Source: Populus alba (lineage: Eukaryota > Streptophyta > Magnoliopsida > Malpighiales > Salicaceae). Taken from it: a DNA stretch of 64,000 nucleotides. Where the stretch lies: NCBI RefSeq assembly GCF_005239225.2, contig NC_133293.1, positions 5,456,001-5,520,000 on the forward strand, read 5' to 3'. The translations under genes and the position numbers were made by a program. Shown piece by piece: positions 1 through 64,000 of this stretch; positions within the stretch are counted from its first letter, which is position 1, and each line of letters opens with the position of its first letter. The notes below the pieces were generated by a model. It had not been told where the DNA came from. It did not search any database and saw only the letters and a program-made list of their open reading frames with translations.

Positions 1-346
1 CAACACCACCGGATCCGCCACCTCCTCCAAAGAATTCAGCGAAAATATCCTCCGCATCACGAGGATTGAACCTGAAAGAAGCGCCCACATTGGTAGTTGG
101 AGGTGGGATTTGATCAAAAGACTTGAGCCCTTCTTCACCGTAGAGATCATAGATCTGACGCTTGTTAGGGTCTGATAAGACATCGTAGGCTTCGGAGATA
201 AGCTTGAACTTGGCTTCTGCTTCTTTCTTGTTTACAGGGTTCTTGTCTGGATGCCATTTCATTGCCAGTCTCTTGTATGCCTTTTTCATGTCCTCTTCAG
301 TCGCGTTCCGGTTCAGTTTCAGTATGTTATAGTAATCGACACCCAT
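1..346 (-). CDS. DnaJ/Hsp40 co-chaperone, N-terminal part (runs off the window)
   Basis: The frame reads from an ATG at 344-346 to the window edge with no stop, giving 115 residues. Residues 1-66 form a J-domain: MGVDYYNIL opening, positively charged helix II, and the invariant HPD at residues 32-34 (KWHPDKN), followed by the [17 protein letters not shown] helix. A glycine/phenylalanine-rich stretch starts near residue 105 ([10 protein letters not shown]), the order seen in type B (Sis1/DNAJB-like) proteins. Such proteins stimulate Hsp70 ATPase activity through HPD and deliver substrates in the cytosol or nucleus. The C-terminal substrate-binding domains lie outside the window, so type A cannot be fully excluded, although zinc-finger CxxCxGxG repeats are not seen in this part. 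No intron is visible here. Confidence 0.93.
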
Positions 347-923
347 TTCTTCTTCTTGATTTTTCTTTGGATTGACAGCAAATGCAAAGAGGGGGGGCGA
401 GTAGAGCACAAAGGGTGTTTTCTTCCCTTTCCTTTCTTGCGCAAGAAAACCGGCGAGTCGGCAGGGCGGGCAAGGAAGGATAGATTAGATTGTTGTGAAC
501 GCGTACCGTGGGATATTTTTTAAGGAGTAAAATATAATCTAGTACCTGTTTTTATTATACTTCTTGGATTTAATCCTCTTTTCTTGAAAATAAGAAGCTA
601 GTCCCTTTAATACACTCTATTTAAAATATTTTTTATTTAAAAATATATTAAAATAATATTTTTTATTTTTTAAAGATTATTTTTCACATCAATATATTAA
701 AATAATATAAAAAAAAAAACAAAATGACTAAAAAATACAGAGAGATTATTAAGTTATTCTTCGCATCTTGTCATCGAATAAAAGAGCAAATAAGAACCTT
801 GAAACTAAAAGGACCGATCGATTATCTTACAGAAATATCAGTGATTAGACATTGAGTAGTTTGTGTGACAGCTTTGAGGCGTAGAAAACACTGTGCCGAC
901 AGAATACGTGCAAGGACATCCAA

Positions 924-1011
<88 letters not shown>

Positions 1012-2229
1012 TCTCTCTCCTCGGTGCTGAATGAATGACGGCTTCTTTTCCCAATAAAAACGACCTCGTAGCAATAATCAATCGATCAATGTCTGGTATC
1101 TATTACTCAAAGATGGTGTGGGTGAGATGGATCGCATCCGCTTAAGAATTAAGATGATAATTGAAGCCACGTAGAAAGGGTATCCAGCGGACATCCCCTC
1201 CTGTGGGATTTTATGGTGTGAAATAATCAATTAATTTAAAGTTTAAATAATTAAATAAGATTTTAAGATGATTTATATTATTTTTTAATATATCATTTTA
1301 AATAAAAAAAATTTTGAGCTTTAAATTTACACAAATTCAAATTATTTTTATACTTAATTTTTATTAAATAAACAAAAATAATGAATTTCAAACTCGTGAG
1401 CGCTTAGTTATCAAGACTTCGATATTATATCAAAGAATCAATTCAACCCAAAAGCTTTAAGCTGTTAGATAAGGTTTCAATACATAATTTATATTATTCT
1501 CTAATATTATCTATCTAAAACCCTCAATTACTCGAAGCTTTAAAAAAAAAAACACAAATAATAGTAAAGATAAAAAGAACTTCATTCACTCGGGTATGGA
1601 ATAATCAAAACCTAGCTATTATTTCATTGACTTTTCTTTAAAAAAATTGTTTGGTTCCTCCTTTAAAACAATTCTTTAAAGATTCATCTGGATTGACTCT
1701 TCTAAACTATAACCTGGACCATGCTTCAAATCTAGTTTTAAAACTATGCTCTTTAAATATTCACCTAGATTGACTCTTGTAAACTATAACTCGGACTATA
1801 CTTCAAATCTAGTTTTAAAATTATGCTATTTTAGTGAGAGATCTGTCAACTTATCAAAAAGGTTTGATATACAAGTATAAAAAAAGATGGGAAAAGAAAA
1901 TATAACTTGTGGTCGTGTCATACTTCTAATAGTTAAAGTGTTGTTGACTCACGACAGGCAAAGATATATTAAAATAATATTTTTTTTATTTTTTAAAATT
2001 GATTTTTAATATTAACACTTCAAAACTATCTAAAAACAATTAAAAATAATTTTAAAGAAAAATAAATTAAATTATTAACAAACAAATGATGACCCGTCTT
2101 ACCAAGCATGATCATAATGGGCATGTACATTTTGTCTCTTTCTTTTTCATTTATAGTACCTTGTCGACTTATCAAATTTGGTGAATACAGAAGTTGGCTT
2201 AAGACTAATTTTTTTTAATGCTTACTTTT
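347..2229. other. Intergenic region upstream of the DnaJ gene
   Basis: No coding region is supported. It holds the DnaJ promoter and leader (about 347-530), an AT-rich dispersed repeat fragment (about 600-720), a compound microsatellite (925-1020) and a second repeat fragment (about 1955-2080). A short imperfect duplication about 100 bp apart occurs at 1675-1830, where the motif GATTGACTCTT followed by AAACTATAAC recurs. Confidence 0.6.
925..1020. repeat. Compound microsatellite (CT)n-(TA)n-(CT)n
   Basis: An uninterrupted CT run (about 925-957) passes directly into a TA run (about 957-1009) and ends in a short CT run (1011-1019). It lies about 580 bp upstream of the DnaJ start codon. Open frames across it are repeat artefacts. 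Confidence 0.97.
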
Positions 2230-2234
2230 AATTG

Positions 2235-4822
2235 TGTCACGAGGTCGCACTGCGGTGATGTCTAGCGACGACGAAAGCTTTTGTCGTGCCTCCTAGTGAG
2301 GTGTTGTGTGTTGGGAAGGTTTTTTAGATTTAATCATAAAATTATGATTAATGTTTAGGAGTCGCCATCTAGTATTATGGTCACTAGGAATTTATGGTTC
2401 ATGAGAGTCTGGGTAAGGGACCGGTTGTGTAAGGGGAAGACGCATTACCCCCAGTGCACCTTACCTAAGGTAAGCTGCATTGTTGTTTGATTGTTTTTCT
2501 GGATCGGGTTTATCTTCGTTGGTCATTTCTAGGGTTTAAAGTATATCTCTTTTTATGAGAAAGTTTATACCCTATTGAGTTAAATCCTAACCATTTTAAA
2601 GTCTGAATTTTAGCATCGTATTTTTACACCTTGTATTTTTAATACCTGAGGGTGTACTTTATCTTGTAATTTTACACCCCACAGATATTAAAATCTACAT
2701 TCGGACCCTAGAAAAAAAAAAGTTGGAAAAAGGTTTTTGATAGTTTTGTCAAATCCTAATGGATAATCATAAATTGGTTATAATATCCATTTTGCATTTT
2801 AAAACGTGAAAAAGATGCAATTTATGTTTTTATGAAGATATGCTTGGAAAAATTTTAGGATTTGGCTGTATGCATGAAAACAAAATATTTTTTTTTTTGT
2901 TTTAGAAATGAGAAATTAATTTAAAATATTTTGAGATTTTTTGGAAATATTTTCAAATTTGTTTTGAAATATTTCAGAAATAACTGAGTATTGTAATACT
3001 AGATTTGTATTTCACAGTGTAAATATATAACTCGATATTATGCAAAATAGATAGAAAAACATTTGAGAAAATCACAATTTTTTAAAATGATTTTTAAATT
3101 TTTTTGGATTTTTTTTCTTTTTTTATTTAAATGGGGGTTGGGCCGGATCCAGCCCAGCCATTTAGGCTAGGCCAGAATTGACCTGGCCCAAAGACAAAGT
3201 GAATTATTCTGACGCTGCATGCACAAAATGAATTCTGCATGCAGTGGCCTCAACAAAAAAAGAGGTGAAGCAAGGAGGAGGAGAAGCTATTGTCACTGGC
3301 CTGGAGTGAGGTTGGAGGTGGTCTAGTCATGGAAGACGAGAGGCTGATTGGTGGAGAGTTTTGGCCGTCAAAGTCGCTATGGGAGAAAGAAGAATCTGGT
3401 TTGCAGAGAAGAGAGGTTCACGGTGGCTCTCGATGATCGGTTGGTAGTGTGTTGGCTTTTTGTGGTGGAGTTGATGGCGGCTTTGGTTGGTGGCTAGAAC
3501 AACAGGGAGAGGGAGGGAGAGAAAAAACTGTAGAAACGGGGCCGAGAGGCTTGTTTTTTTTTATCAACTTTAGACCCAATTTCTCCTAACTCATGCCATG
3601 AAATTCACCTCTATTTATAGGCAGGGGAAAAGGAAAATCTTATCTACACTGAGGGAATTTGCAGCCCTTGATTCAGTTGGAAAGGCTCCCAACCATTGGC
3701 TTAAAATAGGAATCCTGATTTGTCAAATCTACAGAAAAAGGTTGACTGAGTTGGCCTTTTTAGGTCAATGCCAGCGCCGATGCCGATGGGTTGTCATTCA
3801 GCCTGAATGGGTCATATGAGGTCGTAGAGAAATTATATAGGATCATTTTCGTGCAAGATTTGTTAGCTTTGATGGATGTTAGATGCACTAAATGCACTTA
3901 CAAAGTAGGTGACATGAGCAGCTTTATCCGGGTAAAAGAAGAAGACAATGAATAGTGACGAGACAACGCGTTGTCTGGTCTTTTTTTTATTATATACTCA
4001 AAACAACATCGTTTTAGTTTTGAATTAGGGATTTTGCCAAAGTTTAATGTAGTCCTCTAGCTTTCAATTTGTTTTAATAGAACCCCTGATTGACCATAAA
4101 CTTTTGATTTAATTTAATTAAACCCCTAATGAACTTTAATTGGAACCCCCAAGTTATGCGCCTATTGCGATATGGTTCTTGGTCCCGGATTTGTTCAATT
4201 AAACCTCTAATTAACCATTAAATTTTTAATTTCTTCAATTTCACCCTCGGTTTTTATTAATTGAGCCCCTATAGTTTGATGCCTTTTGCAAATTAGCCCT
4301 TGACTGTTCAATTTAACCCCTAATTGACCATAAAACTTCAATTTTCTTGCAATTTTACCCCTGATTTCAATCAATTAACTTGGTAAAAATTAAATTTAGT
4401 CTCTAAAAATTTCAATCTTCTCAATTAAGTCCATATTAGGCTCTCAAACTTAACTTTTCACCAATTAAGCCCCAAATAAAATTAATTTGACCCATTCAAT
4501 TAAGTCATTGCACTTAATTAAATCCTTCAATTGGATCCAAATTAATTCTTAAACATAATTAAATTTCAATTTGACTTATGATTAAATCAAATTGGCCTAT
4601 TAAAAATTTAATTATGTCATCGAATTTAATTTTTATGCAAATTCATCCAATAATCATTCAATTTGACATTGAATTTGTATTTTTCTGCATTTTCGGCGTA
4701 ATGGGGTGCCTTAACATTTCTCTTAATTTCTCAACCTGTTTTCTTCATGTTGCCAGCATTTATTTTATTTTTATTTTGAAAAAAATAAATTTTGAGGAAT
4801 AACCGAGAATTAGGTTATGATA
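2235..4822 (-). mobile_element. Solo LTR of a Ty3/gypsy (Ogre/Tat-like) retrotransposon
   Basis: The 2588-bp unit starts TGTCACGAGG and ends GGTTATGATA (canonical ending CA mutated to TA). It is flanked by the same 5 bp, AATTG, at 2230-2234 and 4823-4827, a typical LTR target-site duplication. It shares several blocks with the other LTRs of the window: the GAGTCGCCATCTAGTATTAT block near 2361, a GC-rich block near 3130-3180, and a tail of short AATTAAxCCC-rich segments (about 4030-4560). The TATA motif lies on the minus strand, so the element points left. No gag or pol is present, so it is read as a solo LTR made by LTR-LTR recombination. Confidence 0.85.
3611..3620 (-). promoter_or_regulatory. 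Predicted LTR TATA box
   Basis: CTATAAATAG on the minus strand sits in the same relative place as the TATATAAA of the LTR at 43500-45932. It would start transcription near 3580 and divide U3 (right) from R/U5 (left). A perfect 16-nt palindrome, AGACAACGCGTTGTCT, lies upstream at 3961-3976. Confidence 0.55.
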
Positions 4823-4827
4823 AATTG

Positions 4828-7300
4828 GATAATAAATATATTATTTACATGGTACATTTATCAAAATTATTTTAAACCACCTCTCCTATGATATATTCGG
4901 ACTTCTATAAAAAATAATCGTATTTTCGGTATTGCGATATCAGTCTAATATATTTTGATAAATTTAATTCTTCGAAATGCTAATATCAAGATTTGAATTC
5001 ATAACATCTAGGAAATTTTTTTTTTTAACCACTTTATTAACCTTTTAAACTAATGGTAACGCAAGAATAATACGTAAGCATTAATAGTTTTTTTTTTTTT
5101 GTAACTACTAAAAAGGTATAGACTTAAAGTTGCCCCTAAACTAAAAATTTCATGTACACTGCATTTTCATTTATATTTTGAACTACTATATTTACATGAT
5201 AAATTATTTAGACAATTTATGGGTGTCTTATTTTTTACCCGTTAGAACTAAGAAACTCAGGCTTAGTTTTTCAGTTACTTCTTTTATAGTCTGCAACTAG
5301 ACGATGCATCGTTTGTTTATATATTAAAATAAAAAAATCGAATGACATGTCAATCATCTTTTTAGCTAAAAACAAACGAGGGACAAACATGCAAGCCTCG
5401 CCTTTTAGTTTTATGAGCTAGGCGTGATGGGCCTCACAAGGGCAGCATTGTGGCCTTTTTTTAGCTTGTTTTTAATTTTTATTTTATTTCATTAAAACAA
5501 AAAAACTTAAAAATATATTAAGAATATATTTTTATTAAATATTATTCAATATATATTTAGATTTTAAATGAGATTATAACTCTTTTTTTCTTACAAAGTT
5601 ACCGGCTATTTTAGCGCAATTCTTTGTGATTTGTCTATTTTTTTTCTCCTAAAATTTTATTTACTGGGTTTTCTATGCAATTATTTTTTTTATTATGACA
5701 TGATCATATAAAAAATAATTCAAAAAAATATAATTTCTTTTTTTTATATTTTCCAATATGTCTGAAGCATGATCATCAAATAATATTATTTTTTTAATGT
5801 ACTTTTATGATTTTGATAATTGTTTGCTTCAAATAATAAACATTATGATAAACAAATTGAAAAAAAAAAAGTAGGCACATTAATAGGATGAAAATGTTGT
5901 GATAAAAGAAATGAATTTTTTATTCTTATTTTGAATCATCTAGAGTCTTTTGTATATTTATTCTAACCACCTTCAATTTTTACTGAACAAAACACAGTGC
6001 TCAAGAAAACTATGTTTTTGGGTCAATAAAAAACAGTTAATAGGAAGAAAAAAAAGAAGGAGTTATACTAGAAAAATTATTTTATTTTTATAGAATTTAG
6101 ATTATTAGTTTTCTTAAGAAAAGGCATTGGCATATAATTAAATTAAAAATTTCTCGATCCATATTTATCTATTTCCTTCTAAAAAAAAAATTTTTTTTTC
6201 TCATAATAAAAAATGCATTTTGAATGCCCTTATATTTCTCTGCATTAAAAAATAGATTTTAACCCGATATATGATGGAGTTTGGCTAGAAATTTGTTTAG
6301 GAATACAGTCTAACCTGTATTTTCAAAATTGATAAAAAAAAAAAAGAAAAGCAAAAACATGCTTTTAATGCTTCTGATTTCTTTAAATGTTTGCTGACTT
6401 GTTTTTTGTTTTTGTATTTTAAAAATATTTTTTTTTAAAAAATAATTTTTAATTTTTTTTTTCTTTACTTCAAATTAATATGTTTTTTGATATTTTTAAA
6501 TTTTTTTGATACGTTAATATCAAAAATAATTTTTAAAAAATAAAAAAAAATATTATTTTAATAAATTTCTGAGTGAAAAACACTTTAAAAAGCAACAACA
6601 ACCACACTCAATAGGCCAGTGTACTTTCAAAAAATGGTAACAAATTGAATTACCTTTTGTTTTTAGCACATATTTTTTAAATATTGGATAAAAAAACATG
6701 ATTGAAAATAATATAGGTGAAATAATATAGTTTATACATGTCGCAATTAAAAAACACAATTTTTATAGTTTATCGCTATTTATTATAGCAACATCTAATA
6801 AAAAGTATTAAATTGCTGAAAGAAAGAAGACATGAGAGAGAAAAAGAAATAAAGAAAAAAAAAACCTTAGAGATATATCTAAATTCTGATTATGATATCA
6901 TTGATCTATTAGAAAGATATCAATAAAATAAATCCAACAACATAAAAAAAGATTATACTAAGAAGGGTTATCAATGATGACTCGAGTGGGTCACATTTAT
7001 TATTAAAGACAAGTGAGCCGCTTCCATTTTTGAGTGGTTAGTGTGACACCCTTGGATCATGATTGATAATATTACTTGATTATACTTTTACTAATCTTAC
7101 AATAAAATAAGCTTATATTAGTCCATGTCCATATGGTTATATACACGTCTCAGAAGTTTGGGGGCTAAAGTCTAATTTCACTAAAATGTTTGGGATATAG
7201 AAGTAATTAAACTTTTTGCTGAGCCCGATAAGATACCAAAAGGTTTATAACTAAAATTGTCTCATCTTGACACTGATACACTTTATTTCTTTTATTTGAC
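4828..7300. other. AT-rich intergenic region with dispersed repeat fragments
   Basis: No gene is supported. The region is dominated by A/T runs. The palindrome ACGATGCATCGT at 5301-5312 also occurs in the LTR at 58702-58713, suggesting a small LTR fragment near 5280-5460. A minus-oriented copy of the AT-rich miniature repeat lies at about 6360-6620. Confidence 0.5.
6360..6620 (-). repeat. Miniature AT-rich repeat (MITE-like), longest copy
   Basis: Read on the minus strand it opens with a GTTGTTGCTTTTTAAAGTG block and continues with the core TATTAAAATAATATT, a run of T, then AAAAATTATTTTTGATATTA. The same core recurs in diverged copies at about 600-720, 1955-2080, 10555-10700, 11260-11350, 11590-11720, 12330-12490, 33055-33150, 54455-54560 and 54680-54800. 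Length and dispersal fit a non-autonomous DNA element, but I could not define terminal inverted repeats. Confidence 0.5.
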
Positions 7301-7870
7301 AAACGGGCACGCGTCCACAAAATTAGGTTCGTCTCCGCTTCCAGATCCGCCACCCCGGTTCCGTTGGCACATGTCAAAAAGTTATCTTGACAAAGACTTT
7401 AGCAAATAATTAAAATAATATAATGCGATGAATAATCAAGGATTCATGAAACGCAACGGTTTGTGTCGTTTTGAGGCATAAGCACCTGCCAAGTGCCACC
7501 CCTCTCCCTGCACGGCTAGGTGGTTTTGACCGTTAGTTCTAACTTGTGTTTTATAGCGTGAATAATGTCGGCCCACACGACAACAACACACGTGGATGGT
7601 AACAAAGTGCCTTTCATTTGTAGTTTGTCCTCTTTGCTTTTCTTCCAAATCAGGCAATGCCCCGCAATGTAAAGCATGGAAAGTTCGAACTCCAAAGGCA
7701 TGTCGAGAGAGTGGAACCCTAAACAAAATGTCAATTGGTCCCCATTAGCAACTACCATGAACCAGGTCGTTGGAAATGGATCGAGTTGCTTTTTTGAAGA
7801 AAATAGGGATCAAATTGATTTTTTTTTTTTTATAAATCTTAACAACCTCATGGCGGCCAGGACCTGAAAC
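7301..7870. other. Unclassified, less AT-rich segment
   Basis: The base composition is noticeably more balanced than on either side. Overlapping short frames occur on both strands, but none has a recognisable domain, splice structure or good start context. It could be a low-copy transposon remnant or an old gene fragment; I cannot decide. Confidence 0.3.
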
Positions 7871-8040
7871 TTATTTTATTAATAAATATAATATTTGTAA
7901 ACTTATTTATTTTTCTTTGTAAATTATTTTTTTTCAAGAACTTTACCTTCATTTTATATTTATTTATTAAACATTCAATGATTGTTAAAAATAAATAAAA
8001 TATTTATTAGAAGCACAGCACTTCTTTTCACAAAAGGGAA

Positions 8041-9218
8041 ACCCTACATGACCACTTCGGAAGCCTAAAACACCGGCACCAACAGACACCAGTCTAAAAA
8101 ACATAAATCTTAAACGAGAAAACAGATACGGAGATTTACAACAAAATCGTTCAATGAAGCTATAAAGGAATCATGCTATAGTGATATTCCAAGCAGACAA
8201 AAATTTTGGAGCATTGTTTATCTGGGCATGGAGCAACCGGCATCATACTGACCCTCTGCCCTGACAATAGCAAAATCATTTTTGCTCGGGGCTTCTTCCT
8301 TTTGCTGGTGAGCAGGCATCCTGTTACCATTGAATCACCAGGTGCTTTCAAACTAGCATAGTTCAGAGGCCGAAATAGAATGTATATAGTTCATGTAATG
8401 GTGAAGTTGGGCGGATATATAACAAAACTGCGGTACCCTGTCCATTGTATATCATAAAGGAACTCCTTGTTTTGCAAAATCCCTGGCCGCTGATTCACCA
8501 AAAGAAAACAAGTCAAGGAGAAGTTCAGAGACAAACAAATGAGCAAGGCTATCAGAAATGCGAGTGGGAATTGAAAATCAAGAACAGGATTTACAACACC
8601 ATTGTTAACTAGGGTTAAAGTAGTTGTGGACAAAAAAGATCAGAGATTAGATTTTGGTTTATAAAAGAGTGACAATCATTTCTTCCCAATTCCTACCTTG
8701 TTCAAAAATACACCCAAACCTATATTGTTATAGCTTTTCAATGTTCCTTTTAGAGATAGCCAAATGACAATCCAGCCAATTCACTGTACTTTACAGCCAT
8801 TGAGCCTCCATTCTGATGTAGAACAATAAAAAGGTCTATCCCAAGTCCATCCAACATGCTCTAACTCACAACTTTTTCTGGAGCCATGTTTATTATCATT
8901 CAATGCTATACGAGTATACAAGCATTTCAACCCCATCACTTTGGAAAGAAAATGCACTGAGTTGTCTTTGATGACAACCAAACAAAGCACGTATCATGCA
9001 ATGCAAGGCAAATCTAGCAGCAAATACACCTACACTAAATATCATTTATCATAGGCGAGAACCTCATTAATCTTTTATGAGCTGAGGTTCCAATGCTAAT
9101 ATTAACCACATAGAACTGAATTGTGAAAATCAGAACAACATTAACGAGTAAAAAAAAACTAGTTCAACAACTGCGCATTGCATTAGAATCACCAGACCAC
9201 AGCAAAAAAAAACAAAAC
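8041..9218. other. Region downstream of the first DUF569 gene, function unknown
   Basis: Composition is close to transcribed sequence, and part of it must be the 3' untranslated region of the minus-strand DUF569 gene that stops at 9219. Short minus-strand frames at 8160-8351 and 8391-8633 show no family resemblance. I see no convincing exon. Confidence 0.3.
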
Positions 9219-10206
9219 TTAATGCATCATGAGCTCACCGTTGGACGATGACTGAACAAGAATAACATGCATATCTGCATTGTTTGGAGGAAGCTGCAAT
9301 CGAAGTGGATAAAGCTTTGCATTCAAGGGACTACGAGTACACACAATAATATCCTCAAGGCCCGTGTCTTCCTTCAATTTTTGAGTCAACTCATCAACCC
9401 CATTTCCCTTAAAATTCAATGAGTAACCCACCGTTGCATCATCATCAACCTCACCACTCTCATCAGCCACATGGTAGTATATCGTCCTCCCTTCTGATTT
9501 CCTCGGCGAAGTCACATGAGAATCACTCGACTGTCCATTTCAAAAACAAATTACCACCAAGCAGAGAAAAAATCAAAAAGAAAAAAAGAACTATTCAATC
9601 AAATCAGCAAATCGAGATCAGAATTACCTCCTGTCTTGAAAAATTTCCTGATTTGATAGAGAGAGAAGTTGGAGAGGTGGACTCGAAATCCAGAGAATCG
9701 GCATGAGACATGATTTTGTTCAGATCAGGCGCATGACCAGTAGGAGACTGATGTACTTGAATCTCCAGAACATCAACATCCCAAAGGACCCAATCTTGTG
9801 TAGAAGTCCTATGAGGGATGTCATGAGTAACCGAGTTTCTCCAAGGTGGCAACCCCCCATTAGCTCTCAGGAAGTTCCCATATCGGGTCTTGAGCTTCAT
9901 CTGACCCCCTTCTCTAACGGGCTCCCACTCGACGGACGAGTCAAGGCGTCTGGGAAGAGTCTGAAGGACCTTGCGACCCGTCATGCCCAAAAGAAAAGGC
10001 TGATTAGAAGCAGTGAGATATTTACCGTAGCAGGACTTGAGGCGGATGATGAAGTCAGATCCAGGTACAAGTTCGACAATCCATCTTGCGGTCTTGGAGG
10101 ATCCGTCTCGGTCTTGGATCACGGACTCCTCATCATCTTCGGCGAGAAGGTACTTTTCATGGTGGCTGCGGAGACGGACGGCTTTTGCTTTGTTGAAGAA
10201 ATCCAT
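9219..10206 (-). CDS. DUF569 (actin-cross-linking-like) protein, two exons
   Basis: Exon 1 runs 10206-9628 (193 codons) and exon 2 runs 9530-9219. The donor is GAG|GTAATT and the acceptor ACAG|TCG; the phase is 0, giving 296 residues. The start MDFFNKAKAVRLRSHHEKYL is the usual beginning of DUF569 proteins, so the ATG at 10206 is preferred to an in-frame one at 10251. Residues 1-150 form a beta-trefoil-like DUF569 module with the family motifs RLKSCYGKYLTAS, FLLGMTGRKVLQ and FLRANGGLPPWRNSVTHD. Exon 2 adds the C-terminal GRTIYYHVAD...LYPLRLQLPPN module. The fascin-like fold suggests actin binding, but the biochemical role is not established. A paralogue lies 4.5 kb upstream in the same direction. 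Confidence 0.92.
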
Positions 10207-10289
10207 CCCTGACCGGAACTTGGCGGAGTTGGTCTGTGAAAAATTGTTCAAAAGAAGAAAAAGACTAGATATTAACGAAGAGTCGTAGG

Positions 10290-13200
10290 TGAAGTTAAGG
10301 ATAAGAGAGAAGTGGTGCTGTGCTCGATCTTTGTTTTGGTTTCTTGGGTTTTTCTTCGATCTGTTCTGCTCGCAAGTGGAAACCGGAAAGGGATGGGTGT
10401 TGAGATAGTTTTTAAATTAAGAGTAAACGGTCAGCTTCAGGCAGCTACGGTAATTCGGACACGGCAATTACGTGGCCTTTTCGTGTCAGTCATGATTTCT
10501 GGCCGATTTTCGGACATAAGTTCAGGTTCGGTGATCGATTGGAAGGGTATAATTAGTTTTTTAAAATGTTTTTTTATTATTTTAAAATTAATTAAAATAA
10601 TACTTTTTTAAAAAATTATTTTTAATATTAATATAATAAAATAACCTAAAAATTACACAAAAAAATTAGTTTTAAGCTAAAATAATTTTTAAAATATTAA
10701 AAATATAGTTAAACTGCAATGCTAAATATTATCAGTTCCTATAAAAATAATTTTATTTGTTTTGAAGTTTAAAATTATTTAAATAAATACTTGAAACTTA
10801 AACCTAATTAATAAAATAAAAAAAATCTTAATCAGTATCTTTGGATCTAATTTAGATAAGTTACATATTCACAGTTGATTTTTTTGTAAAAAAAAAAATA
10901 CACATGTAAAATGCCGTGACAATTTTAACTTAATCTAAATGATAGAATAAAGAATCATGTTTGTTTTTATTAAAACAAAAATTTAATATATCTATTTTTT
11001 TCTTTTAACTCGGTCTTATCAACTTGGAGAGAGAGAAAATTATTTTATTACCAGAGTGTATTGGGAATCCGGAGTAGTCGACTTGTTTGACCGTATGCTT
11101 TATTTTTGGATAGCCAACTTGCATTTTTAATAAATTTAATTTTTATTTATATATTTTAAATCATTTTAATGCATTAAACTTAAAAATAATTTTGACTTTA
11201 ACGTCACATGAATTGTGACTTTTCACGTCCTACTTCTCTATCTGTTTTAATAATGATTTTTTAAAAATATATTAATCTGTTTTAATAATTTTTTTTTTAT
11301 TTTTAACGTACATCAATATCAAAACCATCTAGATATATATAAAAAAATTAAAGCAAGACAAAAAAATTTCATAAAACAGCCTCTTTCTCCTCTCAGATAT
11401 TAATTATATTCCTTGTTAAAGTTTTTCAATATCAAAACCATCTAGATAAATAAAACAAAAATATTTTTAGATATTAATTATTGTAATCTTTTTTATCCCA
11501 AAACAATCTAGTTGAATCATTGTTGTTCTTATAAGGCCTCCACCGTCAACCATATCCATAAATTTTTACATGATTTTAAGAGATTATTTGTTTTTGAAAT
11601 ATATATATTAAATTAATATTTTTATATTTTTATTTATTTTAATGTGTTGATATAAAAAATAATTTTTAAAATAAAAATATATTATTTTTATATAATTCCA
11701 AATAAAAAAATAATTTAAGAACCAAGTTCGGAAGAAAGATCCTAACTCACCTCGCAGGCTCTCTCTGTTTTTGTTTCACATTTTTTTTTTTAATAATATT
11801 GAACCTTAATATGCTATCTCCTCTATCTTCACTCACCCGTTAATTTCACATTCACTCTTATTAATTTAATGAAATCACATCGAAGATGATGATTTTAAGA
11901 GAGTAGGAGTGATTTTATAAGAAAACGAGAAAGTAAAATAATATCTGGTTCGGTGTGAGTTTGTTTTAAACAATAAAGACGAAGAGAAGAATGGCTGGGA
12001 AGGGATTTTAGAGTCTGGATAGAGTTTCAGATAAAACAATAATCTCTACTTTTTTATTTTTTATTTTTTTTTTCTTTGGGTGGTCTAGGGCAATTGAGGT
12101 ATGACCGTGGGATTGATTAATTAATTAATTTTTTTTTATTAACATGAATATTCAGATAAAGAAGAAGTACGTGCGCACTGCAATTGGCTATCATTTTCCG
12201 ATTGGTGACAAAGACGTATACCAACCAAATCAGTGTCGCTAAGGAAGCGCCACGAAAGAAATCAAGGAGTGCAAAGTTGACCAAATTAATAAAAACTTGC
12301 TTTTTAGTGGGTTTGTGTGAATGTTTTTAAATAATTTTTTATGTTAAAATATATATTAATGATATTTTTTTATTTTTTAAAAATTATTTTTTTATATTAA
12401 AAAATTAAAATAATTTAAAAAATACAAAAAATATATTAATTTTAAAATTTAAAAAAATTTAAATTTTTTTAAAACAAAAAAAACAGGCAAGCAGTGGTGG
12501 CGTAGTGCCCCTTTCTTTCTTCTACTACTGTTTCTATTTCTGTTTCTTCTGACCACCTTTTTCTAGTGTGAAAGGGTGATGTTGCGTCTTATCTTCTTCT
12601 TCTTCTTATTTTTCTTATCAACGTGGTATTTTCATTAATTTATAAACTTAAATTTAATAATTATATAAATTTTTAATAATCTTAAAAAAAAATACAAATT
12701 TAAAAACTTAATCTATTAAGCGATCCCGTCTTATCTTGAATCTACTCTTGATTGTGTTCAACCAAGAATCTTGTCTACCATTCCCTCTTTTTCTCCCCTT
12801 CGAATCTTTATTTACGTAAATTACAATGATTCTTTTTATTATTATTATTATTTTTTTATTATAAGATTTATACTAATCATTTAATAGAGGTGACAGAAGC
12901 TCCTTGACATGTTTTCAAATTACCCCTAGGAAAGTGGGAAATTTTTTTACAAAATTAAAAAGCATCTTCCATTCTAATAGCGTGTTTCGTTTACAGATAT
13001 GATATTTTTTCAAAAAAAATATATAATATTTTTTAAGCACAAATAATATTTTTAAAAACTAAGAAAATATATTTTTTTTATTAAAAAAACATAAATTATC
13101 TCCCATCCAAACATACGGTACCCATAAGTATTATCAGTTATTATATTACCATCCTTATTTTTTTTTTAATATTTTTTATCATTAATATTCAATTCATAGC

Positions 13201-13940
13201 AAGTTCTGGCAAGAGATTGAGTTTGCACATCATCAACGATGACAAAGACATACACCCAAAACGAGTTTTTTTCTTTTCGTCTCAATCAAGCTAGGGCGGG
13301 GCACACATAAAATCCAGATTCTTAAATGAGGTATCTTGAAAAGTATTTTCACCCACATAATAACAGAAATCAATTCTCGTATAAAAAAATAAAATAAAAA
13401 TTTCAAAAGAATAATACTAAGTAAGCTACTCCTCCTATTAAATTTATTCGAATTAAGCATCGCAAATTAATTATTGACTCGTGATTCCAATCCGCCTCCT
13501 TTTATCCCTTCTTTAAATCATCTCTTGAACTAATTAGCATCGTAAATTAATTATTTACTCGCGAGCATCTCTTGTCTCCAAAATTATTTTATTTATTTTC
13601 ACTAAAATGGCTTTTCTAACACAAACAAAAAACTCACTAAAATGGGAATGTTCAAGAACGGATCGGAAGAAGGAGGGTGATTTTTAGAGTTTTTTTTTTA
13701 AATGTATTTTTGTATTGTAAGTACATTATATTATCCGATTATTTTCATTATACTATCTGTTAGTGACTAATTGGGTAACTATTTTTAGGTTTTTTTTTTT
13801 TTTTTTTTGCATAGTTTAAACAAAGAAAAATAAACTTATAAAAAAAGATATTTTCTGCATAGCCTTGAAAAAAAAAAATTGAAGCGATTAATAAACAAAA
13901 TGAAAAATAGTTTCAAATTAATCAATTATCTCTGATGAGC
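10290..13940. other. AT-rich spacer between the two DUF569 genes
   Basis: The first 250 bp is the promoter side of the left DUF569 gene. The rest is A/T-rich, with several copies of the dispersed miniature repeat (about 10555-10700, 11260-11350, 11590-11720, 12330-12490). I looked here for a second exon of the right-hand DUF569 gene and found none. Confidence 0.5.
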
Positions 13941-14010
13941 GTAATTAAATTCCAAATAAGATAATTAACACCAAATTTAATTTACCGAGTTTAAAGAAAG
14001 AAGAACGTAC

Positions 14011-14670
14011 CTTAGTTGAGGACAAAGACAATCTTGGAGACATTGACTTTAATAGGGTCAATCTCGGAGTCCTCCCGGACGACACAACCGATATCGGTGA
14101 CCCGGCTTCCGATCCCTTATAATCATCCGAAATAGCGTCAAGAACATCATCGGACACTGTAGAAAAGCTCGACATAGACGACAAGTAATCCTTCAAGGAA
14201 TCATTTCCAATCTCTTGTGCCGCCTCAATATCCCAAAGAATCCATTTTCTCGTCGAACCAGTGTGTGGCTCATCGTGAGTGACCGAGTTTCTCCACGGCG
14301 GTGTCCCTCCGTTAGCTCGCAAGAACTTGCCACACCAGCTTTTAAGTTTAACCTGAAACCCGTCTCTTATAGGCTCCCATTCCAGCTTCCAGTTGTCAAA
14401 ATTATTTTCAGACAGCTCTGTCTGGATCACTTTCTTCCCTGTCATGCCTAATAAAAAGGGCATGTCAGAGGCTGTGAGGTATCTGCCATAGCTGCTTTTG
14501 AGTCGAATAACATGGCTTTTTTCATCGACTAACTCCACGAACCATATGGCTGCTTTGCGTGATGAGCCGTGTCGTGTTTGGCGAGCAGTTTCTAGGTCGT
14601 CGTCTGCGATCAAGTACTTTTCAAGGTGGCTCCGGAGCTTAACTGCCTTTGTTTTGGTAAAAAACTCCAT
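14011..14670 (-). CDS. DUF569 protein, paralogue; 3' end uncertain
   Basis: A 220-codon exon starts MEFFTKTKAVKLRSHLEKYL. It carries the same motifs as the 9219-10206 gene (RLKSSYGRYLTASDMPFLLGMTGKKVIQ, in two parts; FLRANGGTPPWRNSVTHD). A strong donor AAG|GTACGT follows at 14010. If the donor is not used, the frame runs on 21 residues to a stop at 13945-13947. Residues 150-220 are serine-rich and unlike the paralogue. The C-terminal GRTIYYHVAD-type module encoded by exon 2 of the paralogue is not found down to 10.3 kb, so this copy is either single-module or truncated. The DUF569 identification is secure; the gene end is not. Confidence 0.85.
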
Positions 14671-15457
14671 CAACAATCGAAACTGCAGTCCTAATAATTA
14701 AGTCCTATCCTCTTAATTAGCCAGAGACAAGTTCGTCCTGCTGCTTGTTACAGAAACCTTGATAACAGATTAATAAACAAGTAATATGGAAGGAAGATAC
14801 AAGGAAAGGTGTTTGTCTCTGTGTTGGAGATGGCACAGCAGCTAGCAGGTCAGAGATGAAGGTGAAGAGAAATTAAGAAAGGTAATTTCTTTGATTATTA
14901 TATAATATTAATATAGTAATAAATTTGATCAAAAAGTATGAATGTGTTTGGTCTTGCTTGACCTTACTGTAACTACGGTTACTATAGCTAAAAAAAGTAC
15001 TTTTCTTTCTTAGGGAGCAAGGTGTGACGATTGCAGAAATGAGGGTGCGGTTTCTTACTTTCATACTTTGGACCTCGTTAATAATCCATGAAGGTTCGTT
15101 CCCGTATGCACAAGTCTTTGGGTCCCTTCAACTGTGAAGGTCTTCCTCGTTGAAACTTGTAAATTCTCATATTTTATTTATATGTTTTTATAGTAATTAT
15201 GTTACAAATAGTCAAATTCATGGAAGAACATATCCTAAATAACATGGCTATAACATTGCTATGGCTGCAGATCCTTCCCTGTTACTAAAAATATTATCTT
15301 TATTTTTTTTTACTCCGGCTAACTTTAAATTCACCAAATCACAACTCTCCTACTCCTACACGTTTAATTTTATAACTAAATTAGCTAAAAAATCGAGTTA
15401 GAAGGTCGATGAACACCTTGCCAAGTTTGAAGTTTAATAATAATAATATAAAATAAT
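14671..15457. other. Upstream region of the right DUF569 gene
   Basis: It holds the promoter and leader of the minus-strand DUF569 gene. No other coding or repeat feature is supported. Confidence 0.4.
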
Positions 15458-15647
15458 AACTATTTAGGTGGTCATCTAGTGGTAAAAGCTTGGACCAAGA
15501 GGTTTGCTCTCTCTATGTTCTCAGGTTCGAGCTTTAGGTTGCTCATATGATGGTCATTGAAGGCTTACATGGTCGTTAACTTCAGGACCCATGAGATTAG
15601 TCGAGATGCGCACAAGCTGGCCAGAGACCCACATTAAACTAAAAAAA
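15458..15647 (+). mobile_element. tRNA-derived SINE with 16-bp target duplication
   Basis: The 190-bp unit carries an A-box-like TGGTCATCTAGTGG near 15469 and a B-box GGTTCGAGCT at 15524-15533, spaced as in RNA polymerase III promoters. It ends in an A-run. Direct repeats of 16 bp flank it: AATAATATAAAATAAT at 15442-15457 and AATAATATAAGATAAT at 15648-15663 (one difference). Promoter boxes, poly-A tail and long target duplication together define a SINE moved by a LINE machinery. The body resembles Salicaceae SINEs as I remember them. Confidence 0.85.
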
Positions 15648-16033
15648 AATAATATAAGATAATGAACATTTTACTCGGTCGTCGGGAATGGGCTTCCACC
15701 GGAGTTTCGAGAGAAGAACTGTCATTATCGGGAAGTCTTGAGCGATATGGCCGTTAGTTACAGGTAGCTATTGCCTAATCACCACTTAGCACCCTATTCC
15801 CTCCTCCGAACTAGTGATGTTCTGTGCTTCGATTTTTATTTTTATTTTCCCAGAAAAAGGAGGCATCATGGTAAGAGAGCAGAAACGCAAGAGAAGGATC
15901 ATAAGAATGGACTGGTCGGGTATTATTGCTCACGCGCATAATAGAAGGAGATGCAAGAGAGCGTGGCCTGGTAATGACGCGTCTACGCCCGCCCATGGTC
16001 TTCTGCCTCCAGAAGCTCCATAACAGACCCTTC

Positions 16034-16061
<28 letters not shown>
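16034..16061. repeat. (GA)n microsatellite
   Basis: An uninterrupted run of GA dinucleotides. Confidence 0.95.
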
Positions 16062-16064
<3 letters not shown>

Positions 16065-16559
16065 TAAAAGAAACCGTGGAGACTGGGTTCTCTTTTCTTG
16101 ACACTTGACTTTTGCTTTGTCTGGTGCGTACCATTTTTTTTTTTTTTTTTAAATATGTGGAACTTCTTAAAATATCAAATCATTACACCTTTGATTCATT
16201 TTAAATTTGATTGCTCTGAAACATGTGCCATCACCATTAACACTCTCTTATTACTCTAAAATGTCAGGATAATAATATGGAGAGCCCACAAGAACACCAC
16301 ACCACACCACGATCATTGATTCAAAATACCTAATCGGTTCCTCATCTAGGCTATCTTGAAAGCTTACGCGCACCACGACTGAGAACATCCTGCAAAGTTT
16401 AAAGCTTCGGTTTTTTAGTTCAATAATAAATTCTGGTTAATTAAATGATTCATATAGCACATTAAATTTTTTGAAGGAAAGAGTGATATCGGTGAAACAT
16501 ACATAGATTGTGAAGCAAAAATGTGTGGATTGAATTCGCTTCGTGTTCTACTTTTTTTT

Positions 16560-18480
16560 TTTTTATTATTTTTTGAATTTTTTTTTCATCTAATCCGTCT
16601 TTTATATATATATATATATATATATATCTTTTATTATTATTTACTTTGATTTTAAGTTAATAATTTATTTTAATTCACATATTATATCATTATCATAATC
16701 TTTAAAAACATTCTGGTATCAAGTTCATACCTCATTTTATAAAAAAAAAAATTTAATTTTGTTGTTTTCAAGAAAATAAAAATAAGAGAATCAAAATTAA
16801 AACAAAAAAATAATAATGACAGACCTTTTATTGTTTAAGATAATATAGTGTCAACTCTAGTCCTGTTTCTTCTTCTTGTTTTTTTTTTTTTTTGTCTTTA
16901 ATCATTAATTTTTTTTTTTAATTTGATCATTGAATGCTATGTTTATTGAAATTTTGAGTTAATACTTTTTTTTTTTAATATACTCTTACATGGTTATATC
17001 ATTCTTGAAAAATATCCTGGTATTGAGTTGACGCTCCATTTCAAGAGAAAGAGTATGATTTTATTGTTTGAGAAAGATTAAAAAAGAGAGGATTAGAATT
17101 GAATCAAGAAAAAAAAAATATGAGGCTTTAAAAAAAAGTGTGTCGGGTGTATTTTTTGCCTTTGGAAATTTGTCAAAAATCCTTTTTCATCCTTTTAGTT
17201 TGAATATGCAACAGTTGGTCTAATACTTTATTTTACTCATATTTTAGTCAATAAGTTTGAGAGATAAAAGAGTCATTGAATTACGATGAAAGTGAGAAAA
17301 AGTTGATAAGTGATCATTTTTCAATGGCAAAACTTATCGTTCTAAGTATAAATAAATTCTATTTGACGAGATGAGTTTCATTTAGGTTCCTTTCCCCTTT
17401 TTTTTGTTGCTAAAAAACATAAATCATGCCTTGTTATTTATTTGGATTCGGGTTAATATTTTGTTTGTTAACCAATTAAAAGCTAATTTAATACCAGAAA
17501 TGGTTTTTTTAAGGTGCCTTGGGTGGGTTTTAGACTTTTTAGCTGAAAATATAAGTGAAATAAATTTTTGATCCCTTGAAGTTAGGTTTCAAGATTCTAG
17601 CCACCTATAATGATTGAAATCTGGAAACAACATATAAAGTTTCACTTGTTATTTTTTATTTTAAAGAAGTATCATGTCATCCACTTTATAAAAAAGAAAA
17701 AAAAAAGAATCAAGCCAGCACGCATTGAGTTTTTTTTCTTAAGACCCAATAGTGATAACCCTTTTTTTCCTCCTAAAAGGTATTTTTATTGATAATTTTT
17801 TCATCTCAATTGCATATTTAAACATTTGGCTGTTTTTGAACTAAGTTGTTTTAGTAAGCTTTTTTTTAGATTTATCATGATCTCAAACAAATGTTTTGAT
17901 ATTTGATTTGTGTTTAATTTTGTGAGCATTAATTTAGTTATTGTATAAGAACAAAACATAGAGTTTTAAAATAGAAAAGTTATTAAACTCATTGACATCT
18001 ATGATTCAAACAACAACTTTAAAAGGTTATCTTGAGTTGTTGGGAATTAGGTTTCATAATTTTTATTTATTTATTTTCTATGGTACTATCACAATCTTAA
18101 ACAAACATCGCAATAATGAGTTAACGCACGCTTTGTGAACATATTTTATTTGTCATTTAATTAAAAATAGTTTTAAATTTTTTTTAAAACCCAGTGAAAT
18201 CCATGATCTAGGTTACAGGCTTGACAAGTTAACTTAGATTGATTAAAAATTTGCTTTATGATTATTTTTTGTTTGATTCCTAAGTAGTCATTGCGATCTC
18301 AAATAAAAGTCCTACCATTGAGTTGGTGCTCAATGTTACGAGCAAATCTTTATTATTAAATAAAAAATAATTTATAAAAAAATTATAAAACTTGGTAAAG
18401 ACCATTACCTAGTTCATGGGTTTGGTTATTAGGCCACGAAACCTAGGTGGATCCAATATTTTTTCATCTTAATATTTTTA
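16560..18480. repeat. Degenerate repeat block
   Basis: A motif of the form CATxATCTCAAACAAA followed 10-20 bases later by TTGAGTTxxxGCTC and an AxGAGxAA tail recurs near 16690, 17000, 17880, 18100 and 18295. A (TA)n run lies at 16605-16627. Spacing is irregular and the copies are heavily diverged. No coding capacity is seen. Confidence 0.45.
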
Positions 18481-18529
18481 AAAAACAATGTCTTTTTTAG
18501 ATTTTTATTTAAACCCAAACTATATTTTT

Positions 18530-21521
18530 ATCGCTTTACATTCATTGACTTTGACTTTTGTACAAGTTAATTGAGTCAAATGAGAAGCTATTCTGGAGAA
18601 CCTCTCTACAAATCTTTTATAATATCCTACTAAACTTAAAAAAACTACAAATATCTGTCATATTGGTAGGCTTTTTCCCATTTTAAAACAACATTCACTT
18701 TACTTGGATCCACAAATATACCCATGGTTGTGATAAATGCTCCAAGAACACCATTTTTTTAAAACCAAAACTCATATATATCCAACTTAGCATATAACTA
18801 GTTCTATGCTCATTTAGAATTTGCAATACTTTTTTTAAGTGTTGCTTATGCTCTATATAAGAACTCAAATATACCAATATCTCGTCAATGAACACCACCA
18901 CATACTAGTCCAAAAATGGTCTAAGTCAATTCATCAATTCCATTAACACCATTATGACATTAGTCAACCTAAAAGATATTACCAAAAACTCATAATGTAT
19001 AAATGAGTTTTAAAAGCTATTTTTTTGTATATCTTGTTCCCTAATCCTCAATTGATGATACCCGGTCTCAAGTCTATCTTGGAGAATACCCTTGCCTCTT
19101 TTAATTGATCAAAAAGATCCTTTATCTATAGAAGTAGATAGTTATTCTTCATTGTTAATTGGTACAACTTTTAGTAATTAATACACAACCTAATAGTGCT
19201 ATATTTCTTTTTTTTTTTTTTTTTTTATATATAAACAACAATCAAGCTCTTCAATGCGAGTTGCTAGGTTGGATAAATCCTTTGTCTAGTAACGCCTAAA
19301 GCTCTCCAATGCTACTCCCTAACCTGAACCTTTAATTTTTCCAACTTTGCAGGCACCATTTTATACAGAGCTTTTGCTATAAAGGTGGTTCTCGGTAATA
19401 CTTCAGTTGGCACTTAAATCTTCCTAAATAGAGGTAACCCCAAGAATTCTTTCAGAAACACATTTGAATATTCCCTCACTATTAGAATACTAGCTAGCTC
19501 TATTTTTTCCTTTTCCAATTCTCTTATATAAGCCAATATACATGGCATCCTTTCCTTATTAGCTTTACTACTTCCATGACCAAAATCATGTAGTTGAGTA
19601 TTACTTTTCTCTCTTTTCTAAATACCACTCTCTTGCCACACTCCTTTTAGATAATCACTATTTTGGTGAAACAATCCATTTATACTTGATGTACACTTAA
19701 TTAATCCACACCCAAGATCAAATCAAAATAACACAAGTTCAAAGGCATCAAGTATAACTTTTTATATACATTATTGATATCTTTATTTTCTCCTAAAAGT
19801 GTATTAACAGTTACACTTATATCCATTCTATTAAACAACATATACAAGTTATTTATAATTTGACATGATACAAAAGATTGGCTTGCTCAAGGATCAAATA
19901 AATCATAACCTTGCATAGATTTTATTTGCAATGTATTTGCCATAATATTTGGTGCAGCTCCCATGTCTTAGAGTGTCATTTGATACACTCGACCCTGGGT
20001 CTTCTCCTCCTGAATCATGGGTTGGCTTTTGTTAACACTTACTCCAGACTAGGTGATCCTTGTAAGTCTATAAACAATGATAGATTGCTCCTGAATATGT
20101 GTAGCAATCCTTTGATCCTAAGTAATTGTTGTAGGTTGCTAGAGGCACTCCTTCTTCTCGTGGCCTATCTCTTCATAGTAATAACAATCTCTATTTAAAT
20201 ACTAACAGTCTTTCCACTTATACCCCTCACTTTTACATATGACACCTCCCTGTTAAAGTGAATAATCCCCAAGATGTCTCTAATTTCACTTTGTATATAA
20301 CAAATATATGGACCCTCTTTACTCAGTAGACCTTTCTGCAGCACTTATCCCTTGACAAACTTGTCCATTAGAGGACCCCCTCCACTAATATGTGTCCATC
20401 CTCTTGAATTTCCTTATATGGTGAAATTTCCTCCCCTCCTCTAAAACTGACCAGATGATTGTCCACTTTTCCTCTTATTTGGAAGAAGAGGTTTACCAAT
20501 GAAGAATACATAATCCACCATCTTCACTCCCATCATATATCCCTGTTTAGCTTCCTTTTTATGTTCATCCATGGTCACTTTCTTCATAACCTGAACAACT
20601 GGTCTAAAACTGCATGGCTATTAGTACCCTTTACAAATCCTTCATAAACCCATTACACAATCTTTTTATCTAGTGTCGCCTAGTAGAAAGGTGTGGAAAA
20701 ACAAAGACATATAGGTTCTAAAACCTCCTCTCATACTATAGGAAAATCACATCTTTATATCTCAAGTCTAAGAACTTATGTTTTTTGTCTTTTTATGCTG
20801 CCAAAAGTTATATCGCTCCTTAAATTCTGTCCTAAAATCCTGCCAAGTTAGCACCTCTCTAAACCTCCTCACCCTAATAGTCTCTCACTAAGAGTGGGCA
20901 TTTTTTTGTTAAAAACTAGGTCACACAATCAACCTATAACTCTGTGCACTAACATTTGATTAATCTTTCTTTCTACCTTCCTCAACCAGTGTCCTACAAT
21001 CTCAACATCCTTATCCCCTAAATATATCACACATGTTATCTCTCTTATGCCTTTCACTCAATGTACCAGGGTGACAACTTTTTTTTTTTTTGATGCAATA
21101 CTAGAAGCTTCAATTATCTCTTTTCCCATTGCTTTAACCAATTACTTCAAAAAGGTAAGGTTTGATATGGTGTAGGCATGATAACCGACACTATTGGTGG
21201 GGGTTTATTTGCTTACCTCTATCTATCTGATGCTTTGGGTAATGATACATCTGTTCATCAAAATATAGAATCATCCGACGCCTAGTTGATTCACCCCTTT
21301 TAAAGTGCACTAAAACCACATGTAATATGAAGCAATATTTATCAATGAATCTCCTCCCTACCCATCATCATCATCATAGAATATATGTATTCTCTTCCCT
21401 GAACTTGGGATGGATCAGTCCTGGTTCCATATCTAGTCTGGATCATTCTAAAACACATTCAAAATTCATATCAATCATCAATCCAAGTTTATTAGATCAA
21501 AGCTAGTGCTTTAATACCAAC
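18530..21521 (-). pseudogene. Decayed Ty3/gypsy gag-pol internal region
   Basis: Fragments of a retrotransposon polyprotein read right to left, in the expected gag-protease-reverse transcriptase order. Near 20815-20860, EVLTWQDFRTEFKERY is gag-like. Near 19865-19915, LFDP-stop-ASQSFVS is the aspartic protease active-site region, with a stop replacing the glycine after the catalytic Asp-Pro. At 18695-18901, VVFIDEILVYLSS is the reverse transcriptase catalytic block, with Glu in place of the second Asp. Frameshifted DPSKV and RIASHLTQLT-type pieces continue to about 18540. RNase H, integrase and the left LTR are missing. Many stops show it is long dead. Confidence 0.8.
21505..21519 (-). other. 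Retrotransposon primer-binding site (initiator tRNA-Met type)
   Basis: On the minus strand TGGTATTAAAGCACT begins two bases after the LTR end. It resembles TGGTATCAGAGC, the complement of the initiator tRNA-Met 3' end used by most plant gypsy elements. It fixes the boundary between internal region and LTR at 21521/21522. Confidence 0.7.
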
Positions 21522-22800
21522 TGTAACAACCTTAATTTCTGGGACAAAACACACACTTAAATACAAAATTATTAAGAATTTGTTTTCATATATGTATTCC
21601 TTTTAGCATGTACAATAACCTTTTAAAATTACTAAGTACTCTACCATAATTTCTACCGAGATTCTAGCAGAGTTTCCTCCATAATAGAATATCATAAGTT
21701 ATCAACTTAACCTGTTTTGCTTCCACACACAAACACAATTCCTTGATCTAATTATCCTGGATCATAATCCACATCAACTCTATTCCAATAATTTCAACTC
21801 ATCCAATAAGATATATAATCAATTATAAAATGCATTAATTATAAAGTATGCGAGTTTATATAAAATCCAGCTCATCAAGTCCACATTTCTTTCATCCTAT
21901 ATTCTTTCATTTATTAATCATGAATTGAACATTTAAAGAAATTACAGCTAACTAATTCAAGTGATACAAATAAAATTATTAAAGTGTAAAACACATGTTT
22001 GTTACACATGGAGTTCTTACTTCGTACTATGGTTTGGCTGCAGTTGTATCCCTAGTCAACACAAGATAAATTCATCACCATCTTTTTATTATAACTTTTG
22101 GATCCATACCTAGATCCCCAAAATAACACCATTCTTTTGTTTCAGTACATATACATATTTCAAACTCATACATTTATAAATCCATATTCAAGTTTCATTT
22201 TATCATTTAATTCATGAATACTTAAGCAAACCGATTTAACATGATCCTTATTTTTCTATCTTAGTTGTATGGCCACCTTGATTATCCATGGTTAATTTTC
22301 TTCATCTTTTCTTTATAATTCAATGAACATAATTAGATTCAAAGCATATTTCCATAATAATTTAATGCATGTGTTTTGTCAATTTATCTTCCTTCTTTAA
22401 TAGCCAATTTGGCTGAACTCATAGGAAACCATGGGTTTCCTCCAATTCCTACACATTTAACTCATCATAATAATTCATCATACATCTATTTAGACATGAT
22501 TTAACCCAAATATCATAATAATTAAGTTAATTAAATTCACTCTTCTTCCACTTGCTTTGGTTGAATATCACGTAGGGAAGAAACAAAATTTATTTTCAAA
22601 TTCCTTAAATCTCCACTTATTGTTCAAGTCACACAATTATACTCATTTTACACAAAAAATGAATCAAACAAATTCAAACCTTTAATCCTCATATTGGTCA
22701 AAACTTCCATTTAGGGTCAGTGATAGATTTTCTCTTTAATTTTGTCAATTAACACTTACCCAATCCTTGTTTTTTTAATATATATTGCCATATTTAAATA
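21522..22800 (-). mobile_element. 5' LTR of the decayed gypsy element (outer end approximate)
   Basis: The inner edge is TGTAACAACC at 21522, directly against the primer-binding site. The outer edge near 22.8 kb is an estimate from a change in composition; I could not find the terminal dinucleotide or a target duplication because the partner LTR is absent. Confidence 0.5.
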
Positions 22801-23781
22801 TATCTCATCCATCAATTAAATAAAAAAAAATCCCGGTTAAACTAAAAAATATTTTTTTCTTAAAAAGAACAAAACAACATGATTTGATAAAAAAAAATCA
22901 ACAGGCTTTGACATAAATTTCATCCCGGTCAACCAAGTTGCAGCTCAACTCAAGTTTTGACCAGGTCTAATTAGGTTAATTCATCCTCTATTTTTTTTAA
23001 ACTCGGACTTATATAGGCCTGAGCTGGCTAAATTCTAGGTAAATCTACAAGCCGATATGAGGTTAATAAGTAAAGTTATTAATTTCAATATTCAATGTAA
23101 AATAAAATAGAAAAAATAACATTAATTTATTTTTAAAATATGTAAATTTAGTAGTAATATTTATTAAGATTAAAATAAATATTTTTATATTTTATTTTAT
23201 TTATTAACTATAAATGAAATAAACATAATAAATAAATAATCAATTTATTTTATAAATCATTATCAAACACAATTCTATTTTTTTCTTCGTTTATTTCGTC
23301 TTATTGTTTTAGTTTCTTGTATTCTATTCGATTCGAGGATGTTAACCAAATTGAAAATGAAAAAACAACTCATAAATCGCCAAATCAAAATGTATAGTTA
23401 AATGCAAATTCACCAATAAAATGGCAATAATTTGAAAGTAATATAGAGTACTTGAGTCCAAGGTCATCACTAGGCCCACCTACCCACGTGAAGGAGCGAA
23501 AGTGATGTAAAATTCCAAAAGCACATCGAGAGAGCAGAAAAGCCAACTCTAATATGTTTCCGCTTCTCTTCACGTGACCTACCTTCACTTGTCTCGATAC
23601 CCCCCCACTTGTCTTCCCCGTCACTCTTTCATCTCCTCCGACAACCTAGGCAGTAGCCTCCACTGAACCAGAAGAATCCACCCCAACTCTCTCAAGCAAG
23701 ATTTAGTTTAGTTCGAGAACCCATCTCTCTTTCTTGATCATCATCATCATCATCTCCACCAATCCAATCCAAACCATAGCA
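22801..23781. other. Promoter side of the receptor-like kinase
   Basis: The left half is A/T-rich, with a GGTCAACC-type segment near 22930-23060 that looks repetitive. From about 23460 the sequence becomes C-rich and unique, including two CACGTGA/CCACGTGAA motifs (near 23484 and 23571) that contain the ACGT core of G-box-like sites. A CT- and ATC-rich leader precedes the ATG at 23782. Confidence 0.45.
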
Positions 23782-25695
23782 ATGCCTCAGCAACCCCACC
23801 ATTCCTTTCTTCTTCTCTCCATCTTGATACTGATCTGTTCTCTATATAGCATTATTTCAGCAGATCCTCTGTTCCATGAATGTACTTCAAAGCAAGATAC
23901 ATCCTTGAGATCTTCTTCATGCCCTCCATTCGCATCCACTTCTCCTCCTCCTTTCCCCTTCTCTTTCTCACCTGGTTGTGGTCACCCTTTCTTTCAACTA
24001 AAATGCTCTTCTCCTCACTCCATAATCTCCATTAATAACCTCTCCTTTTCTCTCCTTCACTTCGACCCCAACTCCTCCTCTCTTCTTCTATCTCCTCAAC
24101 TCTCCTCTCTAACATCCTCAAGAACGATAAGATCCGCTGCTACTTGCTTGAGTGATCTTTCTTCCATTCCTGCCCATTCCATCAATCTCTCCGGTTCACC
24201 ATTTCGAGTTTCTGATTCTTATTGTTCTCGGCTTTCTGTTCTGCGCTCTTGTTCCCCACCAAATCTCCCAAACTGCAGCCACTGTCCCTGGGAGTGTAAG
24301 CTCGTCAAGAACCCACTTCACCTCCTCAATGACTGTGGATCTGCTACTCCTCGTAGTCTCCAAAAGCAGGGATGTCAAACCGACATCTTAGAGTACCTTG
24401 ACAATTTCTTGAAAATCGGGTTCCAGGTTGAGTACGATGAGTCTCAAGATTCCTTCTTCTCCAGCTGCAGGGAATGCAAATCCAAAAAAGGAATCTGTGG
24501 CTTCAATTCCTCAGACCCAGAAAAGAATTTCTTTTGTTTTCAGTCCAAAAATCGGTTTTCACCTACATGGATTCACCAAAATGATCCAAACCGAGTCGCC
24601 ATTTTGTGCTCCATCTCCGCAGTGTTATGTCTTGTAATTGCCGTTTTGGTTTTTGGAATTGTTTTTAGGTTTAGGCGATTGAAATCATTGAAAACAGAAG
24701 ACGACCCAACGACACTGTTCCTTCACCGCCACCGCTCTGCTAGTCTTCTCCCTCCTGCGTTCACCTTCGAGGAGCTTGAATCCTCAACTAACAGGTTTGA
24801 CCCCAAGCGTAAAATTGGAGATGGAGGGTTTGGGTCTGTGTATCTAGGCCAGCTCTCTGATGCCAGAATCGTTGCTGTTAAATACCTCCACAGGCACCAC
24901 CAAGCTGCAGCCGCTGGCAGAGCATTTTCAAACAAATCATTCTGCAACGAAATCTTGATATTATCTTCAATAAATCATTCAAATCTCGTGAAACTTCACG
25001 GGTATTGCAGTGATCCAAGAGGGTTACTTCTGGTGTATGACTACGTCCCCAACGGCACTCTCGCTGACCACCTCCATGGAACAAACAACTTGCACCGTAA
25101 AAGTTCTTTAACGTGGCAAGTGAGGCTTGATATCGCATTGCAAACGGCTTTAGCTATAGAGTACTTGCATTTCTCAGTTAAACCACCCATTGTTCACAGA
25201 GATATTACATCATCCAATATTTTTATAGAGAGAGATATGAGAATCAAAGTGGGTGATTTTGGGCTTTCAAGGCTTTTAGTCTTGCCTGAAACATCTTCAT
25301 CTTCATCTGGGTATGTTTGTACCGGGCCTCAAGGCACACCTGGATACTTGGACCCGGATTACCACCGGTCGTTCCGGTTAACAGAGAAGAGTGATGTTTA
25401 CAGCTTTGGAGTGGTTTTGTTGGAGCTGGTTTCAGGTTTGAGGGCAGTGGACCAGAGTAGGGACAAGAGGGAGATGGCTTTGGCTGATCTTGTAGTATCC
25501 AAAATCCAAATGGGTCTGCTTCGTCAGGTCGTTGACCCTGTTTTAGGTGTTGATGAGGAAACTATGAACGGTATTGAATCCGTGGCTGAGCTGGCCTTCA
25601 GGTGTGTGGCGGCGGACAAGGATGACCGGCCAGATTCGAGGGAGGTTGTGGAGGAGCTGAGTCGGATTCGAAGCCGAATTATTGGCATTAAGTAA
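23782..25695 (+). CDS. Receptor-like kinase, LRK10L/WAK-like with GUB-WAK ectodomain
   Basis: A single uninterrupted exon encodes 637 residues from the first true ATG. Residues 1-28 form a signal peptide (LLLSILILICSLYSIISA). The ectodomain has the cysteine pattern of GUB_WAK_bind followed by a WAK_assoc module (CRECKSKKGICGF). A membrane span covers about 270-295 (AILCSISAVLCLVIAVLVFG). The kinase domain has the glycine loop GDGGFGSVYLG (about 346-356), lysine K367 in VAVKYL, catalytic HRD at 472-474, DFG at 492-494, and GTPGYLDPDY in the activation segment, so it should be active. Family knowledge places it at the plasma membrane, sensing cell-wall or pathogen signals; the ligand is unknown. 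At1g25390-like LRK10L proteins are the nearest relatives I recall. Confidence 0.95.
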   Translation: MPQQPHHSFLLLSILILICSLYSIISADPLFHECTSKQDTSLRSSSCPPFASTSPPPFPFSFSPGCGHPFFQLKCSSPHSIISINNLSFSLLHFDPNSSSLLLSPQLSSLTSSRTIRSAATCLSDLSSIPAHSINLSGSPFRVSDSYCSRLSVLRSCSPPNLPNCSHCPWECKLVKNPLHLLNDCGSATPRSLQKQGCQTDILEYLDNFLKIGFQVEYDESQDSFFSSCRECKSKKGICGFNSSDPEKNFFCFQSKNRFSPTWIHQNDPNRVAILCSISAVLCLVIAVLVFGIVFRFRRLKSLKTEDDPTTLFLHRHRSASLLPPAFTFEELESSTNRFDPKRKIGDGGFGSVYLGQLSDARIVAVKYLHRHHQAAAAGRAFSNKSFCNEILILSSINHSNLVKLHGYCSDPRGLLLVYDYVPNGTLADHLHGTNNLHRKSSLTWQVRLDIALQTALAIEYLHFSVKPPIVHRDITSSNIFIERDMRIKVGDFGLSRLLVLPETSSSSSGYVCTGPQGTPGYLDPDYHRSFRLTEKSDVYSFGVVLLELVSGLRAVDQSRDKREMALADLVVSKIQMGLLRQVVDPVLGVDEETMNGIESVAELAFRCVAADKDDRPDSREVVEELSRIRSRIIGIK

Positions 25696-26774
25696 ATTGT
25701 CACGACCCAAATCTGGACCATCACAACATATCTGCATTATCTGGTGGGCAGTTGTGCGAAGGAGCTGGCATGGCTAAAGGTTTTGATTATGTTGTGGGCA
25801 TGGCTGTGCTCTGGTGTGGGGAGATCAGTTGTTGATTGTTGTGGTTTGGGGCTTTTGATTGACCTGACTACTAGTCATGGTTGGGCGTTTTATGTTGTCT
25901 GGTTTGATTACAGACACTTATAGTTTATGATGAAGAGAAGATGTCCATGCCTTGTAAGTAGTTAGCTGTCTTCACAGTTTATCTAAATCTTCAGTTGTCA
26001 ATTTTGCTCTCATCATAGCAAGTATGAAGACGAAACTCTGCATATTTTGTATAGTATAAAAGTTCGTTAAGGATGTAGCAAGGAGTACTAGAATTGTTGC
26101 AAGCTCATCCTTTTTGGCTCTGTTCTGATCAAGTTAGCAACATGGTTACTAAACTGCAATTGCACAGAGTTACCTTTCTGATGTAACAACAATGCCATGT
26201 ATTAATTTCTGGTGAAAATGTTTCTATCAGAGAAACCTAATCTGCTGTGACAAACTAAAACAAAAAAAACCTCCCACCTTCCACTTCTACTCCTCGGATG
26301 AAGCTTGCTGCCATAACAACAATGACTTCACAAGCAATCATTTCGGCTTCATTTCTAGTTTAATCTTTTTGCCTTTCCCAGTTTAATCTTTTTGTACACC
26401 GTCATCAACTATTATTAGCGTAAGGTGTATTATACGATTGAAAACATGCTCTATTATTATCTCATCAGTGTCAAAATATCTGATAAGCTGATCAACCAAA
26501 ATATTGATTGCCTTTATTTTTGCTTTCACACTATGGTAACTTTATTTAGTTCAGTCTTCAGACAAACAGACTCATCGATTCACCTTTTCCTTTTCATTGT
26601 TCTCCCTTGATTGAGATGGAATCATGGGATGCAGTAAAGGATAACTAGGAACGATGGAAGAAAGGTTACACATTTTTCATCTGTAATTCACACAGTTATG
26701 AAGCCCTAGAGCCGAGTAGAATTCATGTATGTAACAAGATGTCCAAATGCATAGCTGGTAGATTGATCCATCTT
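25696..26774. other. Convergent 3' regions of the kinase and the TTC38-like gene
   Basis: The two genes face each other here. No coding region is supported; the sequence is expected to hold both 3' untranslated regions. Confidence 0.5.
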
Positions 26775-29700
26775 TCATACCACCTGAACAAAATGTGCAG
26801 CTTCTAAGGCCCTAGCCTTCTCACCAGCAACTGTTGCTTCCTGACTGCCTGTCATTGCATAGCCTCTCTCCTGCAATAGGACATGAAATTGTCACTCATC
26901 CAGATCTTTTATCCTTAAAAAAAAACTCCGCATACAAGTAAGGGCTATACCAATAAGCGCCACATGAATGGGGTTCCTTCCCTCTTCTTGACCTGCTTCT
27001 CCATTGCTCCTATTGCTACAACTCAAGAAAGAAGTCAGATGAGCCAAAATGAAGTTAAATTGCAGAAATAGGAGGTTTGAGATGCCAAACGTATGTACCC
27101 TTGGCGGCTTGTCCAGTATTTAGTAACATGCTGTACCAGACTTCATTAAATACATCAAGTTGTTCATCTGATGCCCCAAGCATCTAGCACAAAGGACAGT
27201 AAAATTCTTATCTTTTAATTCAAATGTGTAAATACAGCTGATCAAAACACATGTCAACTTGATAATAGTACCTTACAATCATTGGCATTAAAGTCTGAAT
27301 CAAGTAAATCTAATGCCTGCTTGTCATTACCCCTCCCGTACTCGAATAAGGCTTCTGCAAGCTGAGAAAAGGGGAAAATGAAATCCTTGCACATCTCAAA
27401 AAAACCTTTCAAAAAGCATCTGAAGAAAGCAATAGCAAAAGATTTATGAAAAGTAACCGCCACGTTAACATAGAACCAAAGGAAGTTTTGTGAATTGAAG
27501 AGAGAAAAATGCGAATCCAACCCACAATTGTTACAATTTTCTTTGTTACAAACAAAGAAAAGAGGAAAAGGTTATATATTCTAATTATGGTCAACATCCA
27601 TACCCCTCTAGGATGGGGGTTCACTGCATCTTTGGGATGTGGCCTAGTTGTATCATAAGGTATCTTACCAGCTACTAACATGAAATTGTATAAATGGAGA
27701 TAAAAAAATGGTAAGAGAAGCAGCAATCAGAACAAACCAGAATCACTTTCTGCATTCTTTGTTGCTTCTTCTTGCTCATCTTATGAATTCTGCAAAAAGA
27801 CGATGAGATTACAATAATGTAGGGCCATGCATGAAAATGTATAAAGATAGCACAGGCTTCTACCTGGATTTCAAGCCCTCAAGTAAATCTTCTGCCTTTG
27901 AAGGTTCACCAGTTTTAGCCAAGGCCCATAATATCAACACATCAAGGTGCCACTCTAAATACCAGTTGGCCTAGATATTTTAATGCACATGGAAGTATCA
28001 CATAATAATCAGACAACACGTACACAGTAACATGAAAAATACATGCCCATATGCATACCAATGGTATTCAAACATAATTGCTAGTGAAAGCATGAAAAAT
28101 GCATCTCAAAACAACTTATCATTGGAATTTAGAGCTTTAATTAAAGTCAAAGTCTTCAACTTTTGCAAACTTCACTCCCGGGTTGAGTTAAAAGAAATTT
28201 TGTTCCATCCGCTCCTTTGGCATGTAGATGCAAGCTCCTGATTCTTTTATTATAAGTTTGATAATGAAGAGACACTATGCACAAACAAGATAATAGAAAA
28301 ACAAAACAACAGCATGCAAGGTGCTCATAGCTGAAACACAATCCAGGACTTGTCTGTGTCCAGCATATCCAGCGCAGAAGACACAGCTAATTGTCCAGCA
28401 AACCTGTAAGGATTTATATATCTAGGACAGAAAACTGCCAAATCCAGGGAAAGGGGGTTCTTTTTCCATATGGAGAGCACAATTTGCATGCTTTGACCTT
28501 TGATTTCTGAAACTTAATCTTTTCAATAACAACTATATTTTCATATTGTTCATTTCAGTTATAGTGATTATAGTTATAGTTACGGGGCTGGTCTATTATA
28601 ACGAAGTTATAACAACAGAACATTATTAGTTACTAGATTTAGCATTTTGTTTCGGACTGTGTGAGGATACAAAATTCTTGAAATAAGCCTTCACAGAAAA
28701 TCTCAGACTTTTATGATCTCTCAAATAGAATAAAGTAGAGATGATCATTCAGATATGTTTTGCAAAGTTTCAAGAGAGAACTATATTCCAACAAATCAAA
28801 TTGTAAGTAGACATCACTCATTGATTGACTAGTTACTTTTTCTATGGTTCTTACACTAAAACACATATAACTTACTTGATCCGTTATGCAGGAAGCTAAA
28901 GTCTTCAGACGGTCCTCAAAGATGTCAAGCTCACCCCTTAGATACACACGCAACAACAAACCCAGAGCATTCAAGTACACCTGAATGCACAATAAAAGTA
29001 AGACCACTTCCGCACAAAATGAGGGCGAAATTGAACAGATAGCAGAATAACATACTTCTGGAGGCACAGTATCAGCCTTTTCCAACTCTTTCCAGATATG
29101 TTGGTCATAAACTTCTAAAACTTTTCTCACCGGAGCATGACCTTCCAAGTAACAAAGAGCAACATGCCACCAATTATGTGTCAGCCTGTAGATTGAAACA
29201 GCGACGCCACCTCGGGCATTGGAGAGAGCCATCAGGAAATTTATAATAACATATAGCATCTCATTTCTATACTATAACATTTTATACATACATAAATGAC
29301 AAGCAAGAACTCCATGAAGATGAGCATTCTTCCATGAAGTCTACTGCATCTTTGAAACGGCATTGATACTGAAGGACATGACACATCTGCACAAGAATTG
29401 ACACTCAAAAGGATGGTCCATTCTAGCTCTTGCTATCATATAGTACTTAGTCACTCCAAACCAAACTCATACTCCTGATCTCTCTTAAAAGACGAGTTAA
29501 AATTTATCCATGACAATGAGAAAAATAGTATGTTCCACTATGGTGAAAAAAACATAAAAAGGCAAGATATCATGTACTGCATCATACTAAGATGATGAGA
29601 ACTCACAGCATGTTGCGCCCAGTAATCTTGCTTGTTGATCTCATATCCCTTTCTTGCTGCTTCCTCAGCATCAGCCATTCGGCCCAGCTCTAGTAATGGA

Positions 29701-30731
29701 AACGCAAGCATGCCATAAATATAATCTTCTTCTTGGTTTCTGGGTAGAACCTGTTGAAATGAAAAGTCTTGTTAACCCCAAGGTGGTTGATAATAAAATA
29801 TACCTTATGCTATCTGGACAGAAATGAACCTGTTGCACAAGGTCCAGGGACAGGTCAGGTCTACCCATGTAGAAACATAAAACTTGAGCTCTTTTAAGAG
29901 CAACTAGATCTCTTGGGTAATCATTGAGGAGCTGTAAAATAAAATGTATGCATCAAATGAAATTAGAGGTTGTATGATTAAAGCCCATATAAATCATTTA
30001 ATGACATAGTGTTCTAGCATTATAATTTAAATTATGTAACTAAGGAAAAAAAAAAGACTTGAGCTAAAATAAATTTAGAAAAAGCCCCCCTTTTTTGAGC
30101 ATTAAGGAAGAATAGGGATTTTCTCTCATGGCCAAAATGCATTAACAGATTAGCTTTAAGGATAGAGGGGGTGAAAGGGTACGCGTACCTTAGAATGAAA
30201 TTGAAGAGCAACATCATCATCTCTATTCTCACAAATCAAAGAATTAAGAGCATCGAAAACTGCTTTCTCATAAGGGGTGGCTTCTTCCTGTTTGTTAAAA
30301 GAAATTTCACAGGTGAAACATCCCATCAAAAGACAAAGGCCGTACATGAGTACAGAGGGCAAAGCACTTACAAGTCGAGCGTTTGCAGCCTGGATATGGA
30401 AAGAAGCTCGGGAAGGATTGGCAGAGGAGCAGAGGAAATGAGCTGCCAGAATATTGGCTAACACGCAGTCTTTGTCATGAAGTGTAGCTTCCAAAATCAC
30501 ACGCCTCCCTCTTCCATAACTAAGAACCTTCATTTAGCCAAGAATCAACACCAACCCAAAAAAGAAACTCCCTCTTTCTCTTTCTCTTTCTCTCTGGCAA
30601 TCCAATTAATAAGTGGAGATAGAGAAAAGAAGACAGACCTGGTGGTAATAAGAGTTGATGGCAGAGATGCAAGCATCCGAGGAAGTGTTGACCTCGTAAC
30701 CCCATTTGTCCAATTTAACACCACCTTCCAT
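26775..30731 (-). CDS. TTC38-like tetratricopeptide protein, 14 exons
   Basis: Exons, in reading order: 30731-30639, 30527-30372, 30287-30189, 29931-29830, 29750-29607, 29386-29292, 29185-29056, 28980-28876, 27970-27864, 27789-27738, 27361-27272, 27183-27099, 27015-26951, 26870-26775. Every intron is GT-AG and all phases close, giving 472 residues, close to the 469 I recall for human TTC38. Start is MEGGVKLDKWGYEVNTSS; end is EAAHFVQVV. Recognisable family blocks are RDLVALKRAQVLCFYMGR, LTHNWWHVALCYLEGH, ANWYLEWHLDVLILWAL and GASDEQLDVFNEVWYSMLL. TPR proteins are helical scaffolds for protein partners; the TTC38 family has no settled molecular role. At1g27150 is the Arabidopsis relative I recall. 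A solo LTR ends only 128 bp upstream of the ATG. Confidence 0.93.
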
Positions 30732-30853
30732 TTCTTCTGTCTTTCTTTCAACAATCACAGTGTTGCCGTCGCGGTCTCTGTAGGAGAAATAAGGACAGTT
30801 GCGACAGGGAAGGGTGTCGCGGACTCCACTAATATCTATTAGTAAAATTACTT

Positions 30854-30927
30854 GACATTGTCGTGACTCGATCCTTATACTGTGACGTTGTCGTGACTCA
30901 ATCCCCATTGGAAATGGCACAAAAAAA
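30854..30927 (+). repeat. Direct repeat, left copy, flanking the LTR
   Basis: This 74-bp stretch (GACATTGTCGTGACTCG ... GGCACAAAAAAA) recurs at 32671-32748 on the far side of the LTR with few differences. Within each copy TGTCGTGACTCxATCC occurs twice about 30 bp apart. It is much longer than a normal 5-bp target duplication. Confidence 0.8.
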
Positions 30928-31390
30928 GGAAAAAGGACCCAAACGTCATAGCGCCCATAAAATAATTTTTATTTATATAAAAAAATAATAATAAATTTTT
31001 AATATCTGGTTTTTTTAAGGAAAAATATTTTATTTAAGAAGTCTTCATCTATTATTATGGTCATTAAAAATCTTAACTAGTAAACTGAGATTCTATAGTA
31101 CGAGACTGGTTAAGTAAATGAAAAGATATTATCACCCTTTAAATGTTCTACCACGAATAATTTCAACTCTGTTGATAAAAATTCGTAACTATGAGGAAAA
31201 AATCAATATATATATATATTCTTGATCCTAATATTAGTGAATAAATTAACAAAAATATATTTTTTCTAAGACATGTAAAATTTTTATTTCTACACTTTCC
31301 ATAATTTTTTTGTTTATTTATTTTTATTTTTTTAGGGCTGGGCCCAACTCAGCCCACATGGGCTGGGCTGGACCCTGCCGGCCCGGCCCG

Positions 31391-31496
31391 GTCACTGGCC
31401 CAAGCCAGTGACCTGGCTGGGCTAAGCCCTGCACGCGTGAAGTAACTTCACGCGTGCTGCACTGTGCGAAGGTAATTAAATTACCTTCGCACAGTG
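31391..31496 (-). other. Cluster of three hairpins in the LTR leader
   Basis: Hairpin 1: 9-bp arms 31391-31399 and 31404-31412 with loop CCAA. Hairpin 2: 13-bp perfect arms 31431-31443 and 31445-31457 (GCACGCGTGAAGT). Hairpin 3: 18-bp perfect arms 31460-31477 and 31479-31496 (CACTGTGCGAAGGTAATT). Hairpins 2 and 3 have a single central base. All lie downstream of the predicted LTR TATA box, so they would be in the transcript leader. Confidence 0.9.
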
Positions 31497-31920
31497 TTTA
31501 CAAACACAATATGCAGAGAATGAAAGGAGAAAGGAAAGAGCGTACCTGCTTCGAGAGGTGAAGATGCTTGCAGCGCTGATGGATTCTCGCATATTGCTCC
31601 CCTTTATCTTCCTTCTATGTTCACTTGTCTGCGTGTTCTTTTTGTTTGTTCAGCGGCTTTTGAAACCAAGAAGATGATGAAGAGGCCGGCCTGCTGAGAA
31701 TTTGTTTTGATTCTGGGTTTTCATTGTTTGCAGGGACGAAGGCAGTGGTAGAGCCAATACTCGTCTCTGTGTATTGCTGCTCTCTTGTTCTCTCCGTCTC
31801 TCTGTGTATTATTTCTTTCTCTGGATTTATGCTATGTTTTTCCTCTATTCTTTTCTCCGGTTTCTCGTTTTTTGTCTGGGTTTTAGCTTTTTTTTTTTTT
31901 GGTGCGCATCCCTTCTCTGG

Positions 31921-31929
31921 TTTTTTATA
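31921..31929 (-). promoter_or_regulatory. Predicted LTR TATA box directed toward the TTC38-like gene
   Basis: TATAAAAAA on the minus strand, next to CGCCGAC, as in the complete element where CCGACCTCTATATAAACC occurs at the equivalent place (TATA at 45074-45081). Confidence 0.55.
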
Positions 31930-32670
31930 GTCGGCGAATGACATGCATTTCCCTTGGTAATGAAGACTTAGGACCGTTTATTGCAGGAGCAGTGATGGCA
32001 GGGGCGTCCGTTTCTCTGGTTTGGTGAGCGGAAGAAGACGAACAATTCTCTTGAAACGACACCGTTCGATTGTTAATAGCCATTTGTGTTTTGGTCCTTG
32101 AAGTTTTTGAAATTTTCGTAAGCAAGCCCTTGGGTAAACTTTAATTGGACCCCTGTATTTCAGCACCTTTTACAAGTTAATCCTTGGACTTTAATTTGTT
32201 GCAATTGTACCTCCAATTAACCCCAAACTTTGCTATTTCTTCAATTAAGTCCCTAATTTTATTAATTTAATTAAATCTAAGCCCAATTAAGTCTAAAACT
32301 TATCAATTCTTCAATTAAGACATTGATTTGATTAATTAAATTAAATTCAAGCTTAATCAAATATCAAAACTTATCAATTCTCCAATTAAAATCTTGATTG
32401 GATTAATTAAATTAATTTCAAACTTAATTAAGTCTTAAAACTTATCAATTCTCCAATTAAACCCTTGATTAGATTAATTAGATTAATTTCAAAGTTTAAT
32501 TAAACCCCAAAACTACTAATCATGTTGCCCTTAACCCAAATTTTAATTCATTCTTCATTTATTTCATTCTACTTGTTTTTAATCATTATTATTTTTTATC
32601 ATCATTTTTTATCCTTTTCAGTAAATAAAAGAATAATAAAAAAATAAAAATGATAAAAAAAATTAGGTTA

Positions 32671-32748
32671 TGACAATTGTCGTAACTTTATCCTTATACT
32701 GTGACATTGTCGTGACTCAATCCCCATTAAAAATGGCACACAAAAAAA
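32671..32748 (+). repeat. Direct repeat, right copy, flanking the LTR
   Basis: Copy of 30854-30927. Both carry the shared core TATCCTTATACTGTGAC or its one-base variant and then TTGTCGTGACTCAATCCCC. Confidence 0.8.
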
Positions 32749-32915
32749 CTTTTCTCTAGCGATTTAAGAATGGAGTTTTGTGAGAATAACTACCATTAAA
32801 ATTATATTTAATTACAACAATGTAAATACTGTTTTATTTTTTTTTGGTTATCAGTTTTTTTTTAACAATTTTATCCTTATATTTGGTATTTACCTCAATT
32901 TATAAATCATGATTC

Positions 32916-32956
<41 letters not shown>

Positions 32957-33497
32957 GAATCATGATTTATAAATTAAGGTAAACACACACACATTTTGGT
33001 GCCATTGGTTTTCAAATTATGTTTCATGAAAATTCAATTTTTGTTACTTAAAATTATCTTGTAATATTTTTGAATCGTTTTAATATATTAATATTAAAAA
33101 TAATTTATTATTTTAATATATTTTTAAATAAAAAATATATTTAAAAAATATAACCACTACCATTCTTTCAAACAAATTTATCTTAATAACATACTTAAGG
33201 TCTCTCATATGGTGTTTGGTGCTATGGCTCTCGTTATACAAACATGAATTTTGTTGTTCTTTCCAATAGGAAAATGACAGAATGCTTAATTTTAGGACCA
33301 TTTCTGGGCTGAATGCAACCTACTTGCTTGATTGGGTTCATATATACCACAAAAGGAACTGAATAATTGTGATGAATTCCATGTCGATCAAAATTCATGA
33401 TTTGCATAAAAGTACACGCAACCTTCCCTTCACGTAAGACTGCTGCTTCTGCTAGGTTATTAATTATTATTATTATTATTATATATAGCTAAAAGAG
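32749..33497. other. AT-rich spacer with a large palindrome
   Basis: Holds the TA-cored palindrome (32886-32986), a miniature repeat copy (about 33055-33150) and a short (TTA)n run (about 33463-33482). No gene. Confidence 0.6.
32886..32986. repeat. Long inverted repeat with a (TA)n core
   Basis: Left arm GTATTTACCTCAATTTATAA... and right arm ...TTATAAATTAAGGTAAACAC are reverse complements over about 37 bp with two mismatches, including a perfect 23-bp block ending at GATTCGTTT. The middle is about 35 bp of alternating TA. The whole unit could form a cruciform or long hairpin. Confidence 0.92.
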
Positions 33498-33541
33498 ATC
33501 AATGTTTTACTGTGGATTGCACTGTGGAGTAAAACATTGAT
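33498..33541. repeat. 14-bp perfect inverted repeat
   Basis: Arms ATCAATGTTTTACT (33498-33511) and AGTAAAACATTGAT (33528-33541) enclose a 16-base loop, GTGGATTGCACTGTGG. Related TGTTTTACTGT and TGAATTGCACTGT pieces reappear at 34070-34090, 34995-35030 and 35650-35720, around the following repeat block. Confidence 0.85.
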
Positions 33542-35633
33542 TCCTATTATTTTACGTTTTTTTTATATAATTTTTGCTTTTTTTAAAAAAAGTTTTTTTT
33601 CTTCATTTTTTCTTTGTTTTTTTTTAATGGATATTTTTTTAATTTTTTCTTTTGTTAATGTTAAATTTTTTTGTATCTCAAACTTTTATAACACGTATTC
33701 TGGGTTTAATGAGTTAACCTAGATTTTTTTTTTTTATAGTTTTTTATTTTTAATTAATTTTTTTGTTTAATTAATTATGGGTTAACTAGTCAATTTTTTT
33801 TTTCTATGCAGTTATCAAACTTTCATGACGCGAATCCCAGGTTTGACGGGTTAATTTGGTTTGAGGGTTAACCCAATTAATTCAGATTTTTTTTTTAACT
33901 TTTTGCTTTACTTTTTTTTTTTTCATTTTTTTTAATGGATATTTTAAAAAAAAAATTTTGCTAATGTTAAATTTTTTTCTATCTCAAACTTTTATAGCAC
34001 GCATTCCAAGTTTAACAGGTTAACTCAATTTGTTTTTTCTGGTTTTTCTTTTTAATTAATTTTTTATTTCCACAGTAAAACACTGATTTCTTAGGCCTTT
34101 TTTTTTTTTTTTTTTTTAAGTTGTCTTAGTTTTTTTAGCTGTTTTTTTTTTTTTATGTTTTTTGGGATTTTTTTTTGCTTCTTCCTTTGTTTTTTTTTAT
34201 TAACAAATTTTTTTTGTTTAATTTAGTTTATTAATGTTTAATTTTTTTATTTAGTTGTCAGATTTTTATGACACGTTTACCGGATTTAACCGGTTAACTT
34301 GGTTTGACAAGTTAAAATATAATTTTTTTTTTGCTTTTTATTCTTTTTAATTAATTTTTTTTGTTTAGTTTAGTTTGTTAATGTTAAATTTCTTTCTATT
34401 TAGTTATTAGACTTTCATGACACATATCCCGAGTTTCACGGGTTAACCTGGTTTCACGAGTGAACCCAGTTAATTCCGGGTTGACCCGTCAATTTTTTTT
34501 TTATTATTTTCATAAATGTTTTTGTTTAATTTAGTTTGTTAATGTTAAATTTTTTTATTTAGTTATCAGACTTTCATGACACAAATCCTGGGTTTAACGG
34601 GTTAGCATGGTTTGACGAGGTAACCCGGATTTTTTTTCTTTTTAATTAATTAATTTTTGTTTAGTTTAGTTTGTTAATGTTCACTTTTTTTTTATTTAGT
34701 TACCAGACATTCATGAAACGAATCCCGGGTTAACTTGGTTTGACAAGTTAACCTGAAATTTTTTTTGCTTTTTTTTTTTTTTCTTTTTTCATTATTTTTT
34801 TCGTTTAGTTTAGTTTGTTAATGTTAAATTTCTTTATATTTAGTTTTTTTTCTTCTTAGAGGTTTTTTTTCTTTTCTTTTTTCTTTTTAATTAATTTTAT
34901 TTAATTAATTTAGTTTATTAATATTAATTTTTTTTTCTAAGTAGTTTTCGGCCGATGCCTTTAGTTTTTTTAGTTTTTTGTTATTTTTATGCCTTTGACT
35001 GTGGACTGCACAGTGGAGTTCACAGTGAAAAGGCTGATGCCTTTTGTTTTTTTTTTTTCAATTAATTTTTTTTCTTTTAATTTAAATTGTTAATGTTAAT
35101 TTTTTTTCTATTTAGTTATCAAACTTTCATTTCACGGATTCTGGGTTTGACATGTTAACTTAGTTTGACGAGTTAGCCCAGTTAATTCTGGGTTAACCCA
35201 TTAATTAAAATTTTTTTTTTAATTATCAAACTTTCATGATGCGAATTCAAGTTATGACGGGTTAACCTGGTTTGAAGGGTTAACCCAATTAATTCATATT
35301 TTTTTTCTTTTTTCTCATTAGTTTTTTTCTTCCTGTTGGTTTTTTTTTAACTAATCTATTTAATTATTACACTTTTATGACACGACCTTGCAGCCAGACC
35401 CACGTCCAATGCTATTGGATCTGGTATTGTAGTTCAGACACTTTTATGCTAAGGGTTAAACCAAGTTTAATGTTATTATTAATATTATAAACATTACTCT
35501 TGGATCAGGCGATGTAACCAAAACTGAGACTCTTAGGTATAACTTTACAAAAAACATAACACTTTTAAATTTTGGCTATTTTTGAAATGCAAAAAATAAT
35601 TGACCCGCGGCATCGCGTGGGGCATGTAACTAG
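33542..35633 (+). mobile_element. Helitron-like block with internal periodic repeats
   Basis: The right end has GACCCGCGGCATCGCGTGGGG (35602-35622, hairpin stem CCCGCG/CGCG-T-GGG with loop GCAT), about 9 bases, then CTAG at 35630-35633 followed by T. This is the layout of a Helitron 3' terminus (hairpin then CTRR, insertion before T). The interior is at least ten diverged copies of a unit containing GTTAATGTTAAATTT, then TTTCATGACACGAATCC, then GGGTTAACCTGGTTTGACGAG, spaced about 130-300 bp. The left end with its TC dinucleotide was not located, and no Rep/helicase gene is present. Confidence 0.5.
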
Positions 35634-35639
35634 TTATAA

Positions 35640-37342
35640 CTAAAAACAATTAGTGTTTTACTGTAATAGTGTGAATTACTTTGGACTATAAGTATTTTTA
35701 TTGTGAATTGCACTGTTTGATATTATAGTCTTAATTATTGGAGACCGTAAGTGAATTCAATGTGAATTATATTGTTTGGTGAGGTATAATGAGGCTACAG
35801 ACCCTAGGTGCCTGGTTGCAAACCCGCTCCCCTGGGTCTGAAGATCTCTCAATGAAGAATAATAAATTTATTTGGTGGGACATGATAAAGTTGTAGACCC
35901 CAGGAAAGCGGGTTTGCAGACTTGCACGCCTGGGGTTTGGAGACCCGCTCCCTGGGTGCAGACCCATCTGCTGGGGTCTCTTTTGATCTGTACCTAAGTT
36001 GTATAGACCCCCTAGGGGTTGGAGACTTGTGTGGCTGGGTCTGTAAACCTTGTAGAGAAGAAAAATAAAAAACAATATAATAAAAATTATTATTATTATT
36101 ATTATTATTATCATCGTTAATAGTTAATAATTGTTTTTTAAAAATTATTGCTATAAAAACTTTAGTCAGACATGTTTAATATTATTATTAATAAGATAAG
36201 TATTATTATTTGTCTTCTAAATATTATTATCTTTATTATAATTACAAGTATTAATATTAAGAATATTATTGTTGTGATATAAATATTATGATTTTTATTT
36301 TAATTAATATTAAAAATACCTCTATTTTTATTATAAATATTATAATTTTGATTATAATTAATATTATTCATATAATAATTAATAAATTTGTAGAAATATT
36401 ATAAATATTGAAAAGCAAAAATAGATTTGATTTGTAGGGTAAAATTAAAAATTAATATTACTATTATTGTTATTGTTATGGTCATTAGTATTTTTGTTTT
36501 TTAAATTATTATTTCCATCGAAGAAAAATCATAATTTGTTTTTTAAAGATTGAAAAATATAAGAACTTGGATACATATACTCGATTTACAGACACCTAAA
36601 GCTGGATTTGCCCACCCCTGGGTGATAGGGACTAATCCACGCGCTTGACTGTAAACCCAGGCGAGCGAATATGTAGGAGCATGCGCCTGGCTGCAGATAT
36701 AAGCAAGCAGGTCTGCAAGCCTGCACCCTAAGGGTTGCAGACCCGTGTGCAAGGGCTGTATACTTGAGCGGTGGGTGCAAAATCACGCATTGAGCTGTCT
36801 CTTCTGGGCTGTCTCTTCTGACCTGCGCCGGGGTTCTACAGCAAGTCCACGTACCTTGTACTTGGTCCCCTGCCAAGTCCAAGTACACTGGACTTGATCA
36901 CCTCTGCGGACGCTATAGAGAAGAAAAATAAAAATAATAACAATTATTGTTATTATCATCATTAATTGTTAATAATTGTTTCTTAAATTATTACTATAAA
37001 AACTTTGGCCAGACAATTTTAATATTATTATTAATATGATAAATATTATTATTTGTATTCTAAATATTATTATCTTTATTATAATTAAAAGTATTAATAT
37101 TAAGAATATTATTATTGTGATATAAATATTATGATTTTTATTATAATTAATATTAAAAAAAACCATTATTTTTATTATAAATATTATAATTTAGATTATA
37201 ATTAATATTATTCATATAATAAATATTATAGATTTGATTTGTATGATAAAATTAAGAATTAATATTACTATTATTATTGTTATTATCATCGTTAGTAAAA
37301 AAAAAAACTAGAATTGTTTTTTTGAAAAGATTAAAAAATATA
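35640..37342. repeat. Complex tandem repeat array, left part
   Basis: Units of roughly 0.7-0.8 kb combine a GC-richer half made of AGACCC/GGGTCT-type palindromic segments (35790-36060, 36580-36910) and an AT-rich half of ATTATTATT and TTATAATTAATATT segments. The AT half ends in AAAAATATAAGAAC, seen at 36553-36567 and 37336-37347, followed by TTGGATAC in intact units. No protein coding is credible here. Confidence 0.75.
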
Positions 37343-37347
37343 AGAAC
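37343..37347 (+). repeat. Target-site duplication, left copy (AGAAC)
   Basis: AGAAC directly precedes the left LTR and is repeated at 45933-45937 directly after the right LTR. Confidence 0.9.
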
Positions 37348-38671
37348 TGTCGCACTCGACATCGTGGCGATCCTAAAAATAATCCTCGAATATGGAAAAA
37401 GAACATATTTCTGGCATCCGGTTCTTTTAAGGAAAAAAGTCTCGTTTGAGGAGTCGCCATCTAGTATTGTGGTCACTAGAAACCCTAACTGGTCAGCAGA
37501 GATTCCATAGTTCGGGATTGGTTACGTAAAAGAGAAGATATTATCACCCCTTAAATGTTCTGCCTAAGGCAAACTGCATTGCTGGTTTTGTCTTAAATTG
37601 CTACATGCTTATTAGTTTATACTATGATGATTTGTTTAAATATTCCTGACTCTAGCGCCAGTTAATATTTGAGCTCGAATAATTCCAACTCTGGCGTTGG
37701 TAAAAATTCGTAGCTAACAAACAATTAGATCAATATTCTTTATTTCCTACTCTAGCACCAGTGAACAAATAAATAAAAATAAATTTATTTTTATGCATGC
37801 ATATATTTTTTTATTTTTCTAGCTAAATAAAATAAAATACAACGAATAAAAATAATATAAATTTAAATCAATATTTTTATTCCTAACTCTGGCACCAGTG
37901 AATAAACCAATAAATTTACATTATTTTTATTCATGATATACATTTTTTTATTTTTTTCTACCTTTTTTATTTTTCTGTTTTTTTATTTTTTTTTCTTTTT
38001 TTGGGTTGGGCCCTAGCTCAGCCTACATGGGCGTCTTCAAAACGACGCTGTTTGGGGATAACAGTTGCCATTTTCACTTTGACCCGCAAAGTTTCAACAT
38101 TTTATAATTAAGCCCCTGGTTTAAACTGTAATTGCCCCCAAACGTTAATATTTCTTCAATTAAGTCCCTGATTTCATTAATTTAATTAAATCCAAGTCCA
38201 ATTAAGTCTCAAAACTTAACAATTCTCCAATTAAACCCTTAATTGGATTAATTAAATCAATTCCAAGCTTAATTAAGTCTCAAAACTTATCAATTCTCCA
38301 ATTAAATCCTTGATTGGATGAATTAAATCAATTCCAAGCTTAATTAAGTCTCAAAACTTATCAATTCTCCAATTAAATCCTTGATTGGATGAACTAAATT
38401 AATTCCAGGCTTAATTAAGTCTCAAATTTATCAATTCTTCAATTAAACCCTTAATTGGATGAATTAAATTAATTATAAGCTTAATTAGATTAATTCCAAA
38501 GTTTAATTAGACCCCAAAACTTCCAATCATGTTGCCCTTAACCCAAATTTTAATTCATTCTTCATTTATTTCATTTTACTTGTTTTTTTCATCATTATTT
38601 TTTTTCATCAATTTTTTTTATTCTTTTTAGTAAATAAAAATAATAAAATGGTCAAAAATTGGGTTATGACA
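37348..38671 (-). mobile_element. Left (3') LTR, internally deleted
   Basis: Starts TGTCGCACTCG and ends GGTTATGACA. At 1324 bp it is about 1.1 kb shorter than its partner. Colinear similarity breaks after CTCAGCCTACATGGG (about 38032) and resumes at CGTCTTCAAAACGACG, removing what lies at about 44180-45232 in the partner, including the hairpins and TATA box. A second loss of about 60 bp lies at 38128, between C-runs. Confidence 0.9.
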
Positions 38672-38686
38672 GTTGCCCCCTCTTTA
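38672..38686 (-). other. Polypurine tract
   Basis: On the minus strand AAAGAGGGGGCAAC ends directly against the LTR start TGTCATAACC. This purine run is the expected plus-strand primer site and confirms the minus orientation. Confidence 0.8.
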
Positions 38687-39049
38687 TAATATTTACTATG
38701 CAAAGATATTGGAAAATTTCATTTTCCTTTAGCTTTGTGTAGTAAATTTATAAAGAAAAGTAAACACAGAAAGAACTTTTTTTTTTTTTTTATTTTTTTA
38801 ATTTTTTTTTAGTCTTGAAAACTTTGAAAGTAATAGATGGACACACGACCTTTACAGAGAGATGTAGAAATCAAGAAACAAGTCATTTGGAAGATAACCC
38901 ATTTTTTTGTTTTTTTTTTTAATCTTGAAAACAATAGATGGACACATGACCTTTATAGAGAGATGTAGAAATCAAGAAACAAATCATTTGGAAGACGATC
39001 CACTTTTTTTTGTTTTCTTAGAAGTGGTCTCATTGTGATGGGTGACCTA

Positions 39050-39540
39050 CCCAAGTAAAAAAGGAAAATGAGGGCTCGAAGGCACACTCAAAAGAATGTG
39101 AGGGCTCAAAGGCACTCAAAAAGTAAAACGAGTGCTCAAAGGCGCTCGAGGAGGAAGGTGAGTGCTCAAAGGCACTGGTGCTCAAAGACACTTGAAGGGG
39201 CAAGCGAGTGCTCAAAGGCACTGGTGCTCAAAGGCACTTGAAGAGCAAAGCGAGTGCTTAAAGGCACTTGAAGAGGGCTCAAAGGCGCTCGAAGAGAAAC
39301 AAGGGCTCAAAGGCGCTCCAAGAGGAAAGCGAGTGCTCAAAGGTACTCAAAAAGGAAAGCGAGTGCTCAAAGACACTCGAAGAGGAAAGCGAGGGCTCAG
39401 AGGCGCTCGAAAAGGAAGGCAAGTGCTTAAAGGCACTCGAAGGAGAAAGCGAGGGCTCAAAGGCACTCGAGAACGAAGGTGAATGCTCAAAGGCACTTCA
39501 AAAGAAAAGCAGGTGCTCAAAGGCACTCGAAGAGGAAGAA
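39050..39540. repeat. 30-bp minisatellite in the retrotransposon 3' region
   Basis: About 15 units of the type GAGTGCTCAAAGGCACTCGA followed by AGAGGAAAGC, with unit-length variants. The unit length is a multiple of three, so long open frames appear on both strands (for example 39162-39612 plus); they encode only a repeated decapeptide and are not credible genes. Position between gag and polypurine tract matches the hypervariable 3' region of Ogre/Tat elements. Confidence 0.93.
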
Positions 39541-39612
39541 AAGCACGAAGATTTTTCAGATGGCCTATTTCTTATGGGCGGCCTTCCCATGTTGAAAAAT
39601 TCTCAAAGATGA

Positions 39613-41934
39613 AAAACATTCAACATCAATTTTGATCTTTGGCCATTTCAAGTTAGCCTTCCACTTGATGGATTCCGTTGGAATTTTCTCATATGAAATT
39701 TAAAAAAACTCATTGTCCAATGTCTCAAATTTTAGATGATATGCATGCATCTTTACCTGTTTTGAAATATAAGCCCCCATTTCTTCTTAGTCTTCTCGTT
39801 GCTTGGTTGGTGAGATCTTGCTATCTGATTTGAGTCATCTTTATCGTTTGGCTTTCTAGCCCACTCGAGTTAGCCCATATAAGTCTTTTTCCAGATTTGC
39901 TTGGACAACTCAACCTTTGTGGTGCCTATTGTGACCCACTTGCTTGCTCAAGATTTTTTTGACTCGTCAAATAATTTCAGAGGATCATTCATTACCCCTC
40001 GTCTCACTGCTAAAAACATTCGGTATCACTTGCTGAAAGGATCAAGTTGTCTTTTGTAAACCAAAATGCCCCCTTGTCTAGTTGAAGGAAATTACTATCT
40101 CATTTTCTTGAATTTTTCCTTTTAAGCACAATGTTGCCCCCTTATAATGGTCATCGCCTTTAAGTGTGCTCCATTAGTGACTCAGACAAATAATGGTTTT
40201 AAGAGGTCATTCTCTCATTTCTATCCTTTTCAGTTTGGTGAAGGATATATGGGTCTAGAATGAATCTTGAAATCTTGATCTTGCATTTTGAAAACAAAAA
40301 TTATTTTGATATGAGTCAAACAATTTGCTTTTGAAATTTTGCAACTCCTTGGTATTTTCTTTCTTAAAAAAGAGATTATTTGCTCTTGTGTTTGGCAATG
40401 AGGTCTTCAGTGAAAATATATCATGAGATGACCTTTTATTTCAAAGTGAAGGGCTTGAGAAAAAACTCGAGGTTTTGTATGAGAAAAAATTGTCTCTTTT
40501 TGAACATTTATTTTTATCAGCATGAATAATAATGAATAGTTTATTCTTGATGTCATAAACTTATGAAAAAGTATTCTTTGCATTTTGAGAGCATTGTTTA
40601 TTGTTCTAGGTTGCTTGCTTGCTTGATTAGATATGACTTTTACAGGCACGTAATGTAGGCTGTGGTTTTTGGCTATGAAAGAAAAGGATTCATAAGGCTC
40701 AAAGAGTGTTTCAGGGTTTCAAAGACTGAGGATCACCATCAACAGTTTGACTATTGATGTCATTCATATTTTCTTTTGCCGCTCTTCTTTGATTTGCTGC
40801 TTTTTTTTTTTCTTTCTTTTTGTTTTGCTAGAGCATACTCACTTCATCTTGGTTATCACTTTTTCTTGTGATTTGGGCATGCCCCCTAGCATTTGAGTTT
40901 CTTGGGCTCTTTTGCCTTTTGGCTTTCTCACGGCTTTATCATCTTTCTTGATCATTGAAATTTCACTTTTCCCTAGTGTGGGGTGTGATCCTAGTCAGGT
41001 TTTTTCATGAAAGAAAAATTATTCAGGCTCAAAAAGGGATCGCAAGGGATGCACTTATTTTAGAAAGTGAAAGGAATAACAAAGATGACCTTTCCTCATT
41101 TCAAGCGCAAGCAGTTAAGATCAATAAACTTTGACCTTATCCAGTATGATGGTTTGGTCTTTGCAAAGATGTATTTCATGAGTCATGAGTAACGAGTTCA
41201 CTACATACCATTATTCATACATTTAAAAACACATGTTTCAAGAGTCATGGGGTAAGGGTGTTTATTCATTTCTTTTTTTCTTTCTTCTTTTTAGAGTTTG
41301 GTCACCTTTATGAAGGATACATTTAAAAACACATGTTTCAAGAGTCATGGGGTAAGGGTGTTTATTCATTTCTTTTTTTCTTTCTTCTTTTTAGAGTTTG
41401 GTCACCTTTATGAAGGAGTTGCTTGATTCACTTGTCATTCTACAAGTATAATGTCAAAAATATAATTTTTGAATAAACATCAAATTATCTTTGAAATCAA
41501 AATGCCAGATCAATTTTTTTTAAAACTCCAATAGGAAATTGATTTTGGTAAAGGAGATGAATTGTGTCTATGAGATCACGCAAGGCTTCAAAGATGTGTT
41601 TGTGAGTCTTTATAAGAAAACTCAGAAAAATGAATAAAGCTTAATCGTAAACACGATTGAATGACAAACTCATTATTTTCATTGAAACTTTAGAAAATAA
41701 GTTCAACAACAAAGAACTTATGACAACATCTTGGGTTATGAATATTGGCATGATAACATATAAAGAGGCTAAACATTTAGCAATCATTAATTGGAATTTC
41801 TGGAATCATTCATTCACCTTGACAAGGGCATCTTTTCAACAGTCAATTGAAGTCATATGTAGATCATTCTCGGCCTACTATCACCATAGCTTTATTTTCA
41901 AAACAGTTGATATCTGGGAGTCGATGCGAAGAAA
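39613..41934 (-). other. Non-coding 3' region of the retrotransposon
   Basis: No open frame with retroviral-type motifs is seen on either strand. It contains a perfect 100-bp tandem duplication (41217-41416). Pol would normally lie here. Confidence 0.6.
41217..41416. repeat. Perfect 100-bp tandem duplication
   Basis: Bases 41217-41316 are repeated at 41317-41416 without a visible difference, beginning ATACATTTAAAAACACATG. The identity suggests a recent event. Confidence 0.95.
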
Positions 41935-42927
41935 TTAACTATAGGAACGGTAAGTGCCTTGGCAACCACCTTTTGTGAAACCTTTCTTCTCAGTCGGGTT
42001 AGCAATCTTACCTAACCCAATAGCTTGTTCAATCCTTTCAGCTATAACAACCAGGTCAGTGAAATGTTGTGCAGAGCTTCTAACCAAGTATTCAAAGTAC
42101 GGAGCTTCAAAGGTGTTGGAAAATAAATTGATCATCTCTTTTTTCAATATGGGAGGATTAACTTGTGCAGCTACCTTACTCCATCTTCGGGCGTATTCTC
42201 TTATGGACTCCTTGTTGTTCTTCTCCATAGCTTGCAAGCTTAAACGATCAGGGCCCACGTCTATATTGAACTTATATTGCCTCATGAAGGCATCAACTAA
42301 GTCCTTCTATTTTTTAATCTTGGTATTGTCCAACCATATATACCAAGTGAGGGCAACATCACTCAAGCTGTCTTGAAAGAAATGAATCAGCAGTTTCTCA
42401 TCATCAACCACCTCGGCCATTTTGTTGCAATATGCTTTAAGATGAATTATAGGACATTGAGTTCCCGTATATTTGACAAATTCTGGCATTCTAAACTTTT
42501 TGGGAATGACAATGTTGGGCACCAAACACATCTCAATAGCCTTTATAGGATCATATAGGCGAATTCCCTCCATTGCTCTCAATCTTTGCTCTAGGGCAAC
42601 TAATTTTTTCATACCATCCTTTTTTACCCTCTTGCCCTTTTGAGATTCCTTTTCTATAGAATCAATGGTAAACGACATTCTCGTGGGGTATGCTGGTTGA
42701 AAACTCATGGCTTGTTGAAAATCAGATGACAACCCATTTGCCCCCAAATTATGTGGATTGAAGGGATTTGCGAGCATAGGTTTAGGCTGAGCTATAAGTG
42801 TTGCTTTTCTAGATTTATCTCTCAAGGCCTGCTCGAGTAGACTAGTAAGCCTTACGACTTCTTCCTTAAGATTGTCCACCTTTTTTTGACGTTGGGCTTC
42901 CAACTGGGCTTTTTCTTCGTTTTCCAT
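41935..42927 (-). pseudogene. Retrotransposon gag with one nonsense codon
   Basis: The frame starts MENEEKAQLEAQRQKKVDNL at 42927 and runs 206 codons to a TAG at 42307-42309. It continues in the same frame to the stop at 41935 (total about 330 codons). The N-terminus is a coiled-coil-like segment (RLTSLLEQALRDKSRKA). The core is the Retrotrans_gag fold: PKKFRMPEFVKYTGTQCP, LLIHFFQDSLSDVALTWY, then, after the stop, ESIREYARRWSKVAAQVNPP and SSAQHFTDLVVIAERIEQ. The related gag at 55.3-56.2 kb has tryptophan at the stop position (KIRRWKD), so a single TGG-to-TAG change explains it. No zinc knuckle is visible before the end. Confidence 0.9.
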
Positions 42928-43479
42928 TTGTCTAACGAGTGTTATAGATGAGTTTCAATGAGGAACCTATATTTCAACATGCTAAATGTAAATCATGTAA
43001 TTATACAAAAATGCTGAAGCAATTAAAAAAAATGCATATGAAATGCGGACTTGCCGTACATGGGGTGACAACCTAATAGGAAGATCCTAATTATTGAGTG
43101 CATCAAAGGGTTGATCATTATCTAGTTTCAAAGGGTCCCTTGCATGCTTAGTGATCGTCCATGAAAGGTCGATATGAGGCTTACAAGTAGTGTGAAGATA
43201 GAGGCCCTGAGTAATATCAGTTTGGCATATCAACCACTTCCAAGTAAACAATCAAACGAGAGTTGGATGGTTTCACGAGTCTTACCCAGGCTAAAGCATT
43301 AGGGTACCGTTACTTCCCCACTTTTCTTAGGATGTAAAGTGTGTGCTCTTAACGTGATGCATGGCAATATAAACAAGGATGCATGCTAAAGCAATAAATG
43401 CAAGAAAAATAAATAAACAATTAAACACAACAAACAAAATAACAATAATAAGACAAAAGACAAAGCTTGATCCTAAAGT

Positions 43480-43497
43480 CCCCAGCAGAGTCGTCAT
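43480..43497 (-). other. Primer-binding site of the gag-only element
   Basis: On the minus strand TGACGACTCTGCTGGGGA starts 2-3 bases inside the right LTR. It differs by one base from TGGCGACTCTGCTGGGGA, the site I recall for Ogre/Tat elements (assigned to tRNA-Arg). Confidence 0.75.
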
Positions 43498-44220
43498 TCT
43501 ATCGCACCCGACATCACAACGACCCTAAAAATAATTCTCTTGAATTATGGAAAAAGAACAAATTTCTGGCATCTGGTTCTTTTAGGGGAAACGGTCTTGT
43601 TTGAGGAGTCGCCACCTAGTATTATGGTCATTAGGAACCCTAACTGGTCAACAGAGATTCTATGGCTCGAGATTGGTTACGTAAAAGAGAAGATTTTATC
43701 ACCCCTTAAACGTTCTGCCTAAGGCAGACTGCATTGTTGGTTTTGTCTTAAATTGCCAAATATTTATTAATTTATGCTATGATGATTTGTTTATAATATT
43801 CCTGACTCTGGCGCCAGTGAATATTCGAGCTCGAATAATTCTAACTCTGACGTTGGTAAAACTTCGTAGCTAAAAAACAATTAGATCAATATTCTTTATT
43901 TCCTACTCTAGCACTAGTGAACAAATAAATAAAAATAAATTTATTTTTATGCATGCATATATTTTTTTATTTTTCTAAATAAATAAAATAAAATACAACG
44001 AATAAAAATAATATAAATTTAAATCGATATTTTTATTCCCGACTCTGGCGCTAGTGAATAAATCAATAAATTTACATTATTTTTATTCATGATATACATT
44101 TTTTATTTTTTTCTACCTTTTTTATTTTTCTGTTTTTTTATTTATTTTTATTTTTTTAGGATGGGCCCAGCTCAGCCCACATTGGCTGGGCTAGGACCTA
44201 GCCCCGCCCAGCCCAACCCG

Positions 44221-44336
44221 GTCACTGGCCCAAGCTAGTGACCTGGCTGGGCTACGTCCTGCACGCGTGAAGTAAATTCACGCGTGCTGCACTGTGCGAA
44301 GGTAATTAAATTACCTTCGCACAATGTTTAGAAACA
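44221..44336 (-). other. Three-hairpin cluster in the LTR leader, second copy
   Basis: Same arrangement as 31391-31496. Hairpin 1 has one mismatch (GCTAGTGAC), hairpin 2 keeps 11-bp perfect arms around a three-base centre (GCACGCGTGAA ... TTCACGCGTGC), and hairpin 3 keeps its long arms with one change near the end. Confidence 0.88.
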
Positions 44337-45073
44337 AAATATGCAGAGAATGAAGAGAAAGGAAAGACCGTACCTGCTTTGGGAGGCGAAGATGCTTGCA
44401 GCGCGGATGGATTCTCGCCTTTGCGTGTGACCTTGCCTTCTGCTTTCCTTTGCTGCCGTTCCTACTGCCTTTTCTGCTTTTTCTTTGTGTTCCTCTGTTT
44501 TCTTAGTTCTTGGGATGGAGGAATTAAGAAGATGATGATGCCGGTTCTCTCGGGTGGTTCTTCTTTCTTTGTTTTCTTGCTCTGTTTTAATCTGTGTTAT
44601 GCTTGAATCTGGAACTAAACCAAAGCTGGGTTTAGTCCTCTATTTTCTTCGTGTTCGTTTTCTCCCCCCTGTGTCTGCTTTGTTTCCTCTCTGTTTTTGC
44701 TCGTCTGGTGGTGTTCCCAGTGTTACTTCCTCTCCTTCGGTTTGTTCCCTTTTCTAGTTCTCTGTCCGATCTTCTCCGTCTAAGACGAAGACAATGGTGG
44801 TAAAAGCACGAGGTGCTGCTGGTTGATGGACCAAAATTTTCCCTGGTTCGGTTTCTCTCCCTCTCACTCCCCGGTTCTATCTTTTTTTCCCCCCACCCTT
44901 TCGTTTCTGTGTTCGCTGCTTTAGGTTGGTATTGGTTAGGAAAAGGTTTAATTCTGGTGTGGGATTCTAAAAAAAAGGCTTAAAATTCGGCTGGTATATG
45001 TGTGTTTCTCTCCTCTGGTTTCGTTCGTCCCCCCCCTCTCTCCAACCAGCCCCTGTTCTTCGAGTTCTCTCGG

Positions 45074-45081
45074 TTTATATA
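45074..45081 (-). promoter_or_regulatory. LTR TATA box
   Basis: TATATAAA on the minus strand within CCGACCTCTATATAAACCGA. Transcription would start near 45045, giving a leader of about 1.5 kb before the primer-binding site. Confidence 0.65.
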
Positions 45082-45932
45082 GAGGTCGGCGGGTTGGTAA
45101 TGGGTGGTAGGCTGAGGGTCAACCACCATTAAAGCACTCATAACTGAAGCCAACGGACGATTACTGTTGCAACGCCTCTCTGCCTTTACTGTCGAAAACC
45201 GTCGCTGGCTTAAAGAAGAAGAAGATGAACAACGTCTTCAAAACGACGTCGTTTGGGGATAACAGTGGCCATTTTCACTTTGACCCGCAAAGTTTCAAAC
45301 ATTTTATAATTAAGCCCCTGGTTTAAACTGTAATTGCCCCCCTGCATTTGCGCGCCATTTCCAATGTAATCCTTGGATTTTAATTTCGCAATTTGGACCC
45401 CAAACGTTAATATTTCTTCAATTAAGTCCCTGATTTCATTAATTTAATAAAATCCAAGTCCAATTAAGTCTCAAAACTTAACAATTCTCCAATTAAACCC
45501 TTAATTGGATTAATTAAATCAATTCCAAGCTTAATTAAGTCTCAAAACTTATCAATTCTCCAATTAAATCCTTGATTGGATGAATTTAATCAATTCCAAG
45601 CTTAATTAAGTCTCAAAACTTATCAATTCTCCAATTAAATCCTTGATTGGATGAACTAAATTAATTCCAAACTTAATTAAGTCTCAAATTTATCAATTCT
45701 TCAATTAAACCCTTAATTGGATGAATTAAATTAATCACAAGCTTAATTAGATTAATTCCAAAGTTTAATTAGACCCCAAAACTTCCAATCATGTTGTCCT
45801 TAACCCAAATTTTAATTCATTCTTCATTTATTTCATTTACTTGTTTTTTCACCATTATTATTTTTTTTTATCATCATTTTTTATATAATAATAATAATTA
45901 AAATAAAAATGGTCAAAAATTGGGTTATGACA

Positions 45933-45937
45933 AGAAC
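45933..45937 (+). repeat. Target-site duplication, right copy (AGAAC)
   Basis: Matches 37343-37347. The host sequence resumes with TTGGATAC, restoring the AAGAACTTGGATAC motif of neighbouring array units. Confidence 0.9.
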
Positions 45938-48271
45938 TTGGATACAAACACCTGATGCTAAGGCTATCAAGCCGTGGGCACTAGGCCAGACTCGCAAACT
46001 TGCCTGTTGGGTCTCTTTTGACTTGTGTCTGGGGCTAACAGCCAAGTCCACGTACCCTGGACTTGGTCCCCACCCAAGTCTAGGTACATTGGACTTGGTA
46101 GCCTACCAAGTCCACGTATACCTTGGACAAGGCCGCCGCCAAGTCTAGGTGTATACTGGACTTGGCCGCTCCCAAGTCCACCTGTCCATCATCTGGACCC
46201 ATATGTAATAAGTCCATCATTCGAACCTAAATATAATGGGTTCATCTTCGAGACCCAAATATAATGAATCCAACATTTGTACCCATCTCTCTTGAGTCCG
46301 CACAAGACCCAAGGCTGATGCATCCATCGACAAAGTTGGACCCAAGAGAGGTGGGTACGGATGCCGGACCCAAGTATTTTGATTATAAGTAATATTATTC
46401 ATATAATAATTAATAAATTTGTAGAAAATATTATAAATATTAAAAAGAAAAAATAGATTTGATTTGTATGGTAAAATTAAGAATTAATATTACTATTATT
46501 GTTGTTGTTGTCATCATTAGTAATTTTTTTTAAAAAAATTGTTATTGCCATTGAAGAAAAACCATAATTGTTTTTTAAAAAGAATGAAAAATATAAGAAC
46601 TTGGATATAGACACCTGACGCTAGGTTAGACCCGCGTGCCTGGTCGCGCCCCCGGGCTACAGACACTTAGCGTTGGGTCTACCTGGCCTTGGGCAATAAG
46701 GACTGACCCATGCGCATGGCTGAACCCAGACAAGTGAGTATGTAGGCTTATGCCCTGGTCTACAAACCCGTGCGCAGGGATTGCATACTTGTACGATGGG
46801 TACAGACCCAGGTAAGCGGATCTGAAGGCCCATTGCCTAGGGTGTGAAGACCTATGTGTTGGGTCCTGCGTCAAGACCCAATTGTCACGGGTCCGGTGTC
46901 AAGACCCAAGTTTCTTGGGTCTTAGGTTTCTAAATATAATTATTTGTATTATACATATAATTATTTTGATTATAATTAAAAGTATTGATATCAAAAATTA
47001 TATTATTTGTCTTATAATTAAAAGTATTGATATAAAATATATTATTATTTGTCTTATAAATATGATTATTTTTTGTTATTATTAATATTAAAAATACTAT
47101 TATTTGTATTATAAATATTATTATTGTTAAAATTATTAATAAAATACTTATTAAATTGAACAAAATATTATTAATATTGAAAAAAAATAGATTTCACTGG
47201 AAGGGTAAAATTAAAAAGTATTATTATTATTATCATTAATAAATTTAAAAAAAATATTATTGCTATTGAAGAAAAACCATAAATTTGATTTGAAATGATT
47301 AAAAAACTATGAGAACTTAAATCATGCAAGTTTAATATTATAAATATTATTACTATAAAAATATATATAATTGATTTCAAGAGTAAAATAAATTATTATT
47401 ATTATTATTATCATTAACTTGGATCAGACATCCCCTTCGAGACCCAAAAAACTTGGAGCTGGAAAGGACGCCTCACCAAAGTTGCTTGAGTGTGGCAGGA
47501 GTGTAGACTTAAATCCTTTAAGTCTTGCAACCTCGCTTGACCCAAGACTATGTGTCCTGTGTATGGATCCAATTCTCATGGGTCATGTATCGGGACCTAA
47601 TTATCTTAGGTCTGTTGTTAGGATCAAAGGCTAATGGGTCATGCGTCAGGACCCAATTCACTTGGGTCCTACTTCAAGACTCAATTCTCTTGGGTCTGGT
47701 GTCAACACCCAAAGCTAATAGATGATGCTTCAAGACCTAATTTTCTTGGGTCTAGTGTGGGGATCCAAGGCTAACGAGTTTTATGTCAGGACCTAATTCT
47801 CTTGAGTTAGGCATCAAGATCTATTTCTCTTGGTTCTGGCATCAAGACCTAAGGTTATTGAGTCTTAAGTTTCTAAATATAATTATTTGTGCTATAAATA
47901 TTATTATTTTTATTATAATTAAAAGTATTCATATCAAAAATATTATTATTTTTATTATAATTAATATTATTAATAAAATAAGTAATAAATTTGAAAAAAA
48001 AATTATTATTAGTATTGAAAAACAACCATATATTTGATTTGAATGATAAAATGAAAAATTATTATTATTATCATTAATAAATTTGAAAAAAAATATTATT
48101 GCTATTGAAGAAAAACCATATATTTTATTTGAAGGGATTCAAAACTATGAGAACTTGGGTCAGACCAGTTTAATTATTAATATTATTATACTCATTAATA
48201 TTATTAAATTTGAAATAAATATTGCCACTATAAAAAAACATAGAATTAATTTGAAGGGTAAAATCAATTAC

Positions 48272-48330
<59 letters not shown>

Positions 48331-48480
48331 TGGGTCATATATCACCTTCCAGACCTAAGAAACTTAAGGCTGGAAAGGGGCGCCTCACCCAAGTTACTTG
48401 GGTGTGGCATGAGCGCAGACCCAAATCCCTTAGGTCTTGTAACCCCGCTTGACCTGGGACTATGTGTCTTGCGTGAGGAC
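45938..48480. repeat. Complex tandem repeat array, right part
   Basis: Continues the array of 35640-37342. GAAC-TTGG-type unit junctions occur at about 46592, 47312 and 48151, so units are about 0.66-0.84 kb. The GC-richer halves carry short palindromic minisatellites: CCAAGTCCACGTA/TGGACTTGG segments of about 34 bp at 46045-46190, and AGACCCAATTCTCTTGGGTCT segments at 47570-47860. AT-rich halves contain (ATT)n runs. Confidence 0.75.
48272..48328. repeat. (ATT)n microsatellite
   Basis: About 19 uninterrupted ATT units at the end of an AT-rich array half. The open frame over it is an artefact. Confidence 0.97.
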
Positions 48481-48769
48481 CCAATTCTCATGGTGAATCG
48501 TGTTGTTGATTATATTAATTATCATTTTTATGATGTTAGTGGTGGCTTTAGAGGTGTTGTTGATGATGAAGATGACAATGATAATGATAGTGATGAAGAT
48601 GTTGAATTGTTTTGGAAGTGGTAGTTTGATAAAAAAAAAAAAGTTACTTTTGTTCACAACTAGGGCTTTAAACATTTATTATATTAATTATATGCACAAA
48701 GAACCTTATATGATTTCATATAATATAAACATGAAAATGTTGACTGAAGTTCTAAGAGGATATTGGGAA

Positions 48770-49260
48770 TGATGTGTCCACATGTTTAAGATGGATACTA
48801 CAACTTTATTGAACATGTATAATGATTTAGAAACACAGTAGAGTTAAAACCTTCAAGAACAATGAGCGCTATTGAAAAGGTATATGCAATAATATTAGGG
48901 GAGTCAAAATAAGTTTAAGAAAGATTTTAACATTTAAGTGTAACTGTTAGTAGATGCATTAAATAAGTCCTAAAAGCGATATACTTGTTCGTGGTAGCTG
49001 TTATAAAACCAAAGGACCTTGATTTTATAAACACTCAAAGAAATTGCGATGAATCCAAGATATATGCCTCATTTCAAGGTTACACAAATTTCATTCTTTA
49101 TTGTTAATGCCTAATATTTATTGTTTTCAATATATTGGTAATTACTTACAATCTAATTGTTATTGTTTTTCATGTAGAATTGTGTTGGTATGACTAATGA
49201 CACACATGTGCATGCTTGCATATCTACCGAAAATAAAATTCATTTATCAGTAGAAAAAGT
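48770..49260 (+). pseudogene. Dead PIF/Harbinger transposase fragment
   Basis: Translated pieces match the N-terminal and first catalytic part of plant PIF/Harbinger transposases: FKMDTTTLLNMYNDLETQ (about 48785-48840), VIKPKDLDF (about 49005), NPRYMPHFK (about 49052-49078, reached by a frameshift), then after a GT-AG intron (about 49080-49177) NCVGMTNDTHVHACISTEN. The family motif is DCIGAIDGTH; here the catalytic Asp is Asn and several stops interrupt the frame. The rest of the DDE domain is missing. Confidence 0.78.
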
Positions 49261-51506
49261 GTACTAGTGCAAAACATAATAATTGCTTATAGTTTTGATA
49301 TGTAGTTCACATTTGTTTAAGTAGGATAAGAAGACAATACGCACGATACACATATTTTTCTTGAGGCTATTGACAATATTAATATAAGATTTTCCAAACC
49401 ACTGGAAGTTAGTTAAATAGTAAAAAATGAATGTTAACTTAACTATAATAAATTGCATCTTTATTTACTAAATTAATTACAAATTCATAACTTGTTTGTA
49501 ATTGGAGAGAAATACTATTTAACTGATGTTGGATATTCAAATGTATTGTTCTAGGATTAAGGGAACAATAACATATAGGGGGTGAATTAGGTGTTTCACA
49601 AATATTAACAAATAATTTATTTTAAAAAAATTAAGCATAATAAACACAATAACCACTAATATAATTAAAGTGCTTAAAATAAGAAGTAAAAAAGGAGAGA
49701 TTGCAAACTCGGTTTTTAATATGGTTCGAAAAGATTACATTCACACCTCAAGTACCAATCATACTTGAGTATTATATTCTTTTACTAATCCAAGTTAAAG
49801 ATACAATATCCTTGATGAATCTATATCCTGCTTATATACCACTTAGAGATGTCTCATTCTCAAGATTGTTCTATTGGTGACAATACCTCACTAATACCAA
49901 GAGTTTATCCAAACTTTTAAGTTTTTACAAGTGTGATTTTGTAGTAACAAAATACTTACTCAATAGAGTGGATTTTACAATTGAGAATTTATGATCTCTA
50001 TAGCTTATTCAATAGCAATTAAGGGATTTCATAGTGTTTAAATGTTGCGAGAATGAGAATGTATATTTTTGTGTAAAAGCATGAAGATTGTAATTCACAA
50101 ATCCATACAAAACTAAAGTTTAAATTATAGTTGCATCAATGGCATTACATAACTACATTAGAGGGAAGTTGCAAGATAATGTAGCATTTGCATGATTTGA
50201 TCGCCATCCTAATTTTTTTTGCTAATGTTTTAGCTAATATTTTTGCAAACTCAAAAAGCCATGGATACCAAAGACCTTCTCGGATGGATTCTGTACGTGA
50301 TGAAATTGCAAATAGTTTAATGGAATAATAAAAGTAGGACCTTAATAAATGATTCTTGATTTCATGATGTATTAATAATTCAATCTATAATATTTTAATT
50401 CAAAAAATACAAAATTAATACATGTTATTTTTAGTTATTTTATTATCACAATCACTTTCAAAAGCAATTTTAACCAAACATTTTTAAACTCCTTTTTATT
50501 CAACATCAATCTCAACCATTGTTTTAACTAAATTTATATTTTATCAAATCAAGCACAACTGAAAGTATTTTTTAAAAAACTATAACCACAAAAGCTATCA
50601 CAATGCCTAACACACCTTAGGAGTGTTTCTTGTGTGAATTAACCATCAATTGTGTGAAAAATAATTTAAATTTGTTACAATGAAAAAGAAAAAAAAAGGA
50701 TCAAAATTAAAAAAAAAAGCAAGCATTTTCTTTTTTCTGCTCAAGAGATATGGAAAACTATAGTATGACCCTTAAAGTTTTAAATCTTTTCATATTTGAT
50801 TTCTATTATTTGAGAATTTTATATTTAGATGCTAAACTTTATTTTGTTTGTGTTTTGATCCCTCCATGTTGAGGGAGGAGAGATAAAGCAAATGGAAAAA
50901 GAAAGAAGAGAGATAAAACGTTTAGTTGTTTACATTCCAGCAATAAAAATGGTTGATATTTGTATCAACGAGTTTTTTTAAAGAGTGAAGTTCCATGAAA
51001 GTGGTTTGGAACTTTCATTTCGCTGGGAAAAGGATGTCTAACCTCGTATGGTTTTTTTTAATCGGTTTAATTTCTTATTTTTTGGACCAATTTATAGTAT
51101 TTTGGGGTTAAAATAGATTTATTTAGGTTTCTAAGATCTTTTTATGTGTTTTCAGATGGAAAGAATCCATAACTTAATTTTTCAGGCACTTGAAATGGCT
51201 AGATATTAAAACAAGTGACAACACATTATCTGCCTAGATAAAAGATGTTTTGCTCATTTTTTTTTTAAAATATTGTCCACCTATTTGAGAAAAAAAAGGC
51301 CACTCATACAGTCTTGCCATTGCAAGCCTAAACACGTTTGGCTCCTTTCTTGGGTTAGCCACTCAATTCAATCCTGATGACTCAACACCTGACCTGTTTT
51401 TACATTACCCCTCAATTTCTTTTTAAAAAATAAAATAAAAATTCACTATAAATAAAAATATTTAGAACGATAGTTAAAATATTATCCAATTTTGCATTAT
51501 TTTTAG

Positions 51507-51546
<40 letters not shown>

Positions 51547-53300
51547 ATTAGCAATTAATTTATGAGTTATTATATACAAACTTAATTTCAAAACTTATAA
51601 AACAATATGCTAATGAATATTATTTGAAAATAAAATATCAGTTGTTCTATTAATATTTTGCATGATTTTTTTATATTAATGATTTTTTATTTTTTCATTG
51701 CATACAAATCACAAGGTCATGATTTTATTTTTTATTAAGCCTTATGTTTTAGATCATGATAAGTTTTTGTTTTAAAAGCAATAATTCTCGTAAAAAAAAT
51801 ATTCATTAAAATAAATAAATAAACAAGGTAATGAAGTTTTGATTGAAGAGATATATTTTTTCTTTCTTAATTAAAATGATTGATATTTTTATGAATATTT
51901 GTTTTAATGGTTTTTAGTATTTTATTTGAAAAAAAAAACATGAAGCTAATAAAAAGTATAAGTTTATGTAAGAACAAAAAAAACATGCATTAATAAGAAA
52001 ATGAAAATTTATCTAATAAAAGTTAATTCTTTTTGAAATTTAAATCATTGTCATTCTTACAAATATTTATTTTATTAAAGCTTAACTAAATAAAAAATAA
52101 TTTTAAAAATTGCCTCACAACATTGCACAATGATAAAAAAACAATAGTAATCACTAATAATTATACATGAGTAAGATTGTGAATTTCTAAAAAATATATA
52201 TAATAATCTTATAACACATGTTACGCTACAGATAAGATTTTAAGTTAATTCATAATAATAGAAGAATATGTTAATGTTATAGATGCGTATTATTATATCA
52301 TAATTTTTCTAACTAAAAACACAAAAATATTGTTTACACTTAATAAAAAAAATGAACCAATAAATTAAGAAAGAGTTGTTATTCAAATTAAAAACAATAA
52401 TAAAAAGATAATATTTTCTTAAAATAAAATAAAATAAAAAGATTGAGTGTGCAAATGTATAACTACACCTTTTCTTTTTAATTCACACATTTTTATTTTT
52501 ATTATCTTAGAGGTTAATGTTTTCTTACCAATAACAAATGATTTTAATTTTATAAATACATCATAATAGTTTATTTATATTAAATATAAAAGATAGATTA
52601 CAATACTCTCTTTGAAATATTATAAAAATAAAAAATTGAGAAAATAGTGAACTAAATAAATTTAAAAACCGCAGAGAGGGGAATAATTTAAATTTAAATT
52701 TAAATATTAATGAAAAATAAAAAATACATAAAAGAAGGAGGGTATTTAAATAATTTTTTTTAAAAATAATGTAAATTAAAAAAAAAACAGTCACGTGTTA
52801 TTGGATTTGGCAAGACACGCCTATGCATCTAGCCAACTACCTAAGCGCGTGTGACATGGGCTAATTTATTTGATGGAGCAGATGAAGCGCCGTTACCTCC
52901 TTCAATGTGGTAGATGATTTGGCCTTTTTATCTATTAACTTCGTCAACGCCATGTAAATTTCAATATTCTTTTTAAATATATAAAACATCTAAAAGAAAG
53001 AACAAACGACTTTAGATTAAAAATGGAATTTTTTTTTCGGTAAAACAAAAGATATTATAAGATAGGGTTTTTTCAGTCATGTTTGATTATTTTGCACCGT
53101 TATTTCAACAAGTTTTCTTAATTTCAAGCAAAACGGTGCAGCGAAATTACAAGAAAATGGTGACTAGAGCCCCCATCACTGTTCACAGCAAGTAATCTGA
53201 ATTTATTTCTCCTCAACAAGCTTAATTTCTAGTGTTTCGAATAACACAAGAACCTTAATTTCTAGTATTTCAAGTTTCCCAGGAGGCAACAATGGTTTCT
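49261..53300. other. AT-rich intergenic region
   Basis: The segment at about 49570-50200 starts with a GGGGGTGAATTAGGTGTTT block of a kind common in plant repeats, but I could not classify it. A (TA)n run lies at 51509-51543. From 51.4 to 52.8 kb the sequence is extremely A/T-rich. No gene is supported. The last 150 bp is the 3' side of the GST gene. Confidence 0.45.
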
Positions 53301-54114
53301 TTAGGAGGTCGAGCTGGCTGCTTTGAATTTGGCCAGAACCTTGGCAAACTCAACAAGCTTCTGTGTCTCTGGAAGAACATCCTTCACAGCAGGATGTGAA
53401 GAAAAACTAGTAGCCCATTTGAAGAGGCTAGGAGTCTTGGTTTCATCAATCAGCTTCACTCCATTCGTCTTCTCTGTGGCTCTCAACCACCCCAAAAAGG
53501 AACCAAATGCAATGTCAAGGTACCCGATCTGATCTCCTCCAAAGAAACCCTTCCCTTTGCTGCACCTGCTAAATGCATCCTCCAGCATCATCACCCCTTC
53601 TCCTGCTTGCTCTATCAACGCCTTCCGAGCCGCCTCCTCTCCGGCTGTTGCAATGCTTCTCATCGTGGGAAACCACTGCGTATATTCAATATGATCAGGG
53701 AAAGATCAGGACAACACAACAATAAAGAAATCCAGAATCAGAACGTCGCAAATAATGAATCTAGAGATTGAGAGATGGAGATCAGAGAGGTGGTACCTTC
53801 TCATCGAGATAGGCAGCCCAAAACCGAGCAAGGGCACGATCATAAGGATCGGAGGGGAGGATGGAAGGTCCAGAAGACCAAACCTCATCGATGTACTCCA
53901 CTATCACAAGAGATTCACAAATGGGCTTGCCATCATGAATCAGAACTGGGATTTTCTTATGGACAGGGTTTGATTCAAGAAGAAGCTGGCTTTTGGATCC
54001 CAGTGTTTCCTCAAGAAACTCATACCCCTCAGATTTAATATTAAGGGCAATTCTTGGCCTCATCACAAAAGGGCTCGGCCATGCCCCTATAAGCTTCACA
54101 TCACTCTTAGCCAT
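53301..54114 (-). CDS. Tau-class glutathione S-transferase, two exons
   Basis: Exon 1 is 54114-53797 (106 codons) and exon 2 is 53675-53301, joined in phase 0 (AAG|GTACC donor, GCAG|TGG acceptor), giving 230 residues. The start [24 protein letters not shown] places the catalytic serine at residue 14. The glutathione site motifs [16 protein letters not shown] (54-69) and the following EYIDE helix are intact. The C-terminal helical domain begins at [21 protein letters not shown] and contains [19 protein letters not shown]. Length and one-intron structure are standard for plant GSTU genes. The enzyme conjugates glutathione to electrophiles such as herbicides and oxylipins in the cytosol. GSTU13/GSTU17-like Arabidopsis proteins are the closest I recall. 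Confidence 0.96.
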
Positions 54115-55269
54115 GATCGATAATATCAAGCCACACAAGGTTCTTCGAGTGTGTGTGTTCGACAATGCAAGACGTATTTATTTGGAGTTGGTGTGCGGTG
54201 TGAAAACATATTGCAGCCTCGCGGGTAGTTGGAACACATGGCTGTGCTTTCCTGTACTACAATCCTAGCATTTATTAGGCGGAGATTTCTCTGTACCTAA
54301 AACATCTGCCCGACGCTACACCATGTTCACACTGAGAATGAATGGCAAAAATGAAATTATTCTGTGGTGAAGAAGCTCACCACGTAGTAATTTGACATTT
54401 GCCATCAGGCAGTTGAAGGCTCTTATACGCGTACGGTGTGCTTGTGCTTGAATAATGTTTTTATTTTAAATTAATTTTTTTTTATAATTGATATTAAAAA
54501 TAAAATTTTAAAAATAAATAAAAGTGTTTTAATATGTTACCAAACATCTCATTATTTTTTTTTTTACACTTGCAAATATAAAAGTTAAAAAATAAACAAA
54601 CATACACGTAGTAATTCCATATTTGACATTGAACAGTTAAAAGCTATATAATTCATGTAGTGATATAATTGAATTGTTGTTTTTATTTTTTATTTTAAAT
54701 TAATTTTTTTATGGATGTTATAAAAAGTGAAATTTAAAAAATAAATAAAAATATTATTTTATTATATTTTTAAATACAATAAAAGTAACACAAAATAAAT
54801 TCCCATTAATTGGAGTTTCTTTCTTCAAAGTAGCACATCACAGAAAAAACATATATGAAAAGTAGTAAATTAACAAATTCCAACAATATAGTATAATTTA
54901 GTGAGTTGCAGACATTTATGACTTTTTTAAAAAAGGAGATGGAATTTTGTTTTTGTTTTTTTTTTTTTAATTTTAAAATTCTTTAAAAGATAAAATTTAA
55001 AAAGTAAATAAATATTAGTTTTAATTTCAAGTTGTGATAAATACAATATGTACTTAAATTTTAAAAAATGATAATGGTGAATGATGGTGAGCATAAATAA
55101 TAGAAAATTCTTCTAAAATAAAAATTCAATCTACATTATTAGGATTTATTAGGGATTAAGCTTGAATGGAATCAATAATATGAGTTTTTATCTCTTCATT
55201 GATTTCATTCATTTTAAAATTATGACTACACGAAGTTTTTTTTTTACCTTTAAATTTGAACTAGTCTTT
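54115..55269. other. GST promoter side and AT-rich spacer
   Basis: The first 350 bp is GST upstream sequence. Two miniature repeat copies (about 54455-54560, 54680-54800) follow. No gene. Confidence 0.5.
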
Positions 55270-56234
55270 GGATCCTAGTTCTGAAGTCCTTATTTTTTTC
55301 CCTTCAAAGTCTCCTTTTAAGGCGGGCATAAAATTTCTATCACTTATGACTTCTTACTTTATGCGCTTAGTTACTACCATAATATTGGTGAATTGTTGTG
55401 CCGAACTACCCATCAGATGCTTGTAGTACGACACCTTAAGCGTTGGCAAATAGAGTGACCATTTCTTTGTCCAAAGGTGGGGGATGCACATGTGCAGCTA
55501 GATTTCTCCATCTTTAAGTGTATTCCCTTATGCTTTCTTTGTCTTTTTACTCCAAATTGGTTAAACTAGTTTTATCGGGAGTGATACTTATATTGTACTT
55601 GTACTACTTGACAAATACATCCATCATATCTTTCCATCTGCGGATTTTGGTATTGTCTAGTTTCATGTACCAACTCAATATTTCCCTACTCAAACTATCT
55701 TGAAAAAAATACATTAGCAGTTTATCAAAATAGGACTTGAGATGAGTCATAGGGCATTGAGTTCTAGTGTATTTGATAAACTCGGGAATATGAAACTTCT
55801 TCAGTACAACTACATTCAAGACCAGACACATTTCTGTGGCATATACTGAGTTATAAAAGTCTACTGTTTTAATAGCCCTGATTCTGGCTTTTAGTGCTAC
55901 CATCTTATCTTGATCAATGTCATCAAATGACTTTGTCTTGTAGGATTCATTGACAAATGCATCTACAACTGCAGGGGTTGGCGCCAATGCTGCTGACTGC
56001 ACAAATACTGGATTGTGTTAGGGATTTTAACCATGTTCACCCATTCTTTCTTTGAGTTATTGTTGGGTTCTGAACAAAGGTGATGGGTCGGTTAGAAAGA
56101 CCTTCACCAAAGGCATTTCTAAGAGCTTGCTCGAGTAAGCTAGTGAGGCGAGCTACGCTAACTTTTAGAGACTCCAATTCTTCTTGAAAATGAGCATCAC
56201 GGTGAGCATGCTCTTTATCTTCCATATTTCTCAA
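55270..56234 (-). pseudogene. Second Ogre/Tat-like gag, frameshifted
   Basis: Reading right to left: coiled-coil start MRNMEDKEHAHRDAHFQEEL with RLTSLLEQALRNAFGEG (56234-56037); after a frame break, PEFIKYTRTQCP, YFFQDSLSREILSWYMKLD and KIRRWKDMMDVFVK (56002-55604); then frameshifted remnants including HLMGSSAQQFTNI (about 55380-55430). It is a homologue of the gag at 41935-42927 from a different subfamily. Confidence 0.82.
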
Positions 56235-56889
56235 TCGAAGTCAAGTGTTGTAGACTCTTCAGGGACCTATATTTCAACTTAATACATGCACATATGTTAT
56301 TTACAATGAATGAATGTATATGTATAAATGTAAATGTGTGTACATGCACATCGGGTATGGATGGTGAAAACCCATATGATCATCTCATATGCTTTTTAGA
56401 AAAGTCATGGTTTTAGCTAAGAAAATCCTATAGAGTTCAAGATTATTGATAAGGTTTGTCTTGATGAATTATTAGCGAGTTCGTACCATAAAGGCAAGTT
56501 GTAGACCATTACATGATAGGTAGGCTTTCTACCCGGTCTAAAAAAGGCCTATGAACTACCTAGCGACCACTTTGCATGAAGGTAGTATAGGGATTTCCAA
56601 GAAATGATTGGGGAATGGTTTGACTGCCATTACCGAGTAAACACTCAATTCATAGTTGGATGTTTTACGAATCTGAACCCTAATTGAAAGTCATGAGGCA
56701 GACCGTTACTCCTCATTTAACCTAAAAATATGTTTTAGTGCATTAATTCATACCCGATGTACTTATGCATGAGCAATATAAAAATGTATGATACAGTAGT
56801 AAAAATGCGAGTTAAAATTAAACAGACCAAAATAAACAAAAAAATAATTAAACAAGCACAACTTAGTCCAACTAGGTAAGATGTTTTCT

Positions 56890-56905
56890 AGTGGAGTCAT
56901 AATTT
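56890..56905 (-). other. Degenerate primer-binding site
   Basis: On the minus strand ATGACTCCACTAGAAAA follows the LTR edge. It resembles the TGGCGACTCTGCTGGGGA type site of the 37-46 kb element with several changes. Confidence 0.5.
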
Positions 56906-59460
56906 TGTCGTGGGGCGACGTCAAATGACACACTTTTAGCCTCCTGGGATGTATTCGGAAGGAAAGGGTTTTGAATTTAATTATAAAATTATGATTATAA
57001 GGTTCAAGAGCTGCCAGCTAGTATTATGGTTACTAGAAAACCTATGGTCTGCGAGAGTTCGGGTAAGAGACTGGTTATGCAATGAGAAGATGCATCACCT
57101 CCAGTGCATCATACTTAAGGTAAACTGCATTGTTTTTTACTGTTTTTCTAGGTCAAGTTTCTATTCGTTGGTCTTTTTATAAGGTCTAATGTAGATTTCC
57201 TTTCATGAGGAAGTCTTTATCTTATCGGGTTAAATCCTAACATTTTTAAAGTCTAAATTTTGCACTTTGTATCTTTAATACTTGAAGGTATACTTTACTG
57301 TGTAGTTTTACACCCTTAAGTATTAAAGTTTACAGCTAAACCCTAAAACTTTAAATATCAAATGAATAAAATGTTTGGTGAGGATTTTTGATATTTTAGC
57401 TAAACCCCAATGGATAACCATAAACTGATTACGATATATATTTTTTTTGCATTTTTAAAACATGAAAAAGATGCAATTTTTTTTTAATGAAAATATACTT
57501 AGAAAACTTTTAGGATTCGGTCGTATGCATGAAAACAAAATAATTTTTTTTTTATAGAGGAAATTAATTTAAAATTTTTTAAGACTGTTTTCTAATTTTC
57601 AAATTTTTTTTTAGAAAACGTTTAGGAGAAAACTGAGTATTTTAATCTAGATTTGTATCTTACAGTGTAAACATATAGCTCAAAATTAATGCAAAATTGG
57701 TAGAAAATATGCAAGAAAATCATAAAAAATTTTGAAAGGACTTTTGAATTTATTTTTATTTTTTTTATATAATATTATATTATTAAATATAAATTGAGCT
57801 GGACTTGGCCCAATTAGGTTGGGCTAACTAGCGGACCAATAGACCCTTTTTTTTTTAGGTGGGCTAGATCTAGCCCTGCCCATGACCCACGTGGTCGCTA
57901 GCCCAACCTAGTGACTATGTTAATTAATTAGCCACTGCATGTAGAAATGAATTATGTATGCAGCATCCACAAGGGAAGAAGAAGAAGGGGGGAATGTTGC
58001 TTGGCATTGGGTTGTGGTCGTGATGAAGAGGTTCGACAGGTGGCTCGAGAGGCGTTGATGGAAGAAATGGTTGCCAATGTTAGTTGTGGAAGGAAGAAGC
58101 AGAAGCTTGCAAAGGAGAGAGTAAAGCTCGCGATGACTGTTTCTGACGCGAGGTGGCTGGGTGGTGGTCATGTTGGCGACTCATAGTAGTTTTGAGTTCG
58201 TGGTTAATGAGGACACAACAATTAAGGAGGAGGAGGAATGACTGAGATCAACGATGGAGGGAGAGAAGAAAGAGGATGGAAAAACGAGGGTAGGTGCTAG
58301 TTTTTTTCAAACTTTGGCTTTAGATTTCTTCCTTCTCAAGCCATGAAATCCACCCTTATTTACAAGGGGTGGAAGAGGAATTTTTTTCTTTAATGGTGCC
58401 AAATCTTGGCCCTTGATTCGACCCGGAAGGATCCCAACCATTCACTCAAAGTTGCCATCACGACCTGAAAAGTTACTGCAGAAGGGGCTGATTATGTTGG
58501 TCATTTTGGAGTGGTGCCATAACCATTATGATGTCAATTGAGCAGGAAAGACCATACTCGGGTGTTGTCATACGTCAGACCATCGTTTGTGTGCAAGTTT
58601 TGTCGAATTTGGTGTAGAGATAAGACATTAAATGCTTTGAGAAAAAGATTATCGAGCAGTGTTTTTTTACTTAAATGAAGAAGAAGATGAATAGTCATTA
58701 GACGATGCATCGTTCCCCCCCTTTTTTATTGTAAAATAAAGCTGTTTTTAGGATTTAGGGTTTTAATTTAGAAGTTTGATCAAATATCAATGGGGTCATC
58801 CTACTTTTAAGTTTTTTCAATTTCATCTCTAATTAACCTTAAACTTCCAATTTTATACAATTTTACCTATCCGAACTTCAATTTTAGCCTTGAATTTTAA
58901 CGCCTCTTTCATTTTTGTTCTTAGTCTTGGATTTATGTAATTTGACCCTCAATTGACCATTAAACTTTTAATTCTCTTCAATTTCACCTCTAATTTCAAT
59001 CAATTGAGTCATCATAGTTCGACGCATTTTGCAAAATGGTCCCTGGCTATTTGTTTTTAATTTAGCCTTTAATTGATCTCTAAAACTTTAATTTTCTTGC
59101 AATTTTACCCCTAATTTGAACCAATTGACTTTGTAAAAATTAAATTTGGTCTCTTGCACTTCCAACCTCACAATTAAGCCCAAATTAGGCTCCCAAAACT
59201 TAATGTTTCACCAATTAAGCCCCTAATACAATTAATTTAACTCATTTAAAGTATAATTAAGTCCTTGTATCTAATTAAATCCTTTAATTGGATCCAAATT
59301 AATTCTTAAGCATAATTAAACTTTAATTTGGCCCAAAATTAAATTAAATTGGCCTATTAAAAATCTAAGTATGTTCTTATATTTAATTTTTATGCATATT
59401 CATCCAACAATGATTTAATATGACATTAAATCTGCATTATCTTTTCAGTTTTGGATATAA
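56906..59460 (-). mobile_element. 5' LTR of the second Ogre/Tat-like element
   Basis: Starts TGTCGTGGGG at 56906. It is colinear with the solo LTR at 2235-4822 through shared blocks (AGTATTATGGTTACTAG near 57020, TTTAATACTTGAAGG near 57285, CTGCATGTAGAAATGAATTATG near 57935, and the AATTAAxCCC tail from about 58790). Similarity fades near 59460, about 120 bp before the expected end. The opposite LTR was not found left of the gag, so the element is truncated. Confidence 0.78.
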
Positions 59461-60518
59461 TAGGAGTACAATTATGCTCCCGATTTCATCCAAAATTGCA
59501 GTTTAATTTTTTTACATTTGAAATCTAGGTGACCCGGTTGACTTGACATGACCCGGTCAACACCTGGCCTCAAAACCGTTGACTTTTTTTAATTTTTTTT
59601 TACTAAAACGACGTCGTTTTGATTTTTTTTAAAAAAAATTGACCCAGCCGACTCGATGACCAAGTCAAGACCTGGTGACCTGCTCAAATCTCGGAACCCA
59701 GGCCTTAGACCGGGCCGGGACTTAAAACTGTGGTTTTGTTAATTTAAACAAGACATGAAATCATTTGTTGAACGGTAAAGTTCTATGTCCAGCTTAGGTT
59801 TGTTATCGTCAATTGCCAACCTATGAACGGTTAGGTTCTTTCCATCATCCATTGAATTGTAGATGGAAGCCGATGGTAAGGAAGGCTGTAAGAATATTTA
59901 TCTGCTTCTTCTAATCATCCATCATTCCAGCTGAACCAACTTGTCTTTGTTCATAGCCACATCCTTTCTGATATCTAACACAAAAATGGGATACAAGAGT
60001 TCCAGTTACCTAGTCACATTTCTCTGATTAAGTATTATTATATCCACATTCAAGGTCAAATGTTATTCACATCTAATTCACAAGTTATACGAGTTAATTC
60101 ACAAGTCAATACAAATAATGTTATTTTGAACTAGAATATACAACATTTCTTGGAATTGGCATGGCTTGATCGATCAGGTTGTGATGGCCCTACCAAGTTT
60201 TTACCAAATCAAATTCCGTCAAAAAACTATCTAAAAACGGATACAACAGAAATTTGATGATTAAATACTCATTAAAAATTTCATGAAGAAAGAAAATTAG
60301 ATATTAATTAGGAACCAAAACAAAGCTCTGTGCAATATTTTTGCCAACTTAATCAATCGATCATTTTCTCCTTATTCTTTTCCTACCTCCATTGTTATTC
60401 CGAAAGAAGAAATCCCAAACCATGAGGTACAAAAAACCCAGCACAGGCTAGCTCCTGCTTATCGAATCCCTGGAACTGAGCGGGCTGGCATCTCTGTTAA
60501 TTTCTCCATTGCCTTGTG
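59461..60518. other. Spacer with GGTTGACC-type repeat and upstream region of the kinase exon
   Basis: 59530-59720 contains GACCCGGTTGACTTGACATG-type segments and the perfect palindrome AAAACGACGTCGTTTT (59605-59620). It is probably part of a repeat, but I cannot say of which class. The rest up to the TATA box at 60519 shows no gene. Confidence 0.45.
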
Positions 60519-60528
60519 TATATAAAAA
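60519..60528 (+). promoter_or_regulatory. TATA box of the kinase exon
   Basis: TATATAAAAA lies 92 bp upstream of the ATG at 60620, a normal plant promoter distance. It argues that the exon was once a genuine gene start. Confidence 0.55.
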
Positions 60529-60619
60529 GACTTCCCATGCCTTGCATCATCTCACACTCATTTCTCAAACATGAGACTTCACAAGAAAAACAAACCTATT
60601 CAAGATCTAGACCAAAGCA

Positions 60620-60835
60620 ATGTCAACTTCATCCATGGCTGATGAACTAGACCTAGAATCCAAAAGTGTTCAACTCTTATACCCAACATACCCAAATGCA
60701 TACAAAATCTTGGAAGAGATTGGTGGTGGAGGTGCTGGTGCCACAATTCACAAAGCAATATGTGTCCACAACCAGTGGAAGTCAAGTTTGGTTACAATCA
60801 AAATCATTGATCTTGAACAATCTCTAGCCGACTTG
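60620..60835 (+). pseudogene. Orphan first exon of a STE20/SPS1-type (BLUS1-like) kinase
   Basis: 72 codons from ATG to a phase-0 donor (GACTTG|GTAAGG). The translation has YPTYPNAYKILEEIGGGGAGATIHKA, here in two parts: the YKILEEIG strand and the GxGxxG glycine loop, followed by VTIKIIDLEQSLADL with the VAIK lysine. This is the beginning of a BLUS1/SPS1-related serine/threonine kinase. In relatives I recall, the next exon continues with an xxRxE segment; nothing like it is found between 60836 and the PPR stop at 60896, or up to 64000. Reading through the donor gives an unrelated tail. It is most likely a truncated gene, though a very long intron beyond the window cannot be excluded. Confidence 0.7.
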
Positions 60836-60895
60836 GTAAGGAGTAATGACTGTCTATGTTCATCTAAAAAATCTTGCATAAAATGCAAAGCAAAA

Positions 60896-63142
60896 CTATT
60901 GCTTTTCTTTCTTGATTCTGGTCAAAAAACAATTCTCTATTGCTTCATCACAGAGCTCAAGTGCAGTTTCCATGTTCCCTTCTCCGTAGCTTATATCCAC
61001 AAAAAGGTTGTATATTTCTGCATCAGCAGCCATCCCTTCTCTTCTCATCTCTTCAAATAGTTCTCTAGCCTCTGAAATCTTTTTCTTCTTGAAAAAACCC
61101 TTGATGATGGAATTGTAAGAACTAGCTGTGAGATTAAACCCCTTCTCAGCCATTTCTTTGTGCAAAAACCATGCTTCTTTCATATTCCTTGCTTTACAAT
61201 GCCCTTTTATCAAAATATTATAGGTGTTGCTATCAGGCATTACTCCCCGTGCACACATTCCCTTATAAATCTCTGTCGTGCCACGCATATTATTTCTAAT
61301 GCAGTACTGCTTCATAAGAGAATTGTAGGTGGTGGTATTTGGCATTATACCCTTCTCCAACATCCATGCTAGTAGCCTCTCACCATCTTCCAGCATTCCT
61401 GACATACAAAACCCATTCATGAGCACATTGAATGTAACAACTGTGGGTTGAAGTCCTCTATCCAGCATTTCCCGCAGAAGCTCGTGAGCCTTAACCATCT
61501 CCCCTGTCTTACAATAAGCATCCATTAAAGTGGTAAAAGTAATGGTATCAGGATACATCCCGGCCACCTCCATTTCTTCCATCAACTTTACTGCTTGCGT
61601 GATATTTCCTGATTTACAAAGGCCATTAACAAGTGAGTTATAAGTGCAAATATTCAGTTGAAGACCCTTTCCGCACATTTCATGAAGGAGCTCATTTGCT
61701 GTATCTACCTGCCCAAGCTTACAAAGGCCATCAGCAAGTGCAGTGTATGTGACAACATTTGGAGTCAGCCCACTTTGGACCATCTGGTTATGAAGGGAAA
61801 AGGCCTTTTCCATCTCCCCTGACTTACAATAGCCATCAATAAGTGTGGTATATGTAACTTCATCTGGTTCCACTCCTCTGCTAAACATTTTGTTAAAGAC
61901 CTTATCTGCTTCCATCATCTTTCCACATCTACAAAGCCCACAAATAACAGCAGTATATGCTATAAAATCAGGAACAATTCTCTGCTTCTCCATTTCATCA
62001 AACAACTTGTAAGCAGCTTGGATATTCCCTAACTTGCAGAAACCATCAATTAGAGTTGTGTAGACCACGGTGTCGGGAACTATTCCTTGGTTTATCATCT
62101 CCCTCAAGACCCTTTCAGCATCATCAACTTTACCACTCTTACACAGAAGAAGGATTATGCTGTTGTAGGTATATAAGTTTGGCTTCAATCCCTTCATTTG
62201 CATTTCTTGGATGAGCTTCAGCACCTTTTGCAGCTCCCCACCAAGGCAATACCCATTAATTACAGTGCTATAACTTACAACATCAGGAGCATTGCCTCTA
62301 AACTTCATTTGCATGAGCAAACAATGGGCTTCTTTAACTCTCCCTAACCGACAAAGAGAATTAATAATGATGTTGCATGATGCAGTATTCCAACAGACAC
62401 CAACCTGAGGAAATTCATTGAATACCTTTATAGAAATCCGAAGCCTATCAAAATTGTCTGATAGGCGTGCGAGATATAAGTTACAAGAATCTGTAGAGAT
62501 AACCACTCCATAATTCAATAACTTGTCAAAAAAACTTCTTGCTTCATCAAGCATCCCAACTTCAATCAGGACTTGAAAGAAAATATCGAATACATGGGGG
62601 TCTGAACCCCATTGCTTGTAAGTGTATATTAACCGGTCAACAAAATGAGTGAATGAAACATCAAAATCCAAATTGGGTTTTTCCCAAAAATCACAAATAA
62701 GATCATGAGCCAATTTTAGATCCTTTGAAGCCACAGCAATCTGAACAATTATGCAACGGGCTTCAAGGTTTGGGTCTCTGCGCAGGCATGCCCAGTCAAA
62801 GAAATCTAAAGCCAATTTATAATCATGTCTGATGTTCATGAGAACCCAAATTAGGTGGTCAGACCTAAACTTGGACTCATACGATTTTAGAATGTGCCGG
62901 AGCGGCTCAGAGTGACGCAACTTTATTGCATTTGAGATTTGATGAACAAGTTGAGCGTCTAAAATGGTGGGCTTCTTTGGAGAATAATTGGGAAAAGGTC
63001 TGGTATTGGATGAAGAATGAAGACTTTGGCTCAAATATCTTCCAACAAGGAACGGTAAACGAATTGGAGAGAAACCCAAGCAGGCATGACAAGAAAAGTG
63101 AGGAAAAGAATATCCCAAGAAAATATCGGCACACCTCCTCAT
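60896..63142 (-). CDS. P-type pentatricopeptide repeat protein, probably mitochondrial
   Basis: One intronless exon of 748 codons plus TAG. The N-terminus (MRRCADIFLGYSFPHFSCHAC...) is basic and free of acidic residues apart from one Asp, as expected for an organelle presequence. From about residue 250 to 720 there are about 14 tandem 35-residue PPR motifs of the P class, for example PDVVSYSTVINGYCLGGELQ, PNLYTYNSIILLLCKSGKVD and PDTNTYNILIKGHC-like units. There are no E, DYW or SMR domains. Such proteins bind organelle RNA one base per repeat, in stability, splicing or translation. It closely resembles Arabidopsis At1g05670 as I recall it. The ATG at 63142 has an in-frame body without competition; an out-of-frame ATG lies 18 bases upstream. 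Confidence 0.95.
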   Translation of the reverse strand: MRRCADIFLGYSFPHFSCHACLGFSPIRLPFLVGRYLSQSLHSSSNTRPFPNYSPKKPTILDAQLVHQISNAIKLRHSEPLRHILKSYESKFRSDHLIWVLMNIRHDYKLALDFFDWACLRRDPNLEARCIIVQIAVASKDLKLAHDLICDFWEKPNLDFDVSFTHFVDRLIYTYKQWGSDPHVFDIFFQVLIEVGMLDEARSFFDKLLNYGVVISTDSCNLYLARLSDNFDRLRISIKVFNEFPQVGVCWNTASCNIIINSLCRLGRVKEAHCLLMQMKFRGNAPDVVSYSTVINGYCLGGELQKVLKLIQEMQMKGLKPNLYTYNSIILLLCKSGKVDDAERVLREMINQGIVPDTVVYTTLIDGFCKLGNIQAAYKLFDEMEKQRIVPDFIAYTAVICGLCRCGKMMEADKVFNKMFSRGVEPDEVTYTTLIDGYCKSGEMEKAFSLHNQMVQSGLTPNVVTYTALADGLCKLGQVDTANELLHEMCGKGLQLNICTYNSLVNGLCKSGNITQAVKLMEEMEVAGMYPDTITFTTLMDAYCKTGEMVKAHELLREMLDRGLQPTVVTFNVLMNGFCMSGMLEDGERLLAWMLEKGIMPNTTTYNSLMKQYCIRNNMRGTTEIYKGMCARGVMPDSNTYNILIKGHCKARNMKEAWFLHKEMAEKGFNLTASSYNSIIKGFFKKKKISEARELFEEMRREGMAADAEIYNLFVDISYGEGNMETALELCDEAIENCFLTRIKKEKQ

Positions 63143-64000
63143 GTCTATCAGAGAAACCCATCACAATAAAATTTGAAAATCTGTGGGTGACAGTACCTTG
63201 GCTCCCCTCCATGTGGAAAGAGCAGGACAAAGAGTGTTCATCACTCCATCGCCTGCAAATTAGTAACTATCAACCACAATTTAAAACAAACAATCTGGGA
63301 TGAGTTAATACTATTTGGTGTTTTGAGAAACTGTTAAAATAACTTTTCCAATAATCATTAGCATAAGAAAATTTTCTAGTTATGATTGCAAGAAACCAAA
63401 TAAAGAAAAAAAAAACTAATAGCGATTCCACTCGTGCAAAAAATACTAAAAAGCAATGCACCTTCATTTAAGGCCTCATTTTGTTTTGTTGGGAAAGGTT
63501 GAGCTCGCATATGTCTCATTTCGAAACCAATAAATATTGCTAAACTCCGGCAATGTTAACTACACACCATAATAAAACCTTTATGCACTAAACTTGGACT
63601 TCAATGAGCCAACAAGAACCGACTTGAAACAAGTTTGGCCTAACAAAGACATACATTGGTTCCAACACTAAGCATTTTGTATCTGCATAATTTAAAACAT
63701 CCAGCAGGTATGCTTTCACAACTCTACAAAAGAGTTTTCAAAACGATTCCTTAGAGGCATTCTATCGAACAGCTGATGAACGATATAAAAAACCTCCAGC
63801 AAAGAATAAATACCAGGTGAGATGATATAAAGGCAAGCCCAGATGTCATTTCTTTCTTGTTTGATGTTTTAAATCAGATAATTTCAAAGTTCTAACTCAA
63901 TTAGAAACTCAAAAACAAAAAGAAAAAAACATATTTTTGAGCGGAAACGCATAAACTAGGAAAGGTTAGATAGATAGATAGATAGATAGATAGATACCTT
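63143..64000. other. 5' region of the PPR gene
   Basis: Minus-strand splice-like acceptors (for example TTTGCAG at about 63255) suggest an intron in the 5' untranslated region. A (GATA)n microsatellite lies at 63967-63996. No other gene is supported. Confidence 0.4.
63967..63996. repeat. (TAGA)n microsatellite
   Basis: About seven uninterrupted tetranucleotide units. Confidence 0.95.

Follow-up and report, generated by a model that had tools for sequence, protein, structure and literature searches.

What a run of near-perfect hairpins is doing inside the long terminal repeat (LTR) of a poplar retrotransposon is the question raised by a 64,000-nt stretch of Populus alba DNA (NC_133293.1, positions 5,456,001 to 5,520,000; here called the window), for which a preliminary description pointed out three consecutive stem-loops in an LTR leader. 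The reading that we favor, at a probability of roughly 0.4, is that the hairpins form the center of a splicing and poly(A) module that acts at the RNA level, located in R of a poplar LTR of the Ty3/Gypsy type, possibly Tat/Ogre-like.

Two related elements in the window

The window is plant DNA with host-type genes, encoding a wall-associated-type kinase, a PPR protein, and a DUF569 protein. The retrotransposon features that concern us lie on the minus strand:

43500..45932, minus strand: 5' LTR of element 1, array bearing, starting with TGTCATAACC
37348..38671, minus strand: 3' LTR of element 1, with array, donor-like site, leader, and TATA box deleted
30940..32675, minus strand: isolated LTR, array bearing, here called element 2 (3' end approximate)
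43479..43496, minus strand: primer-site-like TGACGACTCTGCTGGGGA, after the 5' LTR of element 1
41935..42954, minus strand: gag open frames in two pieces, ATG at 42927, with relatives in the protein search

Element 1 has what is expected of an LTR retrotransposon, namely, two LTRs, a 5-bp target duplication (GTTCT) outside both of them, a primer-site-like sequence, and a polypurine tract, the purine-rich gagggggcaac preceding its 3' LTR. The 3' LTR has suffered a deletion of ~1.05 kb, one end of which falls within the fourth hairpin. The gag search returned 388 matches; among the 120 listed, many carried the retrotransposon gag domain PF03732, and Populus was the source of all 8 for which an organism was named. 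A Pfam search with the window's own 215-amino-acid (aa) frame gave no matches. The elements are probably of the Ty3/Gypsy type. We take TGACGACTCTGCTGGGGA at 43479..43496 to resemble the Ogre primer site, a likeness that makes the Tat/Ogre-like placement a candidate.

Other repeats were seen in and near the two elements. The element 2 LTR is bracketed by a 76-bp direct repeat (30853-30927 and 32671-32746, 89% alike), whose length greatly exceeds that of a 5-bp target duplication. On the strand of element 2 and ~210 bp past its downstream end, a coding-looking stretch opens with a possible start codon (30729-30731), and the LTR may lie within the promoter region of a host gene. Between gag and the 3' LTR of element 1, a 30-bp unit is repeated in tandem (39058-39612), and open frames of 106 and 116 aa run antisense to the element in this region; Retand elements have tandem repeats and antisense frames ahead of the 3' LTR (PMC11963269). 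Element 1 also holds 100 bp duplicated exactly in tandem (41217-41417), and the repeated DNA on either side of it (46042-46118 and 36842-36903) has short dyads around GGACTTGG, among which is a perfect 12-bp stem at 46090-46114. Elsewhere, diverged repeats of ~140 to 160 bp form an array at 33595-35347, and the stretches 2313-4681 and 56961-59438 are ~74% alike in the same order, perhaps as an old duplication.

An array of four hairpins

The array consists of four hairpins, H1 to H4, which occupy ~165 nt of the transcribed minus strand in the two related LTRs, at 31334-31496 in element 2 (copy 2) and at 44158-44326 in the 5' LTR of element 1 (copy 1). It is retained in 2 of the 3 LTRs of the window and missing, by deletion, from the 3' LTR of element 1.

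31460..31496, minus strand: H1 of copy 2, perfect 18-bp stem, 1-nt center
31431..31457, minus strand: H2 of copy 2, perfect 13-bp stem, 1-nt center, CACGCGTG in both arms
31381..31422, minus strand: H3 of copy 2, 10-bp stem (31390-31413, 4-nt loop) plus outer pairs
31340..31375, minus strand: H4 of copy 2, GC-rich hairpin
44290..44326, minus strand: H1 of copy 1, 15 bp plus one U.G wobble
44261..44287, minus strand: H2 of copy 1, 11 bp, 5-nt loop
44209..44254, minus strand: H3 of copy 1 with outer pairs, one A.C mismatch
44158..44208, minus strand: H4 region of copy 1, from the RNA fold

Of the perfect 9-, 13-, and 18-bp stems first reported for copy 2, the two longer ones stand, each with its 1-nt center, while the shortest is a 10-bp stem with a 4-nt loop. 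The same trio had been placed at 44221-44336; a second copy is indeed present, but it ends at 44326, and its stems are imperfect (the wobble, the 5-nt loop, and the A.C mismatch listed above). Retention of the hairpins in two insertions agrees with the arrays of the element 1 5' LTR and of element 2. The GC-rich fourth hairpin, the extra pairs of H3, and the absence, through loss, of the array in the element 1 3' LTR are additions to that account.

Palindromes of this kind had been called hard to keep by chance. When loops are limited to 5 nt and the GC content to 30% or more, the window has 7 inverted repeats with stems of 10 bp or longer; 60 first-order Markov simulations averaged 0.35 and never exceeded 2. 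For stems of 13 bp or longer, the window has 3, and every one of the 60 simulations has 0. The hairpins are real and far above chance expectation, and their position is likewise read directly from the sequence. Folding of the minus strand as RNA, which the preliminary description had suggested as a check, yielded strong structures, with -121.8 kcal/mol for copy 2 (z of -12.2 versus shuffles) and -109.2 kcal/mol for copy 1 (z of -10.5). Since the opposite strand of copy 2 folds equally well (-125.1 kcal/mol, z of -14.0), the energy is silent on which strand acts and on whether the action is that of RNA or DNA. A search of the window against Rfam 15 at the gathering score gave no matches. As regards a siRNA precursor, stems of 10 to 18 bp are short for a dicer substrate.

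Signals on both sides of the array

Both copies display the same order of parts, a splice-donor-like CAG/GTACG, a pyrimidine tract, H1 to H4, an A-rich tract with AATAAA, and TTTATTCACT, the last of which is present in all three LTRs of the window:

45074..45081, minus strand: TATA-like box of copy 1, upstream of the array
31924..31929, minus strand: TATA-like box of copy 2, upstream of the array
44369..44376, minus strand: splice-donor-like CAG/GTACG of copy 1
31541..31548, minus strand: splice-donor-like CAG/GTACG of copy 2
44337..44366, minus strand: pyrimidine-rich tract of copy 1, by composition
31497..31543, minus strand: pyrimidine-rich tract of copy 2, by composition
44082..44157, minus strand: A-rich tract of copy 1 with AATAAA (first at 44152)
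31283..31333, minus strand: A-rich tract of copy 2 with AATAAA (first at 31328)
44053..44062, minus strand: cleavage-element-like TTTATTCACT of copy 1
31236..31245, minus strand: cleavage-element-like TTTATTCACT of copy 2

Consistently with the original placement of the hairpins in the LTR, on the transcribed strand and downstream of a TATA box, TATA-like boxes lie upstream at 45081 and 31929; the hairpins are also well ahead of the primer-binding site, as had been stated, lying ~660 nt before the primer-site-like sequence of element 1. In the predicted fold, the first three AATAAA motifs of each A-rich tract are mostly unpaired (0.90 to 0.97). The long-range fold pairs the pyrimidine tract with the leader, leaving it unpaired at only 0.14 and 0.05, and this predicted pairing counts against a simple exposed far-upstream element.

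Ahead of the donor-like site, the leader of element 1 is free of ATG over 677 nt; 23 ATGs follow up to the gag ATG at 42927. The shortage is weak, as 8 of 300 dinucleotide shuffles were equally low, and it is absent from the leader of copy 2 (2 ATGs in 353 nt; 57 of 300 dinucleotide shuffles as low). A stronger figure from mononucleotide shuffles (8.8 expected, 0 seen) was set aside; because that deficit is mostly dinucleotide composition, the dinucleotide figure alone counts.

Conservation between the two copies

The LTRs look mosaic, with strongly different leaders joined to a near-identical island. Within the array island, 16 of 212 aligned sites differ between the copies; the counts are 214 of 448 in the upstream leader, which is nearly unalignable, and 98 of 353 downstream of the island. 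The island takes in ~90 nt upstream of H1, including CAG/GTACG and the pyrimidine tract, and so the conserved unit exceeds the hairpins. The start of U3 is conserved to about the same degree (36 of 353 sites differ; P of 0.37), which weighs against the module reading. With the structure of copy 2 as the reference, 14 of its 67 pairs have changed between the copies; 6 are still standard pairs, pairing is lost at 8 in copy 1, and none of the 14 is a paired double change. The lack of double changes and the 8 broken pairs also weigh against the module.

Relatives read as amino acids

Exact-pattern scans of viral contigs and genome contigs for other DNA copies gave no matches, and a search for related loci by gag alignment confirmed none of 155 stretches. 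A looser H1 pattern found nothing in the window, a null that says little because the pattern also misses the H1 of the window itself. Our view of the relatives is restricted to amino acids, in a meaningless 57-codon frame that is open by chance across H1 to H4 of element 2 and that is contained in predicted proteins of other copies. A search with this frame gave 39 proteins at an E value of ≤10. A nine-sequence profile, which scored only the 7994 candidates sharing most words, gave 350 proteins, 120 of them listed; the examined set comprised 121 proteins.

Most relatives agree in their H3 and H4 readings (112 of 121 have GHW), although the constancy of H3 is inflated because search words were taken from the H3 region and open frames exclude some mutations. 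The readings of H1 and H2 vary. One class of H1 reads Leu-Cys...Ala-Gln, while P0196 and P0238 instead read Gln-Cys...Ala-Leu, a swap compatible, as far as amino acids can tell, with CTG and CAG having traded arms; only one side of this exchange is present in P0138 and P0206. A third class of H1 has other arms, with a pairing fit of 12.0 bits in P0203, 9.0 bits in P0165 and P0189, and 5.0 bits in P0173.

To these readings we applied two measures of pairability. From the 121 proteins, 27 segments were chosen via a hand-made anchor list, which missed P0217, and P0124 and P0160 are one reading among them. For 14 of the 27, no more than 4 in 100 residue shuffles attained the best codon-compatible inverted repeat; over 10 in 100 did so for P0125, P0137, P0147, P0158, P0165, P0171, P0173, P0179, P0184, and P0189. 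In hand-cut arm sets, own arms fit better than permuted partners for H1 (11/20000; 13 sequences, own mean of 13.7 bits and cross-class mean of 10.7 bits) and for H2 (133/20000; 18 sequences, 11.0 versus 9.6 bits), by permutation statistics that ignore kinship among the sequences. Neither arm set includes P0217 or, among the 27 segments, P0125, P0137, P0147, P0158, P0160 (the P0124 reading), P0184, and P0207; P0121, P0127, and P0203 are in the H1 set only. Foreign arms fit better than own arms in P0173 (H1) and in P0157, P0220, and others (H2). The check for compensatory changes proposed at the outset is thus negative between the window copies, while the amino acid readings of the relatives favor co-varying arms.

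Sequence is kept in H2 as well, since CACGCGTG fits both arms in 11 of 18 readings (0.03 expected from within-arm shuffles of the hand-cut arms) and structure alone needs no CACGCGTG; its retention weighs against the module. The flanking signals recur too. CAGGTRMG fits 8 of the 9 leaders of sufficient length (0.49 expected), the miss being P0238, and 3 of the 8 compatible leaders fit GTAAG. Past H4 there is an A-rich tendency, with a mean K/N/I fraction of 0.53 and at least half in 69 of the 105 proteins (of 121) that are long enough, and TTTATTCACT fits 15 of 20 long tails (0.19 expected). At the level of codon-compatible readings, the recurrence of the module and the fit of arms to their own partners are direct.

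A putative splicing and poly(A) module and its alternatives

In the reading that we favor, transcription would start shortly past the TATA box and proceed through a purine-rich leader to the donor CAG/GTACG. H1 to H4 would fold the ~165 nt separating the pyrimidine tract from the A-rich AATAAA tract into stems, so that the three parts of a plant-type poly(A) signal would come to lie near one another. Such a signal has a U-rich far-upstream, an A-rich near-upstream, and a cleavage part (PMC7457121, PMC1805453), and the candidate parts follow that order in the poplar LTRs, with the U/C-rich tract first, the AATAAA-bearing A-rich tract next, and TTTATTCACT last. The linear distance of 170 to 185 nt between the U/C tract and the A-rich tract is beyond the usual far-upstream range of about 30 to 155 nt (PMC7457121) unless the array is folded; because the array fills nearly all of this gap, folding would bring the parts together. 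In the 5' LTR, early polyadenylation would be suppressed by U1 snRNP bound at the donor, together with splicing to an acceptor that precedes gag, and splicing of the leader would yield a gag mRNA with a shorter leader. With an acceptor just before gag, the 23 ATGs ahead of the gag ATG would be removed. The start site, splicing, the acceptor, the poly(A) site, the U1 effect, and the function of the module are what we infer from this layout.

The roles proposed in the preliminary description omit the one to which the surroundings, in our tentative judgment, point most, a splice-donor/poly(A) module in R; RNA dimerization or packaging, which they include, is possible. We nonetheless think it unlikely that the palindromic stems past the donor pair unspliced genomic RNAs for Gag uptake, as in retroviruses. 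Self-complementary stems do stand in the 5' leader directly after the donor-like site, and Ty3 RNA dimerizes via a short palindrome near its 5' end (PMC11381356), but the predicted loops of H1 to H3 have just 3 to 5 nt, and a poly(A) site past the A-rich tract would put the array in R, at both ends and in spliced RNAs too. Placement in R or in U5 hinges on the poly(A) site, and U5 would favor packaging. Control of translation by the leader structure, or ribosome shunting on unspliced RNA as in plant pararetroviruses, whose leaders join a stem-loop, a poly(A) signal, and a splice donor (PMC5902531), is highly improbable. The leader of element 1, which is entirely without ATG, argues against it.

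The dyads could instead act as DNA, bound by plant transcription factors or chromatin proteins, for example at CACGCGTG in H2 or at TGGGCC in H3 and H4, which presumably resemble known plant factor sites. Such a role would account for the excess of CACGCGTG in both H2 arms and has a parallel in Sirevirus LTRs, whose conserved palindromic motifs have been proposed to be regulatory (PMC2829016); we judge it quite unlikely, given an array that the presumed start precedes by ~400 nt in copy 2 and ~720 nt in copy 1 and an H1 whose sequence changes while its pairability persists. Quite unlikely, too, is a functionless palindromic block that was acquired once, spread by recombination among LTR subfamilies, and is similar because the exchange was recent. 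The mosaic LTRs, with very different leaders and a near-identical island, the equal conservation of the U3 start, and the lack of double changes between the window copies are what such a history would leave; the arm-swap permutations and the recurrence of the donor-like site, the A-rich tract, and TTTATTCACT in relatives speak against it. The array may also be thought of as having originated in a small, MITE-like insertion.

Comparison with known systems

In foamy viruses, the donor lies in R ahead of the poly(A) signal, and U1 on this donor silences the 5' poly(A) site (PMC3694450). The poplar LTR is similar in that its donor-like site, in what we presume to be R, precedes AATAAA, and RNA structure surrounds both; for the four long palindromic stems, the excerpt of PMC3694450 states no foamy virus counterpart. 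Foamy viruses are vertebrate retroviruses with an R of 193 nt, and their donor use and 5' poly(A) suppression are experimental, whereas here the likeness is one of sequence layout. Another retroviral likeness is to HTLV-1, although we know of no Rex-like protein for the poplar element. As in the HTLV-1 R region with its Rex-responsive element, strong RNA structure could bridge the gap between parts of a poly(A) signal; the AATAAA of HTLV-1, located in U3, precedes the structure (PMC3694450), and that of the poplar LTR follows it. Stem-loops have been linked to conservation in long retroviral R regions (PMC3601003).

Among plant reverse-transcribing elements, the 35S RNA leader of cauliflower mosaic virus also combines structure with a poly(A) signal and a donor, but as one large stem-loop with the signals inside its arms and a ribosome shunt, unlike the four hairpins between signals described here (PMC5902531). 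Sirevirus LTRs carry conserved GC-rich palindromes as well; in these Ty1/Copia elements, a short dyad is repeated many times ahead of the TATA box (PMC2829016), whereas the poplar stems are four, different, longer, and downstream of it. Splicing of plant LTR elements is already known (PMC3735527, PMC12786077). BARE and Ogre splice their RNA, as would the poplar element, with introns in gag (BARE) or between reading frames (Ogre) rather than a donor-like site in the LTR (PMC3735527). Palindromes as insertion targets, treated in PMC6911290, are a separate matter. In the titles and opening lines of abstracts of the open-access papers that our searches retrieved, we found no description of a hairpin array between a donor and a poly(A) signal in a plant LTR. 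That a plant Ty3/Gypsy family has independently evolved a foamy-virus-like control, with a major donor inside R that precedes the poly(A) signal and a four-hairpin array evolving by paired changes, is an appealing but doubtful proposition.

At the 5' end of the element, an LTR must pass over its own poly(A) signal, and at the 3' end it must use that signal. Retroviruses have known solutions to this choice (PMC3694450), and in the excerpts of the plant LTR element literature examined we found no treatment of it. If the foamy-virus-like reading is true, the donor-in-R array would separate leader-spliced gag mRNA from the full-length genome. A recurrent block of donor, hairpins, and AATAAA would make the choice of poly(A) site a question testable in poplar through the splice and poly(A) sites of long-read RNA, and it would serve as a structural mark for annotating these LTRs.
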